From: a bacterium
GTDB taxonomy: Bacteria; Sumerlaeota; Sumerlaeia; SLMS01; JAHLLQ01
Assembly: GCA_020444065.1 (NCBI GenBank)
Contig: JAHLLQ010000005.1
Location: 1-64,000, forward strand
DNA: 64,000 nt
Direction: 5' to 3'
Part shown: piece after piece, positions 1 through 64,000 of the stretch
How the letters are laid out: every line of letters starts with the position of its first letter
Numbering within the stretch: the stretch's first letter is position 1
The notes under the pieces: model-generated
What the model saw: the letters and a program-made list of their open reading frames with translations, nothing else
Told to the model about the DNA's origin: nothing
Databases searched by the model: none
Translations under genes and position numbers: made by a program

Positions 1-1577
1 GGTGTATCCGAGGGAGTGGGTGACGGTGTGTCGCTCGGAGTCGGACTTGGAGTATCAGACGGCGTAGCCGTCGGTGTGTCGCTTGGCGTCGGACTTGGAG
101 TGTCTGACGGAGTCGCCGTCGGCGTATCCGAAGGCGTTGGTGATGGCGTATCAGACGGAGTGGGCGAAGGCGTATCACTCGGGGTCGCCGTGGGCGTGTC
201 CGAAGGCGTGGGCGAGGGAGTGTCGCTTGGCGTCGGAGAAGGCGTATCAGACGGCGTAGCCGTCGGTGTGTCCGAAGGTGTCGGGCTTGGAGTATCCGAC
301 GGTGTCGGAGACGGAGTGTCACTCGGGGTCGCCGTGGGTGTATCCGAGGGAGTGGGTGACGGTGTGTCGCTCGGAGTCGGACTTGGAGTATCAGACGGAG
401 TAGCCGTCGGTGTGTCTGAAGGCGTGGGGCTCGGAGTATCCGAGGGTGTCGGGGACGGCGTATCCGAAGGCGTTGGGCTGGGCGTGTCCGACGGAGTGGG
501 CGAAGGCGTATCACTCGGAGTGGCCGTCGGGGTGTCCGAAGGTGTTGGACTCGGAGTATCGGACGGGGTAGCCGTCGGTGTGTCTGAAGGCGTGGGGCTC
601 GGAGTATCGCTCGGCGTCGGAGACGGAGTATCACTCGGGGTCGCCGTCGGCGTATCCGAAGGCGTTGGTGATGGCGTATCAGACGGAGTGGGTGACGGCG
701 TGTCCGAAGGTGTTGCTGTCGGTGTGTCCGAAGGTGTCGGGCTTGGGGTATCCGACGGTGTCGGACTTGGAGTGTCCGAAGGCGTGGGCGAGGGAGTATC
801 GCTCGGCGTCGGAGACGGTGTGTCACTCGGCGTGGCCGTTGGGGTATCCGAGGGTGTTGGGCTCGGAGTATCGGACGGTGTCGGAGACGGCGTGTCACTC
901 GGCGTGGCCGTTGGGGTATCCGATGGCGTGGGCGATGGCGTATCGCTTGGCGTCGGACTGGGTGTATCAGACGGCGTGGGAGACGGAGTATCCGAAGGGG
1001 TCGCCGTTGGCGTGTCACTCGGCGTGGGACTGGGCGTATTCGAGGGCGTCGGGGTCGGCGTCGCCGGGACAAGCGGATCCGTCGATGAGTTGTCGTAGCC
1101 GCCTGCGACGACGATCGGTGTGAAATCGGTGCCGATCAGCGAGATGTTCGGCGGATCTGCCGCCACACGCACGCTGTAACCCGGAAGGGGAGCGGGCTGA
1201 TTTGTGAAGGTAAGCGTACACAGCGTCGGGTTCTGTTCCGTGGCGGCGATATTCCCAAGCGTCGCAAACGTCTTGTAAGTCCCCCCCGCATCTACCTGGG
1301 GGACACCGCTGTTTGTGAATGCCGGTGAGGCGCCGCCAACGTTTCCATCGGCGATGCTCGTGGGCGTTGTCGACAACGGATCGTAGTAGATCCGCAGCGC
1401 GTAGCTGGCAACAGGTGCGCCCGTGTTTCCAGTGACGGCAATATCGACGCTCCAGAGTCCCGATGGTGCGTAGGGATCGCCCTGGATGTTCGTCGTGGAG
1501 ACGGTAACCTGGGCCATCGCAACCAGCGGGCAGGCCGCGAGCAGCAGCAGTAAGAACAGACTTCTGAATTGGCGCAT
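1..1577 (-). CDS. Secreted protein with possible cohesin-like domain and giant Pro/Thr octapeptide tail (3' end outside window)
   Basis: The gene begins with ATG at 1575-1577 behind a purine-rich AGGCGAGGAA and runs off the left edge of the window after 525 codons. Residues 1-22 ([20 protein letters not shown]) form a signal peptide. Residues of about 23-165 are a beta-rich domain with a segment [11 protein letters not shown] that resembles the strand-plus-YDP pattern of cohesin domains; this is a weak, by-eye match. From about residue 169 to the window edge the protein is only Thr-Pro-Ser-rich octapeptides of the type [16 protein letters not shown]. Such tails are usually extended, glycosylated wall spacers. 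The C-terminus, which could hold an anchor, is not visible. The plus-strand reading of this region is a shadow of the repeat. Confident that it is exported; the domain call is tentative. Confidence 0.75.
10..1060 (-). repeat. 24-bp tandem repeat coding Thr-Pro octapeptides
   Basis: About 43 imperfect 24-bp units encode alternating TP(S/T)(P/A)TPS(D/E/S) octapeptides inside the minus-strand gene. Third positions vary between units while the protein pattern is kept, so the array is old or under selection at the protein level. It continues beyond the left edge. Confidence 0.9.
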
Positions 1578-1758
1578 TTCCTCGCCTTTCCGTGTACGGA
1601 GTTGACGAGACCATCTTCATGCACGCCCCGGCCGGCTTGACCCGGTCGTGAAAAATCGAGCACATGACTGGATAATCTCAGATGCCAGCGTGTTGAGGGG
1701 CCAAAGCGGGAGTCAACCGCTTTCCCGGAGCAGGGCAAAGGGTGTGTGTAATATGGAG

Positions 1759-1790
1759 CGGTCCGCCCGGCAGAAGAGCTGGGCGGACCG
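1759..1790 (-). terminator. Hairpin downstream of sucD
   Basis: A perfect 10-bp stem (CGGTCCGCCC, 1759-1768, with GGGCGGACCG, 1781-1790) and a 12-nt loop lie 32 nt past the sucD stop. On the minus strand no good T-run follows; on the plus strand GATTTT follows. It may be a weak or bidirectional terminator. Confidence 0.5.
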
Positions 1791-1822
1791 ATTTTCCATG
1801 CAAACTCCGGGATGAGACAGAC

Positions 1823-2707
1823 TCAGGTGGCCGTGTCCCCGATCAGCTCCTTGACCTTCTTCGGGATGTCGGAGGGCAGTTCGCAGCAGGGCACGCCACA
1901 TTCGCGGAAAACCTGGAGTTTCTCCTGCGCGGTGCCTTCGCCGCCGCTGATGATGGCGCCGGCGTGTCCCATGCGCTTCCCTGGGGGGGCGGTCAGGCCG
2001 GCTACAAAGCCGACGACCGGCTTTGTCATGTTGGCCTTCACGTAGCGCGCGGCATCCTGCTCGTCATTACCGCCGATCTCGCCAATCACGACAACGGCCT
2101 CTGTCTCGGGGTCGTTCTCGAACAGCCCCAGGGCGTCGACGAAATTGGTGCCGATGATCGGATCGCCGCCGATGCCGATGCAGGTGGTCTCGCCCAGCCC
2201 GGACTCGGTCAAGGCCCAGACGACCTCGTAGGTCAGTGTGCCGGAGCGGGAAATCAGGCCGACGCGGCCTTTCTTGTGGATGTGGCCGGGCATGATGCCG
2301 ACTTTGGCGCGGCCCGGGCTGATGACGCCGGGGCAGTTGGGACCGACCACGTGGGCGCCACGGCGCTTCGACTCGTGGTAAACGGGCATCATCTGCAGGG
2401 TCGGGATGCCCTCGGTGATGATGACGACAACCTTCAGGCCGGCTTCGAGGGCCTCGAGCGCGGCGTCGGCGGCGAATGCCGGCGGCACGTAGATAATGCT
2501 GGCGTTTGCGCCGGTGTCTTTGACAGCCGATTCCACCGTGTTGAAGACGGGAACGTTGCCGAGAGTCTTCTCGCCGCCCTTGCCGGGCGTGACGCCGGCA
2601 ACGACTTTTGTGCCGTAGTCGATCATCTGCTGGCCGTGGAACTGGCCTTCGCGTCCAGTGATTCCCTGGATTAGGAGTCTGGTGTTGTCATCAACAAGGA
2701 TTGCCAT
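1823..2707 (-). CDS. sucD: Succinate-CoA ligase (ADP-forming) alpha subunit
   Basis: SucD is the nucleotide/CoA-binding alpha subunit of succinyl-CoA synthetase in the TCA cycle; it carries the phosphohistidine. The 294-aa product has the family's usual length. The N-terminus reads [14 protein letters not shown], the CoA-binding Rossmann start, and the active-site His sits in [14 protein letters not shown] near residue 240. The partner beta subunit sucC normally lies directly upstream, but here the upstream neighbour is a secreted peptidase and no sucC is visible in the window. The two subunits are therefore unlinked here, or sucC lies elsewhere. A hairpin follows the stop. The identification is firm. 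Confidence 0.97.
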
Positions 2708-2855
2708 CGTGTCGCTGCCTTCCGCGCGGTGGTGTGCGGTGATTCGAATAACCGCATTATGTCATACCAACTACCGACCATGATAGCGCCGGGGGCGGTG
2801 GGTCAAGTCAAGGATTGGGAGACCCGCGCCATTCCCGTTTCGGGATAGACCGGCG

Positions 2856-5800
2856 TCATTCCACCATAAATCCTGTGGACAGCAGCGGCTGCCACAGGCG
2901 CTGCGTCCGTGGGGCTCGGGACGTGTCCTTCGGCGTTTCCGTCACGTCGTAGTAGGCAATGATCTCGATTCCCGCGCTTGCCATCGAACTGTCGATTGAG
3001 ATGTCGAATGTCCCGTCCTCGTTCGATGCGTAGGTCAGTTCGTAGTCCGCGCCGTCTTCGTCGAGCCAGGACAGGATCGCCTCGCAGTACAGGGGACCAC
3101 TGGCCGAGAGTGTGGAATCGTTCAACTGGAGCGACGAGATCGACATGATCGTGGGCACAGATAGGTGTACGTTGCGCGGATAAGGCCCCCACATCGTGCT
3201 GGCCTGGATGAGCATGCCGCCTCCGCCGCCGCCATCATACGTGAATCGCATCAGTTCCGTCAGCATCCCGCCATCGACGCTGGCACTGTCGATACTGAAT
3301 GTTGGGAAATCAACATACGATGAGTACGCGCCGGAAAACTGACCGATCACATCCCACGATCCGAGATCGACGGTGCCCTCCTTGGCGATGCCCATTGCGA
3401 TTCGGAAAGGCTTCTCCTCCGCGTCATCGCTGTCGTCGGCGCTCGTGATCAGCGGAAGATAGACTTCGCCTGCAGCAAGAGTCGTCGCGGCAGAGGAGAC
3501 TTCGAAGTATACCGGGTCTTCTTGCACCACGCGCGTGTCGACCGTGACCGGCTTTGTGGTCGAGGTGTACTTCATTAGTGCGAAGTCGGTGGATTTCTCC
3601 GCTCGCAGGCTGATGACCAGTGCGTCCTGGGGATCGAACCCCGCGTAGCCTGTGACGGCGTAGGCGCGGTACATTGAGCACCCCAGTGGAGCGACTTTGG
3701 ATTCGACAGCCCAGTAGTTCTTGTCCGGCGAATCGATGCGGTAGGCTTTCTTGCTCGGCGCCAATGCGGCAACCAGCGCGTCGGTTTCGAAATTGTACAC
3801 GTCGCCGCGGATGATCGCCTGGTAGCATGCGTCCAACCAGATGAAGCTGGGCATTGTGCTGGCTCCACCGAGTGCATCGATCGGCTTCTTGCCGGCGTAG
3901 ATTTTCTCGTACATCTTCCGCACGGTATCCATGCCGCCGTAGCTTGAGCTGTTCTGCAGATAGCGAATCACAGACGCCGTCCCATAGCCGTGCGCGGCGA
4001 TTTCTTTCGAATCGAGCCCTTCCTTCGGCGGGAGGCTCGGGAAAGGGGCCTTCATGTCATTCGCGGTGACGTCGGGCACGTACACCCCGGGTGTCCCCGC
4101 GAAGAGTTCCTCGGACCACGGCGAGGCGGCTTCATCCAACCACAGGTGCGGCGGAGCATACCACGCGGCACTGAACCGATTCCGCGGATCGTAGAAGGAT
4201 TGCACGAGATGGAAGAACTCGTGCCCGGCAGTCGCACGCGCGAGTTCATCGTTGCTCAGCACATTGACGTTGAACGACAACATGCCATAGTTCATCCCAC
4301 GAATATCGTTTGTCTGATACCCATTCGTCGTGCCCATGCCGGTCTTCACGCAAACGCTGACCGGCCACTTCGATCGGCGCGAGTAGCTGAAGCCGAGGTC
4401 CGGTTGCTTGAATCGTTCGTACGCATTTTCCAGATAGCGGCCAAAGTTCTCGATGAGTTCGGGCTGCGTCGATGATGGGAAGGCGATGTTAAAGTGGTCC
4501 GTGATGTACGCATAGTAGCCGCCGAGAACGCCCGCGTTGAAATCGAACGTCCAGTCGTCCTCCGATCGCGGCAGACCGATCTTCGTGTCGTTTGGCGGTT
4601 CAATTGTCAGGTGAAACCAGGTGTCATCCTCGCCGTCGGGCGAGAGAATGCTGTAAGATGGCTCGACCGAATCCATTGTGCGCGAGTAGCCCTCGGTTCC
4701 GAACACGATCAGCGGTGGCGTGATGTAGTACGTGCGCGTATCTTCCAGCCAAAGATCGAGCGGCTGGCTGTAAGTCGCTGGAATGCCGGTCACACTGTAA
4801 ACGACTGGCAGTTCGAGCGTGCCGAAATCCCACAGCGTTCCGGGTGTCACTCGAATTAAGGCCTCCTTGCTGAATGCACCGGCGGGGATCGCGAGTTCAA
4901 ACCCATCGACGGAGATTGTTCCGCCCTCGGGGCCGATGATCTCTGCATTATCCGGCAGTGGCCCGCCGCCCTGGATGATTGTGCCTGCCAGGGCAAACAT
5001 GTCGTCCTCGGTCACAGAACCATCCATATCGAGGTCGGCCGTGGCGGGTTCGGGGCCGATCGCGCCATTCTTCATGTCGGCGCATCGGCGGACATCCGCG
5101 ATATCCATTTTGCCGTCGTAGTTTGTGTCGCCGAGGAGGCCCGTTGTGGAATTCTCAACAATGACGAGACGTTCAGGGCTCCAGGCGGAACAGGCGCCGC
5201 CGTCGTCGATGGCCTGGACGCTCCAGAAGTAGTAGCTCGATGGCTGACCGGTAATCGTATAGCCATGTCCGCCGCCCGGCAGAAGGCACGTGCCGAGATC
5301 GCGTTCATCGCCGGCGGAGACGACTTCATTACCGCCCTGCTGCATACCGACGCGCAGGCGATAGCGAAGACTGCCCGCCGGCGTTTCCGCGTCTGTGGCA
5401 GCATTCCAGCGCAATGTCATCGAGCCGATACCCGTCAAGTCGTCGAGAGTTTCCGGCGTCGTCGGTGGTGTATTCGTGACGTTGTATCCATTGGCGTCTG
5501 TGCAGAGGTTCGTCGCGGTCGCGCTCTCGTAGTTGAACTGCGGGTGATCCGAGTCGACAATCGTTGAGCCTCCATAGAAGACGTCCAGATCGCTGTCATT
5601 GTTCATGTCGAAGATGCAGAGCGGACCCTGGCCGAGGCCGACGAAGTCCTGGCCGCTGTCCTGGAATGTGCCGTCTGGGCGTTGCTCCAGGAATTGCACG
5701 CGCGGAATCCAATGCGTGTACACGCCGGAGGGCACGGTTTGAGTACCAACGGCGAACAAATCGAGACGGCCATCCGCGTTGAAATCTGCAAACTGCATTC

Positions 5801-7904
5801 GGGGCGCCTGTCTTCCACACGTGAAGCCTTTGTCCACCAGCGTGAACCGATCGCCGTCGTTGCGATACAAGCGCATATCGGGGAGTAGCTTCACTCCGCC
5901 GTACTCATCCTCGTAAACATAGTCGCCGATGATTGCGAGGTCCGGATATCCATCGCCAGTGAAGTCGCGCATCGTGTAGGAATCGACCGTCGCGATCGGG
6001 TCCGCACCTTCATCGAACGACCATTCTACAAACGAGTCATCCGCCTGGCGTTCAAACCACGCCCAGTCGAGGACTCCGTCCCCATTAATGTCCATCGGAG
6101 CGCACCCGTATTCCGGGCGCTCGGGCAGAGGGGTCTCCCACTGTTTCCAGTAGCCTCTTCCGTTGCCAAGGAACACAAACGTCGACGTAGCGAGATCCAG
6201 TTGTCCGTCGCCGTTCCAGTCGCACCAGTCGACTTGGCTGGTGCTCTCGTAGTTCGGGATGACGATGTGATCGAGGAGTTCGCGGAAATCACCGCCGCCT
6301 TCGTTCGCGAAGACGATGATCTCCATCCGATCCGCAGGCTCATTGTAGTAAGCGCCGGCCAGGTCGGGCCGACCATCTTTGTTGTAGTCGCCGAAGGCAC
6401 ACCCCTCGCCCCCATCGATCGCTGTCCAACGCGCCATGGGGCGCCCGTAGGGAGAGAAATCACCGGCGCCATCGTTCAGATACACCTGCCAGTTGATGAC
6501 GAGATCTTCGTCTCCGTCTCCATCGATGTCTGCGGAGGCAGCCGCGGATCTGGCTGTCACGTTGAAGTTGCTGGATTCGCTCTTGAGAATCGACGCGCTG
6601 ATGAAGTCCCCGTACAGGTTCTCCGTCATGTCGCGCGTGACGAGTGGAAGGCCTTCACTGAGTAGCTTGTGTCCAGCGGCGTCTTCTAGATAGAAGTCAT
6701 TCACCTGCCCAACCAGGAGGCCATCGAAGTACGGAATGACGTAGTCCGTGATTCGAAGGCCAAGGGCGCACGGCAATGTTGGGAACTTATCGGTCAAGTC
6801 AATGGCCGCACGGCATTTGATTTCGCGGGATCCCCCCATCATGACGGCCTCGCGCGACCAGTCCGGATCTTCCCATTCGCCTTGGACGAGGACCATGCCG
6901 AGTTCGACTCGGCGGAGGTGTTCGAAGTCCAAGAGCGCAAATGTGGAGGGCTGATATCCCGTGCGATCGACCATGGTGTAGAACTCGAGGGGATTGTAGT
7001 CCAGGACTGGCGGACGAGTCGCCATCAGATCATAGCCCATCCAGAAGAAACCGGTCGACCCACGTTCGAGGCATTCCGCGCCCCACCACGTTCCCCACGA
7101 GTTCACAGCCAGGAAAGCACCGTGTTTTATCTCGGTGCCGTCGAAGTACTCACGATTATCGTCATATCCGATAAAGCAAACGGCATGGCCGGCCAGGAGG
7201 TCTCCGGTTTGCGCAAAGATGACGCTGTTATCGACGCCGGAACTCGAGATGGCCGCGCTACCGTAATAGTCCGCAATGTTCTCGGTCACATCCAGCACGC
7301 CAACGACCGGTTCACCAGAGGCGAGCATCGTCTTCAGCGTTGCGAATCCATCGTCGGGCGTTGTGGTGAACGTGCTCCAGGAATCGGCGCGGAAGTACGC
7401 CGCGCTGCGCCATGCACTTTCTTGAGGCGAACCTTCCCAGATATCGGACTCTGTGTATTCGTCGTACTTGCACGTGCCGTGATTAACCAGGAAATCGAGC
7501 GCGCGATAGAAATGAATGCCCGATCCCATATCGGCGGCGAGCATCTCGTAAGGCATGGCGGGGCTGGGGAGTTGGGACGCTTCGTTGGGATGCGTCCATC
7601 CGTGCTCGCGGGCCTCCTGCCACCCTTTCATGTAGTAGCAAGTCGCCCAGGATACGCACGAGCCATACTGCTGCTGGTTAACGACGGGAAGATACTCGTG
7701 ATTGACCCAGCGCGACGGCAAATCACCCGACCGGCGAGCCATGACGGCTTCGCGGGGCATCGCGTGCGCCTTCGCCGCGGCGATCGCTTCCTTGTCAGCC
7801 GGGGGAAGCCCCATTGGGGTTGGACCCGGAGGATCTTGAGCCTTTGCGATGGAAAAACATAGACCTGCCAGAAATACCGCGACACCCAGACGAAACGCCG
7901 TCAT
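2856..7904 (-). CDS. Secreted dual-protease protein: papain-like (C1) domain, VCBS propeller, FN3, dockerin, zincin-like domain
   Basis: A 1682-aa exported protein. Residues 1-22 are a signal peptide. About 60-300 is a C1-type cysteine peptidase: QQQYGSCVSWATCYY holds the catalytic Cys83, LLAGHAVCFIGYDD His240 and VNSWGTWWG Asn268. About 455-780 holds at least seven FG-GAP/VCBS calcium motifs such as DIDGDGDEDL and DYNKDGRPDL. An FN3-like domain (about 805-905) follows, then a dockerin-like EF-hand pair (GDTNYDGKMD, ADLDMDGSVT; about 925-985) and a ZU5-like segment (GPEGGTISVDG). About 1170-1330 contains HEFFH (His1228-His1232) and 25 residues later WLDEA (Glu1258), the spacing and context of gluzincin-type metallopeptidases. 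The C-terminus is beta-rich with no recognised anchor. Both peptidase sites look intact. A role in extracellular protein degradation is inferred. Confidence 0.85.
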   Translation of the reverse strand: MTAFRLGVAVFLAGLCFSIAKAQDPPGPTPMGLPPADKEAIAAAKAHAMPREAVMARRSGDLPSRWVNHEYLPVVNQQQYGSCVSWATCYYMKGWQEAREHGWTHPNEASQLPSPAMPYEMLAADMGSGIHFYRALDFLVNHGTCKYDEYTESDIWEGSPQESAWRSAAYFRADSWSTFTTTPDDGFATLKTMLASGEPVVGVLDVTENIADYYGSAAISSSGVDNSVIFAQTGDLLAGHAVCFIGYDDNREYFDGTEIKHGAFLAVNSWGTWWGAECLERGSTGFFWMGYDLMATRPPVLDYNPLEFYTMVDRTGYQPSTFALLDFEHLRRVELGMVLVQGEWEDPDWSREAVMMGGSREIKCRAAIDLTDKFPTLPCALGLRITDYVIPYFDGLLVGQVNDFYLEDAAGHKLLSEGLPLVTRDMTENLYGDFISASILKSESSNFNVTARSAAASADIDGDGDEDLVINWQVYLNDGAGDFSPYGRPMARWTAIDGGEGCAFGDYNKDGRPDLAGAYYNEPADRMEIIVFANEGGGDFRELLDHIVIPNYESTSQVDWCDWNGDGQLDLATSTFVFLGNGRGYWKQWETPLPERPEYGCAPMDINGDGVLDWAWFERQADDSFVEWSFDEGADPIATVDSYTMRDFTGDGYPDLAIIGDYVYEDEYGGVKLLPDMRLYRNDGDRFTLVDKGFTCGRQAPRMQFADFNADGRLDLFAVGTQTVPSGVYTHWIPRVQFLEQRPDGTFQDSGQDFVGLGQGPLCIFDMNNDSDLDVFYGGSTIVDSDHPQFNYESATATNLCTDANGYNVTNTPPTTPETLDDLTGIGSMTLRWNAATDAETPAGSLRYRLRVGMQQGGNEVVSAGDERDLGTCLLPGGGHGYTITGQPSSYYFWSVQAIDDGGACSAWSPERLVIVENSTTGLLGDTNYDGKMDIADVRRCADMKNGAIGPEPATADLDMDGSVTEDDMFALAGTIIQGGGPLPDNAEIIGPEGGTISVDGFELAIPAGAFSKEALIRVTPGTLWDFGTLELPVVYSVTGIPATYSQPLDLWLEDTRTYYITPPLIVFGTEGYSRTMDSVEPSYSILSPDGEDDTWFHLTIEPPNDTKIGLPRSEDDWTFDFNAGVLGGYYAYITDHFNIAFPSSTQPELIENFGRYLENAYERFKQPDLGFSYSRRSKWPVSVCVKTGMGTTNGYQTNDIRGMNYGMLSFNVNVLSNDELARATAGHEFFHLVQSFYDPRNRFSAAWYAPPHLWLDEAASPWSEELFAGTPGVYVPDVTANDMKAPFPSLPPKEGLDSKEIAAHGYGTASVIRYLQNSSSYGGMDTVRKMYEKIYAGKKPIDALGGASTMPSFIWLDACYQAIIRGDVYNFETDALVAALAPSKKAYRIDSPDKNYWAVESKVAPLGCSMYRAYAVTGYAGFDPQDALVISLRAEKSTDFALMKYTSTTKPVTVDTRVVQEDPVYFEVSSAATTLAAGEVYLPLITSADDSDDAEEKPFRIAMGIAKEGTVDLGSWDVIGQFSGAYSSYVDFPTFSIDSASVDGGMLTELMRFTYDGGGGGGMLIQASTMWGPYPRNVHLSVPTIMSISSLQLNDSTLSASGPLYCEAILSWLDEDGADYELTYASNEDGTFDISIDSSMASAGIEIIAYYDVTETPKDTSRAPRTQRLWQPLLSTGFMVE

Positions 7905-8015
7905 GGCGCACCCTCCTCCTCATTGCATCTCCCACCCCAACCTTCACCACCCAGACTCAACAGGGTATTGGAACGATGGCGGGCGACAAACACAATCCGA
8001 ATTGTCGGAAGAGAG

Positions 8016-8035
8016 CCAGGCTCAGCAGAGCCTGG
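8016..8035 (-). terminator. Hairpin after the response-regulator gene
   Basis: A perfect 8-bp stem CCAGGCTC/GAGCCTGG with an AGCA loop lies about 30 nt past the stop of the regulator gene. The minus strand continues TCTCTTCCG, a poor T-run. It could end the kinase-regulator transcript. Confidence 0.4.
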
Positions 8036-8065
8036 GTATGCACGACTCTCTGCGCTGCGCAGGAA

Positions 8066-9595
8066 TTATCGCACGCGCGTGTCGATCTTCAGCCCATAGC
8101 GCGCGATGCGCTTGCGCAGTGTGCTGCGTGTGATTCCGAGAAGCTTGGCCGCTTGGACCTGATTTCCTTTCACGCGATTCAACGCATGCACGATCAGGGC
8201 GCGCTCAATCACGTCGAAGGTGCTGAACTTGTGGCCACGATCGCGTGCTTCGACCAGCGACGAGAAAATCGGCGACACGGCACGTTCGACATCATCGAAA
8301 ACTCCGGAATCGACGACGTAGTCTTCCTCTTCCGATTCTTCTTCCATCGGCGGGGGAGGAGCGGCGACAGGTTGGCTGATCGACATAGAAGGCGGCGGAG
8401 CAGTCGGCGCACTCGCCGTGCGATCGCCGTCTTCACGCAGACGCAGATCGCTCGGCAGAACTGTGTCGGCTTTGGCCGTCAGCACCACGTTGCGTATGAC
8501 GTTTTCGAGCTCACGGACGTTGCCTGGCCAGCGATAGTTCAGGAGCCGATCCATTGCGGCGGCGGAGATCGCGGGGACTTCGCGTCCAACGTCCCGGCCA
8601 ACGCGGCGCAGGAAGTACTCGATCAAAGATGGAATGTCTTCGCGCCGTTCGCGAAGCGGCGGCATCGCAACATGCACAACGTTCAAGCGGTAATACAGAT
8701 CGGAGCGGAACGTCCCTTCTTCGATCATGACATCCAGGTCGCGGTTTGTGGCTGCGATGATTCGCACGTCCGCGTGCAACGTATCCGTGCCGCCGACGCG
8801 CTGAAACGTGCCATCCTGTAAGACACGGAGAATCTTCGTCTGCGTCGACAGCGACATGTCGCCGACTTCGTCCAGGAACAACGTGCCGTCGCGAGCGACT
8901 TCGAACTTGCCGGGCTTGCGGGCGACTGCGCCACTGAACGAGCCCTTTTCGTGGCCAAACAGTTCGCTCTCCAGCAGGTTCTCAGGAATTGCCGCGCAGT
9001 TGACGGCGATGAAGGGCTTCGAGGCCCGATCGCTGTGGTGATAGATTGCGCGTGCCACCAGCTCCTTGCCGGTGCCGCTTTCCCCCGTGATCAACACGGT
9101 CGCGTTACTCGCCGCCACTTGGCCGATGGACTTGTAGACCTGCTGCATGGCGTCGGAATTGCCGACGATCATTTCGTCTGCGGGCGCCTGGGCCTGATAG
9201 GCCTGGTAGCTGACCACCGAGCGCATGTCATTGGCGACCTTCAACGCTTCCTGCGTCAACATGCGCAGCTTCTCTGCGCTGAAAGGCTTGCCGATGAAAT
9301 CGTATGCGCCGGACTTCATCGCTTCGATCACGGTCCCCGTTGTCGTGTGGGCCGTCATCAAAATGATGATTAAGCGAGGATCCATTTCGCGCATGCGCTT
9401 CAACGTCGCCAGTCCGTCCATGCCGGGCATGCGCAAGTCCATAAAGATCACGTCCGGTCGGCGTTCCTGCAGAACGCGCAGTGCTTCCTCGCCGCTGTGT
9501 GCGGCGAGAATTTCGGCGCTTTCGTGTGCCAGAACCCGGCGGAATCCAGTGATGAAGTCGGGCTCGTCGTCGACGACCAGGATTGTCTGAATCAA
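8066..9595 (-). CDS. NtrC-family sigma-54-dependent response regulator
   Basis: The 509-aa protein has the full NtrC layout. Residues 1-120 are a receiver with acidic DD at 9-10 and phospho-acceptor Asp53 in IFMDLRMPG. About 145-375 is an AAA+ domain with Walker A GESGTGKELVARA, Walker B GTLFLDEVGDM and arginine-rich sensor segments. The C-terminus is a Fis-type helix-turn-helix (NQVQAAKLLGITRSTLRKRI). The sigma-54 contact loop reads GSFSGA instead of the canonical GAFTGA. The start overlaps the histidine kinase stop by 4 bp, so the two form a cognate pair. A Ser/Pro/Glu-rich linker precedes the HTH. Target promoters cannot be assigned. Confidence 0.95.
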   Translation of the reverse strand: MIQTILVVDDEPDFITGFRRVLAHESAEILAAHSGEEALRVLQERRPDVIFMDLRMPGMDGLATLKRMREMDPRLIIILMTAHTTTGTVIEAMKSGAYDFIGKPFSAEKLRMLTQEALKVANDMRSVVSYQAYQAQAPADEMIVGNSDAMQQVYKSIGQVAASNATVLITGESGTGKELVARAIYHHSDRASKPFIAVNCAAIPENLLESELFGHEKGSFSGAVARKPGKFEVARDGTLFLDEVGDMSLSTQTKILRVLQDGTFQRVGGTDTLHADVRIIAATNRDLDVMIEEGTFRSDLYYRLNVVHVAMPPLRERREDIPSLIEYFLRRVGRDVGREVPAISAAAMDRLLNYRWPGNVRELENVIRNVVLTAKADTVLPSDLRLREDGDRTASAPTAPPPSMSISQPVAAPPPPMEEESEEEDYVVDSGVFDDVERAVSPIFSSLVEARDRGHKFSTFDVIERALIVHALNRVKGNQVQAAKLLGITRSTLRKRIARYGLKIDTRVR

Positions 9596-11331
9596 GGCTC
9601 CACGACCTCCTTCGGGGATTGTGGCAACAGGATGGTGAACGTGCTGCCGCGACCGACGCGGCTCTTCACGCGGATCTCACCCTTGTGGGCTTTCACCATC
9701 TTGTTCGAAATAAACAGACCCAGGCCGGTGCCTTCGGCGCGGGTTGTAAAGAACGGATCGAACAGAGCAGGAATTTCTTCGGCAGCAATTCCGCCGCCGG
9801 TATCGCGAATCGAAATCTGGACGCACGGCCCGACCTTGCGATCGTTGACCGTGGCATGCGTGCGAACCGTCAGCTTCCCTTTGCCGCCCATGGCCTGCAT
9901 CGCGTTCATCAGCAGATTCAAAAGCACCTGCTGGATTTGGCCACGATCGATCGGCGTGGGCGGCAGGTCTTCCTCGAAGGACGTCTTCACATCGATGCCG
10001 GCCTTCGCGAACTTGTAGTCCAGGAACATCAGAACTTCATTCACGACATGGTTCGGGTCGAGCATCTCGAACTGCGGTTCGCGATCTTTCGACATGCTCA
10101 ACGTCTGGTCGACGATACGATTGATGCGGTCGATCTTCTCACGGACGATGGAAAGATCGTTGGCGACTTCCTTGTTGTCCTCTGTCGCTTCGGCAATGCC
10201 ATGCAGCAGGAGGTTAATAATCGTGACGGGGTTGCGGATCTCGTGCGCGATTTCTGCCGCCAACGTGCCCAGCAACGAGAGCCGTTCTGCCTGGTGCATG
10301 CGATCTTCCATCGCGGCGAGGCGTTCCTGGCGGCTGGCGTTTTCCATGGCGATCGCGCATTGCGTTGCCAGCAGATTCAGCAGCGTCACTTGGCTCTTGG
10401 GGAAGTTGCGCTTGTTCCGATCGGTTGCGAGCAAAACCGCGCGGACCTGGTCGCCGAATGTTACCGGCACGGCCATAAAGGAGCGAATCCGCCCCGCGCC
10501 AAGCAGGCCGCGCGTGCCGTCCTGGTTCAACTCATTGACGTCTTCGACGACGATCGAACGTCCGCGCTTGATGACCGGTGCCAGTGGACTGCTTCCCGCT
10601 TCAAGCACCCATTCGCGATCGTCTTCCAGTTCGATGCCGTCGTGCGAACCGGCGACCAGGTGATTGCCATCATCGCTCAGTGTGAACAGCAGGCAGGCGT
10701 CCGCTTCGAGCAGTTTGCGACCTTCGCGGACGACGCGACTGGTCATGGCATCGATCGGGGCGGGCGAGGAGAGGTGCTTGCCCAAGCCGAAGAGCGACTC
10801 CATCTGCTGCGTATGTCCTTGGAGTTCCTCGTACAGGCGCGCCGTCTCGATCACGCGGGCGGACTGGTTCGCCACGGAGACCAGCATGCGCTCGTCATCC
10901 TCGGTGAAGGCGGCCTTGCGCGTCGAGTCGACGTTGATCACCCCGATGAGATCGTCCTCGAGGATCAGCGGGACGGCCAACTCCGATCGGACGTCGGGAC
11001 GGATAGCCACGTAGTGCGAATCCCGCCGGACGTCGTCGATCCGCAGTGGTTTGCCAGTGTATGCCACCCAGCCCGTGACACCGACCCCCAACTGCAGCTT
11101 GAGTCTCTTCCACGTTTGACGTGGAATGTTGATCGCCGTTTCGATGTTGAGGATGCCCTGGCGGACATCGAGCATCGCGATACTGCCGGAGGTGGCACCG
11201 GTGATACGGACTACTTCCTTGAGGACCGCCTTGAGCACCTTGCGCCGGTCCAGGGTCGTATTGATGATATTCGAGATCTTGTAGAGGACCTCGAGATGAT
11301 CAGTATGTCGGCTGGTGGGATTGGCGGTCAT
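9592..11331 (-). CDS. Cytoplasmic GAF-domain sensor histidine kinase
   Basis: No membrane segment is visible, so this is a soluble sensor that should phosphorylate the adjacent NtrC-type regulator. From the start chosen, two GAF domains come first (about 15-160 and 185-330), then HisKA with the H-box AAEIAHEIRNPVTIINLLL, then HATPase_c with the N, G1 and G2 boxes (LLNLLMNAMQAM, IRDTGGGI, GTGLGLFIS). I start it at ATG 11329-11331 (MTANPTSRHTDH). The reading frame stays open upstream to 11499, but that extension overlaps the divergent gene starting at 11452 and does not resemble a domain. There is no clear Shine-Dalgarno sequence at either start. The signal sensed is unknown. Confidence 0.92.
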   Translation of the reverse strand: MTANPTSRHTDHLEVLYKISNIINTTLDRRKVLKAVLKEVVRITGATSGSIAMLDVRQGILNIETAINIPRQTWKRLKLQLGVGVTGWVAYTGKPLRIDDVRRDSHYVAIRPDVRSELAVPLILEDDLIGVINVDSTRKAAFTEDDERMLVSVANQSARVIETARLYEELQGHTQQMESLFGLGKHLSSPAPIDAMTSRVVREGRKLLEADACLLFTLSDDGNHLVAGSHDGIELEDDREWVLEAGSSPLAPVIKRGRSIVVEDVNELNQDGTRGLLGAGRIRSFMAVPVTFGDQVRAVLLATDRNKRNFPKSQVTLLNLLATQCAIAMENASRQERLAAMEDRMHQAERLSLLGTLAAEIAHEIRNPVTIINLLLHGIAEATEDNKEVANDLSIVREKIDRINRIVDQTLSMSKDREPQFEMLDPNHVVNEVLMFLDYKFAKAGIDVKTSFEEDLPPTPIDRGQIQQVLLNLLMNAMQAMGGKGKLTVRTHATVNDRKVGPCVQISIRDTGGGIAAEEIPALFDPFFTTRAEGTGLGLFISNKMVKAHKGEIRVKSRVGRGSTFTILLPQSPKEVVEP

Positions 11332-11451
11332 TCGATCGGCTTTGGTGATTATGTGGCTCTTTTTATCCAACAGAGCCTGTCGGCTTGGCAATGCGATAAC
11401 TGGGCCCAAGCACTTGAGAATCAGTCCTGAACCCCTGAATGTGAGGCATGT

Positions 11452-12558
11452 ATGACGCAACCTGGCTCCGATTCGACAGAACGTCGCAGATTGCTGCACT
11501 TAGTGGAAGGCTCCCTTTCGCCTCGAAGCGCAAAGACGAGCCGCGGTGTGCTTCTTTATTCCGAACATCGCTCGATTGGCATGATCGATTCGGCCAATGT
11601 GGGCAAAAAGTGCCAGGACTTGCTCGGTGCCGGCGGCAGTCTGCCAATCCGATCCGAGGTGTCCGAATTCCTCGGCGGTCCGGGGGAGAGCAGGCCCGAT
11701 ACGCTGATTATCGGTGTTACGCCGGTGGGAGGGCAGTTGCCCCCGGAGATGCGGCGCCATGTTTTGGCCGCAATCGAGGCCGGGATGGATGTCTGGAGTG
11801 GCTTGCACCATTTCCTCGCCGACGACCCGGAGATTTCCGCCGCGGCGAAAAAGGCTGGGGTGCGGCTTTGGGATGTCCGCAAGCCGGCGCGCGACCTGCC
11901 GGTCGGGTCCGGGCTGTGTTGCAACACGCAGTCGTACACGCTGCTGGCCGTCGGAACTGACGCCGCCGTCGGGAAAATGACGGCGGTGCTGGAGATGCGG
12001 AAGGAGAGCCTTCTTCGCGGCAGCCGTGCAGAGTTTGTTGCCACTGGCCAGACCGGAATCATGATTGCGGGTTGGGGCCATCCCGTCGATGCGATCGCGG
12101 GCGACTTCATGGCGGGTTGCGTCGAAGCCGATATCCTTAAGGTGGATGGGAAGTGCGATATCGTATATGTCGAAGGCCAGGGCTCGTTGTTCCACCCGGG
12201 ATTCTCGTCCGTAACGTTGGGGCTGATGCATGGCGCCTGTCCGGACAGCATGATTCTCTGCCACCAGGCGGGACGGACGCACATCTCGAAGCGCGAGCAC
12301 ATCCCGATTCCGCCGCTGGCCGATGCAGTCAGCTACTATGAGAACGTGCAGTTTCCGTTGAAGCCCTCGCGTGTGATTGGGGTCGCCGTGAATACATGGG
12401 GACTGGGCGATACGGATGCACACGCGGCCGTGCGGGCCGCGGCGGATGAAACACAATTGCCGGCGACGGATCCCTGTCGATTCGGTGCCGGGCCGCTGGT
12501 GGACGCGTTGGAGATTCACCGGCGCCTGATGGGGAAAGAACCCACGTTGCACGGGTGA
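11452..12558 (+). CDS. DUF1611 family protein (DgcN-like)
   Basis: The 368-aa product matches the DUF1611 layout: an N-terminal Rossmann-like half with DTLIIGVTPVGGQLP and a C-terminal P-loop half with AVGTDAAVGKMT, then the conserved segments VYVEGQGSLFHPGFS and CHQAGRTHI. Family members include DgcN, reported to act on D-glutamate, often beside a dipeptide epimerase; no epimerase is present here, so the substrate is open. It is divergent from the histidine kinase gene, with a short shared promoter region. No Shine-Dalgarno sequence is obvious at the ATG. The family call is firm; the function is not. Confidence 0.85.
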   Translation: MTQPGSDSTERRRLLHLVEGSLSPRSAKTSRGVLLYSEHRSIGMIDSANVGKKCQDLLGAGGSLPIRSEVSEFLGGPGESRPDTLIIGVTPVGGQLPPEMRRHVLAAIEAGMDVWSGLHHFLADDPEISAAAKKAGVRLWDVRKPARDLPVGSGLCCNTQSYTLLAVGTDAAVGKMTAVLEMRKESLLRGSRAEFVATGQTGIMIAGWGHPVDAIAGDFMAGCVEADILKVDGKCDIVYVEGQGSLFHPGFSSVTLGLMHGACPDSMILCHQAGRTHISKREHIPIPPLADAVSYYENVQFPLKPSRVIGVAVNTWGLGDTDAHAAVRAAADETQLPATDPCRFGAGPLVDALEIHRRLMGKEPTLHG

Positions 12559-12837
12559 GTCGAGACCTCGGCTCATCCGCGCCACGCGCGGCTCAAAAAG
12601 CGCCATCTTGCAAAAAGCGACCATTCTCGTGTTTGCATACTGCCATCTGTCGTCCATTTTCCGCTGATATTGGACTGACAGAGACGCTCTTTTCTTAATG
12701 TGTCCCTAACAAATCCAATTTTGGACCGGCGACCTGCGGTCCAACGAAACGATTGGCATCGGGCTTGTATATCCACTCGGCGCTGGGCGGAGAGGCAACG
12801 TCCTCTCCAGAGACCTCCACGAAAGGAGGATTTAGGA

Positions 12838-13314
12838 ATGAATCACGAGTGGAACCTCAGCAATGAACGCGGGAATACCGAATCCGCAGAATACGAGACG
12901 CCCCGCTGGCTGTCGACTGCATATACGCTGCCGATCGCGTCTCAAGGCGCTTCGCCACTAATCGCTCTGTCCTATCTGATGGAGCTACTTCATAAATCGC
13001 GTCGCATGGCGCAACGGGAGCGCATGCCCCGACTCACTTTGGTGCAACGCATCCGCATGTTCCTGCAGCGGCACCGCCGGTATCGCATGATCCAGAAGCG
13101 CCTCGGCGTGCAGGACATGGTACCGTACAGCAAGGTCGACTGCCTGTTCGCAGAGGTGGAGCGGCATCGCTGGCTCGAGGCCGAGAAGGCCGGACGCGAC
13201 ATCTGGACAGAGCGTAATCCGGCCGATCCGGAAGGAACAGCTCTGCAGGACTGGTTCGGACGTTACTTCCGGGCCTGGTACTCAGCCAACGTCGAGCAAG
13301 TTGCGCTCGCATAA
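12838..13314 (+). CDS. Small basic protein of unknown function
   Basis: ATG at 12838 has a strong AAAGGAGGA 7 nt upstream, which favours it over the longer frame beginning at 12700. The 158-aa product has no signal peptide. The middle (about 60-90) is very rich in Arg and Met (RRMAQRERMPRLTL, RHRRYRMIQKRLGV) and could bind nucleic acid or acidic lipid. The C-terminus is aromatic-rich (DWFGRYFRAWYSANVE). I do not recognise a family. With a 279-nt leader region upstream and a perfect terminator right after it, the gene looks monocistronic. That it is a real gene is well supported; its role is unknown. Confidence 0.75.
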   Translation: MNHEWNLSNERGNTESAEYETPRWLSTAYTLPIASQGASPLIALSYLMELLHKSRRMAQRERMPRLTLVQRIRMFLQRHRRYRMIQKRLGVQDMVPYSKVDCLFAEVERHRWLEAEKAGRDIWTERNPADPEGTALQDWFGRYFRAWYSANVEQVALA

Positions 13315-13340
13315 CTGAACCCACCAAACGAAGCGCCTTG

Positions 13341-13376
13341 ACCGCCCCGGTTAGCGCCGGGGCGGTTCGTTTTCTC
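13341..13376 (+). terminator. Rho-independent terminator
   Basis: A perfect 10-bp stem ACCGCCCCGG (13341-13350) with CCGGGGCGGT (13357-13366), a 6-nt loop TTAGCG and a downstream TCGTTTTCTCC. It ends the small-gene transcript starting at 12838. Confidence 0.9.
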
Positions 13377-13440
13377 CTTTACCGACGGTCGCGGGATTGT
13401 CAGTCTCCAACGATCGTTTGTTGAGGGAGTGCGCGAACAC

Positions 13441-15876
13441 ATGACAGTCCGAGTTGGAGTTGGTCTTCTCTTCACACTATGCCTTGCAGGCATCGTGGCG
13501 GCGGCTGATCCAATCGTCGATCGTCATAGTTGGCAGTTCGAGGGCGATACGTTCGCCGCTGAGTTCGAATCCGAGTCGACACTCGACGCCTGGACGGCGC
13601 GCGACGAGCCGTCGTTTCAGCCTGTTCGTCAGTACTTCGAGACCGACCGTGGTATTCATCTGGAGAACCGCGGGGGCGGTGTCTTCCAAGTCACCGGACT
13701 GTCGATCAATGGGCGAGGTCCCGCGTTCAGCCTTGAGGATGTCTACAAGCAGGCAGGCCTGACCGATGACATGTCGGAGCAGGAGAAGGTGGTTCGGCTC
13801 CATCGCTTCATGCTCAGCAGGCGGTTCCACGGTATGCCGCGCTCGAGTCTGACAGAGCACGTCCTTGGGTATCTGAACATCACGGGGGAGGGGCACTGCA
13901 ACGAGGATGTGATGGCCTTTCAGGGCCTGGCGGGTTCGATGGGAGTACAGTCCATGTTCACTGATCTGAGCGGTCATGTGGTTGCCGAGTACCTGCTCGA
14001 TGGCCGCCCGGTTGTGATCGACGGAGATCTGGAACTGATCTATCCCATTCGAGGCGGCGGAGCATTAGCCGGACTGAATAATATCTACGACGATCGCGAC
14101 ATTGCATTTCGAGTCCACCCATACGGCCCCTGGACGTTCGATCAGCGGCGGGATATCCCTGCTTTTCGCCGGATCGTCTCTGCCGGTCTTTATGGCAATG
14201 AGAAACCACCCGGATACGAGGTCACCAAGGGTACCCTGAATGAATTCCGTCTCGTTCTGGGACCCGGCCAGAGTCTTCACTGGGGATTTCAGGAGAGCCG
14301 TATCGGATTCATGACATCGCGGGAGAACCAACTGAAGTTCATGGGGCACGCCCGTCCGGGGATCGACCTGGAGAAGGCACAGTACTTTACCGTCGGCGAG
14401 TTCGAGTGGAATGCGGACTTTGCAACGATTGCGTTGGCAGATCTGCAACTGACGAGCGGCCTTTTGGCACTTGAGCAGGAACTGAGAAAGGGCCTTGTTG
14501 TCCAGGATGGCGAACTGTCCGGCAGGCTCCTCGCTCAATATCTCGCGCGTTATCCTGCGTTTGCCGGTCGAATAGACGCCGATGTCTCGTTGCCCGAAAG
14601 CAGCCGTCTCGTTGTTGAGGTTCATTTGGGCAAGGACAACAGTGTGGAGTTTCTGCGCGAGGGGCCGTTTGACGGGGTCGTCTCCTTCGACCTGGCCCCG
14701 GAACTGAAGATCTTCAAGCGTCCCTGGCAGAATCCTGTCGTCGAAATTCGGCTTGAGCGCAGTTCCCCCGATATCCAACCGATCTTGCGAGCTGCCAACG
14801 CTACCTTTGACGTGCAGTTTAATCCGCTGATGCTTCCTGTGGTCGAGCGTGGCGCGAATCGTCTGGAGGTTCGCGGCAAGACGAGGGGGACCCCGGATAT
14901 GCGGGTGGAGGTTGAGTGGCTGACGTACACCGAACCGCTCGCGCCGGAGCCGCCCGTTCTCGTATTTCCGCCCGATGGGGCGCAGTTGCCGGATCCGGCT
15001 TTCGCATTTCGATGGGAACCCTCAGCCGGCCGCGATGATCGCAAGGTCCAGAACTACTTCATCGAGATCAACGATCGGCCGGACTTCACGGGCTGGCCGA
15101 TTGGCGAGTTCCGACGCTACACGCCGACCGAAGCCGATGGGGACCCAACGCAGTTTCAACCGTTTGCACCGGAGCTCTTCCGCCCGGGGCAGACGTACTA
15201 CTGGCGTGTGCGTGCGGCGGATTCGAAGGCGCTGCACAGTGACTGGAGCGAGGTGCGTTCCTTCACGACATTTGCGCCGCCGATGGTGCGCGATATTCGC
15301 ATCGATGCCGGACGCGGTGAATTGACCCTCGCATGGGAACCGGTGGAGGGTGCAGTGAGTTACGAGGTTCATGGCAGCAATGTGCATGGTTTCCACGCCA
15401 GTGCCGAGTCACTGCGGCTGCCGGAACACGGCGTGTTGGACCCAACGCTGCTGGCAACAACGCAGGAGACGGAGTTTCTACTGGTCGAGGACTACGTTGC
15501 GGACCAGCCGGTCTTTGCCCACTACCGAATCGTTCCCGTGAACGCCGAAGGTGGTCGGGGAGAGCCGTCTGCTCAGGTTCACATGACGATTGGTGCCCCT
15601 TTCCTGCTGCGCGAATCGAGCGATCGCGTCCGTGTGGCTGCCGTCTCGTCCCGCGGCCCGTTCGAGTATCGGCCCACTCCCAATAGAGCTTATACCCCCG
15701 GGTTCTTTGAGGCTGAGGAATCCACCATCAAGGTCCTGCAATCTCCGGATGGCGCGAGTCCGATCGACGGTGAGAAGTACACCTACCGGCTGACCGATTC
15801 GGCGTCCGGCAAGTTCATCGTTCGGATTGGGACAGACGATGGGACGCAGGATTACGAACTGCCTCTTCCGCGGTGA
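13441..15876 (+). CDS. Secreted transglutaminase-like protein with FN3 domain
   Basis: I start at ATG 13441; GTG at 13429 sits directly on the GAGGGAG ribosome site and is less likely. Residues 1-22 are a signal peptide (GVGLLFTLCLAGIVAAA). About 100-215 is a transglutaminase-like/cysteine-peptidase fold with Cys153 in EGHCNEDVMAFQGL, His179 in SGHVVAEYLLDG and Asp194 in VVIDGDLE, a complete Cys-His-Asp triad. About 500-615 is an FN3-type domain (PGQTYYWRVRAADSK, SDWSEVRSF) and a second beta domain follows to residue 811. There is no anchor. The fold suggests cleavage or crosslinking of extracellular peptides or polysaccharide-linked peptides; the substrate is unknown. Confidence 0.8.
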   Translation: MTVRVGVGLLFTLCLAGIVAAADPIVDRHSWQFEGDTFAAEFESESTLDAWTARDEPSFQPVRQYFETDRGIHLENRGGGVFQVTGLSINGRGPAFSLEDVYKQAGLTDDMSEQEKVVRLHRFMLSRRFHGMPRSSLTEHVLGYLNITGEGHCNEDVMAFQGLAGSMGVQSMFTDLSGHVVAEYLLDGRPVVIDGDLELIYPIRGGGALAGLNNIYDDRDIAFRVHPYGPWTFDQRRDIPAFRRIVSAGLYGNEKPPGYEVTKGTLNEFRLVLGPGQSLHWGFQESRIGFMTSRENQLKFMGHARPGIDLEKAQYFTVGEFEWNADFATIALADLQLTSGLLALEQELRKGLVVQDGELSGRLLAQYLARYPAFAGRIDADVSLPESSRLVVEVHLGKDNSVEFLREGPFDGVVSFDLAPELKIFKRPWQNPVVEIRLERSSPDIQPILRAANATFDVQFNPLMLPVVERGANRLEVRGKTRGTPDMRVEVEWLTYTEPLAPEPPVLVFPPDGAQLPDPAFAFRWEPSAGRDDRKVQNYFIEINDRPDFTGWPIGEFRRYTPTEADGDPTQFQPFAPELFRPGQTYYWRVRAADSKALHSDWSEVRSFTTFAPPMVRDIRIDAGRGELTLAWEPVEGAVSYEVHGSNVHGFHASAESLRLPEHGVLDPTLLATTQETEFLLVEDYVADQPVFAHYRIVPVNAEGGRGEPSAQVHMTIGAPFLLRESSDRVRVAAVSSRGPFEYRPTPNRAYTPGFFEAEESTIKVLQSPDGASPIDGEKYTYRLTDSASGKFIVRIGTDDGTQDYELPLPR

Positions 15877-16070
15877 TCAGTAAATCAAACGATCGCCCCC
15901 CAATCATGGCGATTCGTTCATCATATTGAAATCTCTTGGCTTATGGCACGAACTGCTGGGCATGTCCGGCGATGATCGTGCCCTCTCGTCTTGACAGCGC
16001 AACGCCCTCCCGGGCTTCTTGGCAATCCCTCTGGAACGAGGAAAACTCCCAACTTCTCAAGGAGATTGCC

Positions 16071-17012
16071 GTGTCGAATGCACTCGTCGTCGGATCCGTC
16101 GCCCTGGACACCGTCGATACTCCATACGGTAGTGAAACGGATATTCTTGGCGGATCGGCGGCTTACGGTTCCGTGGCGGCGTCGTACTTCGCGCCGGCCG
16201 AACTGGTCGCAGTGGTTGGACAGGACTTCCCCCGTAAGTACGTGACGCAGTTGAAGAAGCGCGGCGTCTCCCTCGATGGGTTGGTCTACGAAGAAGGCGA
16301 AACCTTCCGCTGGTCCGGCTTCTACGAACGCACCATGGAGAATGCCCACACCAACACGACTTGCCTGAATGTGTTCGAGCACTTCCGGCCGGATCTGAAC
16401 GAGCGCCAGGCGCGGACTCCATTCGTGTTCCTCGCAAACATTCACCCTGAACTGCAGTTGTATGTTGTGAACCAGTTGCAGGATCCGAAGTTCGTGGCGC
16501 TCGACACGATGAATTTCTGGATCGAGGGAACGAAGTCGGAGCTGACCAAGGTCATCAAGAAGTGCACGCTGCTGCTGATGAATGAAGAGGAAGCGCGGCA
16601 GTACTGCGAAACGGCGAATCTGATCAAGGCCGGAAAGCGTCTGCTCGCTCTCGGGCCGAACACGGTTGTGATCAAGAAGGGTGAACACGGCAGCCTGCTC
16701 TTCCAGAAGGATCGGATCCTGAGCGTTCCGGCATTTCCGCTGGAAACGTTAAAGGACCCGACCGGTGCCGGCGACACGTTCGCGGGGACGCTGACCGGAT
16801 ACCTGGCCCGCCTGGGGCGCGTGACGGAAGATAACATCCATCGCGCGGTCGCCGTCGGCAGCACCATGGCCAGCTTCGTCGTCGAGGACTTCAGCCTGAA
16901 GCGCATGACGCGCATCAAGCCGGGCGAAATCCAGTCGCGCGTCGATCTTCTCCTGAGCATGACACGGATTCCGAATCTGAACTCGAAAACACTGACCGGC
17001 CTGGGACTCTGA
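16071..17012 (+). CDS. PfkB-family carbohydrate/nucleoside kinase
   Basis: GTG at 16071 has AAGGAG (16059-16064) upstream; the frame is open back to 15936, but that part has no kinase-like sequence. The 313-aa product has both PfkB signatures: the Gly-Gly sugar-binding motif DILGGSAAYGSVAASYF near residue 25 and the anion-hole/catalytic-base motif DPTGAGDTFAGTLTGYLA near residue 228, where the Asp of GAGD is the base. Length and layout fit the ribokinase/adenosine kinase group. It lies 50 bp upstream of hom on the same strand, so the two may be cotranscribed. The sugar or nucleoside substrate cannot be told from sequence. Confidence 0.9.
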   Translation: MSNALVVGSVALDTVDTPYGSETDILGGSAAYGSVAASYFAPAELVAVVGQDFPRKYVTQLKKRGVSLDGLVYEEGETFRWSGFYERTMENAHTNTTCLNVFEHFRPDLNERQARTPFVFLANIHPELQLYVVNQLQDPKFVALDTMNFWIEGTKSELTKVIKKCTLLLMNEEEARQYCETANLIKAGKRLLALGPNTVVIKKGEHGSLLFQKDRILSVPAFPLETLKDPTGAGDTFAGTLTGYLARLGRVTEDNIHRAVAVGSTMASFVVEDFSLKRMTRIKPGEIQSRVDLLLSMTRIPNLNSKTLTGLGL

Positions 17013-17062
17013 ACCAAGCCGGGTGAAGCCCGAAACTCTCACGCCTCGAACAGGATACAACC

Positions 17063-18325
17063 ATGAGCAAGCCACTGAAAATCGCGCTCGTAGGATTTGG
17101 TAATATCGGCACCGGCCTGGTGCGTCACCTCGCTGAATACGGCGATTTGATGAACAGCCGCCTTCCGCGGCCGATGCAGTTGACCACCATCTGCGATACG
17201 GATCTGGAGACAGACCGCGGCGTTCCGACGGACGGGATCAAGATGACCTCCGATTACAAGGAGATCGTTGCCGATCCAGAGATCGAAGTTGTCGTCGAAC
17301 TGGTAGGCGGTACAGGCGTGGCGCGCGATATCGTTGAAGAATCCCTGCGGGCCGGCAAGCATGTGGTGACGGCCAACAAGGCGCTGATCGCGACGTACGG
17401 AGGCGAGCTCTTCCACGCTGCAGACGACGGCGGCGTGCACCTGCTCTTCGAAGCCAGTGTCGGTGCGGGCATTCCGGTTATCCGCACGATGCACACGGGA
17501 TTGCTGCCCGATCGCATCAACCACGTGTACGGCATCCTGAACGGAACGTGTAACTACATCCTGTCCTCGATGGAAGACGTGATTGGCGTCGATTTCCAGA
17601 CGGCGTTGAAAGAGGCCATGCAACTTGGCTACGCGGAGCCGGATCCAACGCTCGACATCGAGGGCGACGATACGGCGCACAAGATCGCGATCCTGGCATC
17701 GCTGGCATTCGGCCAGGACTTGCGCAAGGAGCACGTCGAGAAGGTCGGCATCACGCGGATTGCGCCGGAGGATATCGAGTTTGCCTCGATGAGCGGCCAG
17801 ACGATCAAGCTGCTGGCGAGCGCCGAGCAACTCAAGGATGGGACCGTGGAACTCTCGGTTCGTCCGACGTTCATCCCGCTCGATCATATCCTGGGTCGCG
17901 TTCGCGACGTGTTGAACGCGTGTTGGGTCGAGGCGGAACCGATCGGGCCAACGATGTATTACGGCCAGGGGGCGGGCCAGGGATCGACCGGTAGCGGCGT
18001 CTTGGCGGACATCATGCTGATCGCGAAGGCCACCGACTCGGCGGCGATCAAGCGGCTCATGCCGCTGCGGATTCCACACGGGAACAGCCACCCGGCGATG
18101 GAGCGTGAGTCCTTGCCTAAGCGGTACTTGCGAGTTCGGACGGCAGATCTGGATGGGTTGGTTGAGGCCCTCGGATCGGAGCCGACGGAGCGCGGGAAAG
18201 GGTACGCAATCTACGTGCTGCCCGAGGAGAACCGGGCCGACCACGAGGAAAGGCTTGGCAAGATCAAGGCTTTGGGGGTATCTGAAGATCAGGTTTGCGA
18301 AATCTACTATGCGTTGCAGCCCTGA
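17063..18325 (+). CDS. hom: Homoserine dehydrogenase
   Basis: This enzyme reduces aspartate semialdehyde to homoserine, at the branch to threonine and methionine. The N-terminus has the dinucleotide motif ALVGFGNIGTGLVRHL; the central part has ANKALIATYGGELF, GTCNYILSSM and the signature GYAEPDPTLDIEGDDTAHKI with the catalytic Lys. The 420-aa length fits the monofunctional form; the C-terminal 70 residues are in the ACT-domain position (KRYLRVRTADLDGL), so feedback control is plausible. It follows the PfkB gene by 50 bp, and a small unknown gene follows after about 30 bp. The call is firm. Confidence 0.96.
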   Translation: MSKPLKIALVGFGNIGTGLVRHLAEYGDLMNSRLPRPMQLTTICDTDLETDRGVPTDGIKMTSDYKEIVADPEIEVVVELVGGTGVARDIVEESLRAGKHVVTANKALIATYGGELFHAADDGGVHLLFEASVGAGIPVIRTMHTGLLPDRINHVYGILNGTCNYILSSMEDVIGVDFQTALKEAMQLGYAEPDPTLDIEGDDTAHKIAILASLAFGQDLRKEHVEKVGITRIAPEDIEFASMSGQTIKLLASAEQLKDGTVELSVRPTFIPLDHILGRVRDVLNACWVEAEPIGPTMYYGQGAGQGSTGSGVLADIMLIAKATDSAAIKRLMPLRIPHGNSHPAMERESLPKRYLRVRTADLDGLVEALGSEPTERGKGYAIYVLPEENRADHEERLGKIKALGVSEDQVCEIYYALQP

Positions 18326-18355
18326 GTTCTGCAGCGCTTGCCCGGGAGTCGTATG

Positions 18356-18802
18356 ATGCCCAAGACGACAGTGCTCCTGAACAAGATGGCCTGTCAGTTG
18401 TACTCGGATATTCGGTTCATTGCCCAACTGAACCCCACACAGATCGTGGATGACGATACGGCCAAGATGTTCAACAGCCTGCTGGCGGAAGTGCGGCAGA
18501 ACTTTCACTCCGTTCCACAGGTCTTCTTCTTTGGCGAGATGACCGGGCGGACGATCAAGTACAAGGACGCCCTGATCGTCGTCGGGCAGTTGAAGAGCAT
18601 CATGGAGGCGGTGCTGACAGACGAAGGCGGTGTTATGCCTCCCGCTGCAACGCCGACCGACAAGAAGCCAAAGGAGAGCTCGAATCCGAACGATTCGGTC
18701 CACGACGCGGAACTGTACGGGCACAGTCCGCCGGTCCGCGTCAACGAAGACGGCACGATTCCGTTTTCACTCGAGGAAGAAGCTCGAATGAACGAAGAGT
18801 GA
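18356..18802 (+). CDS. Conserved-looking small protein of unknown function
   Basis: ATG at 18356 is 7 nt behind GGGAG; ATG at 18353 and TTG at 18338 are alternatives. The 148-aa product has a compact N-terminal half (about 1-90) with KMACQLYSDIRFIAQLNPTQ and VFFFGEMTGRTIKYKDALIV, and a polar, probably disordered C-terminal half rich in Pro, Lys, Asp and Glu. It has no membrane segment or cysteine cluster. I do not recognise a family. It is the last gene before a terminator and follows hom closely, so it may share the hom transcript. Confidence 0.7.
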   Translation: MPKTTVLLNKMACQLYSDIRFIAQLNPTQIVDDDTAKMFNSLLAEVRQNFHSVPQVFFFGEMTGRTIKYKDALIVVGQLKSIMEAVLTDEGGVMPPAATPTDKKPKESSNPNDSVHDAELYGHSPPVRVNEDGTIPFSLEEEARMNEE

Positions 18803-18827
18803 GCCTCTAAAACTTGTCAGACTGAAG

Positions 18828-18862
18828 CACGCCGGAATCCCAGGGACTTCGGCGTGTTTTTG
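18828..18862 (+). terminator. Rho-independent terminator after hom cluster
   Basis: Stem CACGCCG (18828-18834) with CGGCGTG (18850-18856), extended inside by partial GAATCCC/GGGACTTC pairing, followed directly by TTTTTGTC. Confidence 0.8.
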
Positions 18863-18889
18863 TCATTGGGGTAGCGGTATTCACTGTGT

Positions 18890-18920
18890 CGCCGCGCCCG
18901 GATCGTCTCTCGGGTAGGGA
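18890..18920. repeat. Intergenic direct repeat, copy 1
   Basis: Shares GGATCGTCTCTCGGG-AGGGAT and the preceding CGCC-CGCC context with copy 2 at 19084-19114, with a few mismatches over 31 bp. It may be a dispersed intergenic element. Confidence 0.6.
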
Positions 18921-19083
18921 TCAGCCTACGCGGAACGCTCTGGCCTGGCACGTGCCCGCCTTATCTGTATATCGACTGTTGAGGTGACTTGAGCATCTTG
19001 CTCAAGCCCCAGGGACGGGAATCCTTCTGCGAGGGTTCAGGACATTGATCTCTGCGGTTGCACTCCGATGTTCCTGCAATTGC

Positions 19084-19114
19084 CGCCACGCCGGGATCGT
19101 CTCTCGGGCAGGGA
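19084..19114. repeat. Intergenic direct repeat, copy 2
   Basis: Second copy of the 31-bp element, 194 bp from the first. Confidence 0.6.
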
Positions 19115-19131
19115 TGCCCGAGCCACCTCCA

Positions 19132-19668
19132 TCAATAATACCGCGCGCGCATCAGGTTGACCATGCGGCGGTTCATCTGGCGCAGGCGTTCGGAGAGGAT
19201 GCGCGAGACGTTTCGCATCATGCGCATCGCCAGATTCGGCTGCTCGTCAAACATGCGGCAGAGCTCCTCGCCGTTGACGACCAGGATCTCGCAGGGGTCG
19301 ATGGCGACGGCGGTGGCCGATCGGACCTGGCCGCCGACAAGGGCCATCTCGCCAATGACTTCGCCGGGGCCAAGCCGGGTGATCCCGACTTCGACGTATG
19401 GGGCGATGGACTCGATGTGGATCCCGACGCGACCGGAGACAATGATCAGGACATCGCGCCCCTCTTCGCCTTCTTCGAGGAGCGTCTGGCCACGATAGGT
19501 TGTGAAGAGGCTGGACAGGTCGGCGATGGTTTCCAGGTCGATCTCGTCGATCTCCTCGAAGAGGGGAGATCCACGGAGAAGGCCGAGGATGCGCTGGCGC
19601 TCGTTGGCGGGCGTCGCGTCCGCAGTGTCCGATGGCTTGGTAGACTTCTTGGACATTATCGATGCCAT
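19132..19668 (-). CDS. Cyclic-nucleotide-binding (CNB) domain protein
   Basis: The product of about 178 aa is essentially one CNB domain after a polar N-terminal tail. LLRGSPLFEEIDEIDLETIA opens the domain; the phosphate-binding cassette reads GEVIGEMALVGGQVRSATAV, keeping the Gly-Glu pair and the Arg-Ser-Ala of cAMP/cGMP binders. A C-terminal basic helix follows (ERLRQMNRRMVNLMRARYY) but there is no helix-turn-helix, so it is not a Crp-type transcription factor; it may act by protein contact. Start is uncertain: ATG 19668 or ATG 19656; the frame is open to 19782 with no clear ribosome site. Confidence 0.85.
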   Translation of the reverse strand: MASIMSKKSTKPSDTADATPANERQRILGLLRGSPLFEEIDEIDLETIADLSSLFTTYRGQTLLEEGEEGRDVLIIVSGRVGIHIESIAPYVEVGITRLGPGEVIGEMALVGGQVRSATAVAIDPCEILVVNGEELCRMFDEQPNLAMRMMRNVSRILSERLRQMNRRMVNLMRARYY

Positions 19669-20014
19669 GGCCGAATATTGGCTCCCGCCGGGCGGGCCTG
19701 AGGGGCCACACCCGAACGACTTTGAACCGTTAACGCTGGAGTGTGGACAGGGAGGAGGCAGACGGCAATGGGAGATTTGCATTCCTCCGTGCGAATATTA
19801 GGTTCTCAACCCGCCTCCCTCTCCTTCCAGATTGACCCGGACGCCTCGTTCACATTCTCTTACACTTATCAGGATTGGAACAACGATGATGCGACCTGCC
19901 TTGGAGAGGGATAGGATGCGGTGCGGCGTCCCCGACGCCCGCCATTCTCCGTGCCCGATTCGGCAACAAGCCTCACGAAACAGCGACTGAATTACACAGC
20001 ATGGAGATTCCCCC
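19669..20014. other. Divergent intergenic region
   Basis: This stretch separates the CNB gene (minus) from the giant repeat gene (plus). I see no coding frame with a convincing start. Promoters for both genes should lie here; TTGACC near 19830 is a possible -35, but the best -10-like hexamer (TACACT) is 22 nt away, too far to support a call. Confidence 0.5.
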
Positions 20015-23000
20015 ATGAAGCATTCTGCTCGATTTCGAAACGTATTGATCTTCGGTGCCCTGGTTTCCGCGGCGCCACTGGCGCTCTCGACCGCACAGGC
20101 GGCGGAGAAAACCAATGTCTGGATTGGCGGAACGGACGATTGGTCCAACACTGCTGCCTGGAGTCTCGGCGAAGTCCCGACGAACAGCGTCGATTCCTAC
20201 TGGGCGATCATCGACGGCGACACCGGAACCGATTCAATCGCCTCGGTCAATTTCAACGCCAAGATCACGACTGGCACGGTGACGACCGGCGATCGGGTGG
20301 AAGTGTTGAACGGCAACAACTTCCAGATCGATGGTGGCGAGATGGAGGTCGACGGCGTGCTCCGCGTTGCTTCGACAGGAAGCGTGACGCAACTGAGTTT
20401 GCTGAATGACTCAGAGGTCAGCGGATCCGGCGTTCTTCAACTGAGCGATAACTCAAACAACTGGGTGATGCCGACTCTCGACGGGACGTTTGAGTTCGGC
20501 CCCAGTTTGACAGTCGAAGGTTCCGGTCACCTTGCGGGAAACCAAGGTGGTTTCGTCAACTATGGAATCATCGATGCCAATAATGATACAAACTATCTTG
20601 AGATCGATACGCGCCAGCCCCAGACGCTTGAGAACTACGGCGCACTTCGCGCAACTGGCACGGCGGGACTGCGGCTGAACACGGCGACGGTGCAGAACTA
20701 CTCGAACCCCATCTTCATGGATTCGGGAAGTCAGATCTACGTCAGAAATTCGACCCTCTATGGACATGGAAACGCCATCCAGGTCAATGGCTCCGGGTAT
20801 TTGAACATAGAGAACTCGACGATCTACGACCTGGCGCTGACGGCCGGCAGCGGCATGACGGATTTCCTGGGGAGCAACACGCTCAATGGCGCGAGCTATT
20901 CTGGTCAGGCGACGCAGAAGAACGGTTCGACCGTTCAGGCGATCAACGACCTTCCTATCAATGGCGATTGGACGATGGATGCAAGTTTGCAGGATACATC
21001 ACTCATCATTGCCAATGGCGGTAGCCTGATCGGACCGGCGAACATCTTTCTGTCGAACTCAGCACACAATCGCATTTATCCCTCGTTGAATCAGAGCATG
21101 GTAATCGAGAGCGGCATCTCGATCACCGGTGCTGGACAGTTTGGCCTCAATGAGGGAGGAATCGGAAATCACGGTCAGATCACCCAGCAGGGCTCGGCGA
21201 CCATGACGATCGATACGCGCCAGCCGATGAGTTTCGATAACTTCGGGACGCTGGCAGCGGAAGGAACGGGTGGCATTCACCTCAACACATCCGACGTGAA
21301 CAATTACAATTCTCCGATCGCGGTGTCTGATGGCTCGAAATTGAACCTGACAAGTTCTAAGCTCTACAACAACGGACAGGATATCGACCTTCAAGGCACC
21401 GCAGCGATGTCCGTGTCTGACTCGACGATCGGCGATGCGTTCATTTACATGATGGCAGGCGTCGTCGATTTCTTTGGCACCTGCACGTTGGACGCAGTGG
21501 GATCATACGGTGTCTTTGATCAGAACAACGGTTCGACCGTTTACATCGATAACGACCTGGCCTTCGATGGCGTTTGGAACATGCTGGGAAGCGGCAACTG
21601 GACGAACCTGGTTGTCAGGGGTGATGGCATTCTCGACGTAGCATCCGAAGGAACTCTCGAACTGGCTCTGACCGACAATATGAACAACCGAGTTTATCCG
21701 GAACTGAATAAAACTCTGACGCTCGGCAATGCAACGTGGCTCCACGGCGCGGGTCACTTGGGCGTCAACGAAGGCGGCTTCTTCATATACGGCAGCCTGG
21801 TTGCCGATGGAGCCAATCCCCTGACAATCGATACGCGCCAGCCAATGTCCCTGGAGAATTACGGTCACATGGAAGCGACTGGGACTGGCGGGTTTAACCT
21901 GAACACGGCCAATGTCAACAACTACAACTACCCGATTCTTGTGGCCGACGGTTCGCGATTCGACATGAATAGCTCGACACTCGACAACAATGGGCTGCGT
22001 ATTTCATTGGCCAACAGCGCGCAAATGAATGTCGCGAACTCGACGATTCGAAATGCGGAAATCGGATCAATGCTCATTGTTTTGCCGACCGAGCGCGCCG
22101 CCGGCGAGGTTACCTACTCCGGCAACGTCAATCTTGACAATGTCGTGTCGACGACCACCGTTGTGCAGGAGAACGGATCGACCGTAAATGTTGCAGACTT
22201 CATTTTGCACACCGGTCCCTGGTACATGAATGCGGGCGGCAATTGGACGAATCTTGTTGTGAATGGAGGCGGCGGGTTCTTTGGAACCTCGGACTTGATT
22301 CTCTCCGACTCCGGAAACAACCGCATCTATCCCGAGCTCAATCAGATGATGACTTTTGGGCCTGACATCTGGATCTCGGGTGCGGGCCAGTTGGGTGTCA
22401 ACGAAGGCGGCTTCTATAGCGAGGCGACCATTACGGCGGACGGCACTGCGGCGATTCGAATCGATACGCGCCAGCCGATGGCTTTTGAGAATATGGGGAA
22501 GCTCTCTGCGACAGGGCCTGGCGGTCTCATTTTTAGCACTGCCAACGTTGTGAACTACAATGATCCAATTATCGTTGATACCGGTTCGAAATTGGAAGTG
22601 TCCGATTCCACGCTGTACAACAATGGACTGGCTGTTCTGCTCGCAGCCGGATCGCAGATGCTGGTTACAAACAGTTCCATTCACAGCGCCGACATTGTCT
22701 CAGGTGTCCTGTTCGGGCGCGGCATAGCCGATATCGTTTATTCCGGTAATGTAAATCTCACCGACGTCAATTCGACGGGTACCGTCGTGCAGAGCAATGC
22801 CTCGACGGTCAATATCTACGGCGGCCTGCACCATGATGGCATCTGGGAGATGCAGGGGGGCGGCAACTGGACAAACCTGATTGTATATGATGGAGATGGC
22901 TTGTGGGGACCGATGGACCTGATTCTTTCGGACTCCTCAAATAATCGGGTCTATCCGGAACTGAACGAGAACATGTTCATTGCTTCCGATGTGCAAGTCT

Positions 23001-25939
23001 CCGGCGCCGGTCAGTTCGGCGTGAACAACGGCGGTTTCTACAACGAGGGATCGATCGTCGCATCGGGCAGCAACTTACTTCGAATCGATACGCGCCAGCC
23101 GATGTCCTTCGAGAACTACGGGACCGTACGGGCAGCCGGCATGGGTGGCCTGCTGTTGGATACGACTGACTTCAACAATTACACCAACCCGATTGTTGTG
23201 GAGCCAACCTCGCAGATGTCGATCAATAGTTCGACACTGGACGGCAATTGGACAGAGTTGATTCTGCAGGCTCCGGCACCTCTGGCTGTGACGAACTCGA
23301 CCGTGTTGGGCGTGCAATTGCTGGCGGAGAATACGACGGCAACGCTGAGCGGAAACGTCAATCTGAGCGATGTCCCCGCAACCGGCACCATCGTTCAGAC
23401 CAACCTGTCGACTGTGAATATCTACGGCGATCAGTTCCTGAATGGAACATGGAACATGATGGGGACTACGAATTGGACGAATCTCATCATCAACAACTAC
23501 GGAACGCTCTATGGGCCGATGAATCTGGTTCTTTCGGACAGTGTGAACAATCGCATCTATCCGGAATTGGACGGGGAGATGACCTTTGGGCCGAACGTCT
23601 CAGTCTCTGGAGCGGGTCAATTGGGCGTCAATAACGGCGGATTCTACAATGAAGGCAAACTCATCGCCGAAGGCACAAGCGCCCTGACGATCGATACGCG
23701 CCAGCCACAGGCCTTTGTGAATACCGGCATCGTGGAAGCGGTCGGCCCGGGCGGGCTCATCCTGAATACATCGAACTTCGACAACAGCGGAGCGCCGCTG
23801 ATCATACATGATGGCTCGAAGCTCTTCATCGAGAACTCCAGCTACTTCGGGAACACCACCTCGGTGAGTGCGCTGGGAGGCGGCAACATCGGCGTGACCA
23901 ACTCCTCAATATCCGACACGGATGTGTCGCTCGAGGGAGGGACGCTGACCTTTAGTGGCAATAACTCGCTGAGCACGGTGGCAATGTCCGGCCATGTCGT
24001 CCAGAACAACAATTCGACTGTGACGATCGCGGATGGGTACTTCGCGCAGAATGGCCCTTGGGATATGCAGGGGGGCGCGAACGAGACGAATATCATCGTC
24101 AACGGTGGGAATACACTCGGCGGCACCGGCATCATGAGTCTGACCGGCTCCATCCAGAATCGCATTTTCCCGGCACTCGACACGGTGATGCGGCACGGTT
24201 TGAATCACAGCATCGAGGGCGCCGGCCAGATGATTCTCAATCAGGGCGGCCTGATCAACGAAGGTCGGATGACTGCGAACTTGGAACCCGGCATGTCTTT
24301 CGACATTCGCAGCGGCTACAATTTCCTGAACATGGGGCTTCTAGAGGCCATTTCTCCCGGGACGATCAGCATAACCGATTCGAACCTGTTCACAAATCTC
24401 GGCTACATTCTGATCGATCAATCGACGCTGACGGCGGATCAGGATCTCGCGCAGAACAGCGGGACAACAGAACTGCGGACCGGCCAGGTCAGCGTGAACA
24501 ACACGTTCACGTTGAACGATGGCACGCTCGCCGGCAGTGGCTTCATCAGTGGCAATCTGACGAATGTCTCCGGCTTGATCGCGCCGGACACATCGATCGG
24601 CGTGTCGGGAACGCTGCACCAAGGATCGCTCGGCACGATGGCATTTGACGTCTTCCCGCTCGATAAGCATCGCGAGCATCATCGCGGCATCGTTCCGAGC
24701 GCTTCTGGGAATGACGAGATGTCGATTGGCATCATGGAGTTTGGCGGTCGTCTGGAAGTCGTCTTCAATGGCTACACGCCGAGCGAAAACGAGGAGTTCA
24801 CGTTGTTGTTCTTCGAGGTCGGATCCGGCACGTTCAACGAAGTCGTCGGCATCAACCTGCCGGAAGGCTTCTCGCTGCAACCAATCTACGAATCCAGCAG
24901 CATGCGCGTGCGCGTGACGACGCAGGCTCAGCCCGAGACACACATTGTGAACAGCGCGCTGATTCCGATCTCCCCGGGCCGGGCGATGGTGTCCTTCCGC
25001 GACGATCGGCCGACGAGTGTCTCGTCCTACCTGATCAGCGTTGCGCGCGTGACCGCGACGGGCACGTGGGTACACGAAGAGATCGTCAACTATCCGACGC
25101 CGGTCATCAGATCTGCCCGCTTTGGCGAAACGCCGGTGTTCGATCTGCCGCTGGTCGACCCGGCGGAGCCGACTTCGTGGGAAGGCGACTACAGCTACAC
25201 CATCATGGCGTACTCCGGTTTCGATGCGACGGGCGAGAGCGTGTTCGGCACCGAGGGAAGTCAGCCAATCGCTTCGACGGACATGCAGGTGCTGAACGTG
25301 CAGAGGAGCGAGGACGGAACGGTGACGTTGCGCCTGGCGGATGCTCGCCCGACCGGCTCCGATACGATGTACGACTATATCTTCTATGAGCAGACATTCA
25401 CGACGTCGCGCAGCGTCATCACGCCGCTGTACACGACGAACAACGGCCGTACGGGCGTGATGAGCGCCTCCGATGTCGGCACTTCGACCACCATGGAGTA
25501 CTCCTACCATCCGAACCCAGGCGCGATCGGCTGGTATGTGAAATCGCTCGCCACCGTTTACGGCGCGGATGGAGGCCGCATTGGCCAGTTCGACATCGGC
25601 TTCCAGTCGCCTTACGTGCACGACACGATTCCGTTCACGCGCAGTACGCGCGATACGGATGGCGACGGGTTTGGCGACGAACTGGAAGTCTTCCTGGGTG
25701 CCTCTCCGAAGGACCCGAATCATCGTCCTTCCTTCGGCGACGTGGATGGGGACGGAGCGACGACCGTGCTTGATGCCGTCCTTCTCTCGCGCTTGACCGG
25801 CGAGAAGGCGATGCACTGGAAGTCCTACCAGCCGGTCTGGGATGTGGACTGCGATGGCGATGTGGACCGCGCAGACAGCGAAGCGCTTTATCTGTGGGCT
25901 ATCGGCGGAGGCGAATTCGACTATCTGCCTGCAAAATAA
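20015..25939 (+). CDS. Giant exported beta-repeat protein (1974 aa) with dockerin-like C-terminus
   Basis: ATG at 20015 lies 8 nt after GGAG. Residues 1-29 are a signal peptide ending TAQAAE. A short NVWIGGTDDWSNTAAWSLG motif, common at the start of exported beta-helix proteins, follows. About 130-1470 consists of seven repeats of about 205 aa, each with the marker (I)DTRQPMSFENYG; copy 7 is degenerate (FDIRSGYNFLNMG). Repeats are Asn-, Gly-, Ser- and Thr-rich and fit a parallel beta-helix. After it come beta domains (about 1560-1870), then EF-hand-like segments DTDGDGFGDEL, GDVDGDGATTVLDA and DVDCDGDVDRADS, a dockerin-type end. No outer-membrane barrel is visible, so it is not a classical autotransporter. 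Adhesion or surface-layer roles are inference. Confidence 0.85.
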   Translation: MKHSARFRNVLIFGALVSAAPLALSTAQAAEKTNVWIGGTDDWSNTAAWSLGEVPTNSVDSYWAIIDGDTGTDSIASVNFNAKITTGTVTTGDRVEVLNGNNFQIDGGEMEVDGVLRVASTGSVTQLSLLNDSEVSGSGVLQLSDNSNNWVMPTLDGTFEFGPSLTVEGSGHLAGNQGGFVNYGIIDANNDTNYLEIDTRQPQTLENYGALRATGTAGLRLNTATVQNYSNPIFMDSGSQIYVRNSTLYGHGNAIQVNGSGYLNIENSTIYDLALTAGSGMTDFLGSNTLNGASYSGQATQKNGSTVQAINDLPINGDWTMDASLQDTSLIIANGGSLIGPANIFLSNSAHNRIYPSLNQSMVIESGISITGAGQFGLNEGGIGNHGQITQQGSATMTIDTRQPMSFDNFGTLAAEGTGGIHLNTSDVNNYNSPIAVSDGSKLNLTSSKLYNNGQDIDLQGTAAMSVSDSTIGDAFIYMMAGVVDFFGTCTLDAVGSYGVFDQNNGSTVYIDNDLAFDGVWNMLGSGNWTNLVVRGDGILDVASEGTLELALTDNMNNRVYPELNKTLTLGNATWLHGAGHLGVNEGGFFIYGSLVADGANPLTIDTRQPMSLENYGHMEATGTGGFNLNTANVNNYNYPILVADGSRFDMNSSTLDNNGLRISLANSAQMNVANSTIRNAEIGSMLIVLPTERAAGEVTYSGNVNLDNVVSTTTVVQENGSTVNVADFILHTGPWYMNAGGNWTNLVVNGGGGFFGTSDLILSDSGNNRIYPELNQMMTFGPDIWISGAGQLGVNEGGFYSEATITADGTAAIRIDTRQPMAFENMGKLSATGPGGLIFSTANVVNYNDPIIVDTGSKLEVSDSTLYNNGLAVLLAAGSQMLVTNSSIHSADIVSGVLFGRGIADIVYSGNVNLTDVNSTGTVVQSNASTVNIYGGLHHDGIWEMQGGGNWTNLIVYDGDGLWGPMDLILSDSSNNRVYPELNENMFIASDVQVSGAGQFGVNNGGFYNEGSIVASGSNLLRIDTRQPMSFENYGTVRAAGMGGLLLDTTDFNNYTNPIVVEPTSQMSINSSTLDGNWTELILQAPAPLAVTNSTVLGVQLLAENTTATLSGNVNLSDVPATGTIVQTNLSTVNIYGDQFLNGTWNMMGTTNWTNLIINNYGTLYGPMNLVLSDSVNNRIYPELDGEMTFGPNVSVSGAGQLGVNNGGFYNEGKLIAEGTSALTIDTRQPQAFVNTGIVEAVGPGGLILNTSNFDNSGAPLIIHDGSKLFIENSSYFGNTTSVSALGGGNIGVTNSSISDTDVSLEGGTLTFSGNNSLSTVAMSGHVVQNNNSTVTIADGYFAQNGPWDMQGGANETNIIVNGGNTLGGTGIMSLTGSIQNRIFPALDTVMRHGLNHSIEGAGQMILNQGGLINEGRMTANLEPGMSFDIRSGYNFLNMGLLEAISPGTISITDSNLFTNLGYILIDQSTLTADQDLAQNSGTTELRTGQVSVNNTFTLNDGTLAGSGFISGNLTNVSGLIAPDTSIGVSGTLHQGSLGTMAFDVFPLDKHREHHRGIVPSASGNDEMSIGIMEFGGRLEVVFNGYTPSENEEFTLLFFEVGSGTFNEVVGINLPEGFSLQPIYESSSMRVRVTTQAQPETHIVNSALIPISPGRAMVSFRDDRPTSVSSYLISVARVTATGTWVHEEIVNYPTPVIRSARFGETPVFDLPLVDPAEPTSWEGDYSYTIMAYSGFDATGESVFGTEGSQPIASTDMQVLNVQRSEDGTVTLRLADARPTGSDTMYDYIFYEQTFTTSRSVITPLYTTNNGRTGVMSASDVGTSTTMEYSYHPNPGAIGWYVKSLATVYGADGGRIGQFDIGFQSPYVHDTIPFTRSTRDTDGDGFGDELEVFLGASPKDPNHRPSFGDVDGDGATTVLDAVLLSRLTGEKAMHWKSYQPVWDVDCDGDVDRADSEALYLWAIGGGEFDYLPAK
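20400..24360 (+). repeat. Seven tandem protein repeats of about 205 aa
   Basis: The nucleotide string ATCGATACGCGCCAGCC recurs at 20603, 21209, 21827, 22460, 23084 and 23690, giving periods of 606, 618, 633, 624 and 606 bp. A seventh, degenerate unit follows near 24300. The marker 17-mer is identical in all six copies although the flanks have diverged. Confidence 0.9.
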
Positions 25940-25969
25940 GCCCAAAACGACCTTCTGACCGCTTCAACC

Positions 25970-26005
25970 ACGGGCCGCCTGCCAATCGCCGGCGGCCCGT
26001 TCTGC
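25970..26005 (+). terminator. Hairpin after the giant repeat gene
   Basis: A perfect 10-bp stem ACGGGCCGCC (25970-25979) with GGCGGCCCGT (25991-26000) and an 11-nt loop, followed by TCTGC. The T-run is weak, so termination efficiency is uncertain. Confidence 0.55.
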
Positions 26006-26074
26006 ATCTCCCCCTCTTGCGTCCGGCCCGGTATTCGCCTACGATTCGGGCGAACTCGATCAGGAGGTTTTCCC

Positions 26075-27901
26075 GTGGCCGAAGTCGGTGCCTGGTACAA
26101 TTCCGATCAGCTTGCGCACTTCCGTGTGTGGGCGCCCGAAAGCAACGACGTGCGACTGCATCTCGTTGCGCCGGAGGATCGTATCGTCCCGATGACACGC
26201 TGCGATCGGGGCTACTGGGAAACGACGCTCGAAGGCCTGGAGCCTGGGGCGCGCTATTTCTTCCAACCCGACGGGCACCAGGATCGTCCCGATCCCGCTT
26301 CACGTTCACAGCCAGAAGGTGTGCACGGCCCGTCGGAACTCGTGGGTCGGAGTACTTTTCGCTGGAGCGATCGGGCGTGGAAGGGTGTGCCTCTGGAAGA
26401 GATGATCCAGTACGAGCTCCACATCGGTGCCTTCACCGACGCGGGAACATTCGATGCCGCCATCGAACGCCTGGACGACCTGCGTGACCTTGGTGTCAAT
26501 GCGATCGAGTTGTTGCCCGTGGCTCAGAATCCCGGCGAGCGCAATTGGGGTTACGACGGCGTGTATCCGTATGCCGTCCAAAAATCCTACGGCGGGGGAG
26601 AGGGACTGAAGCGCCTGGTCGATGCCTGTCACTCGCGGGGCATTGCGGTGATTCTGGACGTCGTTTACAACCACATGGGACCAGAGGGAAATTACCTCGG
26701 CTGCTATGGGCCGTACTTCACGGATCGCTATCGCACGCCATGGGGTCAGGCGATGAACTTCGACGGCGCCGGAAGTAACGAGGTGCGCAATTTCTTCATC
26801 GAAAACGCGCTGTACTGGCTGCGCGTGTTTCATATCGATGCTTTGCGATTGGATGCGACGCACGCGATTTTCGACATCAATGCGCGACCATTTCTGCAGG
26901 AGCTTGCGGAGCGCGTGCGCGAATTCGGCGAGCACGACGGGCGACCGCGGCTGCTGATTGCGGAGAGCGATCTGAACGATGCCCGGATTCTGCGACCACT
27001 CGATGAGCACGGTCTCGGCATGGACGCGCAGTGGAGCGACGATTTTCATCATATCGTTCACGCGCTGACAACCGGCGAGCGCGATGGATATTACATGGAC
27101 TTCCACAGCCCGGCCCAGTTTGCAAAGGCCCTATCAACGGGGTACGTTTACACGGGGGACCATTCGGAGTTTCGCAATCACAATCACGGCCGTCCGCCGA
27201 TCGGGCGCCCAGGCCGGCAATTCGTTGTTTGTGTGCAGAATCACGACCAAGTCGGGAATCGCGCGACGGGCGAGCGCTTTTCGCACTTGCTGACGCACGA
27301 AGGGCGAAAGCTGGCGGCGGGCTGCATGTTGATCTCGCCGTTTGTCCCTATGCTGTTTATGGGCGAGGAGTACGCCGAGGACGCCCCGTTCCTGTATTTC
27401 GTGAACCACTCCGATGCGAACTTGATCGAGGCCGTGCGCAACGGGCGGCGCGAGGAGTTCGAGTCCTTCGACTGGCAGGGCGAAGTTCCCGACCCGCAAG
27501 CCGAAGAGACTTTCGAGCTGTCAAAGCTGAATTGGAAATTGCGCGGCAAGGGCGAGCACAAACTGCTGCTGGACTTCTATCGCGAGTTGATCGCCTTGCG
27601 GCGCGGCCTGCCTGCGCTGAGCAACCTGGAGAAGGAAAGCGTCGAGACTACACTGCACGGCGATGTTGTGGAGATGACGCGCTTGCAAGGCACTTCCTGT
27701 GTGAAGGTCCTGTTCAACTTCTCGCAGAAGAGTGAGGCTATTTCCATCGAGAGGGCGCCCGGGCGGTGGATGCGGCGGCTGGATTCTGCGGCCGACTCCT
27801 GGGGTGGAACTGGTGCCACGGCGCTCGTGCAGTGGCAGGACCGCGCGACAATCGAAATGCCGCCGCAATCCCTGGCGCTGTACGTTCGCACAAAGGACTG
27901 A
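26075..27901 (+). CDS. treZ: Malto-oligosyltrehalose trehalohydrolase
   Basis: TreZ releases trehalose from maltooligosyl-trehalose made by TreY. The start is GTG at 26075 with AGGAGG about 8 nt upstream. The 608-aa length is normal. An N-terminal CBM48-like beta domain (HFRVWAPESNDVRLHL) precedes a GH13 barrel: ELHIGAFTDAGTFDAA, VVYNHMGPEGNYLG, nucleophile Asp in FHIDALRLDATHAIFD, acid Glu in LLIAESDLND and the transition-state Asp in VQNHDQVGNRATGERF. It lies 50 bp upstream of treY, completing the two-step TreYZ route from glycogen or maltodextrin to trehalose. Cytoplasmic. Firm call. Confidence 0.96.
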   Translation: MAEVGAWYNSDQLAHFRVWAPESNDVRLHLVAPEDRIVPMTRCDRGYWETTLEGLEPGARYFFQPDGHQDRPDPASRSQPEGVHGPSELVGRSTFRWSDRAWKGVPLEEMIQYELHIGAFTDAGTFDAAIERLDDLRDLGVNAIELLPVAQNPGERNWGYDGVYPYAVQKSYGGGEGLKRLVDACHSRGIAVILDVVYNHMGPEGNYLGCYGPYFTDRYRTPWGQAMNFDGAGSNEVRNFFIENALYWLRVFHIDALRLDATHAIFDINARPFLQELAERVREFGEHDGRPRLLIAESDLNDARILRPLDEHGLGMDAQWSDDFHHIVHALTTGERDGYYMDFHSPAQFAKALSTGYVYTGDHSEFRNHNHGRPPIGRPGRQFVVCVQNHDQVGNRATGERFSHLLTHEGRKLAAGCMLISPFVPMLFMGEEYAEDAPFLYFVNHSDANLIEAVRNGRREEFESFDWQGEVPDPQAEETFELSKLNWKLRGKGEHKLLLDFYRELIALRRGLPALSNLEKESVETTLHGDVVEMTRLQGTSCVKVLFNFSQKSEAISIERAPGRWMRRLDSAADSWGGTGATALVQWQDRATIEMPPQSLALYVRTKD

Positions 27902-27951
27902 ATAGAACTCCCCCGAAGACGCAGTGAACTCCGGGAGGGAAAACGATAACT

Positions 27952-30759
27952 ATGCATCTGCCTGTTTCCACATACCGCATTCAGTTTCATCCCGACTTCG
28001 CATTCGAGGATGCACAGAAGATCGTGCCGTACCTGGCGGAGTTGGGCGTGTCGGATCTTTACGCGTCGCCCATCTTCAAGGCGCGGTCGGGCAGCAGCCA
28101 CGGCTACGACGTTGTCGACATGGCGAAAATCAATCCCGAACTCGGCGGCGAAGAAGGCTTCGAGGAACTGAGCCGCGAGTTGCGCGCCCACGAGATGGCG
28201 TGGTTGCAGGACGTCGTGCCGAATCACATGGCGTTCGCGAAAGAAAACCTGATTCTGATGGATGTGCTGGAGAATGGGCCGAACTCGCGCTTCTATCAGT
28301 TCTTCGACATCGAATGGAATCATCCATACGAGAGCATTCGAGGGCGCGTGCTTGCGCCATTCCTGGGTGGTTTCTACGGCGATTGCCTGGAGAAGGGTGA
28401 GATTCAACTCAAGTACGATCGATGGGGATTCTCGGTCAATTACTACGACCTGAGATTCCCGCTTCGCCTGACGTCCTACCTCGACATCCTGACGTACAAC
28501 CAGGCGCGGCTGAAGCGTACGCTTGGCAGTCGTGATGCGGATTATTTGAAGTTCCTGGGCGTAACGTTTTTCATCAAGAACCTGCCTGCAGCAGGCGATG
28601 AGGAGCATGACGAGGAGCGCGGCGATCAGATCGCGTTTGTCAAACATCTGCTGTGGGAACTGTACAACGACAACAACGAGATCCGTCGTTTTATTGACGA
28701 GAATGTTGCCACTTTCAATGGCCGCCCCGGCGATCCAGAGAGCTTTCACTTTCTGGACGAAACGCTCAACAAGCAGCACTACCGCCTGGCATTCTGGAAG
28801 GTCGGAACGGAAGAACTGAATTTCCGGCGATTCTTTTCGATCAACGATCTGATCTCGCTTCGAATGGAAGACACTGAGGTCTTCGAGCGTACGCATCGAC
28901 TGATCTTCGATCTTGTGCGGCGCCAACGCATTCATGGCCTGCGCATCGATCACATCGATGGATTGTACGATCCGACGACGTACCTGGAACGACTGCGTGA
29001 CAAGACCGGCGCAACGTACCTGGTGGTGGAGAAGATCCTCGAACTGAAAGAGGAGTTGCCGCCGCAGTGGCCAATCCAGGGAACGACCGGCTACGAATTT
29101 CTGAACATGGTGAACGGGCTCTTCTGCGATTCGCAGAATGTGACCAAGCTGGATCGTATTTACAAACGCTTCGCCGATGTGAAGATCCCATACCAGGACC
29201 TGATTCAGGAGAAGAAACGACTGATTATCGGAAAGCACATGGCCGGCGATGTCGATAATCTGGCTCACTTGCTGAAGCGCATCTCCAGCCGCTATCGCGA
29301 CGGGAACGACCTGACGTTGTATGCGTTGCGGCGTGCGCTCGTCGAATTCCTGACGCAGTTCCCGCACTATCGGACGTACATCAGCCCCGACAACTTTACG
29401 CAGCAGGATGCAACCGTGTTAGAAGGCGTCTTCAACGTTTGCCGCGCCGAAGCACCCGTGCTCGTGCATGAATTCGAGTTTCTCGAAAAGTTCGTCCTCG
29501 CCGGCTACCACGGCACGATCAATCCGGAAGAGCGCGCGGATTGGATTCACTTCATCATGCGCGTTCAGCAGTTCACCGGGCCGCTGATGGCAAAGGGCAT
29601 CGAGGACACGGTCTTCTATATCTTCAATCGTCTCGTGTCGTTGAATGAAGTCGGAGCGAATCTGACGAAGTTTGGTTTCTCGCCGGAGGAGTTCCACGCG
29701 TTCAACATCAACCGGATGCAGCGTTGGACGAATTCGATGAGCACAACCTCGACGCACGATACGAAACGCGGCGAGGATGTGCGCGCGCGTATCAATGTGC
29801 TGTCGGAGATTCCGGAAGAGTGGGATGCGCAACTTAAGAGGTGGCGACGTTCGAACCAGAAACACAAGCCGAAGAAGAAGAGTCGACTTATCCCGAGCCC
29901 GAACGACGAGTACTTCCTATACCAGACGCTGCTTGGCGTCCTGCCACCGGGCGCGGAGCCGGATGAAGATTTCGTCGAGCGCGTTCGCGACTACGCCATC
30001 AAGTCCGTTCGCGAGGCCAAGGAACACACCGCATGGCTGCGGCCGGACGATGACTACGAGCAGGCCTACTCCTCATTCATCCAGAAGATTCTCGAGCCAC
30101 GGAAGAACAACTCGTTCCTGAAGAGTTTCATGCCGTTTGCCCGCAAGGTCCAGTTCTACGGCGCGCTGAATTCGCTGTCGCAGACCTTGCTGAAGATCGC
30201 GAGTCCCGGTGTTCCGGACTTCTATCAGGGCTCGGAACTGTGGGACCTGAATCTGGTCGATCCGGACAATCGCCGGCCGGTGGACTTTGAAGTTCGCCAG
30301 GCGATGCTAAAGGATATCGTGCGCAAGTCCGCCACGAAGTGCGGCAAGTTCGCGCGCGAGTTGATGGACTCGTACGCTGATGGGCGCGTGAAGATGTTCG
30401 TCACACACCGTGCCTTGAAGGCGCGTTCGGAGAATGCGGAACTCTTCCAACGCGGGCGGTACATGCCGTGTCGCCTGAGCGGCGAGCAACGCAACCGCCT
30501 CGTTGTCTTCACGCGCGAGTTGGAAGGCGTAACGATGCTGGTCATCGCGCCGCGCTTCTTCACGCAGATCGTGGATGAAGGTCAGGCACCGGTTGGCGAA
30601 GCCGTTTGGCAGAATACAATGATTGCGTTACCAGATGGCGCTCCGAAGCGATGGCGCGACGCGATGACCAGCGCGGACATCAAGGTCGAGGGCAAGCTGC
30701 CGGTCGGGCAGGCGCTGGAGAACTTCCCCGTCGCGCTGCTGATCGGCGAATCGATCTAG
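27952..30759 (+). CDS. treY: Malto-oligosyltrehalose synthase
   Basis: TreY turns the reducing-end alpha-1,4 bond of a maltodextrin into an alpha,alpha-1,1 bond. The 935-aa product begins with the family-typical STYRIQFHPDFAFEDAQ and SPIFKARSGSSHGYDVVD. GH13 residues are present: the nucleophile Asp in IHGLRIDHIDGLYDP, the Glu in YLVVEKILELKEELP and the Asp in TTSTHDTKRGEDVRAR. It follows treZ by 50 bp on the same strand, so the two should be one transcript. Its TAG stop overlaps the rsgA stop on the other strand by 3 bases. Confidence 0.96.
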   Translation: MHLPVSTYRIQFHPDFAFEDAQKIVPYLAELGVSDLYASPIFKARSGSSHGYDVVDMAKINPELGGEEGFEELSRELRAHEMAWLQDVVPNHMAFAKENLILMDVLENGPNSRFYQFFDIEWNHPYESIRGRVLAPFLGGFYGDCLEKGEIQLKYDRWGFSVNYYDLRFPLRLTSYLDILTYNQARLKRTLGSRDADYLKFLGVTFFIKNLPAAGDEEHDEERGDQIAFVKHLLWELYNDNNEIRRFIDENVATFNGRPGDPESFHFLDETLNKQHYRLAFWKVGTEELNFRRFFSINDLISLRMEDTEVFERTHRLIFDLVRRQRIHGLRIDHIDGLYDPTTYLERLRDKTGATYLVVEKILELKEELPPQWPIQGTTGYEFLNMVNGLFCDSQNVTKLDRIYKRFADVKIPYQDLIQEKKRLIIGKHMAGDVDNLAHLLKRISSRYRDGNDLTLYALRRALVEFLTQFPHYRTYISPDNFTQQDATVLEGVFNVCRAEAPVLVHEFEFLEKFVLAGYHGTINPEERADWIHFIMRVQQFTGPLMAKGIEDTVFYIFNRLVSLNEVGANLTKFGFSPEEFHAFNINRMQRWTNSMSTTSTHDTKRGEDVRARINVLSEIPEEWDAQLKRWRRSNQKHKPKKKSRLIPSPNDEYFLYQTLLGVLPPGAEPDEDFVERVRDYAIKSVREAKEHTAWLRPDDDYEQAYSSFIQKILEPRKNNSFLKSFMPFARKVQFYGALNSLSQTLLKIASPGVPDFYQGSELWDLNLVDPDNRRPVDFEVRQAMLKDIVRKSATKCGKFARELMDSYADGRVKMFVTHRALKARSENAELFQRGRYMPCRLSGEQRNRLVVFTRELEGVTMLVIAPRFFTQIVDEGQAPVGEAVWQNTMIALPDGAPKRWRDAMTSADIKVEGKLPVGQALENFPVALLIGESI

Positions 30760-31808
30760 CGCCGCCGCTTGCCACCGGTCTTGCGAATCTCGCGGCGCAT
30801 TTCGGTGATCTGTGCCTGGCGTTTGGCAACATTCTCCAACTCGTCGCGCAACTGTCGATAGCTGTGCAGTCGCGCCGGATCCAGGCGGCCTTCTTCAATT
30901 GCCAATCGCACGGCGCAGCCCGGTTCGGACTCGTGATCGCAGTTGCGGAACTGGCATTGCTCCGCCAGCTCAACGATCTCGGGGAATACTTCATCGAGCC
31001 CCATGTCTTCCGTGACCCAGAGCTGGACCTCGCGCAGGCCCGGGGAATCGATCAAGACGCCGCCTTCTGGAAACAGTATCATCTCACGCTGCGTGGTCGT
31101 GTGACGGCCTCGGCCGTCGGCCTCGCGCACTTCCGCCACGCGCTGATGTTCCGAGCCGATCAGTCGGTTGATGATCGTGGACTTTCCCGCGCCGCTGGAG
31201 CCGACGAAGATCGCCGTCTCGCCCTGGCCGAGGTACTGGCGCAGATCGAGGATGCCGCGTCCTTCCGTGGCGGAGGTCACGTGGATCGGCGCATCCGGGG
31301 CGGCCGATTTCGCTTCCATCCCTTCGGCTTCGAGACGCTCTTCGTTAACAAGATCCGCCTTGTTGAGCACCACGACCGGGCGCGCGCCGCACTCCTCAAC
31401 CAACACGAGGTAGCGTTCCAGGCGCCGGAGATTATAGTCCTCCGTCAGTCCCATCACGATGAAGACCGTGGTGACGTTTGCGGCCAGCATCTGCTCGCGT
31501 GTGCGAACGCCTGCAACCTTACGTGACAGGCGCGTGCGGCGGGGGAGGACTTCCTGGATGCGAAAAATGGGGTCGTGTTCGCGGCGGGAGAGCGCTACCC
31601 AGTCGCCAACGACCGGGAGTTCCGCGAGCGATTCCGCCGTGTGGCGCAGGTAACCCTTGATGCGCCCGACGACGTGTCCTTCTTCGGTCAGCACATCGTA
31701 CTGACCTTTGTGACGTACTGCAATGCGGCCGGGCAGGTGCCCCTTCGCCTGATGCGGTGCAAAGGCTTCCGCCCAGCCGTCATCCCAACCGAGTTCAATC
31801 AGATTCAC
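30756..31808 (-). CDS. rsgA: Ribosome small subunit-dependent GTPase A
   Basis: RsgA is the circularly permuted GTPase that helps mature the 30S subunit. The 350-aa product shows an N-terminal OB fold (VVGDWVALSRREHDP), the permuted order G4 (VVLNKADLV), G1 (GSSGAGKSTIINRL), G3 (LIDSPGLREVQLW), and the C-terminal zinc knuckle CQFRNCDHESEPGC. The C-terminal helix is basic (RRRSF-like, ending KTGGKRRR), typical for RNA contact. It lies 63 bp downstream of the epimerase gene. The call is firm. Confidence 0.95.
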   Translation of the reverse strand: MNLIELGWDDGWAEAFAPHQAKGHLPGRIAVRHKGQYDVLTEEGHVVGRIKGYLRHTAESLAELPVVGDWVALSRREHDPIFRIQEVLPRRTRLSRKVAGVRTREQMLAANVTTVFIVMGLTEDYNLRRLERYLVLVEECGARPVVVLNKADLVNEERLEAEGMEAKSAAPDAPIHVTSATEGRGILDLRQYLGQGETAIFVGSSGAGKSTIINRLIGSEHQRVAEVREADGRGRHTTTQREMILFPEGGVLIDSPGLREVQLWVTEDMGLDEVFPEIVELAEQCQFRNCDHESEPGCAVRLAIEEGRLDPARLHSYRQLRDELENVAKRQAQITEMRREIRKTGGKRRR

Positions 31809-31871
31809 TGCCGTCTCCTGTGACGCGGGCCGCGCCGGGACCGGCAGAATTTCGCCAGAACCTTGCGGCCA

Positions 31872-32306
31872 TCAATGAGCGTAGGGCGGTTCCTGCGGCG
31901 AACCGGCCGGCCTTTCCACCAGTTCCGTCAGCACCCCGCCCATATCTTTCGGGTGCATGAAGCAAACGAGACTTCCTGCGTGGCCGTGGCGCGGCGCCTC
32001 GGAGAGCGCGCGACGCCCCTGGGACTTCAGCGCGTCCATCGCTGCCGCCACATCGTCCACGCGATAGGCGACATGATGCATTCCGTAGCCGCGCTTCTCG
32101 ATGAACTTGCCGACGGGCGAATCGGGGCCCGTTGCCTGCAGCAGTTCCAGGCATGTCTCGCCGCACTGGATCATCACGACCTTGACGCCTTGCTCCTTCA
32201 CTTCCTCGATCGGCCCGACATTGGTCAGTCCGCATCCCTTGTAGGATTCGATCGCGGCGTCCAGGTCCTCGACGGCAATTCCAATATGGTCCACAAACTT
32301 CAGCAT
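31872..32306 (-). CDS. mce: Methylmalonyl-CoA epimerase (VOC family)
   Basis: It interconverts (R)- and (S)-methylmalonyl-CoA in propionate metabolism. ATG at 32304-32306 has GGAGGA 5 nt upstream on the minus strand; longer frames upstream are not coding-like. The 144-aa product has the paired beta-alpha-beta-beta-beta motifs with metal ligands in KFVDHIGIAVEDLDAA (His), GYGMHHVAYRVDD (His) and GVLTELVERP (Glu), and the family-typical CLELLQATGPDSPVGKF. No mutase gene is in the window. Another VOC enzyme is possible but less likely given the match. Confidence 0.9.
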   Translation of the reverse strand: MLKFVDHIGIAVEDLDAAIESYKGCGLTNVGPIEEVKEQGVKVVMIQCGETCLELLQATGPDSPVGKFIEKRGYGMHHVAYRVDDVAAAMDALKSQGRRALSEAPRHGHAGSLVCFMHPKDMGGVLTELVERPAGSPQEPPYAH

Positions 32307-32451
32307 AACATCCTCCGGGAATATGCTCACTCCGGCGGAACTCTGCCGCCGTCGGCGCGGGCGTGGCAATGGCAAACGCGACTGAATATCCTTGGCGATG
32401 GGCCATAACGAGTATAGGGTCCCTGCAGTGGCCGACCAAAAGGAAACCGCA

Positions 32452-32823
32452 ATGGAACACACAATCCGCCCCGAAGACGTCACCCCCGAGGATGAGCAGC
32501 GCGTTCACGATCGGCTGGACGAGAAAATGGCGAGCGCCGGCGAGGCCATCGGCGGCAGCGTCGGGCGGCTGCTGTCCAACGTGAAGTTGCTCTACGCGAT
32601 GCTGCGGGATAAGGGCTTCACGATCGACTGGACGTACAAGGCGAAGATCATCGCGGCGCTGCTGTACTTCATCGCGCCGATCGACATCATTCCCGATTTC
32701 ATCCCGGGATTGGGCTACATCGATGACGCCGTCGTGATCGGTTACACGATCAAGGCGCTCAAGGACTTGATCGAGGCCTACAAAGTCTATCGCGGCGAGC
32801 CGAAGATTAGTCAGAAGAACTGA
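32452..32823 (+). CDS. DUF1232 (YkvA-type) small membrane protein
   Basis: ATG at 32452 follows AAAAGGAAA. The 123-aa product has an acidic N-terminal third and then the DUF1232 signature FIAPIDIIPDFIPGLGYIDD (about residues 75-95), flanked by hydrophobic stretches. The biochemical role of DUF1232 is not established. The gene is convergent with the moxR gene, only 14 bp between stops. Family call is confident. Confidence 0.88.
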   Translation: MEHTIRPEDVTPEDEQRVHDRLDEKMASAGEAIGGSVGRLLSNVKLLYAMLRDKGFTIDWTYKAKIIAALLYFIAPIDIIPDFIPGLGYIDDAVVIGYTIKALKDLIEAYKVYRGEPKISQKN

Positions 32824-32837
32824 TCCATACTCAGCGA

Positions 32838-33791
32838 CTATTTAAACCGTCCCACCGGCACTTCGACGTGATCGAGGATTTCGTTGACGATCTGTTCCGG
32901 CTGCGTCCCGCCCAGGCGGCTTTGCGGCTTCAGCAGCAGTCGGTGGCAGAGGACGATCGGCGCCATCTGCTTCACCAGATCCGGCGTGACAAATGCCGCG
33001 CCATCGATCCACGCGCGGGCCTGGCACAGGCGGTAGAGCGCGATCGATGCACGTGCGCTGGCGCCGAGGATTAGATCGCGGTGCTCGCGCGTTTCCGCAA
33101 CGAGTCGCACGATGTAATCGCTCACGTTTGGCTCGACGGCGATGTCCTCGCGCAGCTTCTGCTGCTCGGCGACGATCTCGTCGATTGTTGCGACGGACTC
33201 GATCGACTCGAGAGGATGGGCGAGGCGCTGGTGCTCGACGATGCGGCGCTCCTCCGCGACAGATGCGTAGCCCAGCGACAGGCGCACAAGAAAGCGATCC
33301 AACTGCGCCTCCGGCAGATCGTATACGCCGTGGTGTTCGACGGGGTTCTGCGTCGCGATGACGAAGAACGGTTCCGGCAGTTTGTATGTCGCTCCATCGA
33401 CGCTGACGGTGCGCTCCTCCATGGCCTCCAGCAGCGCGGATTGCGTGCGCGGCGTCGCGCGATTGAGTTCATCCGCCAGGAGAACGCTGCTGAACAGAGG
33501 GCCCTCGCGGAACTCAAACTCGCCGGCTTTCTGATTGTAGATGGAAACGCCCGTCAGGTCCGACGGAAGCAGATCTGGTGTGAACTGCACGCGTCGGAAT
33601 CCGGCGTCCAGCGAACGCGCCAACGCGCGTGCCAGCATCGTTTTCCCCGTGCCGGGAACGTCCTCGACGAGAACATGCCCGTTCGCGAGCAATGCGGAAA
33701 TCGTCTGCACGATCGTCTCGCGTTTGCCGACGATCACCTTCTCGATGTTGTCGACCAGGCGTTGGGCAGCAGTTGCTTTTTCTTCGGCCAT
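32838..33791 (-). CDS. MoxR-family AAA+ ATPase
   Basis: The 317-aa product has the MoxR core: Walker A EDVPGTGKTMLARALARS, then LPSDLTGVSIYN, Walker B plus sensor VLLADELNRATPRTQSALLEAM, and FVIATQNPVEHHGVYDLPEAQ. MoxR ATPases are chaperones usually coded beside DUF58 and von Willebrand A proteins; here neither is present, and the gene sits downstream of ligA and nth instead (18 bp from nth). It is likely the last gene of that cluster. Its client is unknown. Confidence 0.93.
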   Translation of the reverse strand: MAEEKATAAQRLVDNIEKVIVGKRETIVQTISALLANGHVLVEDVPGTGKTMLARALARSLDAGFRRVQFTPDLLPSDLTGVSIYNQKAGEFEFREGPLFSSVLLADELNRATPRTQSALLEAMEERTVSVDGATYKLPEPFFVIATQNPVEHHGVYDLPEAQLDRFLVRLSLGYASVAEERRIVEHQRLAHPLESIESVATIDEIVAEQQKLREDIAVEPNVSDYIVRLVAETREHRDLILGASARASIALYRLCQARAWIDGAAFVTPDLVKQMAPIVLCHRLLLKPQSRLGGTQPEQIVNEILDHVEVPVGRFK

Positions 33792-33809
33792 GGGGCGTTC
33801 CTTCGTTCG

Positions 33810-34559
33810 TCAAATCTCCGACTTAAATGCGCTGGGGCAGAGCGTCTGCAGCGCGCAACTCGCGCAATCGGGCTTGCGTGCTTTGCATGTCTTGCGTCCG
33901 TGCAAGATGACGGAGTGACAGAAATGCGACCATTCATCCGGCGGAAGAAGATTCGCGATCTCCGCTTCGATCTTCTCCGGGTCCGATTGCTTTGTCAGGC
34001 CAAGGCGATTCGTGATTCGTTTGAAGTGCGTGTCGACCGTGAGACCGGGATAGTCAAACGCGTTGCAGCGCACAACGTTCGCTGTCTTTCGAGCGACGCC
34101 GCGCAGCGACAGCAATTCATCCATGTCTTCCGGAACTTGGTCGGCAAAGCGTTCATGAATGTCCGCGCAAGCCGCGCGAATGGCCTTCGCTTTGTTGTTG
34201 AAGAACCCCGTGGAGTGAATGTCCTTCTCCAACTCGCCTGGAGGGGCGCTCGCGAAGTCCAGTGCCGTGGGATACTTCTTGAAGAGCGCCGGCGTAACCA
34301 TGTTGACGCGTTCATCGGTGCACTGTGCGGAAAGGATCGTCGCCACGAGCAATTGCAGCGGCGTCTTGTAGTGCAGCGCGCACCCGGCCTCTGGGAATTC
34401 GCCACGCAGAACTTCCGCCATCTTGAGCGCTTCGGCCGACTTCTTCGCATTCTTTCGCAGTTTGCCGATGCGGTCCTTCAGGCCTTCGTCCACTTTGTCC
34501 CACAACGAGCTTTGCGTGTGGTAGTCGGCGTAGTTGGGTTTCTTCGGTTTTGCAGCCAT
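33810..34559 (-). CDS. nth: Endonuclease III (DNA glycosylase/AP lyase)
   Basis: It removes oxidised pyrimidines from DNA. The 249-aa product keeps the helix-hairpin-helix with catalytic Lys158 in LRGVARKTANVV and Asp176 in TVDTHFKRITNRLGL, and the 4Fe-4S ligands in CKARKPDCASCALQTLC (Cys-x6-Cys-x2-Cys-x5-Cys). Oddities: the usual Gly-Val-Gly of the hairpin is Gly-Val-Ala, and there is a basic N-terminal extension of about 35 residues compared with E. coli Nth. It begins 8 bp after the ligA stop, so ligA-nth are cotranscribed repair genes. Confidence 0.95.
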   Translation of the reverse strand: MAAKPKKPNYADYHTQSSLWDKVDEGLKDRIGKLRKNAKKSAEALKMAEVLRGEFPEAGCALHYKTPLQLLVATILSAQCTDERVNMVTPALFKKYPTALDFASAPPGELEKDIHSTGFFNNKAKAIRAACADIHERFADQVPEDMDELLSLRGVARKTANVVRCNAFDYPGLTVDTHFKRITNRLGLTKQSDPEKIEAEIANLLPPDEWSHFCHSVILHGRKTCKARKPDCASCALQTLCPSAFKSEI

Positions 34560-34567
34560 CGTCTCGA

Positions 34568-36787
<2,220 letters not shown>

Positions 36788-36861
36788 TTACCACCCGCGA
36801 ACCCGCCACCCCCGACGCCCATCGCCCTTGACCGGCACCGGGCACGGGGGGACAAAGGGGG

Positions 36862-38637
36862 ATGAACCTTGTGGAAGGCCGCTCGCCCATGACTGCTCCC
36901 GCTCCCAGCTCTGATTTTGCTCCGCCGCCAGCGCGATGGACGTTGCGTTCCGTGGACGAGGCGCTGGGTGAGCGAATCGCGGCGTCGTTGCAGATCCACC
37001 CGGCCGTCGGGCGCCTGATGGCCGCGCGCGGATGGAGCGACCTGAATGCGGCGGCCGATTTCCTGAGCCCCCGCCTGCGCAGCCTGCGCGATCCGTTTGA
37101 ACTCAACGACATGCAACCGGCCGTCGAGCGGGCCCTCGCGGCGATCGAATCGGGACAGAAGATTGCCGTCTTCGGCGACTACGACGTCGACGGCATCTCG
37201 TCGACGGCGCTGATGATTCTGGCGCTGCAGCATTTGGGCGCGTCGCCGTCGTACTTCATCCCGCATCGCATACACGACGGCTACGGCATGAGCGCCCGGC
37301 GCGTGGAAGAATTGGCGGCGGAGGGCGCGAAGCTGCTGATCACGGTGGATTGCGGCGTCAGTTGCGCGGCGGAAATCGCCATTGCGCGTCGCCTCGGCAT
37401 GGACGTGATCGTGACGGACCACCACCTTGCGGAGGGTGAACTGCCGGACGCCCACGCGATCGTGAATCCGAACCTCCCGGAGTCGTACTACGCGGGCGCG
37501 CGCTTGTCCGGAGTCGGCGTGGCGTTCAAGTTCGCCCACGCGCTTCTGAAGGCCGCCGGCCGTCCGCCGGAGGAGTCGCGGGATTTCCTTCGCAGCCTGA
37601 TGGACCTCGTGGCGCTGGGGACGATCGCCGATGTGGTGCCCCTGGCGGGGGAGAACCGCGTGCTGGCGTACTTCGGGCTCCAGGTACTGCAGGACAGCGA
37701 GCGTCCGGGAATCCAGGCGCTGCTGGGTGTGGCGGGCCTGCGGGGCAAGGAACTGCGGGCCGAGCACGTCGGGTTCATGCTGGGGCCGCGCATCAATGCC
37801 GCCGGCCGCACAGACCACGCCGTGACAGCGCTGGAACTCCTGCTGACCACGAATTCCTCGCGCGCCACAGAGATTGCCAACCACCTGGACATGCTGAATC
37901 GCCGTCGCCGCGAAGAGGAGAACTCGATCCTCGATCATTGTCTCGCGGCTGCCGACCAGCAAATGGCGACCGGCGACGATTCGCTGCTGGTCGTCGGTGG
38001 CGAAGACTACCACCTCGGGATCGTCGGAATTGTGGCGGCGCGCCTGACCGAGCGCTTCCACCGACCTGCAATCGTGCTGCGCATGGAGGAAGAGCTGGCC
38101 CGCGGCAGCGCGCGGTCCATCAACGGCTTCGACATTCACGAAGCGCTCTGTTCCTGCCACGACCTGCTGACCCAGTACGGCGGCCACGCGGCGGCGGCAG
38201 GTGTGCAATTGCAATCCGCGCGCGTTCCCAAGTTCCGCGGCGCAATCAATGAGTTCGCCCGTGGCGTCTTTGCCGAACGCGATCTGACGCCCGAACTGGC
38301 GATCGACCTGGAACTGGAGCCCGGCGAGCTGACCTGGGATCTCCATCGCGATCTGCAGAAGCTCCAGCCCTTCGGCGAGGACAATCCATCGCCCCTGTTC
38401 CTGATGCGCGGCGTGCAGAACCAGTACCCGCCGCGGATCGTCGGGTCGAATCACCTGAAGCTGAACGTTCGCCTCGGCGATCGTTCGATGGCGGCGATTG
38501 GGTTTGGCTTGGCGCGGTACATGGAGATGTGCAACTCCGGCCAGCCGTATGACGTTGTCTTCCGGCCGACGGAGAATCACTTCCGCGGCCAAACGAATCT
38601 GGAAATGCACCTCGTCGATCTGCGAGCCAGCGCATGA
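36862..38637 (+). CDS. recJ: Single-stranded-DNA-specific 5'-3' exonuclease
   Basis: RecJ is a DHH-family nuclease of recombination and mismatch repair. The product (591 aa from ATG 36862, or 582 aa from ATG 36889, each with a purine-rich site upstream) has the DHH motifs FGDYDVDGISSTAL, VDCGVSCAAE, TDHHLAEGELPDAHAI and the DHHA1 glycine motif YGGHAAAAGVQL, followed by an OB-type C-terminal domain (FLMRGVQNQYPPRIVG). Its stop overlaps the next start in an ATGA, so the two are translationally coupled. Confidence 0.95.
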   Translation: MNLVEGRSPMTAPAPSSDFAPPPARWTLRSVDEALGERIAASLQIHPAVGRLMAARGWSDLNAAADFLSPRLRSLRDPFELNDMQPAVERALAAIESGQKIAVFGDYDVDGISSTALMILALQHLGASPSYFIPHRIHDGYGMSARRVEELAAEGAKLLITVDCGVSCAAEIAIARRLGMDVIVTDHHLAEGELPDAHAIVNPNLPESYYAGARLSGVGVAFKFAHALLKAAGRPPEESRDFLRSLMDLVALGTIADVVPLAGENRVLAYFGLQVLQDSERPGIQALLGVAGLRGKELRAEHVGFMLGPRINAAGRTDHAVTALELLLTTNSSRATEIANHLDMLNRRRREEENSILDHCLAAADQQMATGDDSLLVVGGEDYHLGIVGIVAARLTERFHRPAIVLRMEEELARGSARSINGFDIHEALCSCHDLLTQYGGHAAAAGVQLQSARVPKFRGAINEFARGVFAERDLTPELAIDLELEPGELTWDLHRDLQKLQPFGEDNPSPLFLMRGVQNQYPPRIVGSNHLKLNVRLGDRSMAAIGFGLARYMEMCNSGQPYDVVFRPTENHFRGQTNLEMHLVDLRASA

Positions 38638-39500
38638 CCGATCAGATCACCATGTTTCGCCTGGCCCTGATCCAGGCGCGGAATCACCCATGCGCGGAGC
38701 ACCTGGCCGAGGTCGGGCGATGTGCCGAGCCGTTGAGCGCGCGGACCGATCGGATGCGCGATGTCCGCCGCGTGGGGCGTGCGCCGATCGTCACCTTTCA
38801 CGAATTCATGCAGGGCGTTCGCCGCGTGTTCGGAACGCATTGGCCGCTGGCCGACCCGTCCCAGGGCGAACCGTGGTCGGCAGACGAGGTGCAGGATATG
38901 TGGACGCAGATCGTGCTGGCCGCCATGCTGAGCGGCCCGGCAACCGTCGCGTTCCTGGCCGATGGATGGCTGGACGCCATCGTGCCGATCTTCGATGCCG
39001 GGCCGGAGCAGTTCGCCGGGCGCCGGCGCTACGGGATGGTTGTGCCGTCGCAGCGCCTCTGTCACCTGCTGGCAACGCCGCTGATCCTGCCGGAGAATGC
39101 GGCGGAACTGCTCGGAGACGACGGATTGGCGGGAATGAGCGAATCGATCGCCTGGGAGCCAGGCACCGTCGCACTGCCCAAGACGTTGGCCGGCATGATC
39201 GCGGTCATGATGGCGACCTTGCCGGAAGATTCGAGCACAGATCGAGTCGACGCCTTGCTGGCGGACTTGCTGGACGCCAATGGGATTTCCGACCATCCCC
39301 GCATGGCGGCGTTCTTCGTCGACATGACCGGCGCGGGGCCCGATCGCGCGCTCCGCTTTGCCGAGTGGCTCCATCTGCGGCTTCCGGCTATCGATGCTGC
39401 CCCGGCTGAGTCCATCGACCACCACGAAGCGGCCGTCGACCGCGAGCAAGCGCTCTGTCGGCTGTTGTCAGCGGCGGAGCAAGCTTCCCTCAGTGCCTAA
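38634..39500 (+). CDS. Unknown protein translationally coupled to recJ
   Basis: A 288-aa product with no signal peptide and no recognised motif. It is Ala-, Leu- and Met-rich and mostly helical in look. Segments of note are APIVTFHEFMQGVRRVFG (about 45-62), YGMVVPSQRLCHLLATPLI (about 137-155) and RMAAFFVDMTGAGPDRALRF (about 222-241). The ATGA overlap with recJ suggests a functional link or simply shared expression. Its TAA stop overlaps the convergent oxidoreductase stop. I cannot name a function. Confidence 0.7.
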   Translation: MTDQITMFRLALIQARNHPCAEHLAEVGRCAEPLSARTDRMRDVRRVGRAPIVTFHEFMQGVRRVFGTHWPLADPSQGEPWSADEVQDMWTQIVLAAMLSGPATVAFLADGWLDAIVPIFDAGPEQFAGRRRYGMVVPSQRLCHLLATPLILPENAAELLGDDGLAGMSESIAWEPGTVALPKTLAGMIAVMMATLPEDSSTDRVDALLADLLDANGISDHPRMAAFFVDMTGAGPDRALRFAEWLHLRLPAIDAAPAESIDHHEAAVDREQALCRLLSAAEQASLSA

Positions 39501-41014
39501 GACTTAGTCTTCGACGCCGCGTGGCTGGCTACGAGGAGGCCGCCGGTGATGACGTCCGACAGGCGCGGGCCCGGGTGCGTGTCGGCACCCGCCAGGTAGA
39601 GGCCCCCGATTTCCGGAACCGATGTGCCCGGCCTCGCCATCCAGCCCCGGCGTGTCGAAAACGAGGGACCGAACAGGACTCCATCGGTCAGCCCATAAGT
39701 CCGCGCGAAATCCGGCGGCGTCATCACGACCTCTTCCTGGATCGACTCAGTGATGCCTGCAGCGCCCGCCTTCTCGACGCGGCGCAGCATCCGGTCGCGT
39801 TCGGCGTCGGCGTTCGCCTCGTTCCACACGAATCGATTCGAGGCCGGCGGTTGGTGCGCAAAAAGGCGCAGGACGTGGTGGCTCTCAGGCGCGAGGCTCG
39901 GATCCAGAAGCGATGGTGCCGAGACGAAGATTGTCGGATCCGATGGGGCGACTCGCCATTTCTCGATCTGGCGAGCCTCCTCGAAGGGATTGCCCCCCAC
40001 GAAGACCGTCTCCGGCTGGCCGAGCGCCTCGAATTGCTCGGAGCAACCGAGCATCACGAGCAGCCCAGAATGACGGGCTTTGCGAGGACGATATCGCGTC
40101 GCCAGCTTCTTGTGCGGTTCGCCGTCGCTCAGGAGGCGCCCAGTCGTCAGGGCCGGGTCGGCGGTGCTGACCACGAGATCCGCCCGCAGGGGCCGAAAGC
40201 CCTGGCCGCTGACACGGCGGACGCGGTCGCCTTCGACCTCGATGTTCTCTACGCGTGCGTTCCAGACGAATCGCACGCCGAGCATCGTGGCGACCCGCAC
40301 GAGCGACTCCAGGACGGCCTGCATGCCGCCCTCCGGGTACCAGAGGCCGCGGCGGATTTCGGTCCCAGCCAGGAAGGCCAGGGCCGCCGGCCCCCGCGGC
40401 GAGCCGCCCGGCCGCATGGCCAGGACGCGAAAGATGTCGCGAACACGATCGTGCGTGAAGCGTCGGCGCAGGAGGTGTTCCAGCGAGAACGGCGAGAAGA
40501 GTTTGCGCCAGTGCCGCACCGACCGCGGGTGTGCCGCCAGAAACGCCGGCCCGCGCCAGCCGCGCCCATTTGTGCCCCAGAAATGATCCTCGACCACAGA
40601 AGCGAATGACTCCATCTCGGCCAGGAACTTCGGGATCCGGCGGGCATCCTCCTTGGAGAAGCGAGCCACTTCTTTCGCTAACAGGTGTGGATCTCTCCAG
40701 AGGTCGAGGGTCTGGCCGTCCGGGAAGACGAGTCGGGTCGTTGGCCGGACCGGGATGAAGTTCAGAAAATCGGTCAAGCGCAGGTCCGCCAGTGCGAACA
40801 GTTGTCCAAGGACGTGCGGGTAGTTGATGAAGGGCTCGGCGGGATCGAAGCGATAGCCGCGAGCCTCGATCGGAGTCAGGCGACCGCCCGGATGGGGATT
40901 GCGCTCCAGGACGCGAACGCGCGCCCCGCGGGCAGCCAGGGCGATCGCCGCCGCCAGCCCTCCGGCCCCCGCGCCGATCACCACGGCCCGGGTCTCGCCC
41001 AGTCGCTTTTCCAT
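39497..41014 (-). CDS. CrtI/phytoene-desaturase-like FAD oxidoreductase
   Basis: The product of about 505 aa begins with a Rossmann FAD motif AVVIGAGAGGLAAAIALAARG and GARVRVLERNPHPGGRL, and ends with the family-typical GGLYLAGADTHPGPRLSDVI. Middle segments (GGMQAVLESLVRVATMLG, RADLVVSTADPALT) match carotenoid desaturase/isomerase-type enzymes (CrtI, CrtN, CrtD). No phytoene synthase or other carotenoid gene is nearby, so the substrate is open. ATG 41014 is preferred; GTG 41026 is possible. FAD-dependent amine-oxidase superfamily membership is firm. Confidence 0.88.
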   Translation of the reverse strand: MEKRLGETRAVVIGAGAGGLAAAIALAARGARVRVLERNPHPGGRLTPIEARGYRFDPAEPFINYPHVLGQLFALADLRLTDFLNFIPVRPTTRLVFPDGQTLDLWRDPHLLAKEVARFSKEDARRIPKFLAEMESFASVVEDHFWGTNGRGWRGPAFLAAHPRSVRHWRKLFSPFSLEHLLRRRFTHDRVRDIFRVLAMRPGGSPRGPAALAFLAGTEIRRGLWYPEGGMQAVLESLVRVATMLGVRFVWNARVENIEVEGDRVRRVSGQGFRPLRADLVVSTADPALTTGRLLSDGEPHKKLATRYRPRKARHSGLLVMLGCSEQFEALGQPETVFVGGNPFEEARQIEKWRVAPSDPTIFVSAPSLLDPSLAPESHHVLRLFAHQPPASNRFVWNEANADAERDRMLRRVEKAGAAGITESIQEEVVMTPPDFARTYGLTDGVLFGPSFSTRRGWMARPGTSVPEIGGLYLAGADTHPGPRLSDVITGGLLVASHAASKTKS

Positions 41015-41026
41015 CAAGACCTGCAC

Positions 41027-41383
41027 GGCGCCAGTCCTTCCGTGTGAGTGCTCTCTCTCCCATCTACGGGAAGGGGCACAAGGCCAAGGGGGATTTCGGC
41101 CTTTGCGTTCGAAGTTCGGGTCGAAATCGGTCCCGCGGAGTCTCGATTGCTACCGGACGGGCAGACAGGCGCAAGCCTGAGAATCCTGGCTTTTCCCGAT
41201 CCGAAAGGGCCGTAAAAAACCGGCGGGTTCCTTCCCGAAATCAAGGAATGGGGTTGCCAGCACTTTCGCCCCTCAACCAAAGTTCAGGAGAACCTTGCCC
41301 TCTTTTGCGCCCCTGCCCGCCGAGGAGCGGATTTTGGTATTGCCCGAGGGAAGGAATCCTGACGAACCGGGATCGACGCACGC
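41027..41383. other. Divergent intergenic region
   Basis: About 360 bp between the CrtI-like gene (minus) and the kinase gene (plus). No frame with a ribosome site is convincing. A poly-A/GC-rich segment GGCCGTAAAAAACCGGCGG occurs near 41210. Promoters of both neighbours should lie here, but I see no clear consensus. Confidence 0.5.
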
Positions 41384-44300
41384 ATGAGCTGCACCCCCCG
41401 AACTCTCCTAACGAAGAACCGCCCGCCCTGGACGATTCTGCTGCTGGCTGTTGCACTGGCGGCCCCTCTGGTCGCCCAGCAGCCCCTCACCGAGCTCTAT
41501 CGCCAAGACACGAAGCTCGAGCAGCCGAACACCATCGCTGCGGGCAATCTGTTCGACACCGCTCGGCCAGAGATCGTCGCCACAGACGTTCGCGGTCACA
41601 TCAAGGTGTTCGATTCCCTGACGGGAGAGGAATTCAAAGCGCTGTCTCGCACCGTGGATGGCAATGTGGCACTGACCGGACCGGTTCTGGGAGATTTCCT
41701 GGGCAGGAATACGCTGGATATTGCCGTCGGAACAACCGATGGCCGAGTCATCTACTTCGATGGAAGTACCCTCGATGTCATTGCAGAGGCGAAGATCTCC
41801 GACAGGTCATTCGCGCTGCTTCCGACCGTGACCTTGATGCCACCGCAGGACGATCCCGCGCGCCAGCGCGAGGGGCTTGTCATGATCGACGAGGGCGGAT
41901 TGATCCACGGTGTTGTGGTGACCGACGATCGCAACGTTGAAGACTACTGGGAGCCGATCAACTCGGGCAGCCGTGGCGCGGCGCCGGCATCCGTCGGCAC
42001 CGTGCGTCAGCCGGTCGCGAACGATATCGTCTTCCCAACCAGCGACAACAATGTGATCATCATCGATCCGCGTATGGGCACGCACGAGAAGATCTACGTC
42101 CGCGAAACGCAGAGCATCATGACGACCCCGCTGCTGATCGATATCAATCAGGACGGGCACGACGACATGGTCCTGACGTTCGACAATGGGGACATCTGGG
42201 CGCTGCGCTACACCGATCGGAACAAGTTGGAGAAACTGTGGGAGTATTTCTCCAACAACCCGCCCGTGGGTGAACCCACACTCGTCGGGACAATCGGCGT
42301 TCCGCTCTCTCAGCAACTGATTTTCTATCCTGGCCGCACGCTCGAGGCGATCAACCCGGTCACCGGCTTGCGCAAGACCGAGGGAGACACAAAGAGCTTT
42401 GGCGGAATCAACACGCCGCTGGCATTGATTCCGAGCGAGATGGGCTATCCCTCGGTGGCTATGGGGATCGGCCAGGTCGTTCGCGTTGTCGATACGGAGA
42501 CCTGGTTCACGCAAGCGGCCCCTGCGTTGCGCTATCCGGAAGTCAGCGTCGGTGATCGGCTGAACGGCACACCGCTGGTCGTCACAGTCGAGGACGATCA
42601 GGGCGAGTTCACGAAGATGCTGGTCATTGGCATGACCGAGAGTGGTCGGCTCGTTGGAATTCCGACGCCGGAAACGCCGCTTGAACTGACCACCACGCCG
42701 TGGATGACGCGGGGCGGCTCATCGCGTCACAATCCCCGCTTTGACCAGGAATACTTCCAGCGCCACTTCTCCCGCGAGATCGCACTCGAGGAGCTTCACC
42801 AGAAGACGCTCGACGACCTGGACGCGGCGATGCAGGCCGGCAATTACGACGACGCACTCGTCTCGGCCGAATGGCTAGCCGAGTTCAACCCCGCCAATTC
42901 GGAATACCAGAGCAAGCACCGCGAGATCTGGATCCGCCGGAATATGATCATGCTGGCGCTGGCCGGATTGCTCGCCCTGGCGGTTGTGGGTCTCGTTGCC
43001 TACTTTGTGATTGGGTTCCTTCTCGTTCGCCGGTTGGAACGTCGCGCACGCGCGGCCGTGACAAAGGCGAAGTGGGACGAAGCGATGGTCATGTACGAGC
43101 GACTGCGCACCAAGAAACCAAAGAACCCGAAGATCATCGCCACGCTTGCACTGGTCTATACCTCGCGCAGTAACTACGAGCCGAAGACGATCGAGGTTTA
43201 TCAGAAGGCACTCGCGCAGGATCCCGACAACAAGAACCTGCTGCACGCGTATGCACGTGCGCTGCTAAAGGATCATCGCTACACCAAGGAAGCCCACGAC
43301 GTTTACGAGAAGGCCTTGAAGTCCTTCTCCGAACCGCCATTGTTGGAGTACGCTCTCGGCCTTTGCCTGAAGAACGAGGGCAAACTCGAGCAGGCCGGCA
43401 AGCGCCTCCGCGCCGCGTTGCGTGGCGGTCTTGCGAAGGATGAAGTCTACGCCGCGCTCTGCGATGTGTACCTGGAAATGGGCGTGCATTCCGCCAAGGC
43501 TCTGCCGGTCTACAAGCAGCAGTTCAATAACCGTCAGGAAGATGCCCGGTTCCTGCAGGCGTACCTGCAGTCCTGCATGGATGCGAAGCAGACAGACTCG
43601 CAGGTCGAGACGCTCTGTCACATGGTGCTCGACCTCGATCCAAAGTTTGTCCCGGCGTACTGCCATCTCGCGGCAATCTACTTGCAGAAGAACGAGATCG
43701 GTCGCGCGATCGAAGAAGTCAATCGCGCGAACGAAGTCGATCCGACCAGCGAGCAGGCGATCGCTCTGTTGGCGCATTGCTACATGTTGCAGGCGCGCTC
43801 GGACGAGCAGGCACTCGCCGCCTTCCGCAAGGCATTGAAGATGAACCCCAACGATTCCGAGATGTTGCGGATGGTCGCGGAGATCTACCAGAACGAGGGT
43901 CGTTACGACGCGGAGGCCGTGGACATCTATCATCGGTCCCACGAAGAGAATCCCGATGATGCTCCAACGCTGAAGGCATTGGCCGAGACCGCACGACTGA
44001 CGAACAATCACGACCTTGCTATTCGCTCCATCGAAGCCCTGATTCATCAGGGCCAGGGCAATCCGGAACTCAACGCGCAGTTGGCGTACGCCTACATCGC
44101 GGAGGGCATTTACGAAACACGCGCCGAACGCATCTATCGCGAGGCACTGAAGGCCAAGCCCGACGACACGAAGTTGCTCGGCGCACTGGCCCGCGTTCTG
44201 ATGAGTGAGAATCGCGATGATCCCGAGGCGATTCCGATCTACGAGCGCCACTTGCATGCGCAGCGCGACGACAAGGAAATCGGGACGCAGCTCGTTCGCG

Positions 44301-46252
44301 CGTACAATCGCAACAACCGCTACGACGACGCATTGAAGCTCGCGCAGTACTTGCTGAAGAAGGCACCGAACGACGAGGAACTGAATCGCCTTGTCGCCCT
44401 TTCCAGTCTGCACGGCAACAAGATTGAGGAAGCGGTCGCCGAGTATCAGAACATCCTAAAGCGCAACCCGAACGACAAGGAAGCGCAGGTGCACCTGGCG
44501 CTCGCGTACGCGCAGAAGGGCAAGTACGACGAGGAGGCCGGCGGTGTGATTCGCCAGGCGCTCGCCGTGCAACCGGAGAATGCCGAACTGCACCTTGCCA
44601 TGGCGCGCATCTGCGTCGAAGGCAAGGACGCGCCGAAGGCCGTGGAGCATTATCAGCACGCCCTGAAGGCGCGGCCGGGCTCAGAGGATCAGTTAATCCG
44701 ACACATCAACGCGGTGCTGGCGGCGCATCCCGAAGCGGCCCGCGTGCGCTGGTTCCTGTGCGAAGTGCTCGTCGCGTACGGTCACTTCCGCGATGCGCTG
44801 GACCAGCTCGCGACCATCTACGAATCCAATCCGAATCACGTGAAGAACATCCTGAAGGCGTTGGACAAGATCCTCGCCAAGGATCCGAAGAACGTCGCCG
44901 CGCTGGTCCAGAAGGGCCGCATGTTGATCGCGACGAACGACACGAAGAGCGCACGTGCAACGCTCGAGCAGGCCTACCAGTTGCAGCCCGGCAGCCCAGA
45001 CGTGACGCGCGTCTTGTGCGAGGTCTACGAGGCCGCGCTGAAGGCCAACGAAGACATGGAAGTGCGCTTCAAACTGGGACGGATTTACTTCTCGAGCCAG
45101 GAGTACGACAAGGCGATCGGCTGTTTCCAGAAGACCGCACAGGACTATCGCTGGGAAGCCGAATCGACTAAGATGCTCGGCAAGTGCTTCACGGCGAAGG
45201 GTATGCTCGACCTGGCGCTGCAGGAGTACAAGAAACTCGTCGTCGACGACGAGACGAAGGAACTCCTCTACGATCTGGCGCAGCGCTACGAAGCGAAGAA
45301 GGACCTCGTTGGCGCCAAGACCGTCTATCGCCAGTTGTTCGCGGCGGACATCGACTACAAAGACGTCAAGACACGCTTCGAGATGCTGTCCGGTTCGACC
45401 AGCGATCCGATGGCGTTTGAGAAAACCAGCATTGTCCAGCAGATGAGCGAGGATGCGAAGCGCCGCTACGAATTGCTCGACGAACTCGGCCGCGGGGCCA
45501 TGGGCATCGTCTATCGCGCACGCGACAAGGAACTTGAGGAAGTTGTCGCGCTGAAGATCCTGCCCGATTCGATGTCGAACAATCCGGAAGCCGTGCATCG
45601 CTTCAAAGTCGAAGCGCGTAATGCGCGCAAGCTCTCGCACCCGAACATCGTGCGTATCCACGACATCGGCGAGGAAATGGGCCGCAAGTACATCTCGATG
45701 GAGTACGTCGATGGCTCCGATCTGAAAAAGCGAATCAAGAGCGGCAAGAAGATGGAGCCGAAGGAGATTTATCACTACGCGATCCAGATCGCCGACGCGT
45801 TGGCCTATGCGCATCGCCTTGGCATCGTCCACCGCGATATCAAACCCGCGAACATCATGCTGACCACCGCGGACGAAATCAAAGTCACCGACTTCGGCAT
45901 CGCGAAGATGCTCGATTCAACCGGCGAAGGAACGATGGTCGGCGCCGTGATCGGAACGCCGCTCTACATGTCTCCGGAGCAGGTGCAGGGCATCCCCGTC
46001 GACAATCGCGCGGACATCTACTCCTACGGCGTGATGCTGTACGAGTTCGTGAACAGCAAGCCGCCCTTTATCGAAGGCGACCTGGCCTATCAGCATATGC
46101 ACCGCGATCCCGATCGCCCGGAGAACTGCTCGGACGAACTGTGGGCGATCATCGCGAAGTGTCTGGCGAAGGATAAGGACGACCGCTGGGCGAACGCCGA
46201 CGAAATCGTCGAAGCGCTCCGCGACGCGCGCAAGGCATCAAGCGCCGTGTAA
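41384..46252 (+). CDS. Transmembrane Ser/Thr protein kinase with N-terminal propeller and TPR array
   Basis: A 1622-aa protein. A hydrophobic segment (about 18-31) is a signal peptide or signal anchor; about 35-440 is a PQQ/VCBS-like beta-propeller (GNLFDTARPEIVATDVRG, INQDGHDDMVLTFDNGD) predicted outside the cytoplasm. Residues 520-548 form a transmembrane helix (LALAGLLALAVVGLVAYFVI). About 550-1340 is a long cytoplasmic TPR array (around twenty units). About 1361-1615 is a Hanks-type kinase: GRGAMGIVY, Lys1391 in VVALKILPD, HRDIKPANIM with Asp1485, DFG in VTDFGIAKML, and GTPLYMSPEQV. The kinase is therefore C-terminal, opposite to the usual bacterial order of kinase-TM-sensor. No strong ribosome site is seen at the ATG. 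Two lipoprotein genes follow on the same strand. Confidence 0.92.
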   Translation: MSCTPRTLLTKNRPPWTILLLAVALAAPLVAQQPLTELYRQDTKLEQPNTIAAGNLFDTARPEIVATDVRGHIKVFDSLTGEEFKALSRTVDGNVALTGPVLGDFLGRNTLDIAVGTTDGRVIYFDGSTLDVIAEAKISDRSFALLPTVTLMPPQDDPARQREGLVMIDEGGLIHGVVVTDDRNVEDYWEPINSGSRGAAPASVGTVRQPVANDIVFPTSDNNVIIIDPRMGTHEKIYVRETQSIMTTPLLIDINQDGHDDMVLTFDNGDIWALRYTDRNKLEKLWEYFSNNPPVGEPTLVGTIGVPLSQQLIFYPGRTLEAINPVTGLRKTEGDTKSFGGINTPLALIPSEMGYPSVAMGIGQVVRVVDTETWFTQAAPALRYPEVSVGDRLNGTPLVVTVEDDQGEFTKMLVIGMTESGRLVGIPTPETPLELTTTPWMTRGGSSRHNPRFDQEYFQRHFSREIALEELHQKTLDDLDAAMQAGNYDDALVSAEWLAEFNPANSEYQSKHREIWIRRNMIMLALAGLLALAVVGLVAYFVIGFLLVRRLERRARAAVTKAKWDEAMVMYERLRTKKPKNPKIIATLALVYTSRSNYEPKTIEVYQKALAQDPDNKNLLHAYARALLKDHRYTKEAHDVYEKALKSFSEPPLLEYALGLCLKNEGKLEQAGKRLRAALRGGLAKDEVYAALCDVYLEMGVHSAKALPVYKQQFNNRQEDARFLQAYLQSCMDAKQTDSQVETLCHMVLDLDPKFVPAYCHLAAIYLQKNEIGRAIEEVNRANEVDPTSEQAIALLAHCYMLQARSDEQALAAFRKALKMNPNDSEMLRMVAEIYQNEGRYDAEAVDIYHRSHEENPDDAPTLKALAETARLTNNHDLAIRSIEALIHQGQGNPELNAQLAYAYIAEGIYETRAERIYREALKAKPDDTKLLGALARVLMSENRDDPEAIPIYERHLHAQRDDKEIGTQLVRAYNRNNRYDDALKLAQYLLKKAPNDEELNRLVALSSLHGNKIEEAVAEYQNILKRNPNDKEAQVHLALAYAQKGKYDEEAGGVIRQALAVQPENAELHLAMARICVEGKDAPKAVEHYQHALKARPGSEDQLIRHINAVLAAHPEAARVRWFLCEVLVAYGHFRDALDQLATIYESNPNHVKNILKALDKILAKDPKNVAALVQKGRMLIATNDTKSARATLEQAYQLQPGSPDVTRVLCEVYEAALKANEDMEVRFKLGRIYFSSQEYDKAIGCFQKTAQDYRWEAESTKMLGKCFTAKGMLDLALQEYKKLVVDDETKELLYDLAQRYEAKKDLVGAKTVYRQLFAADIDYKDVKTRFEMLSGSTSDPMAFEKTSIVQQMSEDAKRRYELLDELGRGAMGIVYRARDKELEEVVALKILPDSMSNNPEAVHRFKVEARNARKLSHPNIVRIHDIGEEMGRKYISMEYVDGSDLKKRIKSGKKMEPKEIYHYAIQIADALAYAHRLGIVHRDIKPANIMLTTADEIKVTDFGIAKMLDSTGEGTMVGAVIGTPLYMSPEQVQGIPVDNRADIYSYGVMLYEFVNSKPPFIEGDLAYQHMHRDPDRPENCSDELWAIIAKCLAKDKDDRWANADEIVEALRDARKASSAV

Positions 46253-46293
46253 TCGTGCAGGGAACGGACATCGAGGGAGGGCTGCAGGACCCC

Positions 46294-47280
46294 GTGAACA
46301 CTCCACACTCGCTCCTCGCCCTTCTGCTCGCCGCCACAATCAGTCTCTTCCTCACCGGCTGCTTCGGCGCAACGCCGTCGCAGCCGTTGTTATTGAATGA
46401 TCCTCCGTGGCAAAGCGAGGCGGCGGGAGACTACGTTCAACTTTGCTATCAGGCCTATTCCAGAAGTGAGCCGCAGATCGTTCTTGAGCGGATCAACACG
46501 AACGAAATCGTTTGGGTGAACTACCTTCAGTACGCAGGTCGGAGGACTTTCGTCCGTAGGATGCCATGGTACACTCCACTGAAGTCGCATTCCTCGGAGT
46601 TCGCACCGAATCCAGCTTCAGGCAAGGCTCTCGTCGAACTGCAGCCTCCTTTTGGCGCGTATGTTCCTTTTGGTTCCAACAAGGGGAAGACCATCTTCGA
46701 TCTCTCGACCCTGATTGGTTCGAATAGGCAGTCCTACCGATTTCTGATTTCTTGGGCTCGGTTGTCCCCCGTTCCTCGCTCCAACGTTTCGGAGAGGGAC
46801 TTCTGGTGGAAGGCGACGTATGTCACCTGGGGACTTCCGCGAGATATTCTCGATGCACCCATTACGCTCATGCGACGGGATGGCTTCGATGCTTTTGGCG
46901 GCCCCCAGAGACTTTGTGGCGACGACACAATGGTGACTTTCGTCGCCTTCGACATCGCGCTTACGATCGCTGTTCCTATCGTCATTGCGGCCACTGTCAC
47001 ACCCCTCTATGTCGGGATTCCTCTGGCGGCTCTTGGGTTTGCCACAGCGACGTGGGCAGCCATCTTCGTAACTTCCTATGTCAAGCAACTCTCCTCAATC
47101 TTGTTCCAACGTATCATCAATCCTCTCCAAACCGCCGCATTGCGTGGCGGAGTGGATTCGGAAGATTACTTCCCGAACTGGAAGTTCGGAGTGCATGACC
47201 GCAGCGGCCTGGCGATCATCGAAGAGGTCGGTCAGGCCGAGGAGTATTGGGTCATTACCAACATCCAGCGCATCCCATGA
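46294..47280 (+). CDS. Lipoprotein with C-terminal membrane segments, paralogue 1
   Basis: Chosen start GTG 46294, 4 nt after CAGGA; the frame is open from 46255. The product of about 328 aa has a lipoprotein signal peptide with lipobox SLFLTGC (Cys23). The mature N-terminus reads FGATPSQPLLLNDPPWQ. About 185-205 has WGLPRDILDAPITLMRRDGF; about 215-275 has two hydrophobic helices (VIAATVTPLYVGIPLAALG); then NPLQTAALRGGVDSEDYFPN and WKFGV. The same blocks occur in the next gene, so they are tandem paralogues. The family is not recognised. It follows the kinase gene by 41 bp. Confidence 0.8.
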   Translation: MNTPHSLLALLLAATISLFLTGCFGATPSQPLLLNDPPWQSEAAGDYVQLCYQAYSRSEPQIVLERINTNEIVWVNYLQYAGRRTFVRRMPWYTPLKSHSSEFAPNPASGKALVELQPPFGAYVPFGSNKGKTIFDLSTLIGSNRQSYRFLISWARLSPVPRSNVSERDFWWKATYVTWGLPRDILDAPITLMRRDGFDAFGGPQRLCGDDTMVTFVAFDIALTIAVPIVIAATVTPLYVGIPLAALGFATATWAAIFVTSYVKQLSSILFQRIINPLQTAALRGGVDSEDYFPNWKFGVHDRSGLAIIEEVGQAEEYWVITNIQRIP

Positions 47281-47293
47281 ATCGATTGGCAGA

Positions 47294-48295
47294 ATGCAAT
47301 CTGTGAAGAGCCCCTCACGCTACACCGCCGCCCTGTTGATTCTCCTCGCGAGTCTCTTCCTCACCGGCTGCTTCGGCCCAACGCCGTCGCGGCCGTTGTT
47401 ATTGCACAACCCGCCCTGGCAGCAAATCGACGCCGGGACGGAGACCATTCTGCACTACCAGACTTACTCTGCCGATCGTCCGGAAATCATGCTCGAGCCC
47501 ATCGGGCCCAGGAAGGAGGCGGGGCGCTTCTCTGCCACTCAATTCCTCGGCGCGGGGAGATCGACTTCACACGAAGACACCGTCCGATATGCAAGACTCG
47601 GCAATCGGATGGCTCTGCCTTTCTCGGACGATTACGGCCCGCCTTCCGCCGCATTTCACACGCTGCTGCCGCCTGAACGATCGAACATTCGCCGTGGAGA
47701 TTTGTGGCAGGGAAACACGATTCTGATTCTCACGGACAACTGGGTACGATCGGAGACATCGCAGATCAGATTCCTCGTCTCCTGGGTCGGCATCCCGACG
47801 GATCGCGCAGCGGCGCAGGAAGGCTTGCCGGCAATCACGTATCCACTGTGGGGCTTGCCGCGAGACTTGCTTGATGCGCCCATCACGTTCTTGCGTCGCT
47901 GCGGATTCGATCGCCTTCTCGACCCCATCCCGGTTGAAAATCCACGCGTCGCCTACTGGGTCAGCCTCGGCGCCGTCATTGGAATCGCCGCGGCCGGGCC
48001 CGCGGCGTTCCTGTTCGCCGTCACGCCTTGGTATATGTTTATGGGAACAACCTTGATGGTGATCTTCCCGAGCAGCGTCGCCGTCGGAGCGGTCGCAGCC
48101 TTCATCACGAGGACCGCGCTCGAGTTCGGCTTCCAGAGTTTCATCAATCCGCTCCAGGTCGGCGCATTGCGCGGCGGCGTGGACTCGGAGGACTACTTCC
48201 CCAACTGGAAGTTTGGCGTTCGGCGCGAACGCACCCTCCCTTCCGGCGCGGGCGAAATCCGCTGGGTCGTCACGGATATTCGCCGACTGCCATAG
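47294..48295 (+). CDS. Lipoprotein with C-terminal membrane segments, paralogue 2
   Basis: ATG 47294 lies 13 bp after the preceding stop; upstream in-frame sequence is a shadow of that gene. The 333-aa product has lipobox SLFLTGC (Cys26) and mature start FGPTPSRPLLLHNPPWQ, almost the same as paralogue 1. Conserved blocks: WGLPRDLLDAPITFLRRCGF, hydrophobic helices about 225-290, then NPLQVGALRGGVDSEDYFPN and WKFGV. The middle (about 60-170) has diverged much more between copies than the ends. Function unknown. Confidence 0.8.
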   Translation: MQSVKSPSRYTAALLILLASLFLTGCFGPTPSRPLLLHNPPWQQIDAGTETILHYQTYSADRPEIMLEPIGPRKEAGRFSATQFLGAGRSTSHEDTVRYARLGNRMALPFSDDYGPPSAAFHTLLPPERSNIRRGDLWQGNTILILTDNWVRSETSQIRFLVSWVGIPTDRAAAQEGLPAITYPLWGLPRDLLDAPITFLRRCGFDRLLDPIPVENPRVAYWVSLGAVIGIAAAGPAAFLFAVTPWYMFMGTTLMVIFPSSVAVGAVAAFITRTALEFGFQSFINPLQVGALRGGVDSEDYFPNWKFGVRRERTLPSGAGEIRWVVTDIRRLP

Positions 48296-48422
48296 CGTCT
48301 CCTGCCTGTTTGCCATTCCTCACTTGTGTTTTCTTACGCTTCTGCAGTAATGACTGAGTAGGTGTTTCTCGTGGGAAAATTCTCACCACGAAGGCACGAA
48401 GAGCACGAAGAGGATGAGGATT

Positions 48423-48851
48423 ATGGAGGACGTTCCATTGGCAAATGATGAGGCCCGCGGGACAGGGTGGTGGATTCTGGCCGCTATTGCCGGTGTGGCA
48501 TTCGTCGCTCTGATTCTCGCGCCGGGCTTTCTCAAAGCTCGCGAGTCATCGGCACGCAATTCTTGCCAGGGAAACATGGAAAGAATCGACTCGGCAGTGC
48601 AGCAGTACATGTTGGAACTCGGGATAGAAAGCAGGGCGATGCTTGTTGCAATGATCGGCACGGAGCAGAAGGACTGGGAGAAGCACTTGGTGGGGCAGAA
48701 GAAGATCATTCGCTACTCGCCCAAGTGCCCGACGGGCAGTGAGTATGTTCTCAACCCTTCCCCAGATGATCCGCCGGTGTCTTGCCGATTCTGGCTGGAG
48801 CATCCGCGGGAGACGCGGCATCTGTACGTGTGGCCGCGCACGGGGTCTTAG
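48423..48851 (+). CDS. Pilin-like small membrane protein, array copy 1
   Basis: About 142 aa from ATG 48423 (ATG 48414 is also possible). A short acidic N-terminus, then a membrane helix (GWWILAAIAGVAFVALILAP) running into GFLKARESSARNSCQGNM and RIDSAVQQYMLELGI. That helix end, Cys and QQY pattern is what type IV pilins/pseudopilins show after their hydrophobic start, and the head YSPKCPTGSEYVLNP with PPVSC fits a pilin C-terminal Cys pair. No prepilin cleavage motif (Gly-Phe-Thr-x-x-Glu) is present. It carries GTEQKDW like its neighbours but its C-terminus differs from theirs. Membrane anchored, head outside, by inference. Confidence 0.75.
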   Translation: MEDVPLANDEARGTGWWILAAIAGVAFVALILAPGFLKARESSARNSCQGNMERIDSAVQQYMLELGIESRAMLVAMIGTEQKDWEKHLVGQKKIIRYSPKCPTGSEYVLNPSPDDPPVSCRFWLEHPRETRHLYVWPRTGS

Positions 48852-48860
48852 GAATTCGCA

Positions 48861-48930
48861 GCCCGCCTTCGCGAAACGCTTCGGCACGCCGGACGAAGGC
48901 ACGAAGAGCACGAAGGGGATGAGGATTATG
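48861..48930 (+). repeat. Spacer repeat shared between array genes
   Basis: The spacer contains CTTCGCGAAACGCTTCGGCACGCC then GGACGAAGGCACGAAG and GGATGAGGA up to the next start. Related spacers lie at 50436-50498, 51022-51090, 52148-52222 and 54063-54130; the CACGAAGGCACGAAGAGCA part also precedes array copy 1 (48387-48420). The repeat shows that gene plus leader were duplicated as a unit. Confidence 0.75.
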
Positions 48931-49395
48931 GAGGACGACGAGAAACCCGAGAAGCAGAAGGCCGTTTCAGTACGACGGAAGCGGATGATGAGAGGAGTTT
49001 GGATCGCTTGCGCCGTGCTGGTCTTGGCTCTGGGCATCGCCCTGATCTTACGAGAGCTTCTCCCTGCGCGCGAGACGCCGCACAGGTCTTCTTGCCAATA
49101 CAATCAAGCCGTGGTCGATTCGGCCGTTCAGCAGTACATCCTCGAATTCGGCCTGAAGGACCAGGCGGAGTTCGTGGCTCTCTTTGGAACCGAGCAGAAG
49201 GATTGGTCGCACGTTCTTGTGGGGCCGGACAAGTACATTCGTTACCCACCCAAATGCCCCACGCACAAATCTTCGTGGATGTTCTGGAAACCTCTGAACG
49301 ATTACTCGATTGCTCCGACAAACGCTGGCTTCGAGGGGGGAGGACCAGCAAAATGCAATGTCTGCGATCTTCCTTATCCGCAGGCGGACCCGTAA
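48928..49395 (+). CDS. Pilin-like small membrane protein, array copy 2
   Basis: About 155 aa from ATG 48928 (or 48919). N-terminus MEDDEKPEKQKAVSVRRKR is the charged leader typical of the array, then a membrane helix (GVWIACAVLVLALGIALIL), LLPARETPHRSSCQYNQ and DSAVQQYILEFGL. The head has QAEFVALFGTEQKDWSHVL, YIRYPPKCP, HKSSWMFWKPLNDYSIAPT and a C-terminal KCNVCDLPYPQ with extra cysteines. It shares its head cassette (HKSS-MFW-PLNDYSIAPT) with copy 5 rather than with copies 3 and 4. Function unknown; pilin-like fold inferred. Confidence 0.75.
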   Translation: MEDDEKPEKQKAVSVRRKRMMRGVWIACAVLVLALGIALILRELLPARETPHRSSCQYNQAVVDSAVQQYILEFGLKDQAEFVALFGTEQKDWSHVLVGPDKYIRYPPKCPTHKSSWMFWKPLNDYSIAPTNAGFEGGGPAKCNVCDLPYPQADP

Positions 49396-49436
49396 AGGAC
49401 GAATGGGAAGAGGAAATCGGAGGGCCGGAGGAGAGC

Positions 49437-49916
49437 ATGAGCAATCAACAGACAGATGCGCCAGGCCGCCGGTTATTGCCGGAGTGGTTGCGACATCCCT
49501 GGGGATGTTGGGTTCTGCTGATTCTGTACGTCGTTGGAACCATTGCGTGGATGATTCCTGGGGCCTTGAAAGCTAGAGATACCCCCGCTCGGTACTCCTG
49601 TCAGGACGTCATGACAAGAATCGACTCGGCGGTGCAGCAGTATATCGAGGAATTCGAACTCGAGGGGCGGGCGCAGTTTGTGGCGATGTTCGGTACGGAG
49701 CAGAAGGATTGGTCCCCGGTGCTGGTGGGACCTGATTACGGCCTCCGTCAACCTCCCAGGTGCACGAGTCACGCGGCGCCGCCATTCTGGGAGTTCTGGC
49801 AATCAAGAGAAGTGCTGAACGACTACTCGATTGCAGACAAGGCCGATGCGGAATTCCCGGTGATGTGTAATATCTACCCGGAGGACCATCTTTATCCGGT
49901 GCCGCGCGACCCGTAG
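49437..49916 (+). CDS. Pilin-like small membrane protein, array copy 3
   Basis: About 159 aa from ATG 49437, directly after GGAGGAGAGC. The N-terminal leader here (MSNQQTDAPGRRLLPEWLRH) differs from the KPEKP type. A membrane helix (GCWVLLILYVVGTIAWMIPG) leads into ALKARDTPARYSCQDVMTRI and DSAVQQYIEEFEL, the pilin-like helix, then QFVAMFGTEQKDWSPVLVG and a head with PPRCTSHAAPPFWEFW and EVLNDYSIADK. The last part reads FPVMCNIYPEDHLYPVP. It lacks the long spacer repeat upstream (41-bp gap). Confidence 0.75.
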   Translation: MSNQQTDAPGRRLLPEWLRHPWGCWVLLILYVVGTIAWMIPGALKARDTPARYSCQDVMTRIDSAVQQYIEEFELEGRAQFVAMFGTEQKDWSPVLVGPDYGLRQPPRCTSHAAPPFWEFWQSREVLNDYSIADKADAEFPVMCNIYPEDHLYPVPRDP

Positions 49917-49933
49917 GAATGCCAAAAGGGGGT

Positions 49934-50239
49934 TGAGGACATGATGCACGACGAGAAACCGGAAAAGCCGGCCGCAGTCTCGGAAGAATATTCGACGCGT
50001 CTGAAGCAGGCATTGAAGGTGTTCGCAATTCCTATTGTATTGGCCATGTTAATCCTGTCTGGAAATCCGTTCAGGAAAGCGCCTGAAACTTCAGCACGAA
50101 ACTCCTGTCCCGAGAAACAGATGAGGATCGCTTCAGCCGTGCAGCAGTATATCGCGGACTACAAGCTGACGGGCCAGGCGCAATTTGTCGCGTTGTTTGG
50201 AACGGAACAGAAGGACTGGTCCCCCGTTCTTGTGGGGCC
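49934..50239 (+). repeat. Near-identical 306-bp duplication, copy A
   Basis: This segment equals 50492-50797 except for one base (C at 50225, G at 50783). It covers the last leader bases and codons 1-100 of array copies 4 and 5. Identity ends abruptly at both sides. Offset 558 bp. Confidence 0.95.
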
Positions 50240-50432
50240 CGACAAATACATTCGCTATCCAGTCAAGTGCCCGAGCCACAAGGACCCGCCATCCTGGCAA
50301 TTCTGGCGATCAGGAGAAGTGCTGAACGATTACTCGATCTCTCCGACGGACGCTGGCTTCAAGGGAGGAGCACTGGTGAGATGCAGTGTCGAGCCGGAGC
50401 GGCATTTGGATCCGAGTGCGCCGAGACCTTAG
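49941..50432 (+). CDS. Pilin-like small membrane protein, array copy 4
   Basis: 163 aa. Leader MMHDEKPEKPAAVSEEYSTR, then a shorter membrane helix (VFAIPIVLAMLILSG), then NPFRKAPETSARNSCPEKQM and IASAVQQYIADYKL. The head has QFVALFGTEQKDWSPVLVGP, YIRYPVKCPSHKDPPSWQFW, EVLNDYSISPTDAGF and RCSVEPERHLDP. The first 100 codons are nearly identical at DNA level to copy 5 while the head resembles copy 3. Here FLKARE is altered to FRKAPE, a Pro in the helix. Confidence 0.75.
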   Translation: MMHDEKPEKPAAVSEEYSTRLKQALKVFAIPIVLAMLILSGNPFRKAPETSARNSCPEKQMRIASAVQQYIADYKLTGQAQFVALFGTEQKDWSPVLVGPDKYIRYPVKCPSHKDPPSWQFWRSGEVLNDYSISPTDAGFKGGALVRCSVEPERHLDPSAPRP

Positions 50433-50491
50433 CAATGCACCATCCGCCTTTGCGAAACGCTTCGGCACGCAGGATGAAGGCACGAAGGGGA

Positions 50492-50797
50492 TGAGGACAT
50501 GATGCACGACGAGAAACCGGAAAAGCCGGCCGCAGTCTCGGAAGAATATTCGACGCGTCTGAAGCAGGCATTGAAGGTGTTCGCAATTCCTATTGTATTG
50601 GCCATGTTAATCCTGTCTGGAAATCCGTTCAGGAAAGCGCCTGAAACTTCAGCACGAAACTCCTGTCCCGAGAAACAGATGAGGATCGCTTCAGCCGTGC
50701 AGCAGTATATCGCGGACTACAAGCTGACGGGCCAGGCGCAATTTGTCGCGTTGTTTGGAACGGAACAGAAGGACTGGTCCCCGGTTCTTGTGGGGCC
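50492..50797 (+). repeat. Near-identical 306-bp duplication, copy B
   Basis: Second copy of the 49934-50239 segment, one mismatch. The sequences before and after differ, so the homology is limited to the 5' part of the two genes. Confidence 0.95.
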
Positions 50798-51020
50798 TAC
50801 GAAGCTTCTTCGCTATCCCCCCAAGTGCCCCGCCCACAAGTCTTCATTGATGTTCTGGCGACCTCTGAACGACTACTCGATCGCTCCAACCGATGCCGGT
50901 TTCAAGGGGGGAGTTCCGGTGAGATGTAATGTCGGCAAAGACCGGCATCCGTACCCTGAGGCACCCCCGCCTTATCCAACACCCATTCCGGCTGCGATGT
51001 CCGGTGATGTTGGGGAGTAG
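50499..51020 (+). CDS. Pilin-like small membrane protein, array copy 5
   Basis: 173 aa. Residues 1-100 equal copy 4 (leader MMHDEKPEKP, helix, PETSARNSCPEKQM, GTEQKDWSPVLVGP). The head then changes to LRYPPKCPAHKSSLMFWRP and LNDYSIAPTDAGF, the cassette of copy 2, with VRCNVGKDRHPYPEAPPPYP and a short Pro-rich tail. It is thus a chimera of a copy-4 front and a copy-2-like back, or copy 4 was converted by this gene. Confidence 0.75.
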   Translation: MMHDEKPEKPAAVSEEYSTRLKQALKVFAIPIVLAMLILSGNPFRKAPETSARNSCPEKQMRIASAVQQYIADYKLTGQAQFVALFGTEQKDWSPVLVGPTKLLRYPPKCPAHKSSLMFWRPLNDYSIAPTDAGFKGGVPVRCNVGKDRHPYPEAPPPYPTPIPAAMSGDVGE

Positions 51021-51090
51021 GAATGCCCCACTCGCCGTCGCGAAATGCTTCGGCACACAGGAATCAAGAAGCGTGAGAGAGGAGACAGTT

Positions 51091-51555
51091 GTGAGCACTG
51101 CAAAGCCCAAGAAGCCGCCCGCTGTCTCTCGGCGGTGGTTGATCAGCGTTGGCCGAATCACAGCCCTCATCGTGCTGGTGGCGTTGCCTCTTGGCGGGTA
51201 CATGGTCTATCGATACGAAACGCGACCTTTCCACGATACGAATCACGTCAGTCGATGCCAACGTGCCATGGAACGCATCGAATACGGAGTGGAGGACTTT
51301 CAGTACAGAAATGGTCTGCCCGACCGTGCGTCGGCGCTGGCAGTCCTGGGGCGCGAGCAGCCTCTGTGGGAACCGATCCTCGCAAATTCCGATCTCCTTT
51401 ACTATACGCCTCGTTGCCCCAGCATGGGGCGCCGATGGTCGGGCGATCCGGCACGGAATTACACACTGAATGTCACCGGACCACGGGTGGTCTGCAACGC
51501 GCGCTTCTGTGGCTGTACACTGTACTGGAACGTCCCGCCGGGCGGCGAAGACTAA
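51091..51555 (+). CDS. Divergent pilin-like small membrane protein, array copy 6
   Basis: 154 aa from GTG 51091, 5 nt after AGGAGA. It is the most diverged intact member. Leader VSTAKPKKPPAVSRRW, membrane helix (ITALIVLVALPLGGYMVY), then RYETRPFHDTNHVSRCQRAM and ERIEYGVEDFQYRNGL. GTEQKDW is changed to GREQPLWEPIL. The head keeps LYYTPRCPSMGRRW, NYTLNVTGPRVVC and a Cys-rich ARFCGCTLYW. The order (helix, Cys, aromatic-CP, Tyr-Thr-Leu-Asn, Cys) is close to textbook pseudopilin heads. Confidence 0.7.
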   Translation: MSTAKPKKPPAVSRRWLISVGRITALIVLVALPLGGYMVYRYETRPFHDTNHVSRCQRAMERIEYGVEDFQYRNGLPDRASALAVLGREQPLWEPILANSDLLYYTPRCPSMGRRWSGDPARNYTLNVTGPRVVCNARFCGCTLYWNVPPGGED

Positions 51556-51607
51556 CGCCGCCGCTCCGCGCACGCCAAGACGTGAGGGACAGGAAGAGGA
51601 CGAGGAG

Positions 51608-52147
51608 ATGAAGCACGACGAAAAACCGGAAAAGCCCGAAGCCGTCTCGGAGGAGTGGAAGCGAAAGCTGAAGCGAGCTTGGATCTTATGCGGTCTGCTG
51701 GTCTTGGTGCTGGCTGTGGGGCTGGGCATCTACTTCGGTTGGCCGCTGCTCTTCAAGGCGCGCGAGACATCGGCCAGGAATCCTTGTCAGGAAAACCAGA
51801 TGAAGATCGATTCGGCCGTTCAGCAGTACATCCTCGAGTATGGGCTGAATGATCAGGCAGAGTTTGTTGCTTTGTTCGGAACCGAGCAGAAGGACTGGTC
51901 GCCTGTCTTGATCGGCGAGAATCGGTTCATCCGTTACGAGCCAAAGTGCCCGGCTCATGAGTCTCCGGCATTTTGGAAGTTCTGGCGATGGGGAGAACCA
52001 ATCAATGATTACTCGATTGCCAATAATTCTATGGCTGCTTGGCCGGTAAGGTGCAATGTTGGCATGGAGCGGCACCCATATCCCGGAGGAGGCGATGATG
52101 ATGTCGATCCGACACCGACACCTACTCCCGCGGCAGATGGATCATAG
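51608..52147 (+). CDS. Pilin-like small membrane protein, array copy 7
   Basis: 179 aa from ATG 51608 after GAGGACGAGGAG. Leader MKHDEKPEKPEAVSEEWKRK, membrane helix (ILCGLLVLVLAVGLGIYFGW), LLFKARETSARNPCQENQMK, IDSAVQQYILEYGL, QAEFVALFGTEQKDWSPVLI. Head with YEPKCPAHESPAFWKFW, INDYSIANN, VRCNVGMERHPYPGG and an Asp/Pro/Thr tail (DDDVDPTPTPTPAADGS). It best shows the family consensus and most resembles copy 9 in its front half. Confidence 0.78.
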   Translation: MKHDEKPEKPEAVSEEWKRKLKRAWILCGLLVLVLAVGLGIYFGWPLLFKARETSARNPCQENQMKIDSAVQQYILEYGLNDQAEFVALFGTEQKDWSPVLIGENRFIRYEPKCPAHESPAFWKFWRWGEPINDYSIANNSMAAWPVRCNVGMERHPYPGGGDDDVDPTPTPTPAADGS

Positions 52148-52222
52148 CAATGCACCTCGCGCCTTCGCGAAACACTTCGGCGCGCCGGACGAAGGCATGA
52201 AGGAGACGAAGGGGACGAGGAA

Positions 52223-52405
52223 ATGAAGCACGACGAGAAACCGGAAAAGCCGGAAGTTCTTTCGGAGCGCTGGCTTGTGATGCTGAGGCGCGTTCTCATC
52301 CTCGGCGTTGGTGTCGCGGTGTTGCTTGGCATCCTAACCTCGATTGGATTCCGATGTTTACGAATTCGACGTCTTCGAGTCGCTTTTCATGAACAAAGGG
52401 CTTAA
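52223..52405 (+). pseudogene. Broken pilin-like gene, 5' part (array copy 8)
   Basis: 60 codons: leader MKHDEKPEKPEVLSERWLVM and a membrane helix (VLILGVGVAVLLGILTSIGF), then the frame leaves the family pattern and stops at 52405. The pilin-like core is missing. A family-like 3' remnant lies at 53462-53539, and between them is the 321-aa gene at 52495. Another frame after about 52346 stays open to a TAA at 52492 but does not clearly match the family. Confidence 0.7.
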
Positions 52406-52494
52406 TCACTGTGCAACCAATACAGAGAGAGGAATCCCCCAGATCGCCTGGCACCGCGAGCTGCCGAATCCTCCCGCACTCGGAGATGACTAAG

Positions 52495-53460
52495 ATGAAG
52501 AATATACTGCGCAGAATATCAATCTGCCTCTTCTGGTTGCTCTGCAGCATTCCCACACGCGCTAATCCAGATGACGTACTGAGAGACTGTCTCCTAACAG
52601 CCGATGAAGCAGCAATCACGACGCTCTCATTGACTGCATCTCAAGTGCTTGCAATGGCGAGCATTGCTAGAGTGTCAGCGAATCCGACTACTGACGTAGG
52701 CATTCCGGAAGAGGAGCTTGCAGAGAACTTGGCTGAGTTCGAGTCAGCTCTTGATTCTCTGGCGCTTGGAAGTAACGAGGATCAACTCACCACGGCTACA
52801 ATGCTTGAGGGCGAGAGCTGGATGGCGAAAATTCTACTGGTTGCCTGGGATCGAAGCGAACGCCCTGAACACTATGAGGAAGTTGTTAACTACCTACAGG
52901 CCGATCCGATAGCATTGGGAGGAAGAGTTCTCCCCACATGTCGTTTAGCCGCAATACCGCGAACCGACGAATGGCGCCTCCCTGTCGAGTACGCTCTTCT
53001 TCGTCCTTGGCAACCGGGAGAAGGAGTGGCTCGCGCGAGCAGATTCTATGATCGACACAGATTCGATCTCCCAGAGGCTTCTCTGGTCAGTTACTCCCCC
53101 AGCTCAGCCTGGGATTCGCGGGCAGTTCCCTGCCTTATTCTCTACGCGAAAAACGCAATGTTGGAGTACTCCGATGGCAGCTTGGAGGGCAGTTCTACTG
53201 ATGAGAATCTATTCGCGGTACTTGTGCTCCTCGGTGCCATGCCCAGTGAGCTGAATCTGCGGATGCAGGCGATGCTTGTCACCTGCAGCGAAAGAGCAAT
53301 CTCGTCCTCATTTGCTGACGAGTTTGCAGGATTACTTGTGGGCACAACAAATGAGACTAGTGATTGGGACGAGTTGTATGGCGCAGGCGAGTCTGTCGTG
53401 GATTCAGCGAATCTGGAAGGATTTGGCATCCTGAAGTCTCTTCGTCAGGGCACGGACTAG
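52495..53460 (+). CDS. Secreted protein of unknown function lying inside the broken array copy
   Basis: 321 aa from ATG 52495 (GGAG 9 nt upstream); ATG 52486 is an alternative. A signal peptide is visible (ISICLFWLLCSIPTRAN). The mature protein is acidic and helical, without recognised motif; segments include EEELAENLAEFESALDSLAL, GESWMAKILLVAWDR and CLILYAKNAMLEYSDGS. It is unrelated to the flanking array genes. Two 60-base lines of it count 50-52% G+C, a little lower than neighbours, and codons such as AGA and ATA are more frequent. It looks like an insertion, but no transposase or terminal repeats are visible. Confidence 0.7.
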   Translation: MKNILRRISICLFWLLCSIPTRANPDDVLRDCLLTADEAAITTLSLTASQVLAMASIARVSANPTTDVGIPEEELAENLAEFESALDSLALGSNEDQLTTATMLEGESWMAKILLVAWDRSERPEHYEEVVNYLQADPIALGGRVLPTCRLAAIPRTDEWRLPVEYALLRPWQPGEGVARASRFYDRHRFDLPEASLVSYSPSSAWDSRAVPCLILYAKNAMLEYSDGSLEGSSTDENLFAVLVLLGAMPSELNLRMQAMLVTCSERAISSSFADEFAGLLVGTTNETSDWDELYGAGESVVDSANLEGFGILKSLRQGTD

Positions 53461-53461
53461 G

Positions 53462-53539
53462 GAGGGCTTCGAAGACGATGGGCCCGTGAGGTGCAATATC
53501 GCGCCTGAACAACATCCGTATCCGCAGGCGGGCATCTGA
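53462..53539 (+). pseudogene. 3' remnant of a pilin-like array gene
   Basis: Directly after the stop of the inserted gene, 25 codons read EGFEDDGPVRCNIAPEQHPY then PQAGI and a stop. This matches the C-terminal end of other copies (AGFKGGVPVRCNVGKDRHPY, then P). It has no start and no front part. It is best explained as the 3' end of the gene whose 5' part is at 52223-52405. Confidence 0.75.
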
Positions 53540-53561
53540 AGGAGACAAAGAGGACGAGGAT

Positions 53562-54062
53562 ATGAAGCACGACGAGAAACCGGAAAAACCCGAAGCCGTC
53601 TCGGAGGAGTGGAAGCGGAAGCTGAGAAGGTCATGGACCTTGAGCAGTTGGCTAGCCTTAGTGCTGGCTGTTGGGCTGGGCGTCTACTTCGGATTGCCGC
53701 ATTTCTTCAGAGCGCGTGAGACATCGGCCAAGAATTGGTGCCAGGAGAATCAAACCAAAATCGATTCAGCAGTGCAGCAGTACATATTGGAGTACAACCT
53801 CGCCGATCAGGAGGAATTCGTGGAGCTGTTTGGAACCGAGCTGGAAGATTGGGCGCCAGTCTTGGTCGGACCGGATCTTTATATTCGCTTCACACCGAGG
53901 TGCCCAAACTGGAAACCCGATCCATGGTGGAAGCTCTGGTGGAAGAAGAAGCGGCCCCCCAACGACTACTCGATTGCCCCTACAAATGAGGGCTTCGTCG
54001 AGAACGGGGCGCCTGTCAGGTGCAACCTGTGCGACCATCCGTATCCGCAGGCGATTCATTAG
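53562..54062 (+). CDS. Pilin-like small membrane protein, array copy 9 (last)
   Basis: 166 aa. Leader MKHDEKPEKPEAVSEEWKRK, membrane helix (LALVLAVGLGVYFGLPHF), FRARETSAKNWCQENQTK, IDSAVQQYILEYNL, then QEEFVELFGTELEDWAPVLV (GTEQKDW changed to GTELEDW) and YIRFTPRCPNWKPDPWWKLW. An unusual basic-aromatic stretch WWKKKRPPNDYSIAPT follows, and the end reads VRCNLCDHPYPQAIH with an extra Cys. It closes the array before a terminator. Confidence 0.75.
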   Translation: MKHDEKPEKPEAVSEEWKRKLRRSWTLSSWLALVLAVGLGVYFGLPHFFRARETSAKNWCQENQTKIDSAVQQYILEYNLADQEEFVELFGTELEDWAPVLVGPDLYIRFTPRCPNWKPDPWWKLWWKKKRPPNDYSIAPTNEGFVENGAPVRCNLCDHPYPQAIH

Positions 54063-54143
54063 GGATGCCCCACTCACCATCGCGAAACGTTTAGCCGCGC
54101 CAGGCGAAGGCGTGAAGGTCACAAGGCGGATCAATAAGCAACT

Positions 54144-54170
54144 GAGGACCGGCGTGGGCCGGTCCTCTTT
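54144..54170 (+). terminator. Rho-independent terminator closing the array
   Basis: A perfect 10-bp stem GAGGACCGGC (54144-54153) with GCCGGTCCTC (54158-54167), loop GTGG, followed by TTT. It also lies 30 bp past the DprE1-like gene on the other strand, so it may serve both. Confidence 0.8.
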
Positions 54171-54199
54171 GCGATGTCCTACATTTTTCGCTGCAGTAC

Positions 54200-55705
54200 T
54201 CAGCGATCGAAGTCTTTGCCGAAGATGCGTCGCGACAGGTCGGTCTGCAGGATGTTTTCGGGATCGCATTCGTTCTTCAGCGCGATAAATTTCTCGAGGT
54301 TGCCCTTTGGCAGGAAACGCGCCGGGGTGCCGGGGCGCATGGTGGCGTCTTTCGCGAAGTAGAATCGCCCGCCGTTGTCGAGCACGACGCGATCCATTTC
54401 GTGCGTCAGCTTCCACAGGCGCTGGCGATTGCTGCGTGTGACGCGGAAGTCCATCGCAAGCGAGTAGCCGTCCACGGCGTGGCGAATCAGGAACGGGTCC
54501 GTGTCCGGGATGTGTTTCTTGAACACGCCGAGGTACGACGGCATGCCGGCGGCCTTTGACATGCGGATCAACGTTTCGTGCGTGCGCACGGCGTTTTCTT
54601 TCGGCACGAAGCTCTGGTACTGGATCAGCCCGCCGGGCTTGTAGGACCACTGCCAGTTCGGCACGTAGTCGAGCAGGAATGCAAACGCCGCATGGGACTG
54701 GTAGTAGCGATGTCCGCGCGGCTGCAGAATGCCGGAGTAGAATTTCGCGAAGTTGATCGCGCGCATTCCCAGGTCGTTCACGAACGGCGTGAGGAACAGG
54801 TACATCAATGACTTCGGGAAGACGCCCATGATATGCTCGGGCAATTCCTGCGCAGCGACCTGCAGCGACTCGCGCAGGCGCCGAGGATCTTCTTCCACCG
54901 TGTAGCCGGCCTGGTGAACGATGCCGCGGCCGAGGCTTCTTCCGCCGGGAAAGCAGTCGACCCAGCCGACGAGGTAGTCCGACTCGTCGACGCGGTCTTC
55001 AATCTCGTCGACCATCTCCTGCAGGCTGTACGTGTTGAATGCTTCGACCCACACGTTGCCGGAGCGAACCTTCTTCATCTGCATCACGAAACGCGTGAAG
55101 CACCCCAGCATGCCGAAGCCGCCGATGGCCGCGAAGAAGAGCTCGCTGTTCTGCTCTCGGCTGCATGTTTTGTGTTCGCCGTTCGGCAGCAGGATGTCGA
55201 ACTCGATGATGTGACGGCCCCAGGTGCCGGCCTTGAAATTGTTTTTTCCGTGGATGTTCATTCCGGCGGCGCCGGCGATGGTCGGGTACATCGTGCCGGA
55301 AACGATCGGCGGCCACCATCCGTCGGGGATGATGTGCTTCCACAGGTCGCCGATGGCCAGTCCCGGCTCCATTTCCATGCGGCCGGTCTCCGGATTCCAA
55401 TCGATGATCCGGTTCATTTTGCTGATATCGAGAACGATGCTGTCTTCGCCGATCGAAGCGTCGCCGTAGCTGCGCCCCGCTCCGCGCAAGGCGATCGGTT
55501 TGCCCGTGCGGCGAGCCAGCGCGTACACGGCCTCGATCTCCTCCACGGCGCGCGGGAAATGCACCCACGAGAGGGACTCTACGGCCATGCCCCAGCCTTC
55601 GACTTTCGCCAAATGCCGCGGGCTTAAACCTTGAGGCTTAACTGCCACGTCCTGCCGTCCTTTCGCCGAATCCTTCCCGGCCTCCAATTGCGCTGCTGCC
55701 GTCAT
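54200..55705 (-). CDS. DprE1-like FAD oxidoreductase
   Basis: The 501-aa product matches decaprenylphosphoryl-beta-D-ribose 2'-oxidase: FAD motif PIALRGAGRSYGDASIGEDS, GMNIHGKNNFKAGTWGRHI, and a C-terminal RFYFAKDATM with Lys452 in the place of the active-site Lys of mycobacterial DprE1. With DprE2 it epimerises polyprenyl-phospho-ribose to arabinose in actinobacteria. In mycobacterial DprE1 the covalent benzothiazinone target Cys387 lies in a WNVCVDF-like stretch; here the aligned stretch is YSLAMDF, Ala417. The gene starts 4 bp after the SDR gene stop. An alternative is another sugar-alcohol or lactone oxidase of the VAO group, but the partner gene supports the DprE1-type call. Confidence 0.85.
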   Translation of the reverse strand: MTAAAQLEAGKDSAKGRQDVAVKPQGLSPRHLAKVEGWGMAVESLSWVHFPRAVEEIEAVYALARRTGKPIALRGAGRSYGDASIGEDSIVLDISKMNRIIDWNPETGRMEMEPGLAIGDLWKHIIPDGWWPPIVSGTMYPTIAGAAGMNIHGKNNFKAGTWGRHIIEFDILLPNGEHKTCSREQNSELFFAAIGGFGMLGCFTRFVMQMKKVRSGNVWVEAFNTYSLQEMVDEIEDRVDESDYLVGWVDCFPGGRSLGRGIVHQAGYTVEEDPRRLRESLQVAAQELPEHIMGVFPKSLMYLFLTPFVNDLGMRAINFAKFYSGILQPRGHRYYQSHAAFAFLLDYVPNWQWSYKPGGLIQYQSFVPKENAVRTHETLIRMSKAAGMPSYLGVFKKHIPDTDPFLIRHAVDGYSLAMDFRVTRSNRQRLWKLTHEMDRVVLDNGGRFYFAKDATMRPGTPARFLPKGNLEKFIALKNECDPENILQTDLSRRIFGKDFDR

Positions 55706-55709
55706 CGGT

Positions 55710-56462
55710 TCAGATTCCGAGCCGTCGGAAGATGAACGATGGCATGTGGATGATCACCCAGGAAACCAGCTTCCAGCGATGCGGCACGTACACGGTGCCG
55801 CGGCTGCGATGGGCAGCGTTCACGATCTGTCGCCCCGCTTCGTCCGCGGAAATCATCCACAGCAGATTCCCCATCCCTGCCGTCATCGCGGTATCCACGA
55901 AGCCCGGCTTGATCGTCACGACGCGCACGTTGCGGCTGGACAGCCGATTGCGCAGCGCCTCCAGGTAGATCGCCTGGGCGCCCTTTGTCGTGTTGTAGAC
56001 GGGCTGGCCGCTGCGGCCGCGATCGCCCGCGATCGAACCGACCCCGACGATCGTCCCGGCCTGCAGGCGCGAGAACATGTCCGCCGCCTGGTTCAGCCAC
56101 GCGATCATGCCGAGGAGGTTGACCTCGACCATCGTGCGGTCCTTCTCGAAGTTGTACTCGTCGATCTCGACCTTGGGCATGGCGCCGGTGGTGTAGACGA
56201 CCAGCGACAAGCCTCCAAGCTTGTCGACGATCTCGTCAAACAGCCCCGGAACTTCGTCGAAATTGGTCACATCGTGGGGAAAGGCGAAAGCCACCTCGGC
56301 GCCGGCGTTCTTGTTGATCTGCCTGGCGATCTTGCCGAGTTCCTCTTCGCGGCGGGCCACCATGGCCACGCGATAGCCGCGGCGAGCCAGGCGCCGGGCC
56401 GTGGCCGCTCCCATCCCCGAGGACGCCCCGATCACCAGCGCACACTTCTCACGGAGTTTCAC
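55710..56462 (-). CDS. DprE2-like short-chain dehydrogenase
   Basis: About 250 aa from GTG 56462 (TTG 56471 is possible). Rossmann motif ALVIGASSGMGAATARRLAR, NAG-position segment VVYTTGAMPKVEI, catalytic Ser in VGSIAGDRGRSGQPVYNTTK with Tyr-x-x-x-Lys, then VRVVTIKPGFVDTAMTAG. The C-terminus has a hydrophobic-basic tail (WVIIHMPSFIFRRLGI) that may touch the membrane, as DprE2 does. The gene lies 4 bp before the DprE1-like gene. The pair fits a ketone oxidation-reduction epimerisation of a lipid-linked sugar; other sugar substrates are possible. Confidence 0.85.
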   Translation of the reverse strand: MKLREKCALVIGASSGMGAATARRLARRGYRVAMVARREEELGKIARQINKNAGAEVAFAFPHDVTNFDEVPGLFDEIVDKLGGLSLVVYTTGAMPKVEIDEYNFEKDRTMVEVNLLGMIAWLNQAADMFSRLQAGTIVGVGSIAGDRGRSGQPVYNTTKGAQAIYLEALRNRLSSRNVRVVTIKPGFVDTAMTAGMGNLLWMISADEAGRQIVNAAHRSRGTVYVPHRWKLVSWVIIHMPSFIFRRLGI

Positions 56463-56568
56463 GAAATCCAATTCCTCGCGTTCGATCCAGAATGGTCCCT
56501 CCTCCCCAGCAGCGCCAGGGAACCGTCCACAGGAACCAAAGCCCCGCGGATGGGTCAACGCAAGGTTT

Positions 56569-58164
56569 TCAGTTGGCGGGAGCCCAAACGTACCAGACTT
56601 GCGCGCGGCTGGCGAGCTTGATGCGCTCGCCACGGCGGTCGAGCAGAATCCGCTGCTGGTCCGGCACGTCGGAGAACCAGTAGATCGGCTCGATGAAGAG
56701 AACGTAGTTTGCCTGGGTCGGATCCACAGTCGCCCAGGACGATGCCGTGACGTTCGGGATTGGGCGGTCGACATAGCCCAGAGCGGGTACGCCGGCGGCG
56801 ACGTTGACTGGCCAGTGTGTCGCCAGGACGGGCTCGACGCCGCGCTCCTCGGCATCTTCCCAGACCTTGTCCAGCGCCCAGTTCATCTGCTCGACGTATT
56901 CCTCGTAACGCAGGTCGTAGGTCGATTCCGAGCAGGACAGGATTGCGGGGCGTTCGATCAGCAGGCGGATCGATTCGGGAAGCCATCGGGTGTGCTCCGG
57001 CGTCCAGCGCAGCACGAACAGCGCGCCGGTTGCTACGGCCAGTACCGCCAGCACCCAGCGGACACGCACAAGTGCATAGAGCACCGCGGCCAGGCCGACG
57101 ATGACTCCCGCCAAGACCGGGAGATTGTACCGGGCAACGGGGCCGCCCAATTGGAAGAACATCCCATTGAAGGCCAGCGCAAGGAAGAGGACGGCCAGCG
57201 CCAGGCGGCGATCCTCCGGGCTCGCCAGCAGACGATCCCGGCCGGTGCGTTTGCGGACGATCGCCCAAATCGTGGCCGTCACAGCAAAGATGCCGAGGAA
57301 CCACTCCAGGTTGATCAGGTATACCAAAGTGCGCCAGGCGGCGGGGAAGGTGGCCAGCCAGTCCTCCAGTTTCCAAATCGGATGGAGCGTATTGCCCGTC
57401 GTGTGGTTTACCTGCGCATGCAGATTGCCGCGGACGCCGATGCGGACGGCCAGAAACCCGAGGAAGAACAGCACCGGCGACAGCGCCCATGCCATATCGA
57501 CCAGGAAGGTCTTGCGGCTGTCCTTCTGCCAGAAGCGGCCGGACGTGAAGAGCAGGGCCGTGGCCGGCCCCAGGACCAGTGCGAAGCCGTAGAGTTTGAA
57601 CAGCGTCGCGACTCCCCCGACCAGCATGTAAGGCACGCGCCTGCCGCGCGACCACAGCAGGTAACTCCAAAGGATCAGCGCGGACATCGGCAGATCCAGC
57701 AGAACGCGGCGCGACTGCGCCCAAACCAGCGGATGCAGGAAGAAGAGGATGGCAACCGCGGCGCTCCAGACCGGAGGAAGGCCAAACCGCCGACCCATCG
57801 CAAAGACGGCCAGCAGGAAGATCGCATCGAAGGCGCATATCAGAACGTGCCCCGGCAGGGGGGACGGTCCGCCGAATAGCTTCATCATCAGCGCCATAAG
57901 GAAGAAGAACCCGGTCGGATGGCCGACGTCGTAGGTCTTCAGGATCGGGTTGAAGTGGTTGTTCAGAATGTCGATGGCGTGCGGAACAACGTAACCAATC
58001 GCGTCCCAGAAGTACGGCGCATTCAGGTTGTCGTATTGAGCAAGGAGGAACGCACCGAATACCAGGAGCCAGGCCAGAAACCACTTCGCTGGCTCGGGGA
58101 GATTCCGAATGCGGTCCCAGAATGGGTTCGGCGTGCTTGTTTGGGACGGCAGTGTCTGGTCCAT
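56569..58164 (-). CDS. Polytopic membrane glycosyltransferase (PMT/ArnT-like, GT-C fold)
   Basis: About 531 aa from ATG 58162-58164 with GAGGA upstream. About ten to twelve membrane helices. The first outer loop holds the acidic-aromatic motif NAPYFWDAIGYVVPHA and later YDVGHPTGFFFLMALMMK, as in GT-C enzymes of the PMT/ArnT group that use polyprenyl-phosphate sugars. The C-terminal domain is soluble (VEPVLATHWPVNVAAGVPAL, YVLFIEPIYWFSDVPDQQRI). It lies 106 bp upstream of the DprE2/DprE1-like genes on the same strand, so it could use their lipid-linked pentose. Donor and acceptor are inferred only. Confidence 0.82.
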   Translation of the reverse strand: MDQTLPSQTSTPNPFWDRIRNLPEPAKWFLAWLLVFGAFLLAQYDNLNAPYFWDAIGYVVPHAIDILNNHFNPILKTYDVGHPTGFFFLMALMMKLFGGPSPLPGHVLICAFDAIFLLAVFAMGRRFGLPPVWSAAVAILFFLHPLVWAQSRRVLLDLPMSALILWSYLLWSRGRRVPYMLVGGVATLFKLYGFALVLGPATALLFTSGRFWQKDSRKTFLVDMAWALSPVLFFLGFLAVRIGVRGNLHAQVNHTTGNTLHPIWKLEDWLATFPAAWRTLVYLINLEWFLGIFAVTATIWAIVRKRTGRDRLLASPEDRRLALAVLFLALAFNGMFFQLGGPVARYNLPVLAGVIVGLAAVLYALVRVRWVLAVLAVATGALFVLRWTPEHTRWLPESIRLLIERPAILSCSESTYDLRYEEYVEQMNWALDKVWEDAEERGVEPVLATHWPVNVAAGVPALGYVDRPIPNVTASSWATVDPTQANYVLFIEPIYWFSDVPDQQRILLDRRGERIKLASRAQVWYVWAPAN

Positions 58165-58231
58165 GCGATCCTCGCTCGTCAGGCGAGGATCGTAGCTGGA
58201 GGGCACCTCACGGGGTCAAGGCCCGCGGGCG

Positions 58232-59218
58232 TCAAAGCTCGCGGCTTTCAGCCAGAAGGATTCGCGTGGGGCCGTTCGTGGCTTTGACGGATAGGTCGCG
58301 CTCGCAGATCGCCGGGACATACCCGGTCTGACCCCGGGCCAGATCGATCTCCCCATCGGCTGTTCCGAGCTGCACTTTCCCCGCAACACAGACGACGATC
58401 AGGCCGCTATCCAGCGTATCCGGCGGGACGGGCAGCGACTGGCCGGCCGGAACGTCCACCATCCGCACGCGGAAGAACTGGTTGTCCGTCAGTGTGATTG
58501 GATCGGAGAAGCTGCCCGGGATATCGAGATTGCGGGACTCTTGCGCCGGGCCGTTGAAACCGATGACTTGCAGCGCGTCTTCGACGTGGAGCTCGCGCTT
58601 GGGCTCGCGTCCCCAGTCCCACAGCCGGTACGTCGCGTCGCTCGATTGCTGAATTTCGCAGATCAGCGTCCCGGCCAGAATGGCGTGTACCGTTCCGGGC
58701 GGAACGAACAGGAAGTCGTTTTCCTCCAACGATCCGCGAGCCACCATCTGCTCGATTCGCCCGTCTTTCGCGCCCGCCCTCAGTTCCTCGGGCGTGATTC
58801 CGGGTCGCAGCCCGTGGATCACTTCCGCCCCCGCGGCGCAGGCCATCACGTACCAGCACTCCGTCTTCCCGCGCTCGTTCCGGGACTCCGCAAAGCCGTC
58901 GTCCGGGTGTACCTGGATGGACAGATCGCTATCCGCATCGATGAACTTGACCAGCAGGGGATAGCGCTCCGGGGCCACCGTGCGGCCGATCATCTCGCGG
59001 GGAAAGCGCCGCAGAACGTCACCGAACAGCTCGCCGGCGAACTCTCCCGTGGCGATCCGGGATCGCCCGTGTGGGTGATCTGAGAGCTCCCAGGACTCAC
59101 CAATTGGCTCGCTCGTATTCAGAGCCTTGCCCAGTTCAACGGCCAGCCGCTGTCCGCCCCACGGACGGGGAGAAAAGACGGGATCGAGGACGAACGGTGT
59201 CGGTGGGAAGAGCGGCAT
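58232..59218 (-). CDS. manA: Mannose-6-phosphate isomerase, class I
   Basis: It interconverts mannose-6-phosphate and fructose-6-phosphate, feeding GDP-mannose and glycan synthesis. The 328-aa product has the zinc-binding cupin residues in LSIQVHPDDGFAESR and LFVPPGTVHAILAGTLI, and the class signature CEIQQSSDATYRLWDWGRE. Length fits the short bacterial (Bacillus-like) form. It sits just upstream, on the minus strand, of the glycosyltransferase gene and may share surface-glycan function. Call firm. Confidence 0.94.
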   Translation of the reverse strand: MPLFPPTPFVLDPVFSPRPWGGQRLAVELGKALNTSEPIGESWELSDHPHGRSRIATGEFAGELFGDVLRRFPREMIGRTVAPERYPLLVKFIDADSDLSIQVHPDDGFAESRNERGKTECWYVMACAAGAEVIHGLRPGITPEELRAGAKDGRIEQMVARGSLEENDFLFVPPGTVHAILAGTLICEIQQSSDATYRLWDWGREPKRELHVEDALQVIGFNGPAQESRNLDIPGSFSDPITLTDNQFFRVRMVDVPAGQSLPVPPDTLDSGLIVVCVAGKVQLGTADGEIDLARGQTGYVPAICERDLSVKATNGPTRILLAESREL

Positions 59219-59244
59219 TACGTTTTCCTTTTGCGGCAGGCTGA

Positions 59245-59550
59245 TCAGTCCCGATCGAACGGATTCTCCGGCTTCTCGATGGGTTCGCCGGATTCCTTGA
59301 TCTCTTTGCTGCGCTCTTTGAACAGCGCATCCAGCTTCGAGAGCTTCTCTTTTTGGGCCTGTTGGGCGGCTTTGAACTTCTCTTCGGCGCGCTGTTGCGT
59401 TTCCCGTACCAGTCGGCGGGCATCCTCGAAACGGTCGCCGCTGGTGTCCTCCACCAGCGGTTCCCGGGTCTCAAGGACCTTGCCGGTCTTACGATCGACG
59501 ACCAGGATGCTCTTGCAGCAGGGGCAGGTCACTTGAAGGGGTTCAGTCAT
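59245..59550 (-). CDS. Small zinc-ribbon/coiled-coil protein
   Basis: 101 aa. The N-terminus VTCPCCKSILVVDRKTGKVL is a Cys-Pro-x-Cys knuckle of the zinc-ribbon type with only one Cys pair visible, so metal binding might need dimerisation. About 45-85 is a highly charged helix (RLVRETQQRAEEKFKAAQQA) likely to be a coiled coil. It lies 26 bp upstream of manA. The gene is probably real given its good codon use and motif; the function is unknown. Confidence 0.75.
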   Translation of the reverse strand: MTEPLQVTCPCCKSILVVDRKTGKVLETREPLVEDTSGDRFEDARRLVRETQQRAEEKFKAAQQAQKEKLSKLDALFKERSKEIKESGEPIEKPENPFDRD

Positions 59551-59748
59551 GATTCGGGTTCCTCCGCCAGTGAAGTAAAACGGAGGCTACGCAACTGCCG
59601 ATCCGGTGTGGAGCAGAAAGTTGCTCCGGATCGATGATGAAATTCCGCCTGCCTCTTCTTGTGCAACCCGCCTTGACGTTGCCCGGCGCCCGTCGGAACC
59701 TGTCGCCCGTTGCCGGCCGCCGAAAGGGCCGGTCCGGGAAAGGCCCGT

Positions 59749-61782
59749 ATGTACCTCGAGCATTACGGCTTCGATTTCGAGCCGTTCAACATCACGCCCG
59801 ACTCGCGTTTCCTCTTTCTGTCGCGCCGGCACAAGGAAGCTATGGCGGCGCTGCTCTACGGCATCGAGCAGCGCAAGGGCTTCATCGCGCTGACCGGCGA
59901 GATCGGCTCCGGCAAGACGACGATCTGCCGTGCGCTGCTCCGCGAGCTGGATCGTGAGACGATTAAGCTGGCCCTGATTCTGAACCCGCAGCTCGACGGG
60001 CTCGAACTTCTCCAGGCCATCAACGCCGAATTTGGCATCGCGCACGACAGTACATCCAAGCGTAAATTGCTCGATACTCTGAACAAGTTTCTGCTGGAGC
60101 AATACGAGGCCGGCCACAACTGCGTGCTGGTCATCGACGAGAGCCAGCAACTGCCGCCCGAATCGCTGGAGCAGGTCCGCCTGATCTCGAACCTCGAGTT
60201 GGAAGCGACGAAGCTGATCCAGATCGCTCTCGTCGGCCAGCCCGAACTGGACGAGATTCTGCACCTGCCAGAGCTCGAGCAGCTCAACCAGCGCATCACC
60301 GTGCGCTACCACATCGAGCCGCTCGACTTCGACGAGATGTCGGACTACATCGACCATCGCATTAAGGTCGCGAACCCGACAGAGCCGGTGCCGTTTCATA
60401 AGAAAGCGCGGCGTGCGATCTTCAACTTCAGCGGCGGCATTCCGCGCAAAGTGAACGTCGTCTGCGACCGCGCCTTGCTCGTCACCTTCGTGGCGCACGA
60501 CAAAGAAGTGAGCGAAGAGCACGCACTGACGGCGATCCAGGAAGTGCGTGGTAAGCGACTCTCAAAGCGCAAGACGCCCGGCAGCACCACAAATGCTCCG
60601 AAGCACCGGGAAGAACTCGACACCGACGAGCCGGATGTTCCCGTCGCAGTCGGTGAGGGAGGCTCGTCCGCACGGTGGATTGCCGTGGCCGTGTTCCTGG
60701 GACTGGCTTTGATCGCGAGCGCCATGATCATCAGTGGCAAGAATCGCAACGCCGTCTCGCCGCCCCCAAGCAACGCGGCCGTTGCCGTACCACAGCCCTC
60801 GCCCACGCCAGTTCCGACCCTGGTTCCAACACCGATGCCGACGCCCGAGCCCAGCCCGACTCCGAAGCCCACGCCGGCCCCGACGCCTGAGCCTACGGCC
60901 TCGCCGACGCCGGAGCCCTCGGCGAGCCCGACGCCGCAGCCTTCTGAGACGCCGACTCCGAAACCTTCGGATACTCCGACGCCGAAGCCTTCTCCCACGC
61001 CGTCGGAGACGCCGGAAGCCACACCGGCTCCCACAAAGGCAGCGACGCCTCAACCAACACCAGAACCCACTCCAGCTCCGACTCCGCAACCCACCGAGCT
61101 ACCGACCCCGCAGCCATCGCCCACGGTAGAGCCTACACCGGTCGTGGAATGGTCTTACGATGGCGCCGGGATCGTTCGCGTGCGCCGCCCGGAGTTCACC
61201 TATCCGGCGGCTGTGCTGACGTGGCTGGCCGAGCAGGGACAGACACTTCCTGAGGCGGAACTGGCTCGGTTGCGCGAAACCGATCCTGCGGAGGTTGCGA
61301 GTCTGCAACTGACAGAAGGCCGGGCGCCGCTTTACCTGCGCGAAGCCCGATTGCCGGCGCGCCTGGACTTCCTGCCCAATGCGATGCTGCCGGTACTGGT
61401 ACAGGTGGATCGCCAGGCGCTCGAGTACGGCCCGTGGGCGGTGATGACGGAGCGCGCCAACGGCATGGTCACGCTGAAGGACCCGTTGCGCGGTCAGCTT
61501 CAGGTCAGCGAGGCGGAGCTTATCAAGCACCTGGCGGCGATCATGGTTCCGTACGCGGATCCGGAAGGAATCACCGGCTTGCAGCCGATGGACTCCGGCC
61601 CGGCGGTTGAGGCGCTGCAGAGGCGACTGACCGCGGTTAGTCAGTACAGCGGCGGCATTACCGGCGTGTTCGATCGCAAGACCGAGGAAGCGCTCGCGAC
61701 CTATCGCCAGATCAAGGGTTTGCGCGGCGGCCCGGATGTCGACCCCGCCATCGCCCTGGCACTGCTGAAGGACAGCGAATGA
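59749..61782 (+). CDS. GspA/ExeA-like AAA+ ATPase with Pro/Thr linker and peptidoglycan-binding end
   Basis: About 677 aa from ATG 59749 (AAAGG 6 nt upstream). About 1-270 is the ExeA ATPase: [20 protein letters not shown], Walker [12 protein letters not shown] (Lys56), Walker [12 protein letters not shown], and [18 protein letters not shown] membrane helix lies near 309-328 ([19 protein letters not shown]). About 345-465 is a Pro/Thr/Ser/Glu linker. The C-terminal part ends with a peptidoglycan-binding-type repeat ([36 protein letters not shown]). ExeA/GspA helps insert the type II secretin through peptidoglycan. It overlaps gspB in an ATGA. No other type II secretion genes are in the window. 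Confidence 0.9.
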
Positions 61783-62468
61783 GCACGATTCTCGACGCGC
61801 TGGAGAAGGCCAACAAGGCCAAGGGCGACAAGAAGCCAGCGAACGGCGGGAGCACGCCTCCCACGCCGCCGCCGGAAGAGCCGCGTCCGCCGCGCCGACC
61901 GGACGATGAAGGCCCACAGCGCCGGCACGCCAGCGTCTGGCTGCTGATCCTCCTGCTCGTGATCATTGTGATTCTGTTGCTAGGCGGCCTCTCGATCGCT
62001 GTTGCAATGCTCTTTTCGAGGCAGAGCGAAGTGGCAAGAGCAGAGCAGGAACGGCAGCAAGCAGTCCAGATGGTGCAGCCGGCCCCAACGCCCATTGCGA
62101 CCCCGGTGCCAACGCCAGTTCCGACGCCGCAGCCCACCCCGGAGCCGACGGCCACGCCCCTTCGGACGCCGTCGCCCAGCCCGGAACCGACGGCTACGCC
62201 GGAACCCACCGAAACTCCACGCCCGACGGACACGCCCCTGCCGACGCCGCGATTCCAGGACGATCAGGTCGTCACCGACGTGGACCTGGGAGTGCGCATC
62301 TCAGGCGTTATGGTCGCGGGGAGCGACTCGGTGGTGCTGATCGACGGCGAAGAAGTCGCGATCGGGCGGAAGCACAAGGGCATTCGTCCCCTGGAAGTTC
62401 GGCGCGGTTTGATCGAAGCGGAAGTCGACGATGCCGGCCGGACCGTTCATCTTTATATTCGATACTGA
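61779..62468 (+). CDS. GspB-like type II secretion accessory protein
   Basis: 229 aa. The N-terminus [20 protein letters not shown] is the typical GspB start. A membrane helix ([20 protein letters not shown], about 49-76) precedes a Pro/Thr linker (about 95-160) and the GspB C-terminal domain ([40 protein letters not shown]). GspB and GspA form the complex that supports secretin assembly. The start overlaps the gspA stop by 4 bp, so the two are coupled. Confidence 0.9.
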
Positions 62469-62679
62469 TTGTCCACACGTCGCCGATGCACAACTGTAGA
62501 TACAGTCCCTTAGTACAGTTTATTTCGCTGATCTGACAAATCTTGGACAAAAGGCGGATTGACCCCTCTCCAGCAAGGTGGTCGTCTTCTTGCATGAGGA
62601 TTGTGGTAGAGTATTCGTCAGGGCTCGCCTTGGCGGAAGCGGTTAGGTACAGGGTAACACATCGACCCAGGAGGGTCCC

Positions 62680-64000
62680 ATGCACGCAAGAATAAGACTC
62701 TCGATCCTGTTGGCCCTCGGGGTGAGTATTCTCTCTGGGAACGTGTGGGCCGACGAGATCGTTTTCAAGAGCGGAGAGATCCGCCAGGGCCGCGTGGAAA
62801 ACGTTCGCGGCGAGCCGAACCGCGTGGCTTACATCAGCGCCTCCGGCCGGCTGGAGATTCCCCGCCAATTGATTGAGGAAATCAAGGACGAGCCGGACGA
62901 GGTGGATTACACCATCGTCGGCGATCAGTTCGTCAAGAATCGCAGCTACGAGACGGCCATCAAGATGTACCAGAAGGCTCTCGAAGCGGACCCTGATTAT
63001 ACGATCGCAAAAGACGGCATCGAGAAAGCGCGGAAGCTGATCGGCGAACAGCAGGCGGAAATCCAGCGCCGTGTTGCCGAGGAGAATTCAGGCCTTCTCG
63101 GGAAGGCCCGCGATGAGATTAGTCAGGAAAAATTCGCCGAAGCCGAGAGGACCATCGACCAGATCGCTCAGCAGGCAACGCCGCAACAGGCCGCGGCCGT
63201 TCAGTTGATCCGTCGCGATTTGTACGTTGCGTGGGGATTGAGCCGCATCGATCGCCTGGATCCGATCGGAGCGGAAGAGTATTTCCAGGAAGCACTGAAG
63301 ATCGATCCGGACAATGCAACGGCTCGCGAAGGCCTTCTGCGGGTTTGGGAAAACGATCCGTCGAAGCGCGAAGAGGTTCTCGCCGCCTACAAGCTGAAGT
63401 TGAAGGACAACCCGGACGATCTGATTCTGCAGCAGAAGGTCGCTGATATTCTGCTCGCGCAGCAGCGCTTTGAAGACGCTATCCCGCACCTGATGAAGCT
63501 CGAAGAATCGGGTAAATTCTCGACGTCGCGCTACGATGATCGATTGAAGAACGCGTTCGAGCAGATCGTGATGCGCCAGGTCACCGCCGGCGATCTCGCA
63601 GCGGCTGTGAAAACTTACAAGCAGCGCATGGAGGTTTTCCCGGACACGGATCCGATGCCACTGGCATTCCTGGAATACCAGAAGAAGCTGAATGATCTGG
63701 CCCCGAACGATTGGGACGGACGCGCGGGTCTGTTGGACGATTTGGAACGCCAGGGACTCAATACGCTGGCTGTCCAGGAAGCGCAGACGATCCTGCGTGG
63801 CGATCCCGAGAACGAGACGGCTTTGGCCTTCCTGCGCAAGGATGCCGTCTCGCAGTTGCAAGACATCCGCCAGATGTTCGAGAATGGCGAGTTCTTCACC
63901 GCACGCGAGCGCGCGCGCACGTTCATCGAAAATAACCCACGGTTCCCGGAATTGATTCAGCAGGCCAACGACATCTACACGAAGGCCGATATCGAGGCCG
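62680..64000 (+). CDS. Exported TPR protein (3' end outside window)
   Basis: ATG 62680 follows AGGAGGG (62669-62675). The first 440 codons are visible; no stop before the window edge. Residues 1-25 are a signal peptide (RLSILLALGVSILSGNVWA). About 27-60 is a small beta segment (IVFKSGEIRQGRVENVRGEP), then TPR-like helical pairs (SYETAIKMYQKALEADPDYT, AEEYFQEALKIDPDNATARE, FEDAIPHLMKLEESGKF) fill the rest. It is separated from gspB by 211 bp and so probably has its own promoter. Function unknown; TPR proteins in this position could be periplasmic scaffolds. Confidence 0.85.
   Translation, partial: MHARIRLSILLALGVSILSGNVWADEIVFKSGEIRQGRVENVRGEPNRVAYISASGRLEIPRQLIEEIKDEPDEVDYTIVGDQFVKNRSYETAIKMYQKALEADPDYTIAKDGIEKARKLIGEQQAEIQRRVAEENSGLLGKARDEISQEKFAEAERTIDQIAQQATPQQAAAVQLIRRDLYVAWGLSRIDRLDPIGAEEYFQEALKIDPDNATAREGLLRVWENDPSKREEVLAAYKLKLKDNPDDLILQQKVADILLAQQRFEDAIPHLMKLEESGKFSTSRYDDRLKNAFEQIVMRQVTAGDLAAAVKTYKQRMEVFPDTDPMPLAFLEYQKKLNDLAPNDWDGRAGLLDDLERQGLNTLAVQEAQTILRGDPENETALAFLRKDAVSQLQDIRQMFENGEFFTARERARTFIENNPRFPELIQQANDIYTKADIEA

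Follow-up and report, generated by a model that had tools for sequence, protein, structure and literature searches.

A tandem array of type IV pilin-derived proteins with a degenerate leader and no Glu5 in a Sumerlaeota genome

The usual hallmark of a type IV pilin is its N-terminal helix, which is the most conserved part of the protein since it builds the filament core. Known prepilin leaders are 6–26 residues in length; the Gly at position -1 is critical for processing, while Glu5 is dispensable for this step (PMC4471445). Glu5 mutants do not form homopolymers, yet they can co-assemble with wild-type subunits (PMC4471445), and pilin tip complexes have a capping subunit without Glu5 (PMC10191384). 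In Sumerlaeota, a genome survey reported type IV pilus-dependent twitching systems in all of its MAGs, although the word 'pilin' is absent from the text (PMC8092238). Our literature search for non-assembling pilin-derived proteins, or for DUF4190 in combination with a pilin, found nothing directly relevant.

The proteins described here can be compared with several of these systems. Like canonical prepilins and T2SS major pseudopilins (PF07963; PilA, PulG/GspG), they have a homologous head with three conserved Cys residues, and both the order of predicted elements and the position of the hydrophobic helix are those of our reference, the canonical prepilin C2:793188 of the same genome. Unlike canonical prepilins, they lack Glu5 and a match to N_methyl, their N-terminus is longer and charged, Gly-1 is degenerate or absent, the helix is unconserved, most copies have a Trp-rich loop, and the genes form tandem arrays away from pilus genes. 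GspK/PilK-type minor (pseudo)pilins are similar in that they are pilin-derived, have a hydrophobic N-terminal helix and lack Glu5 (PMC10191384). However, GspK/PilK types keep the cleavage site and sit in the tip complex, whereas the site is kept in part of the array copies, and the array proteins are many-copy and have small heads of the canonical-prepilin family. Immediately downstream of the helix, there is weak similarity to the pilin-like DUF1559 proteins of Planctomycetes (PF07596; E-values of 0.29 for copy 1 and 0.0011 for the canonical prepilin), but the array score is below the family cut-off (11.6 bits, with a cut-off of 23.3) and the array head is much shorter than that of DUF1559 proteins.

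Organization and evolution of the array

The window, that is, the whole stretch of DNA analysed, is 64,000 nucleotides in length and belongs to the draft assembly of a Sumerlaeota genome (5.2 Mb in 14 contigs), the sole representative of its genus among the genomes searched. Nine tandem units are found on the + strand at 48423–54062, confirming the claim of a preliminary description that eight intact small genes and one broken copy are present here. The features are as follows (in the short motifs, the slash follows the presumed -1 residue):

48423–48851, + strand: copy 1, 142 aa; head short and without the Trp-rich loop; presumed -1 residue Gly (GTG/WWILA)
48928–49395, + strand: copy 2, 155 aa; presumed -1 residue Gly (MRG/VWIAC)
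49437–49916, + strand: copy 3, 159 aa; presumed -1 residue Gly (PWG/CWVLL)
49941–50432, + strand: copy 4, 163 aa; no residue suitable for -1; near-identical to copy 5 over the first ~290 bp
50499–51020, + strand: copy 5, 173 aa; N-terminal half that of copy 4, C-terminal half different
51091–51555, + strand: copy 6, 154 aa; GTG start; divergent head
51608–52147, + strand: copy 7, 179 aa; presumed -1 residue Ala (KRA/WILCG); structure predicted
52223–52405, + strand: N-terminal part of the disrupted copy 8
52486–53460, + strand: unrelated, exported-looking ORF between the copy 8 remnants, 324 aa
53462–53539, + strand: C-terminal remnant of copy 8 (EGFEDDGPVRCNIAPEQHPYPQAGI)
53562–54062, + strand: copy 9, 166 aa; presumed -1 residue Ser (RRS/WTLSS); head nearest to that of the canonical prepilin (65%)
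54144–54167: terminator-like 10-bp palindrome in the interval from copy 9 to the convergent gene

Upstream of the array lie two related genes for putative lipoproteins (46255–47280 and 47294–48295), and downstream of it a convergent FAD-oxidase gene (54200–55705). Because the intergenic gaps are short (24–76 bp as far as copy 8), the copies are likely to be co-transcribed as one operon; a search of the + strand for sigma-70-like promoters gave no match. The complete genes have starts and ribosome-binding-like sequences. Their products share a common plan: a charged N-terminal segment of about 15–26 residues precedes a single hydrophobic helix, and the head that follows comprises roughly 90–130 residues. 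Invariant columns in the eight window copies include three Cys, a Trp, and a Tyr.

A search of the same genome with a profile of these eight copies identified a second array of four genes (d1–d4, at C3:542827–545122) and a lone array-type gene (e1, at C3:296707), for a genome-wide set of 13 intact copies. The array pattern is far beyond chance, as judged from the E-values of the profile search (1e-46 to 1e-77 in this genome, with the profile built from the same copies), from in-register repeats at the DNA level, and from dN/dS. The latter is mostly 0.1–0.4 among the copies (rough ratios, because synonymous sites are near saturation), and the heads are under purifying selection. Identity differs between parts of the head: 63–65% in the core, 42% in the Trp-rich loop, and 39% in the tail. 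Copy 6 is strongly divergent, with a head identity of 24–31%. Near-identity between copies 4 and 5 covers their first ~290 bp and is lost beyond it, which points to gene conversion or partial duplication; the array probably grew by tandem duplication, with one of these two processes acting on copies 4 and 5. The head tree does not discriminate between one origin and several for the array anchor (one change in 30% of bootstrap trees).

Could the array be without function, a decaying expansion made up of duplicated pilin fragments? Decay would fit with the disruption of one copy, the divergence of copy 6, and the restriction of the family to a single genome of those searched. However, eight of the nine window copies and the copies outside the window are intact despite near-saturated synonymous sites, and the dN/dS range given above also argues against this explanation, which we regard as improbable.

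Pilin ancestry and the inverted conservation of helix and head

The array-profile search also identified two neighbouring canonical prepilins in this genome, at C2:793188 and C2:793785. The first (E=3.6e-38 against the array profile) has a textbook class III leader that is scored by N_methyl (MIRKTKG/FTLVEIMIVVAIIGILIAIAVPGFLKARETSRRNSCQENQTKIDSAVQQYILEYN), and its gene sits between those for T2SSF (platform protein) and T2SSE (motor ATPase). Its head is 42–65% identical to the heads of the window copies, with the exception of copy 6 (24%). At the C-terminal end of the membrane helix, copy 1 reads APGFLKARESSARN and the canonical prepilin VPGFLKARETSRRN; this end of the array helix can still be recognised as pilin-derived. 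Common ancestry of the array heads and the canonical prepilin of the same genome is strongly supported.

AlphaFold2 models were obtained for copy 7 (pLDDT 86) and the canonical prepilin (pLDDT 81) from overlapping input alignments, such that the two are not independent. Both have the same order of elements: a long helix, two short helices, and a beta pair. In copy 7, the long helix spans residues 15–77, the beta pair follows later, and an additional short helix lies within the Trp-rich loop. The pilin origin put forward in the preliminary description is thus borne out by a same-genome prepilin with the same head and by predicted folds that share element order; the long helix and beta-strand head that were to be looked for in a model are present in that of copy 7. 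In PDB sequence searches, pilins were found with an alignment that included the canonical relatives, and the array profile gave E-values of 0.08–0.3 at best (EmrA, then PilE1). Foldseek found no PDB match for the array model, a point against the pilin-derived reading, although one of low information given that the canonical control was itself weak (PulG, PilA4, and PilJ matches). Sequence homology is therefore the stronger evidence for pilin ancestry.

The strongest evidence for departure from the filament is the inversion of conservation in the array proteins, in which the head is kept and the helix drifts. Over helix positions +1 to +24, identity is 86% in eleven canonical homologues but 21% in thirteen array-type proteins, whereas head identity in the same sets is 46% and 48%, respectively. 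An ungapped check anchored on the first Cys gave helix/head values of 80/49 for the canonical homologues and 16/44 for the array-type proteins. Even prepilins of this genome with unrelated heads are still 34% identical in the helix (21 sequences, one of them probably a spurious frame). Filament packing thus no longer constrains the array helix, while the head remains constrained. Glu5, which is present in all canonical homologues (as Asp in one), is missing from every array copy, as had been claimed. None of the eight window copies matched N_methyl (PF07963) at E-values of up to 1, and in a joint alignment (A4) 10 members match this model while the array rows do not. Neither Pfam nor NCBIfam gave a significant match for the array proteins; a family with this anchor appears to be undescribed, in agreement with the earlier suggestion. 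The array proteins are pilin homologues but are filed here as a pilin-derived variant and not as pilins, because they lack two defining features of the class (Glu5 and a match to N_methyl) and have Gly at the presumed -1 site in about half of the copies.

Many variable heads with near-homology to one prepilin, taken as expressed, bring to mind the pilS loci of Neisseria, and the array might be a silent repertoire of head cassettes that the canonical pilin draws on for antigenic variation. Copies 4 and 5, which resemble a conversion or partial-duplication product, would also be in keeping with such a role. However, the copies are complete, with starts and ribosome-binding-like sequences. In addition, exact DNA matches to the canonical gene extend over no more than 15–17 bp. 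With synonymous sites also near saturation, nothing points to a recent exchange with that gene. We consider this explanation very improbable. Cassettes of the pilS type proper, which are incomplete genes that have DNA tracts in common with an expressed pilin, were rejected based on the complete genes and the DNA divergence.

Leader, cleavage site and predicted membrane anchoring

As judged by eye, Gly occupies the expected -1 position, at the junction of the charged and hydrophobic segments, in 7 of the 13 intact copies (1, 2, 3, d2, d3, d4, and e1), and thus in three of the eight window copies. Copy 7 has Ala and copy 9 has Ser at this position, and no suitable -1 residue is present in copies 4, 5, 6, and d1. 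The preliminary description held that the leader had been replaced by a charged segment and that no cleavage site was visible. The former is inaccurate: the leader is lengthened (to about 15–28 residues) and degenerate, the C-terminal end of the helix is pilin-like, and about half of the copies keep Gly. The latter is too strong in view of these Gly residues. Glu5 is absent throughout. Correction of start codons does not alter this picture: FTLxE is not found in any stop-to-stop frame, so upstream starts rescue no class III leader.

The main rival explanation is that the array proteins, or those with Gly or Ala at -1, are still PilD substrates with long leaders and serve the canonical filament as minor pilins without Glu5, either as GspK-like caps or as subunits present in the minority. 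The seven Gly residues and the Ala of copy 7 fit this proposal, particularly as Ala is found at -1 in 5 of the 21 prepilin motif matches of this genome (one of the 21 is probably a spurious frame), and a prepilin peptidase gene is present. Most such leaders are inside the known size range and processing tolerates Glu5 loss (PMC4471445); a subunit of this kind is also known to cap tip complexes (PMC10191384). On the other hand, four intact copies (4, 5, 6, and d1) have no residue suitable for cleavage, helix identity has drifted to 16–21% where filament packing should prevent such drift, and the array is distant from pilus genes. A dozen cap subunits would also be unusual. Taken together, we consider a minor-pilin role unlikely, although less so than decay or antigenic variation.

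We instead regard it as probable that the array proteins form a lineage-specific family derived from type IV pilins, no longer part of the filament and anchored in the inner membrane with periplasmic heads. From hydropathy and pilin precedent, on which the topology rests, the single hydrophobic helix would insert each protein N-in/C-out; copies 1 and 3 have a weak positive-inside signal. The proteins would then stay in the inner membrane with their Cys-containing heads in the periplasm, because homopolymers should be impossible without Glu5 and a conserved helix. The copies would display related heads in which the core is conserved, the Trp-rich loop more variable, and the tail variable. Such heads may perhaps have binding partners or ligands in the envelope, or else a modulating effect on the canonical pilus. 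Their status as fixed type II membrane proteins is likely rather than certain, because prepilin peptidase needs Gly-1 and not Glu5 (PMC4471445). PilD processing of some copies is possible, and the Gly residues at the presumed -1 position are a point against fixed anchors in those proteins.

Possible reuse of the pilin head in Sumerlaeota

The array type (a charged segment followed by a drifting helix) was not found in the other genomes among the 40 Sumerlaeota searched (including G000), and array-profile scans of genome contigs and of viral contigs found no array-type relatives elsewhere. A phage origin of the array was rejected, as there are no relatives in the viral contigs. Paired prepilins of the C2:793188/C2:793785 kind recur in several other Sumerlaeota.

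The same head is also found on other N-terminal parts in this phylum. In L071 it is carried by a DUF4190-like segment, and in L034 (from this genome) and L054 it follows a Pro-rich tail and a helix. It is C-terminal in L080, L082, L084, L104, L108, L112, and L119, which are proteins of roughly 520–730 residues. These re-anchored heads resemble the array proteins in belonging to the same head family and in having no class III leader, but differ in their N-terminal parts and in being encoded by single genes. It is conceivable, and we propose it tentatively, that Sumerlaeota repeatedly reuse the pilin head as a periplasmic module: as tandem copies on a filament-freed anchor in one genome, and with DUF4190-like segments, on Pro-rich tails, or at the ends of large proteins in others.

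Pilin-derived proteins such as these are missed by leader-based annotation. The usual rule, by which the helix is conserved over the head, is inverted here, and the array is a clean natural example of how pilins leave the filament; it also becomes testable which head surfaces function independently of polymerisation. If repeated reuse of the head is true, pilins would have left filaments recurrently and given rise to an undescribed class of envelope proteins in its own right.

Surroundings of the tandem array

Two putative lipoproteins, encoded by tandem paralogues at 46255-47280 and 47294-48295, lie immediately ahead of the array of pilin-head genes. Their sequences include LTGCFG...LLL..PPW and INPLQ..ALRGGVDSEDYFPNWKFG, and a Pfam search with the pair returned no match. 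The preceding stretch (41384-46252) encodes a 1622-residue protein in which a signal-like N-terminus and a helix are followed by many TPRs and, at the C-terminus, a Ser/Thr kinase domain.

The dispersed repeat CACCACGAAGGCACGAAGRRCACGAAG is found immediately 5' of the first two array copies, and likewise of three copies on C3, the contig of the same genome that carries a second array. Its sites include:

48388-48422, before copy 1
48893-48927, before copy 2
loci L128, L129 and L130

Solitary occurrences are also present elsewhere, some arranged as an inverted pair; one of the repeat sites lies upstream of a GxxExxY-like gene.

The ORF interrupting copy 8 (52486-53460) is a member of a family that occupies four sites in the genome, and it is 30-37% identical to the other members; 39 other Sumerlaeota genomes searched gave 0 matches to this family.

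Pilin heads on other proteins

At eight Sumerlaeota loci (L104, L108, L080, L082, L084, L112, L119 and L120), spread over several families of the phylum, a pilin-type helix and head form the C-terminus of proteins of about 520-730 residues (one exception, approximately 286). In the two proteins tested, the remainder had no Pfam match. Other non-prepilin N-termini, among them the Pro-rich tail and single helix shared by L034 and L054, also precede pilin heads:

L034:1399-1809 (C2:223183 of the window's own genome), Pro-rich tail and helix
L071:4760-5308, DUF4190-like segment

Prepilins of the same genome

The genome has 49 N_methyl prepilin matches (PF07963 search) and only one prepilin peptidase gene; both peptidase matches fall inside a single 514-residue frame. 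Varied prepilins are grouped in at least two clusters (C2:852-861 kb and C2:257 kb).
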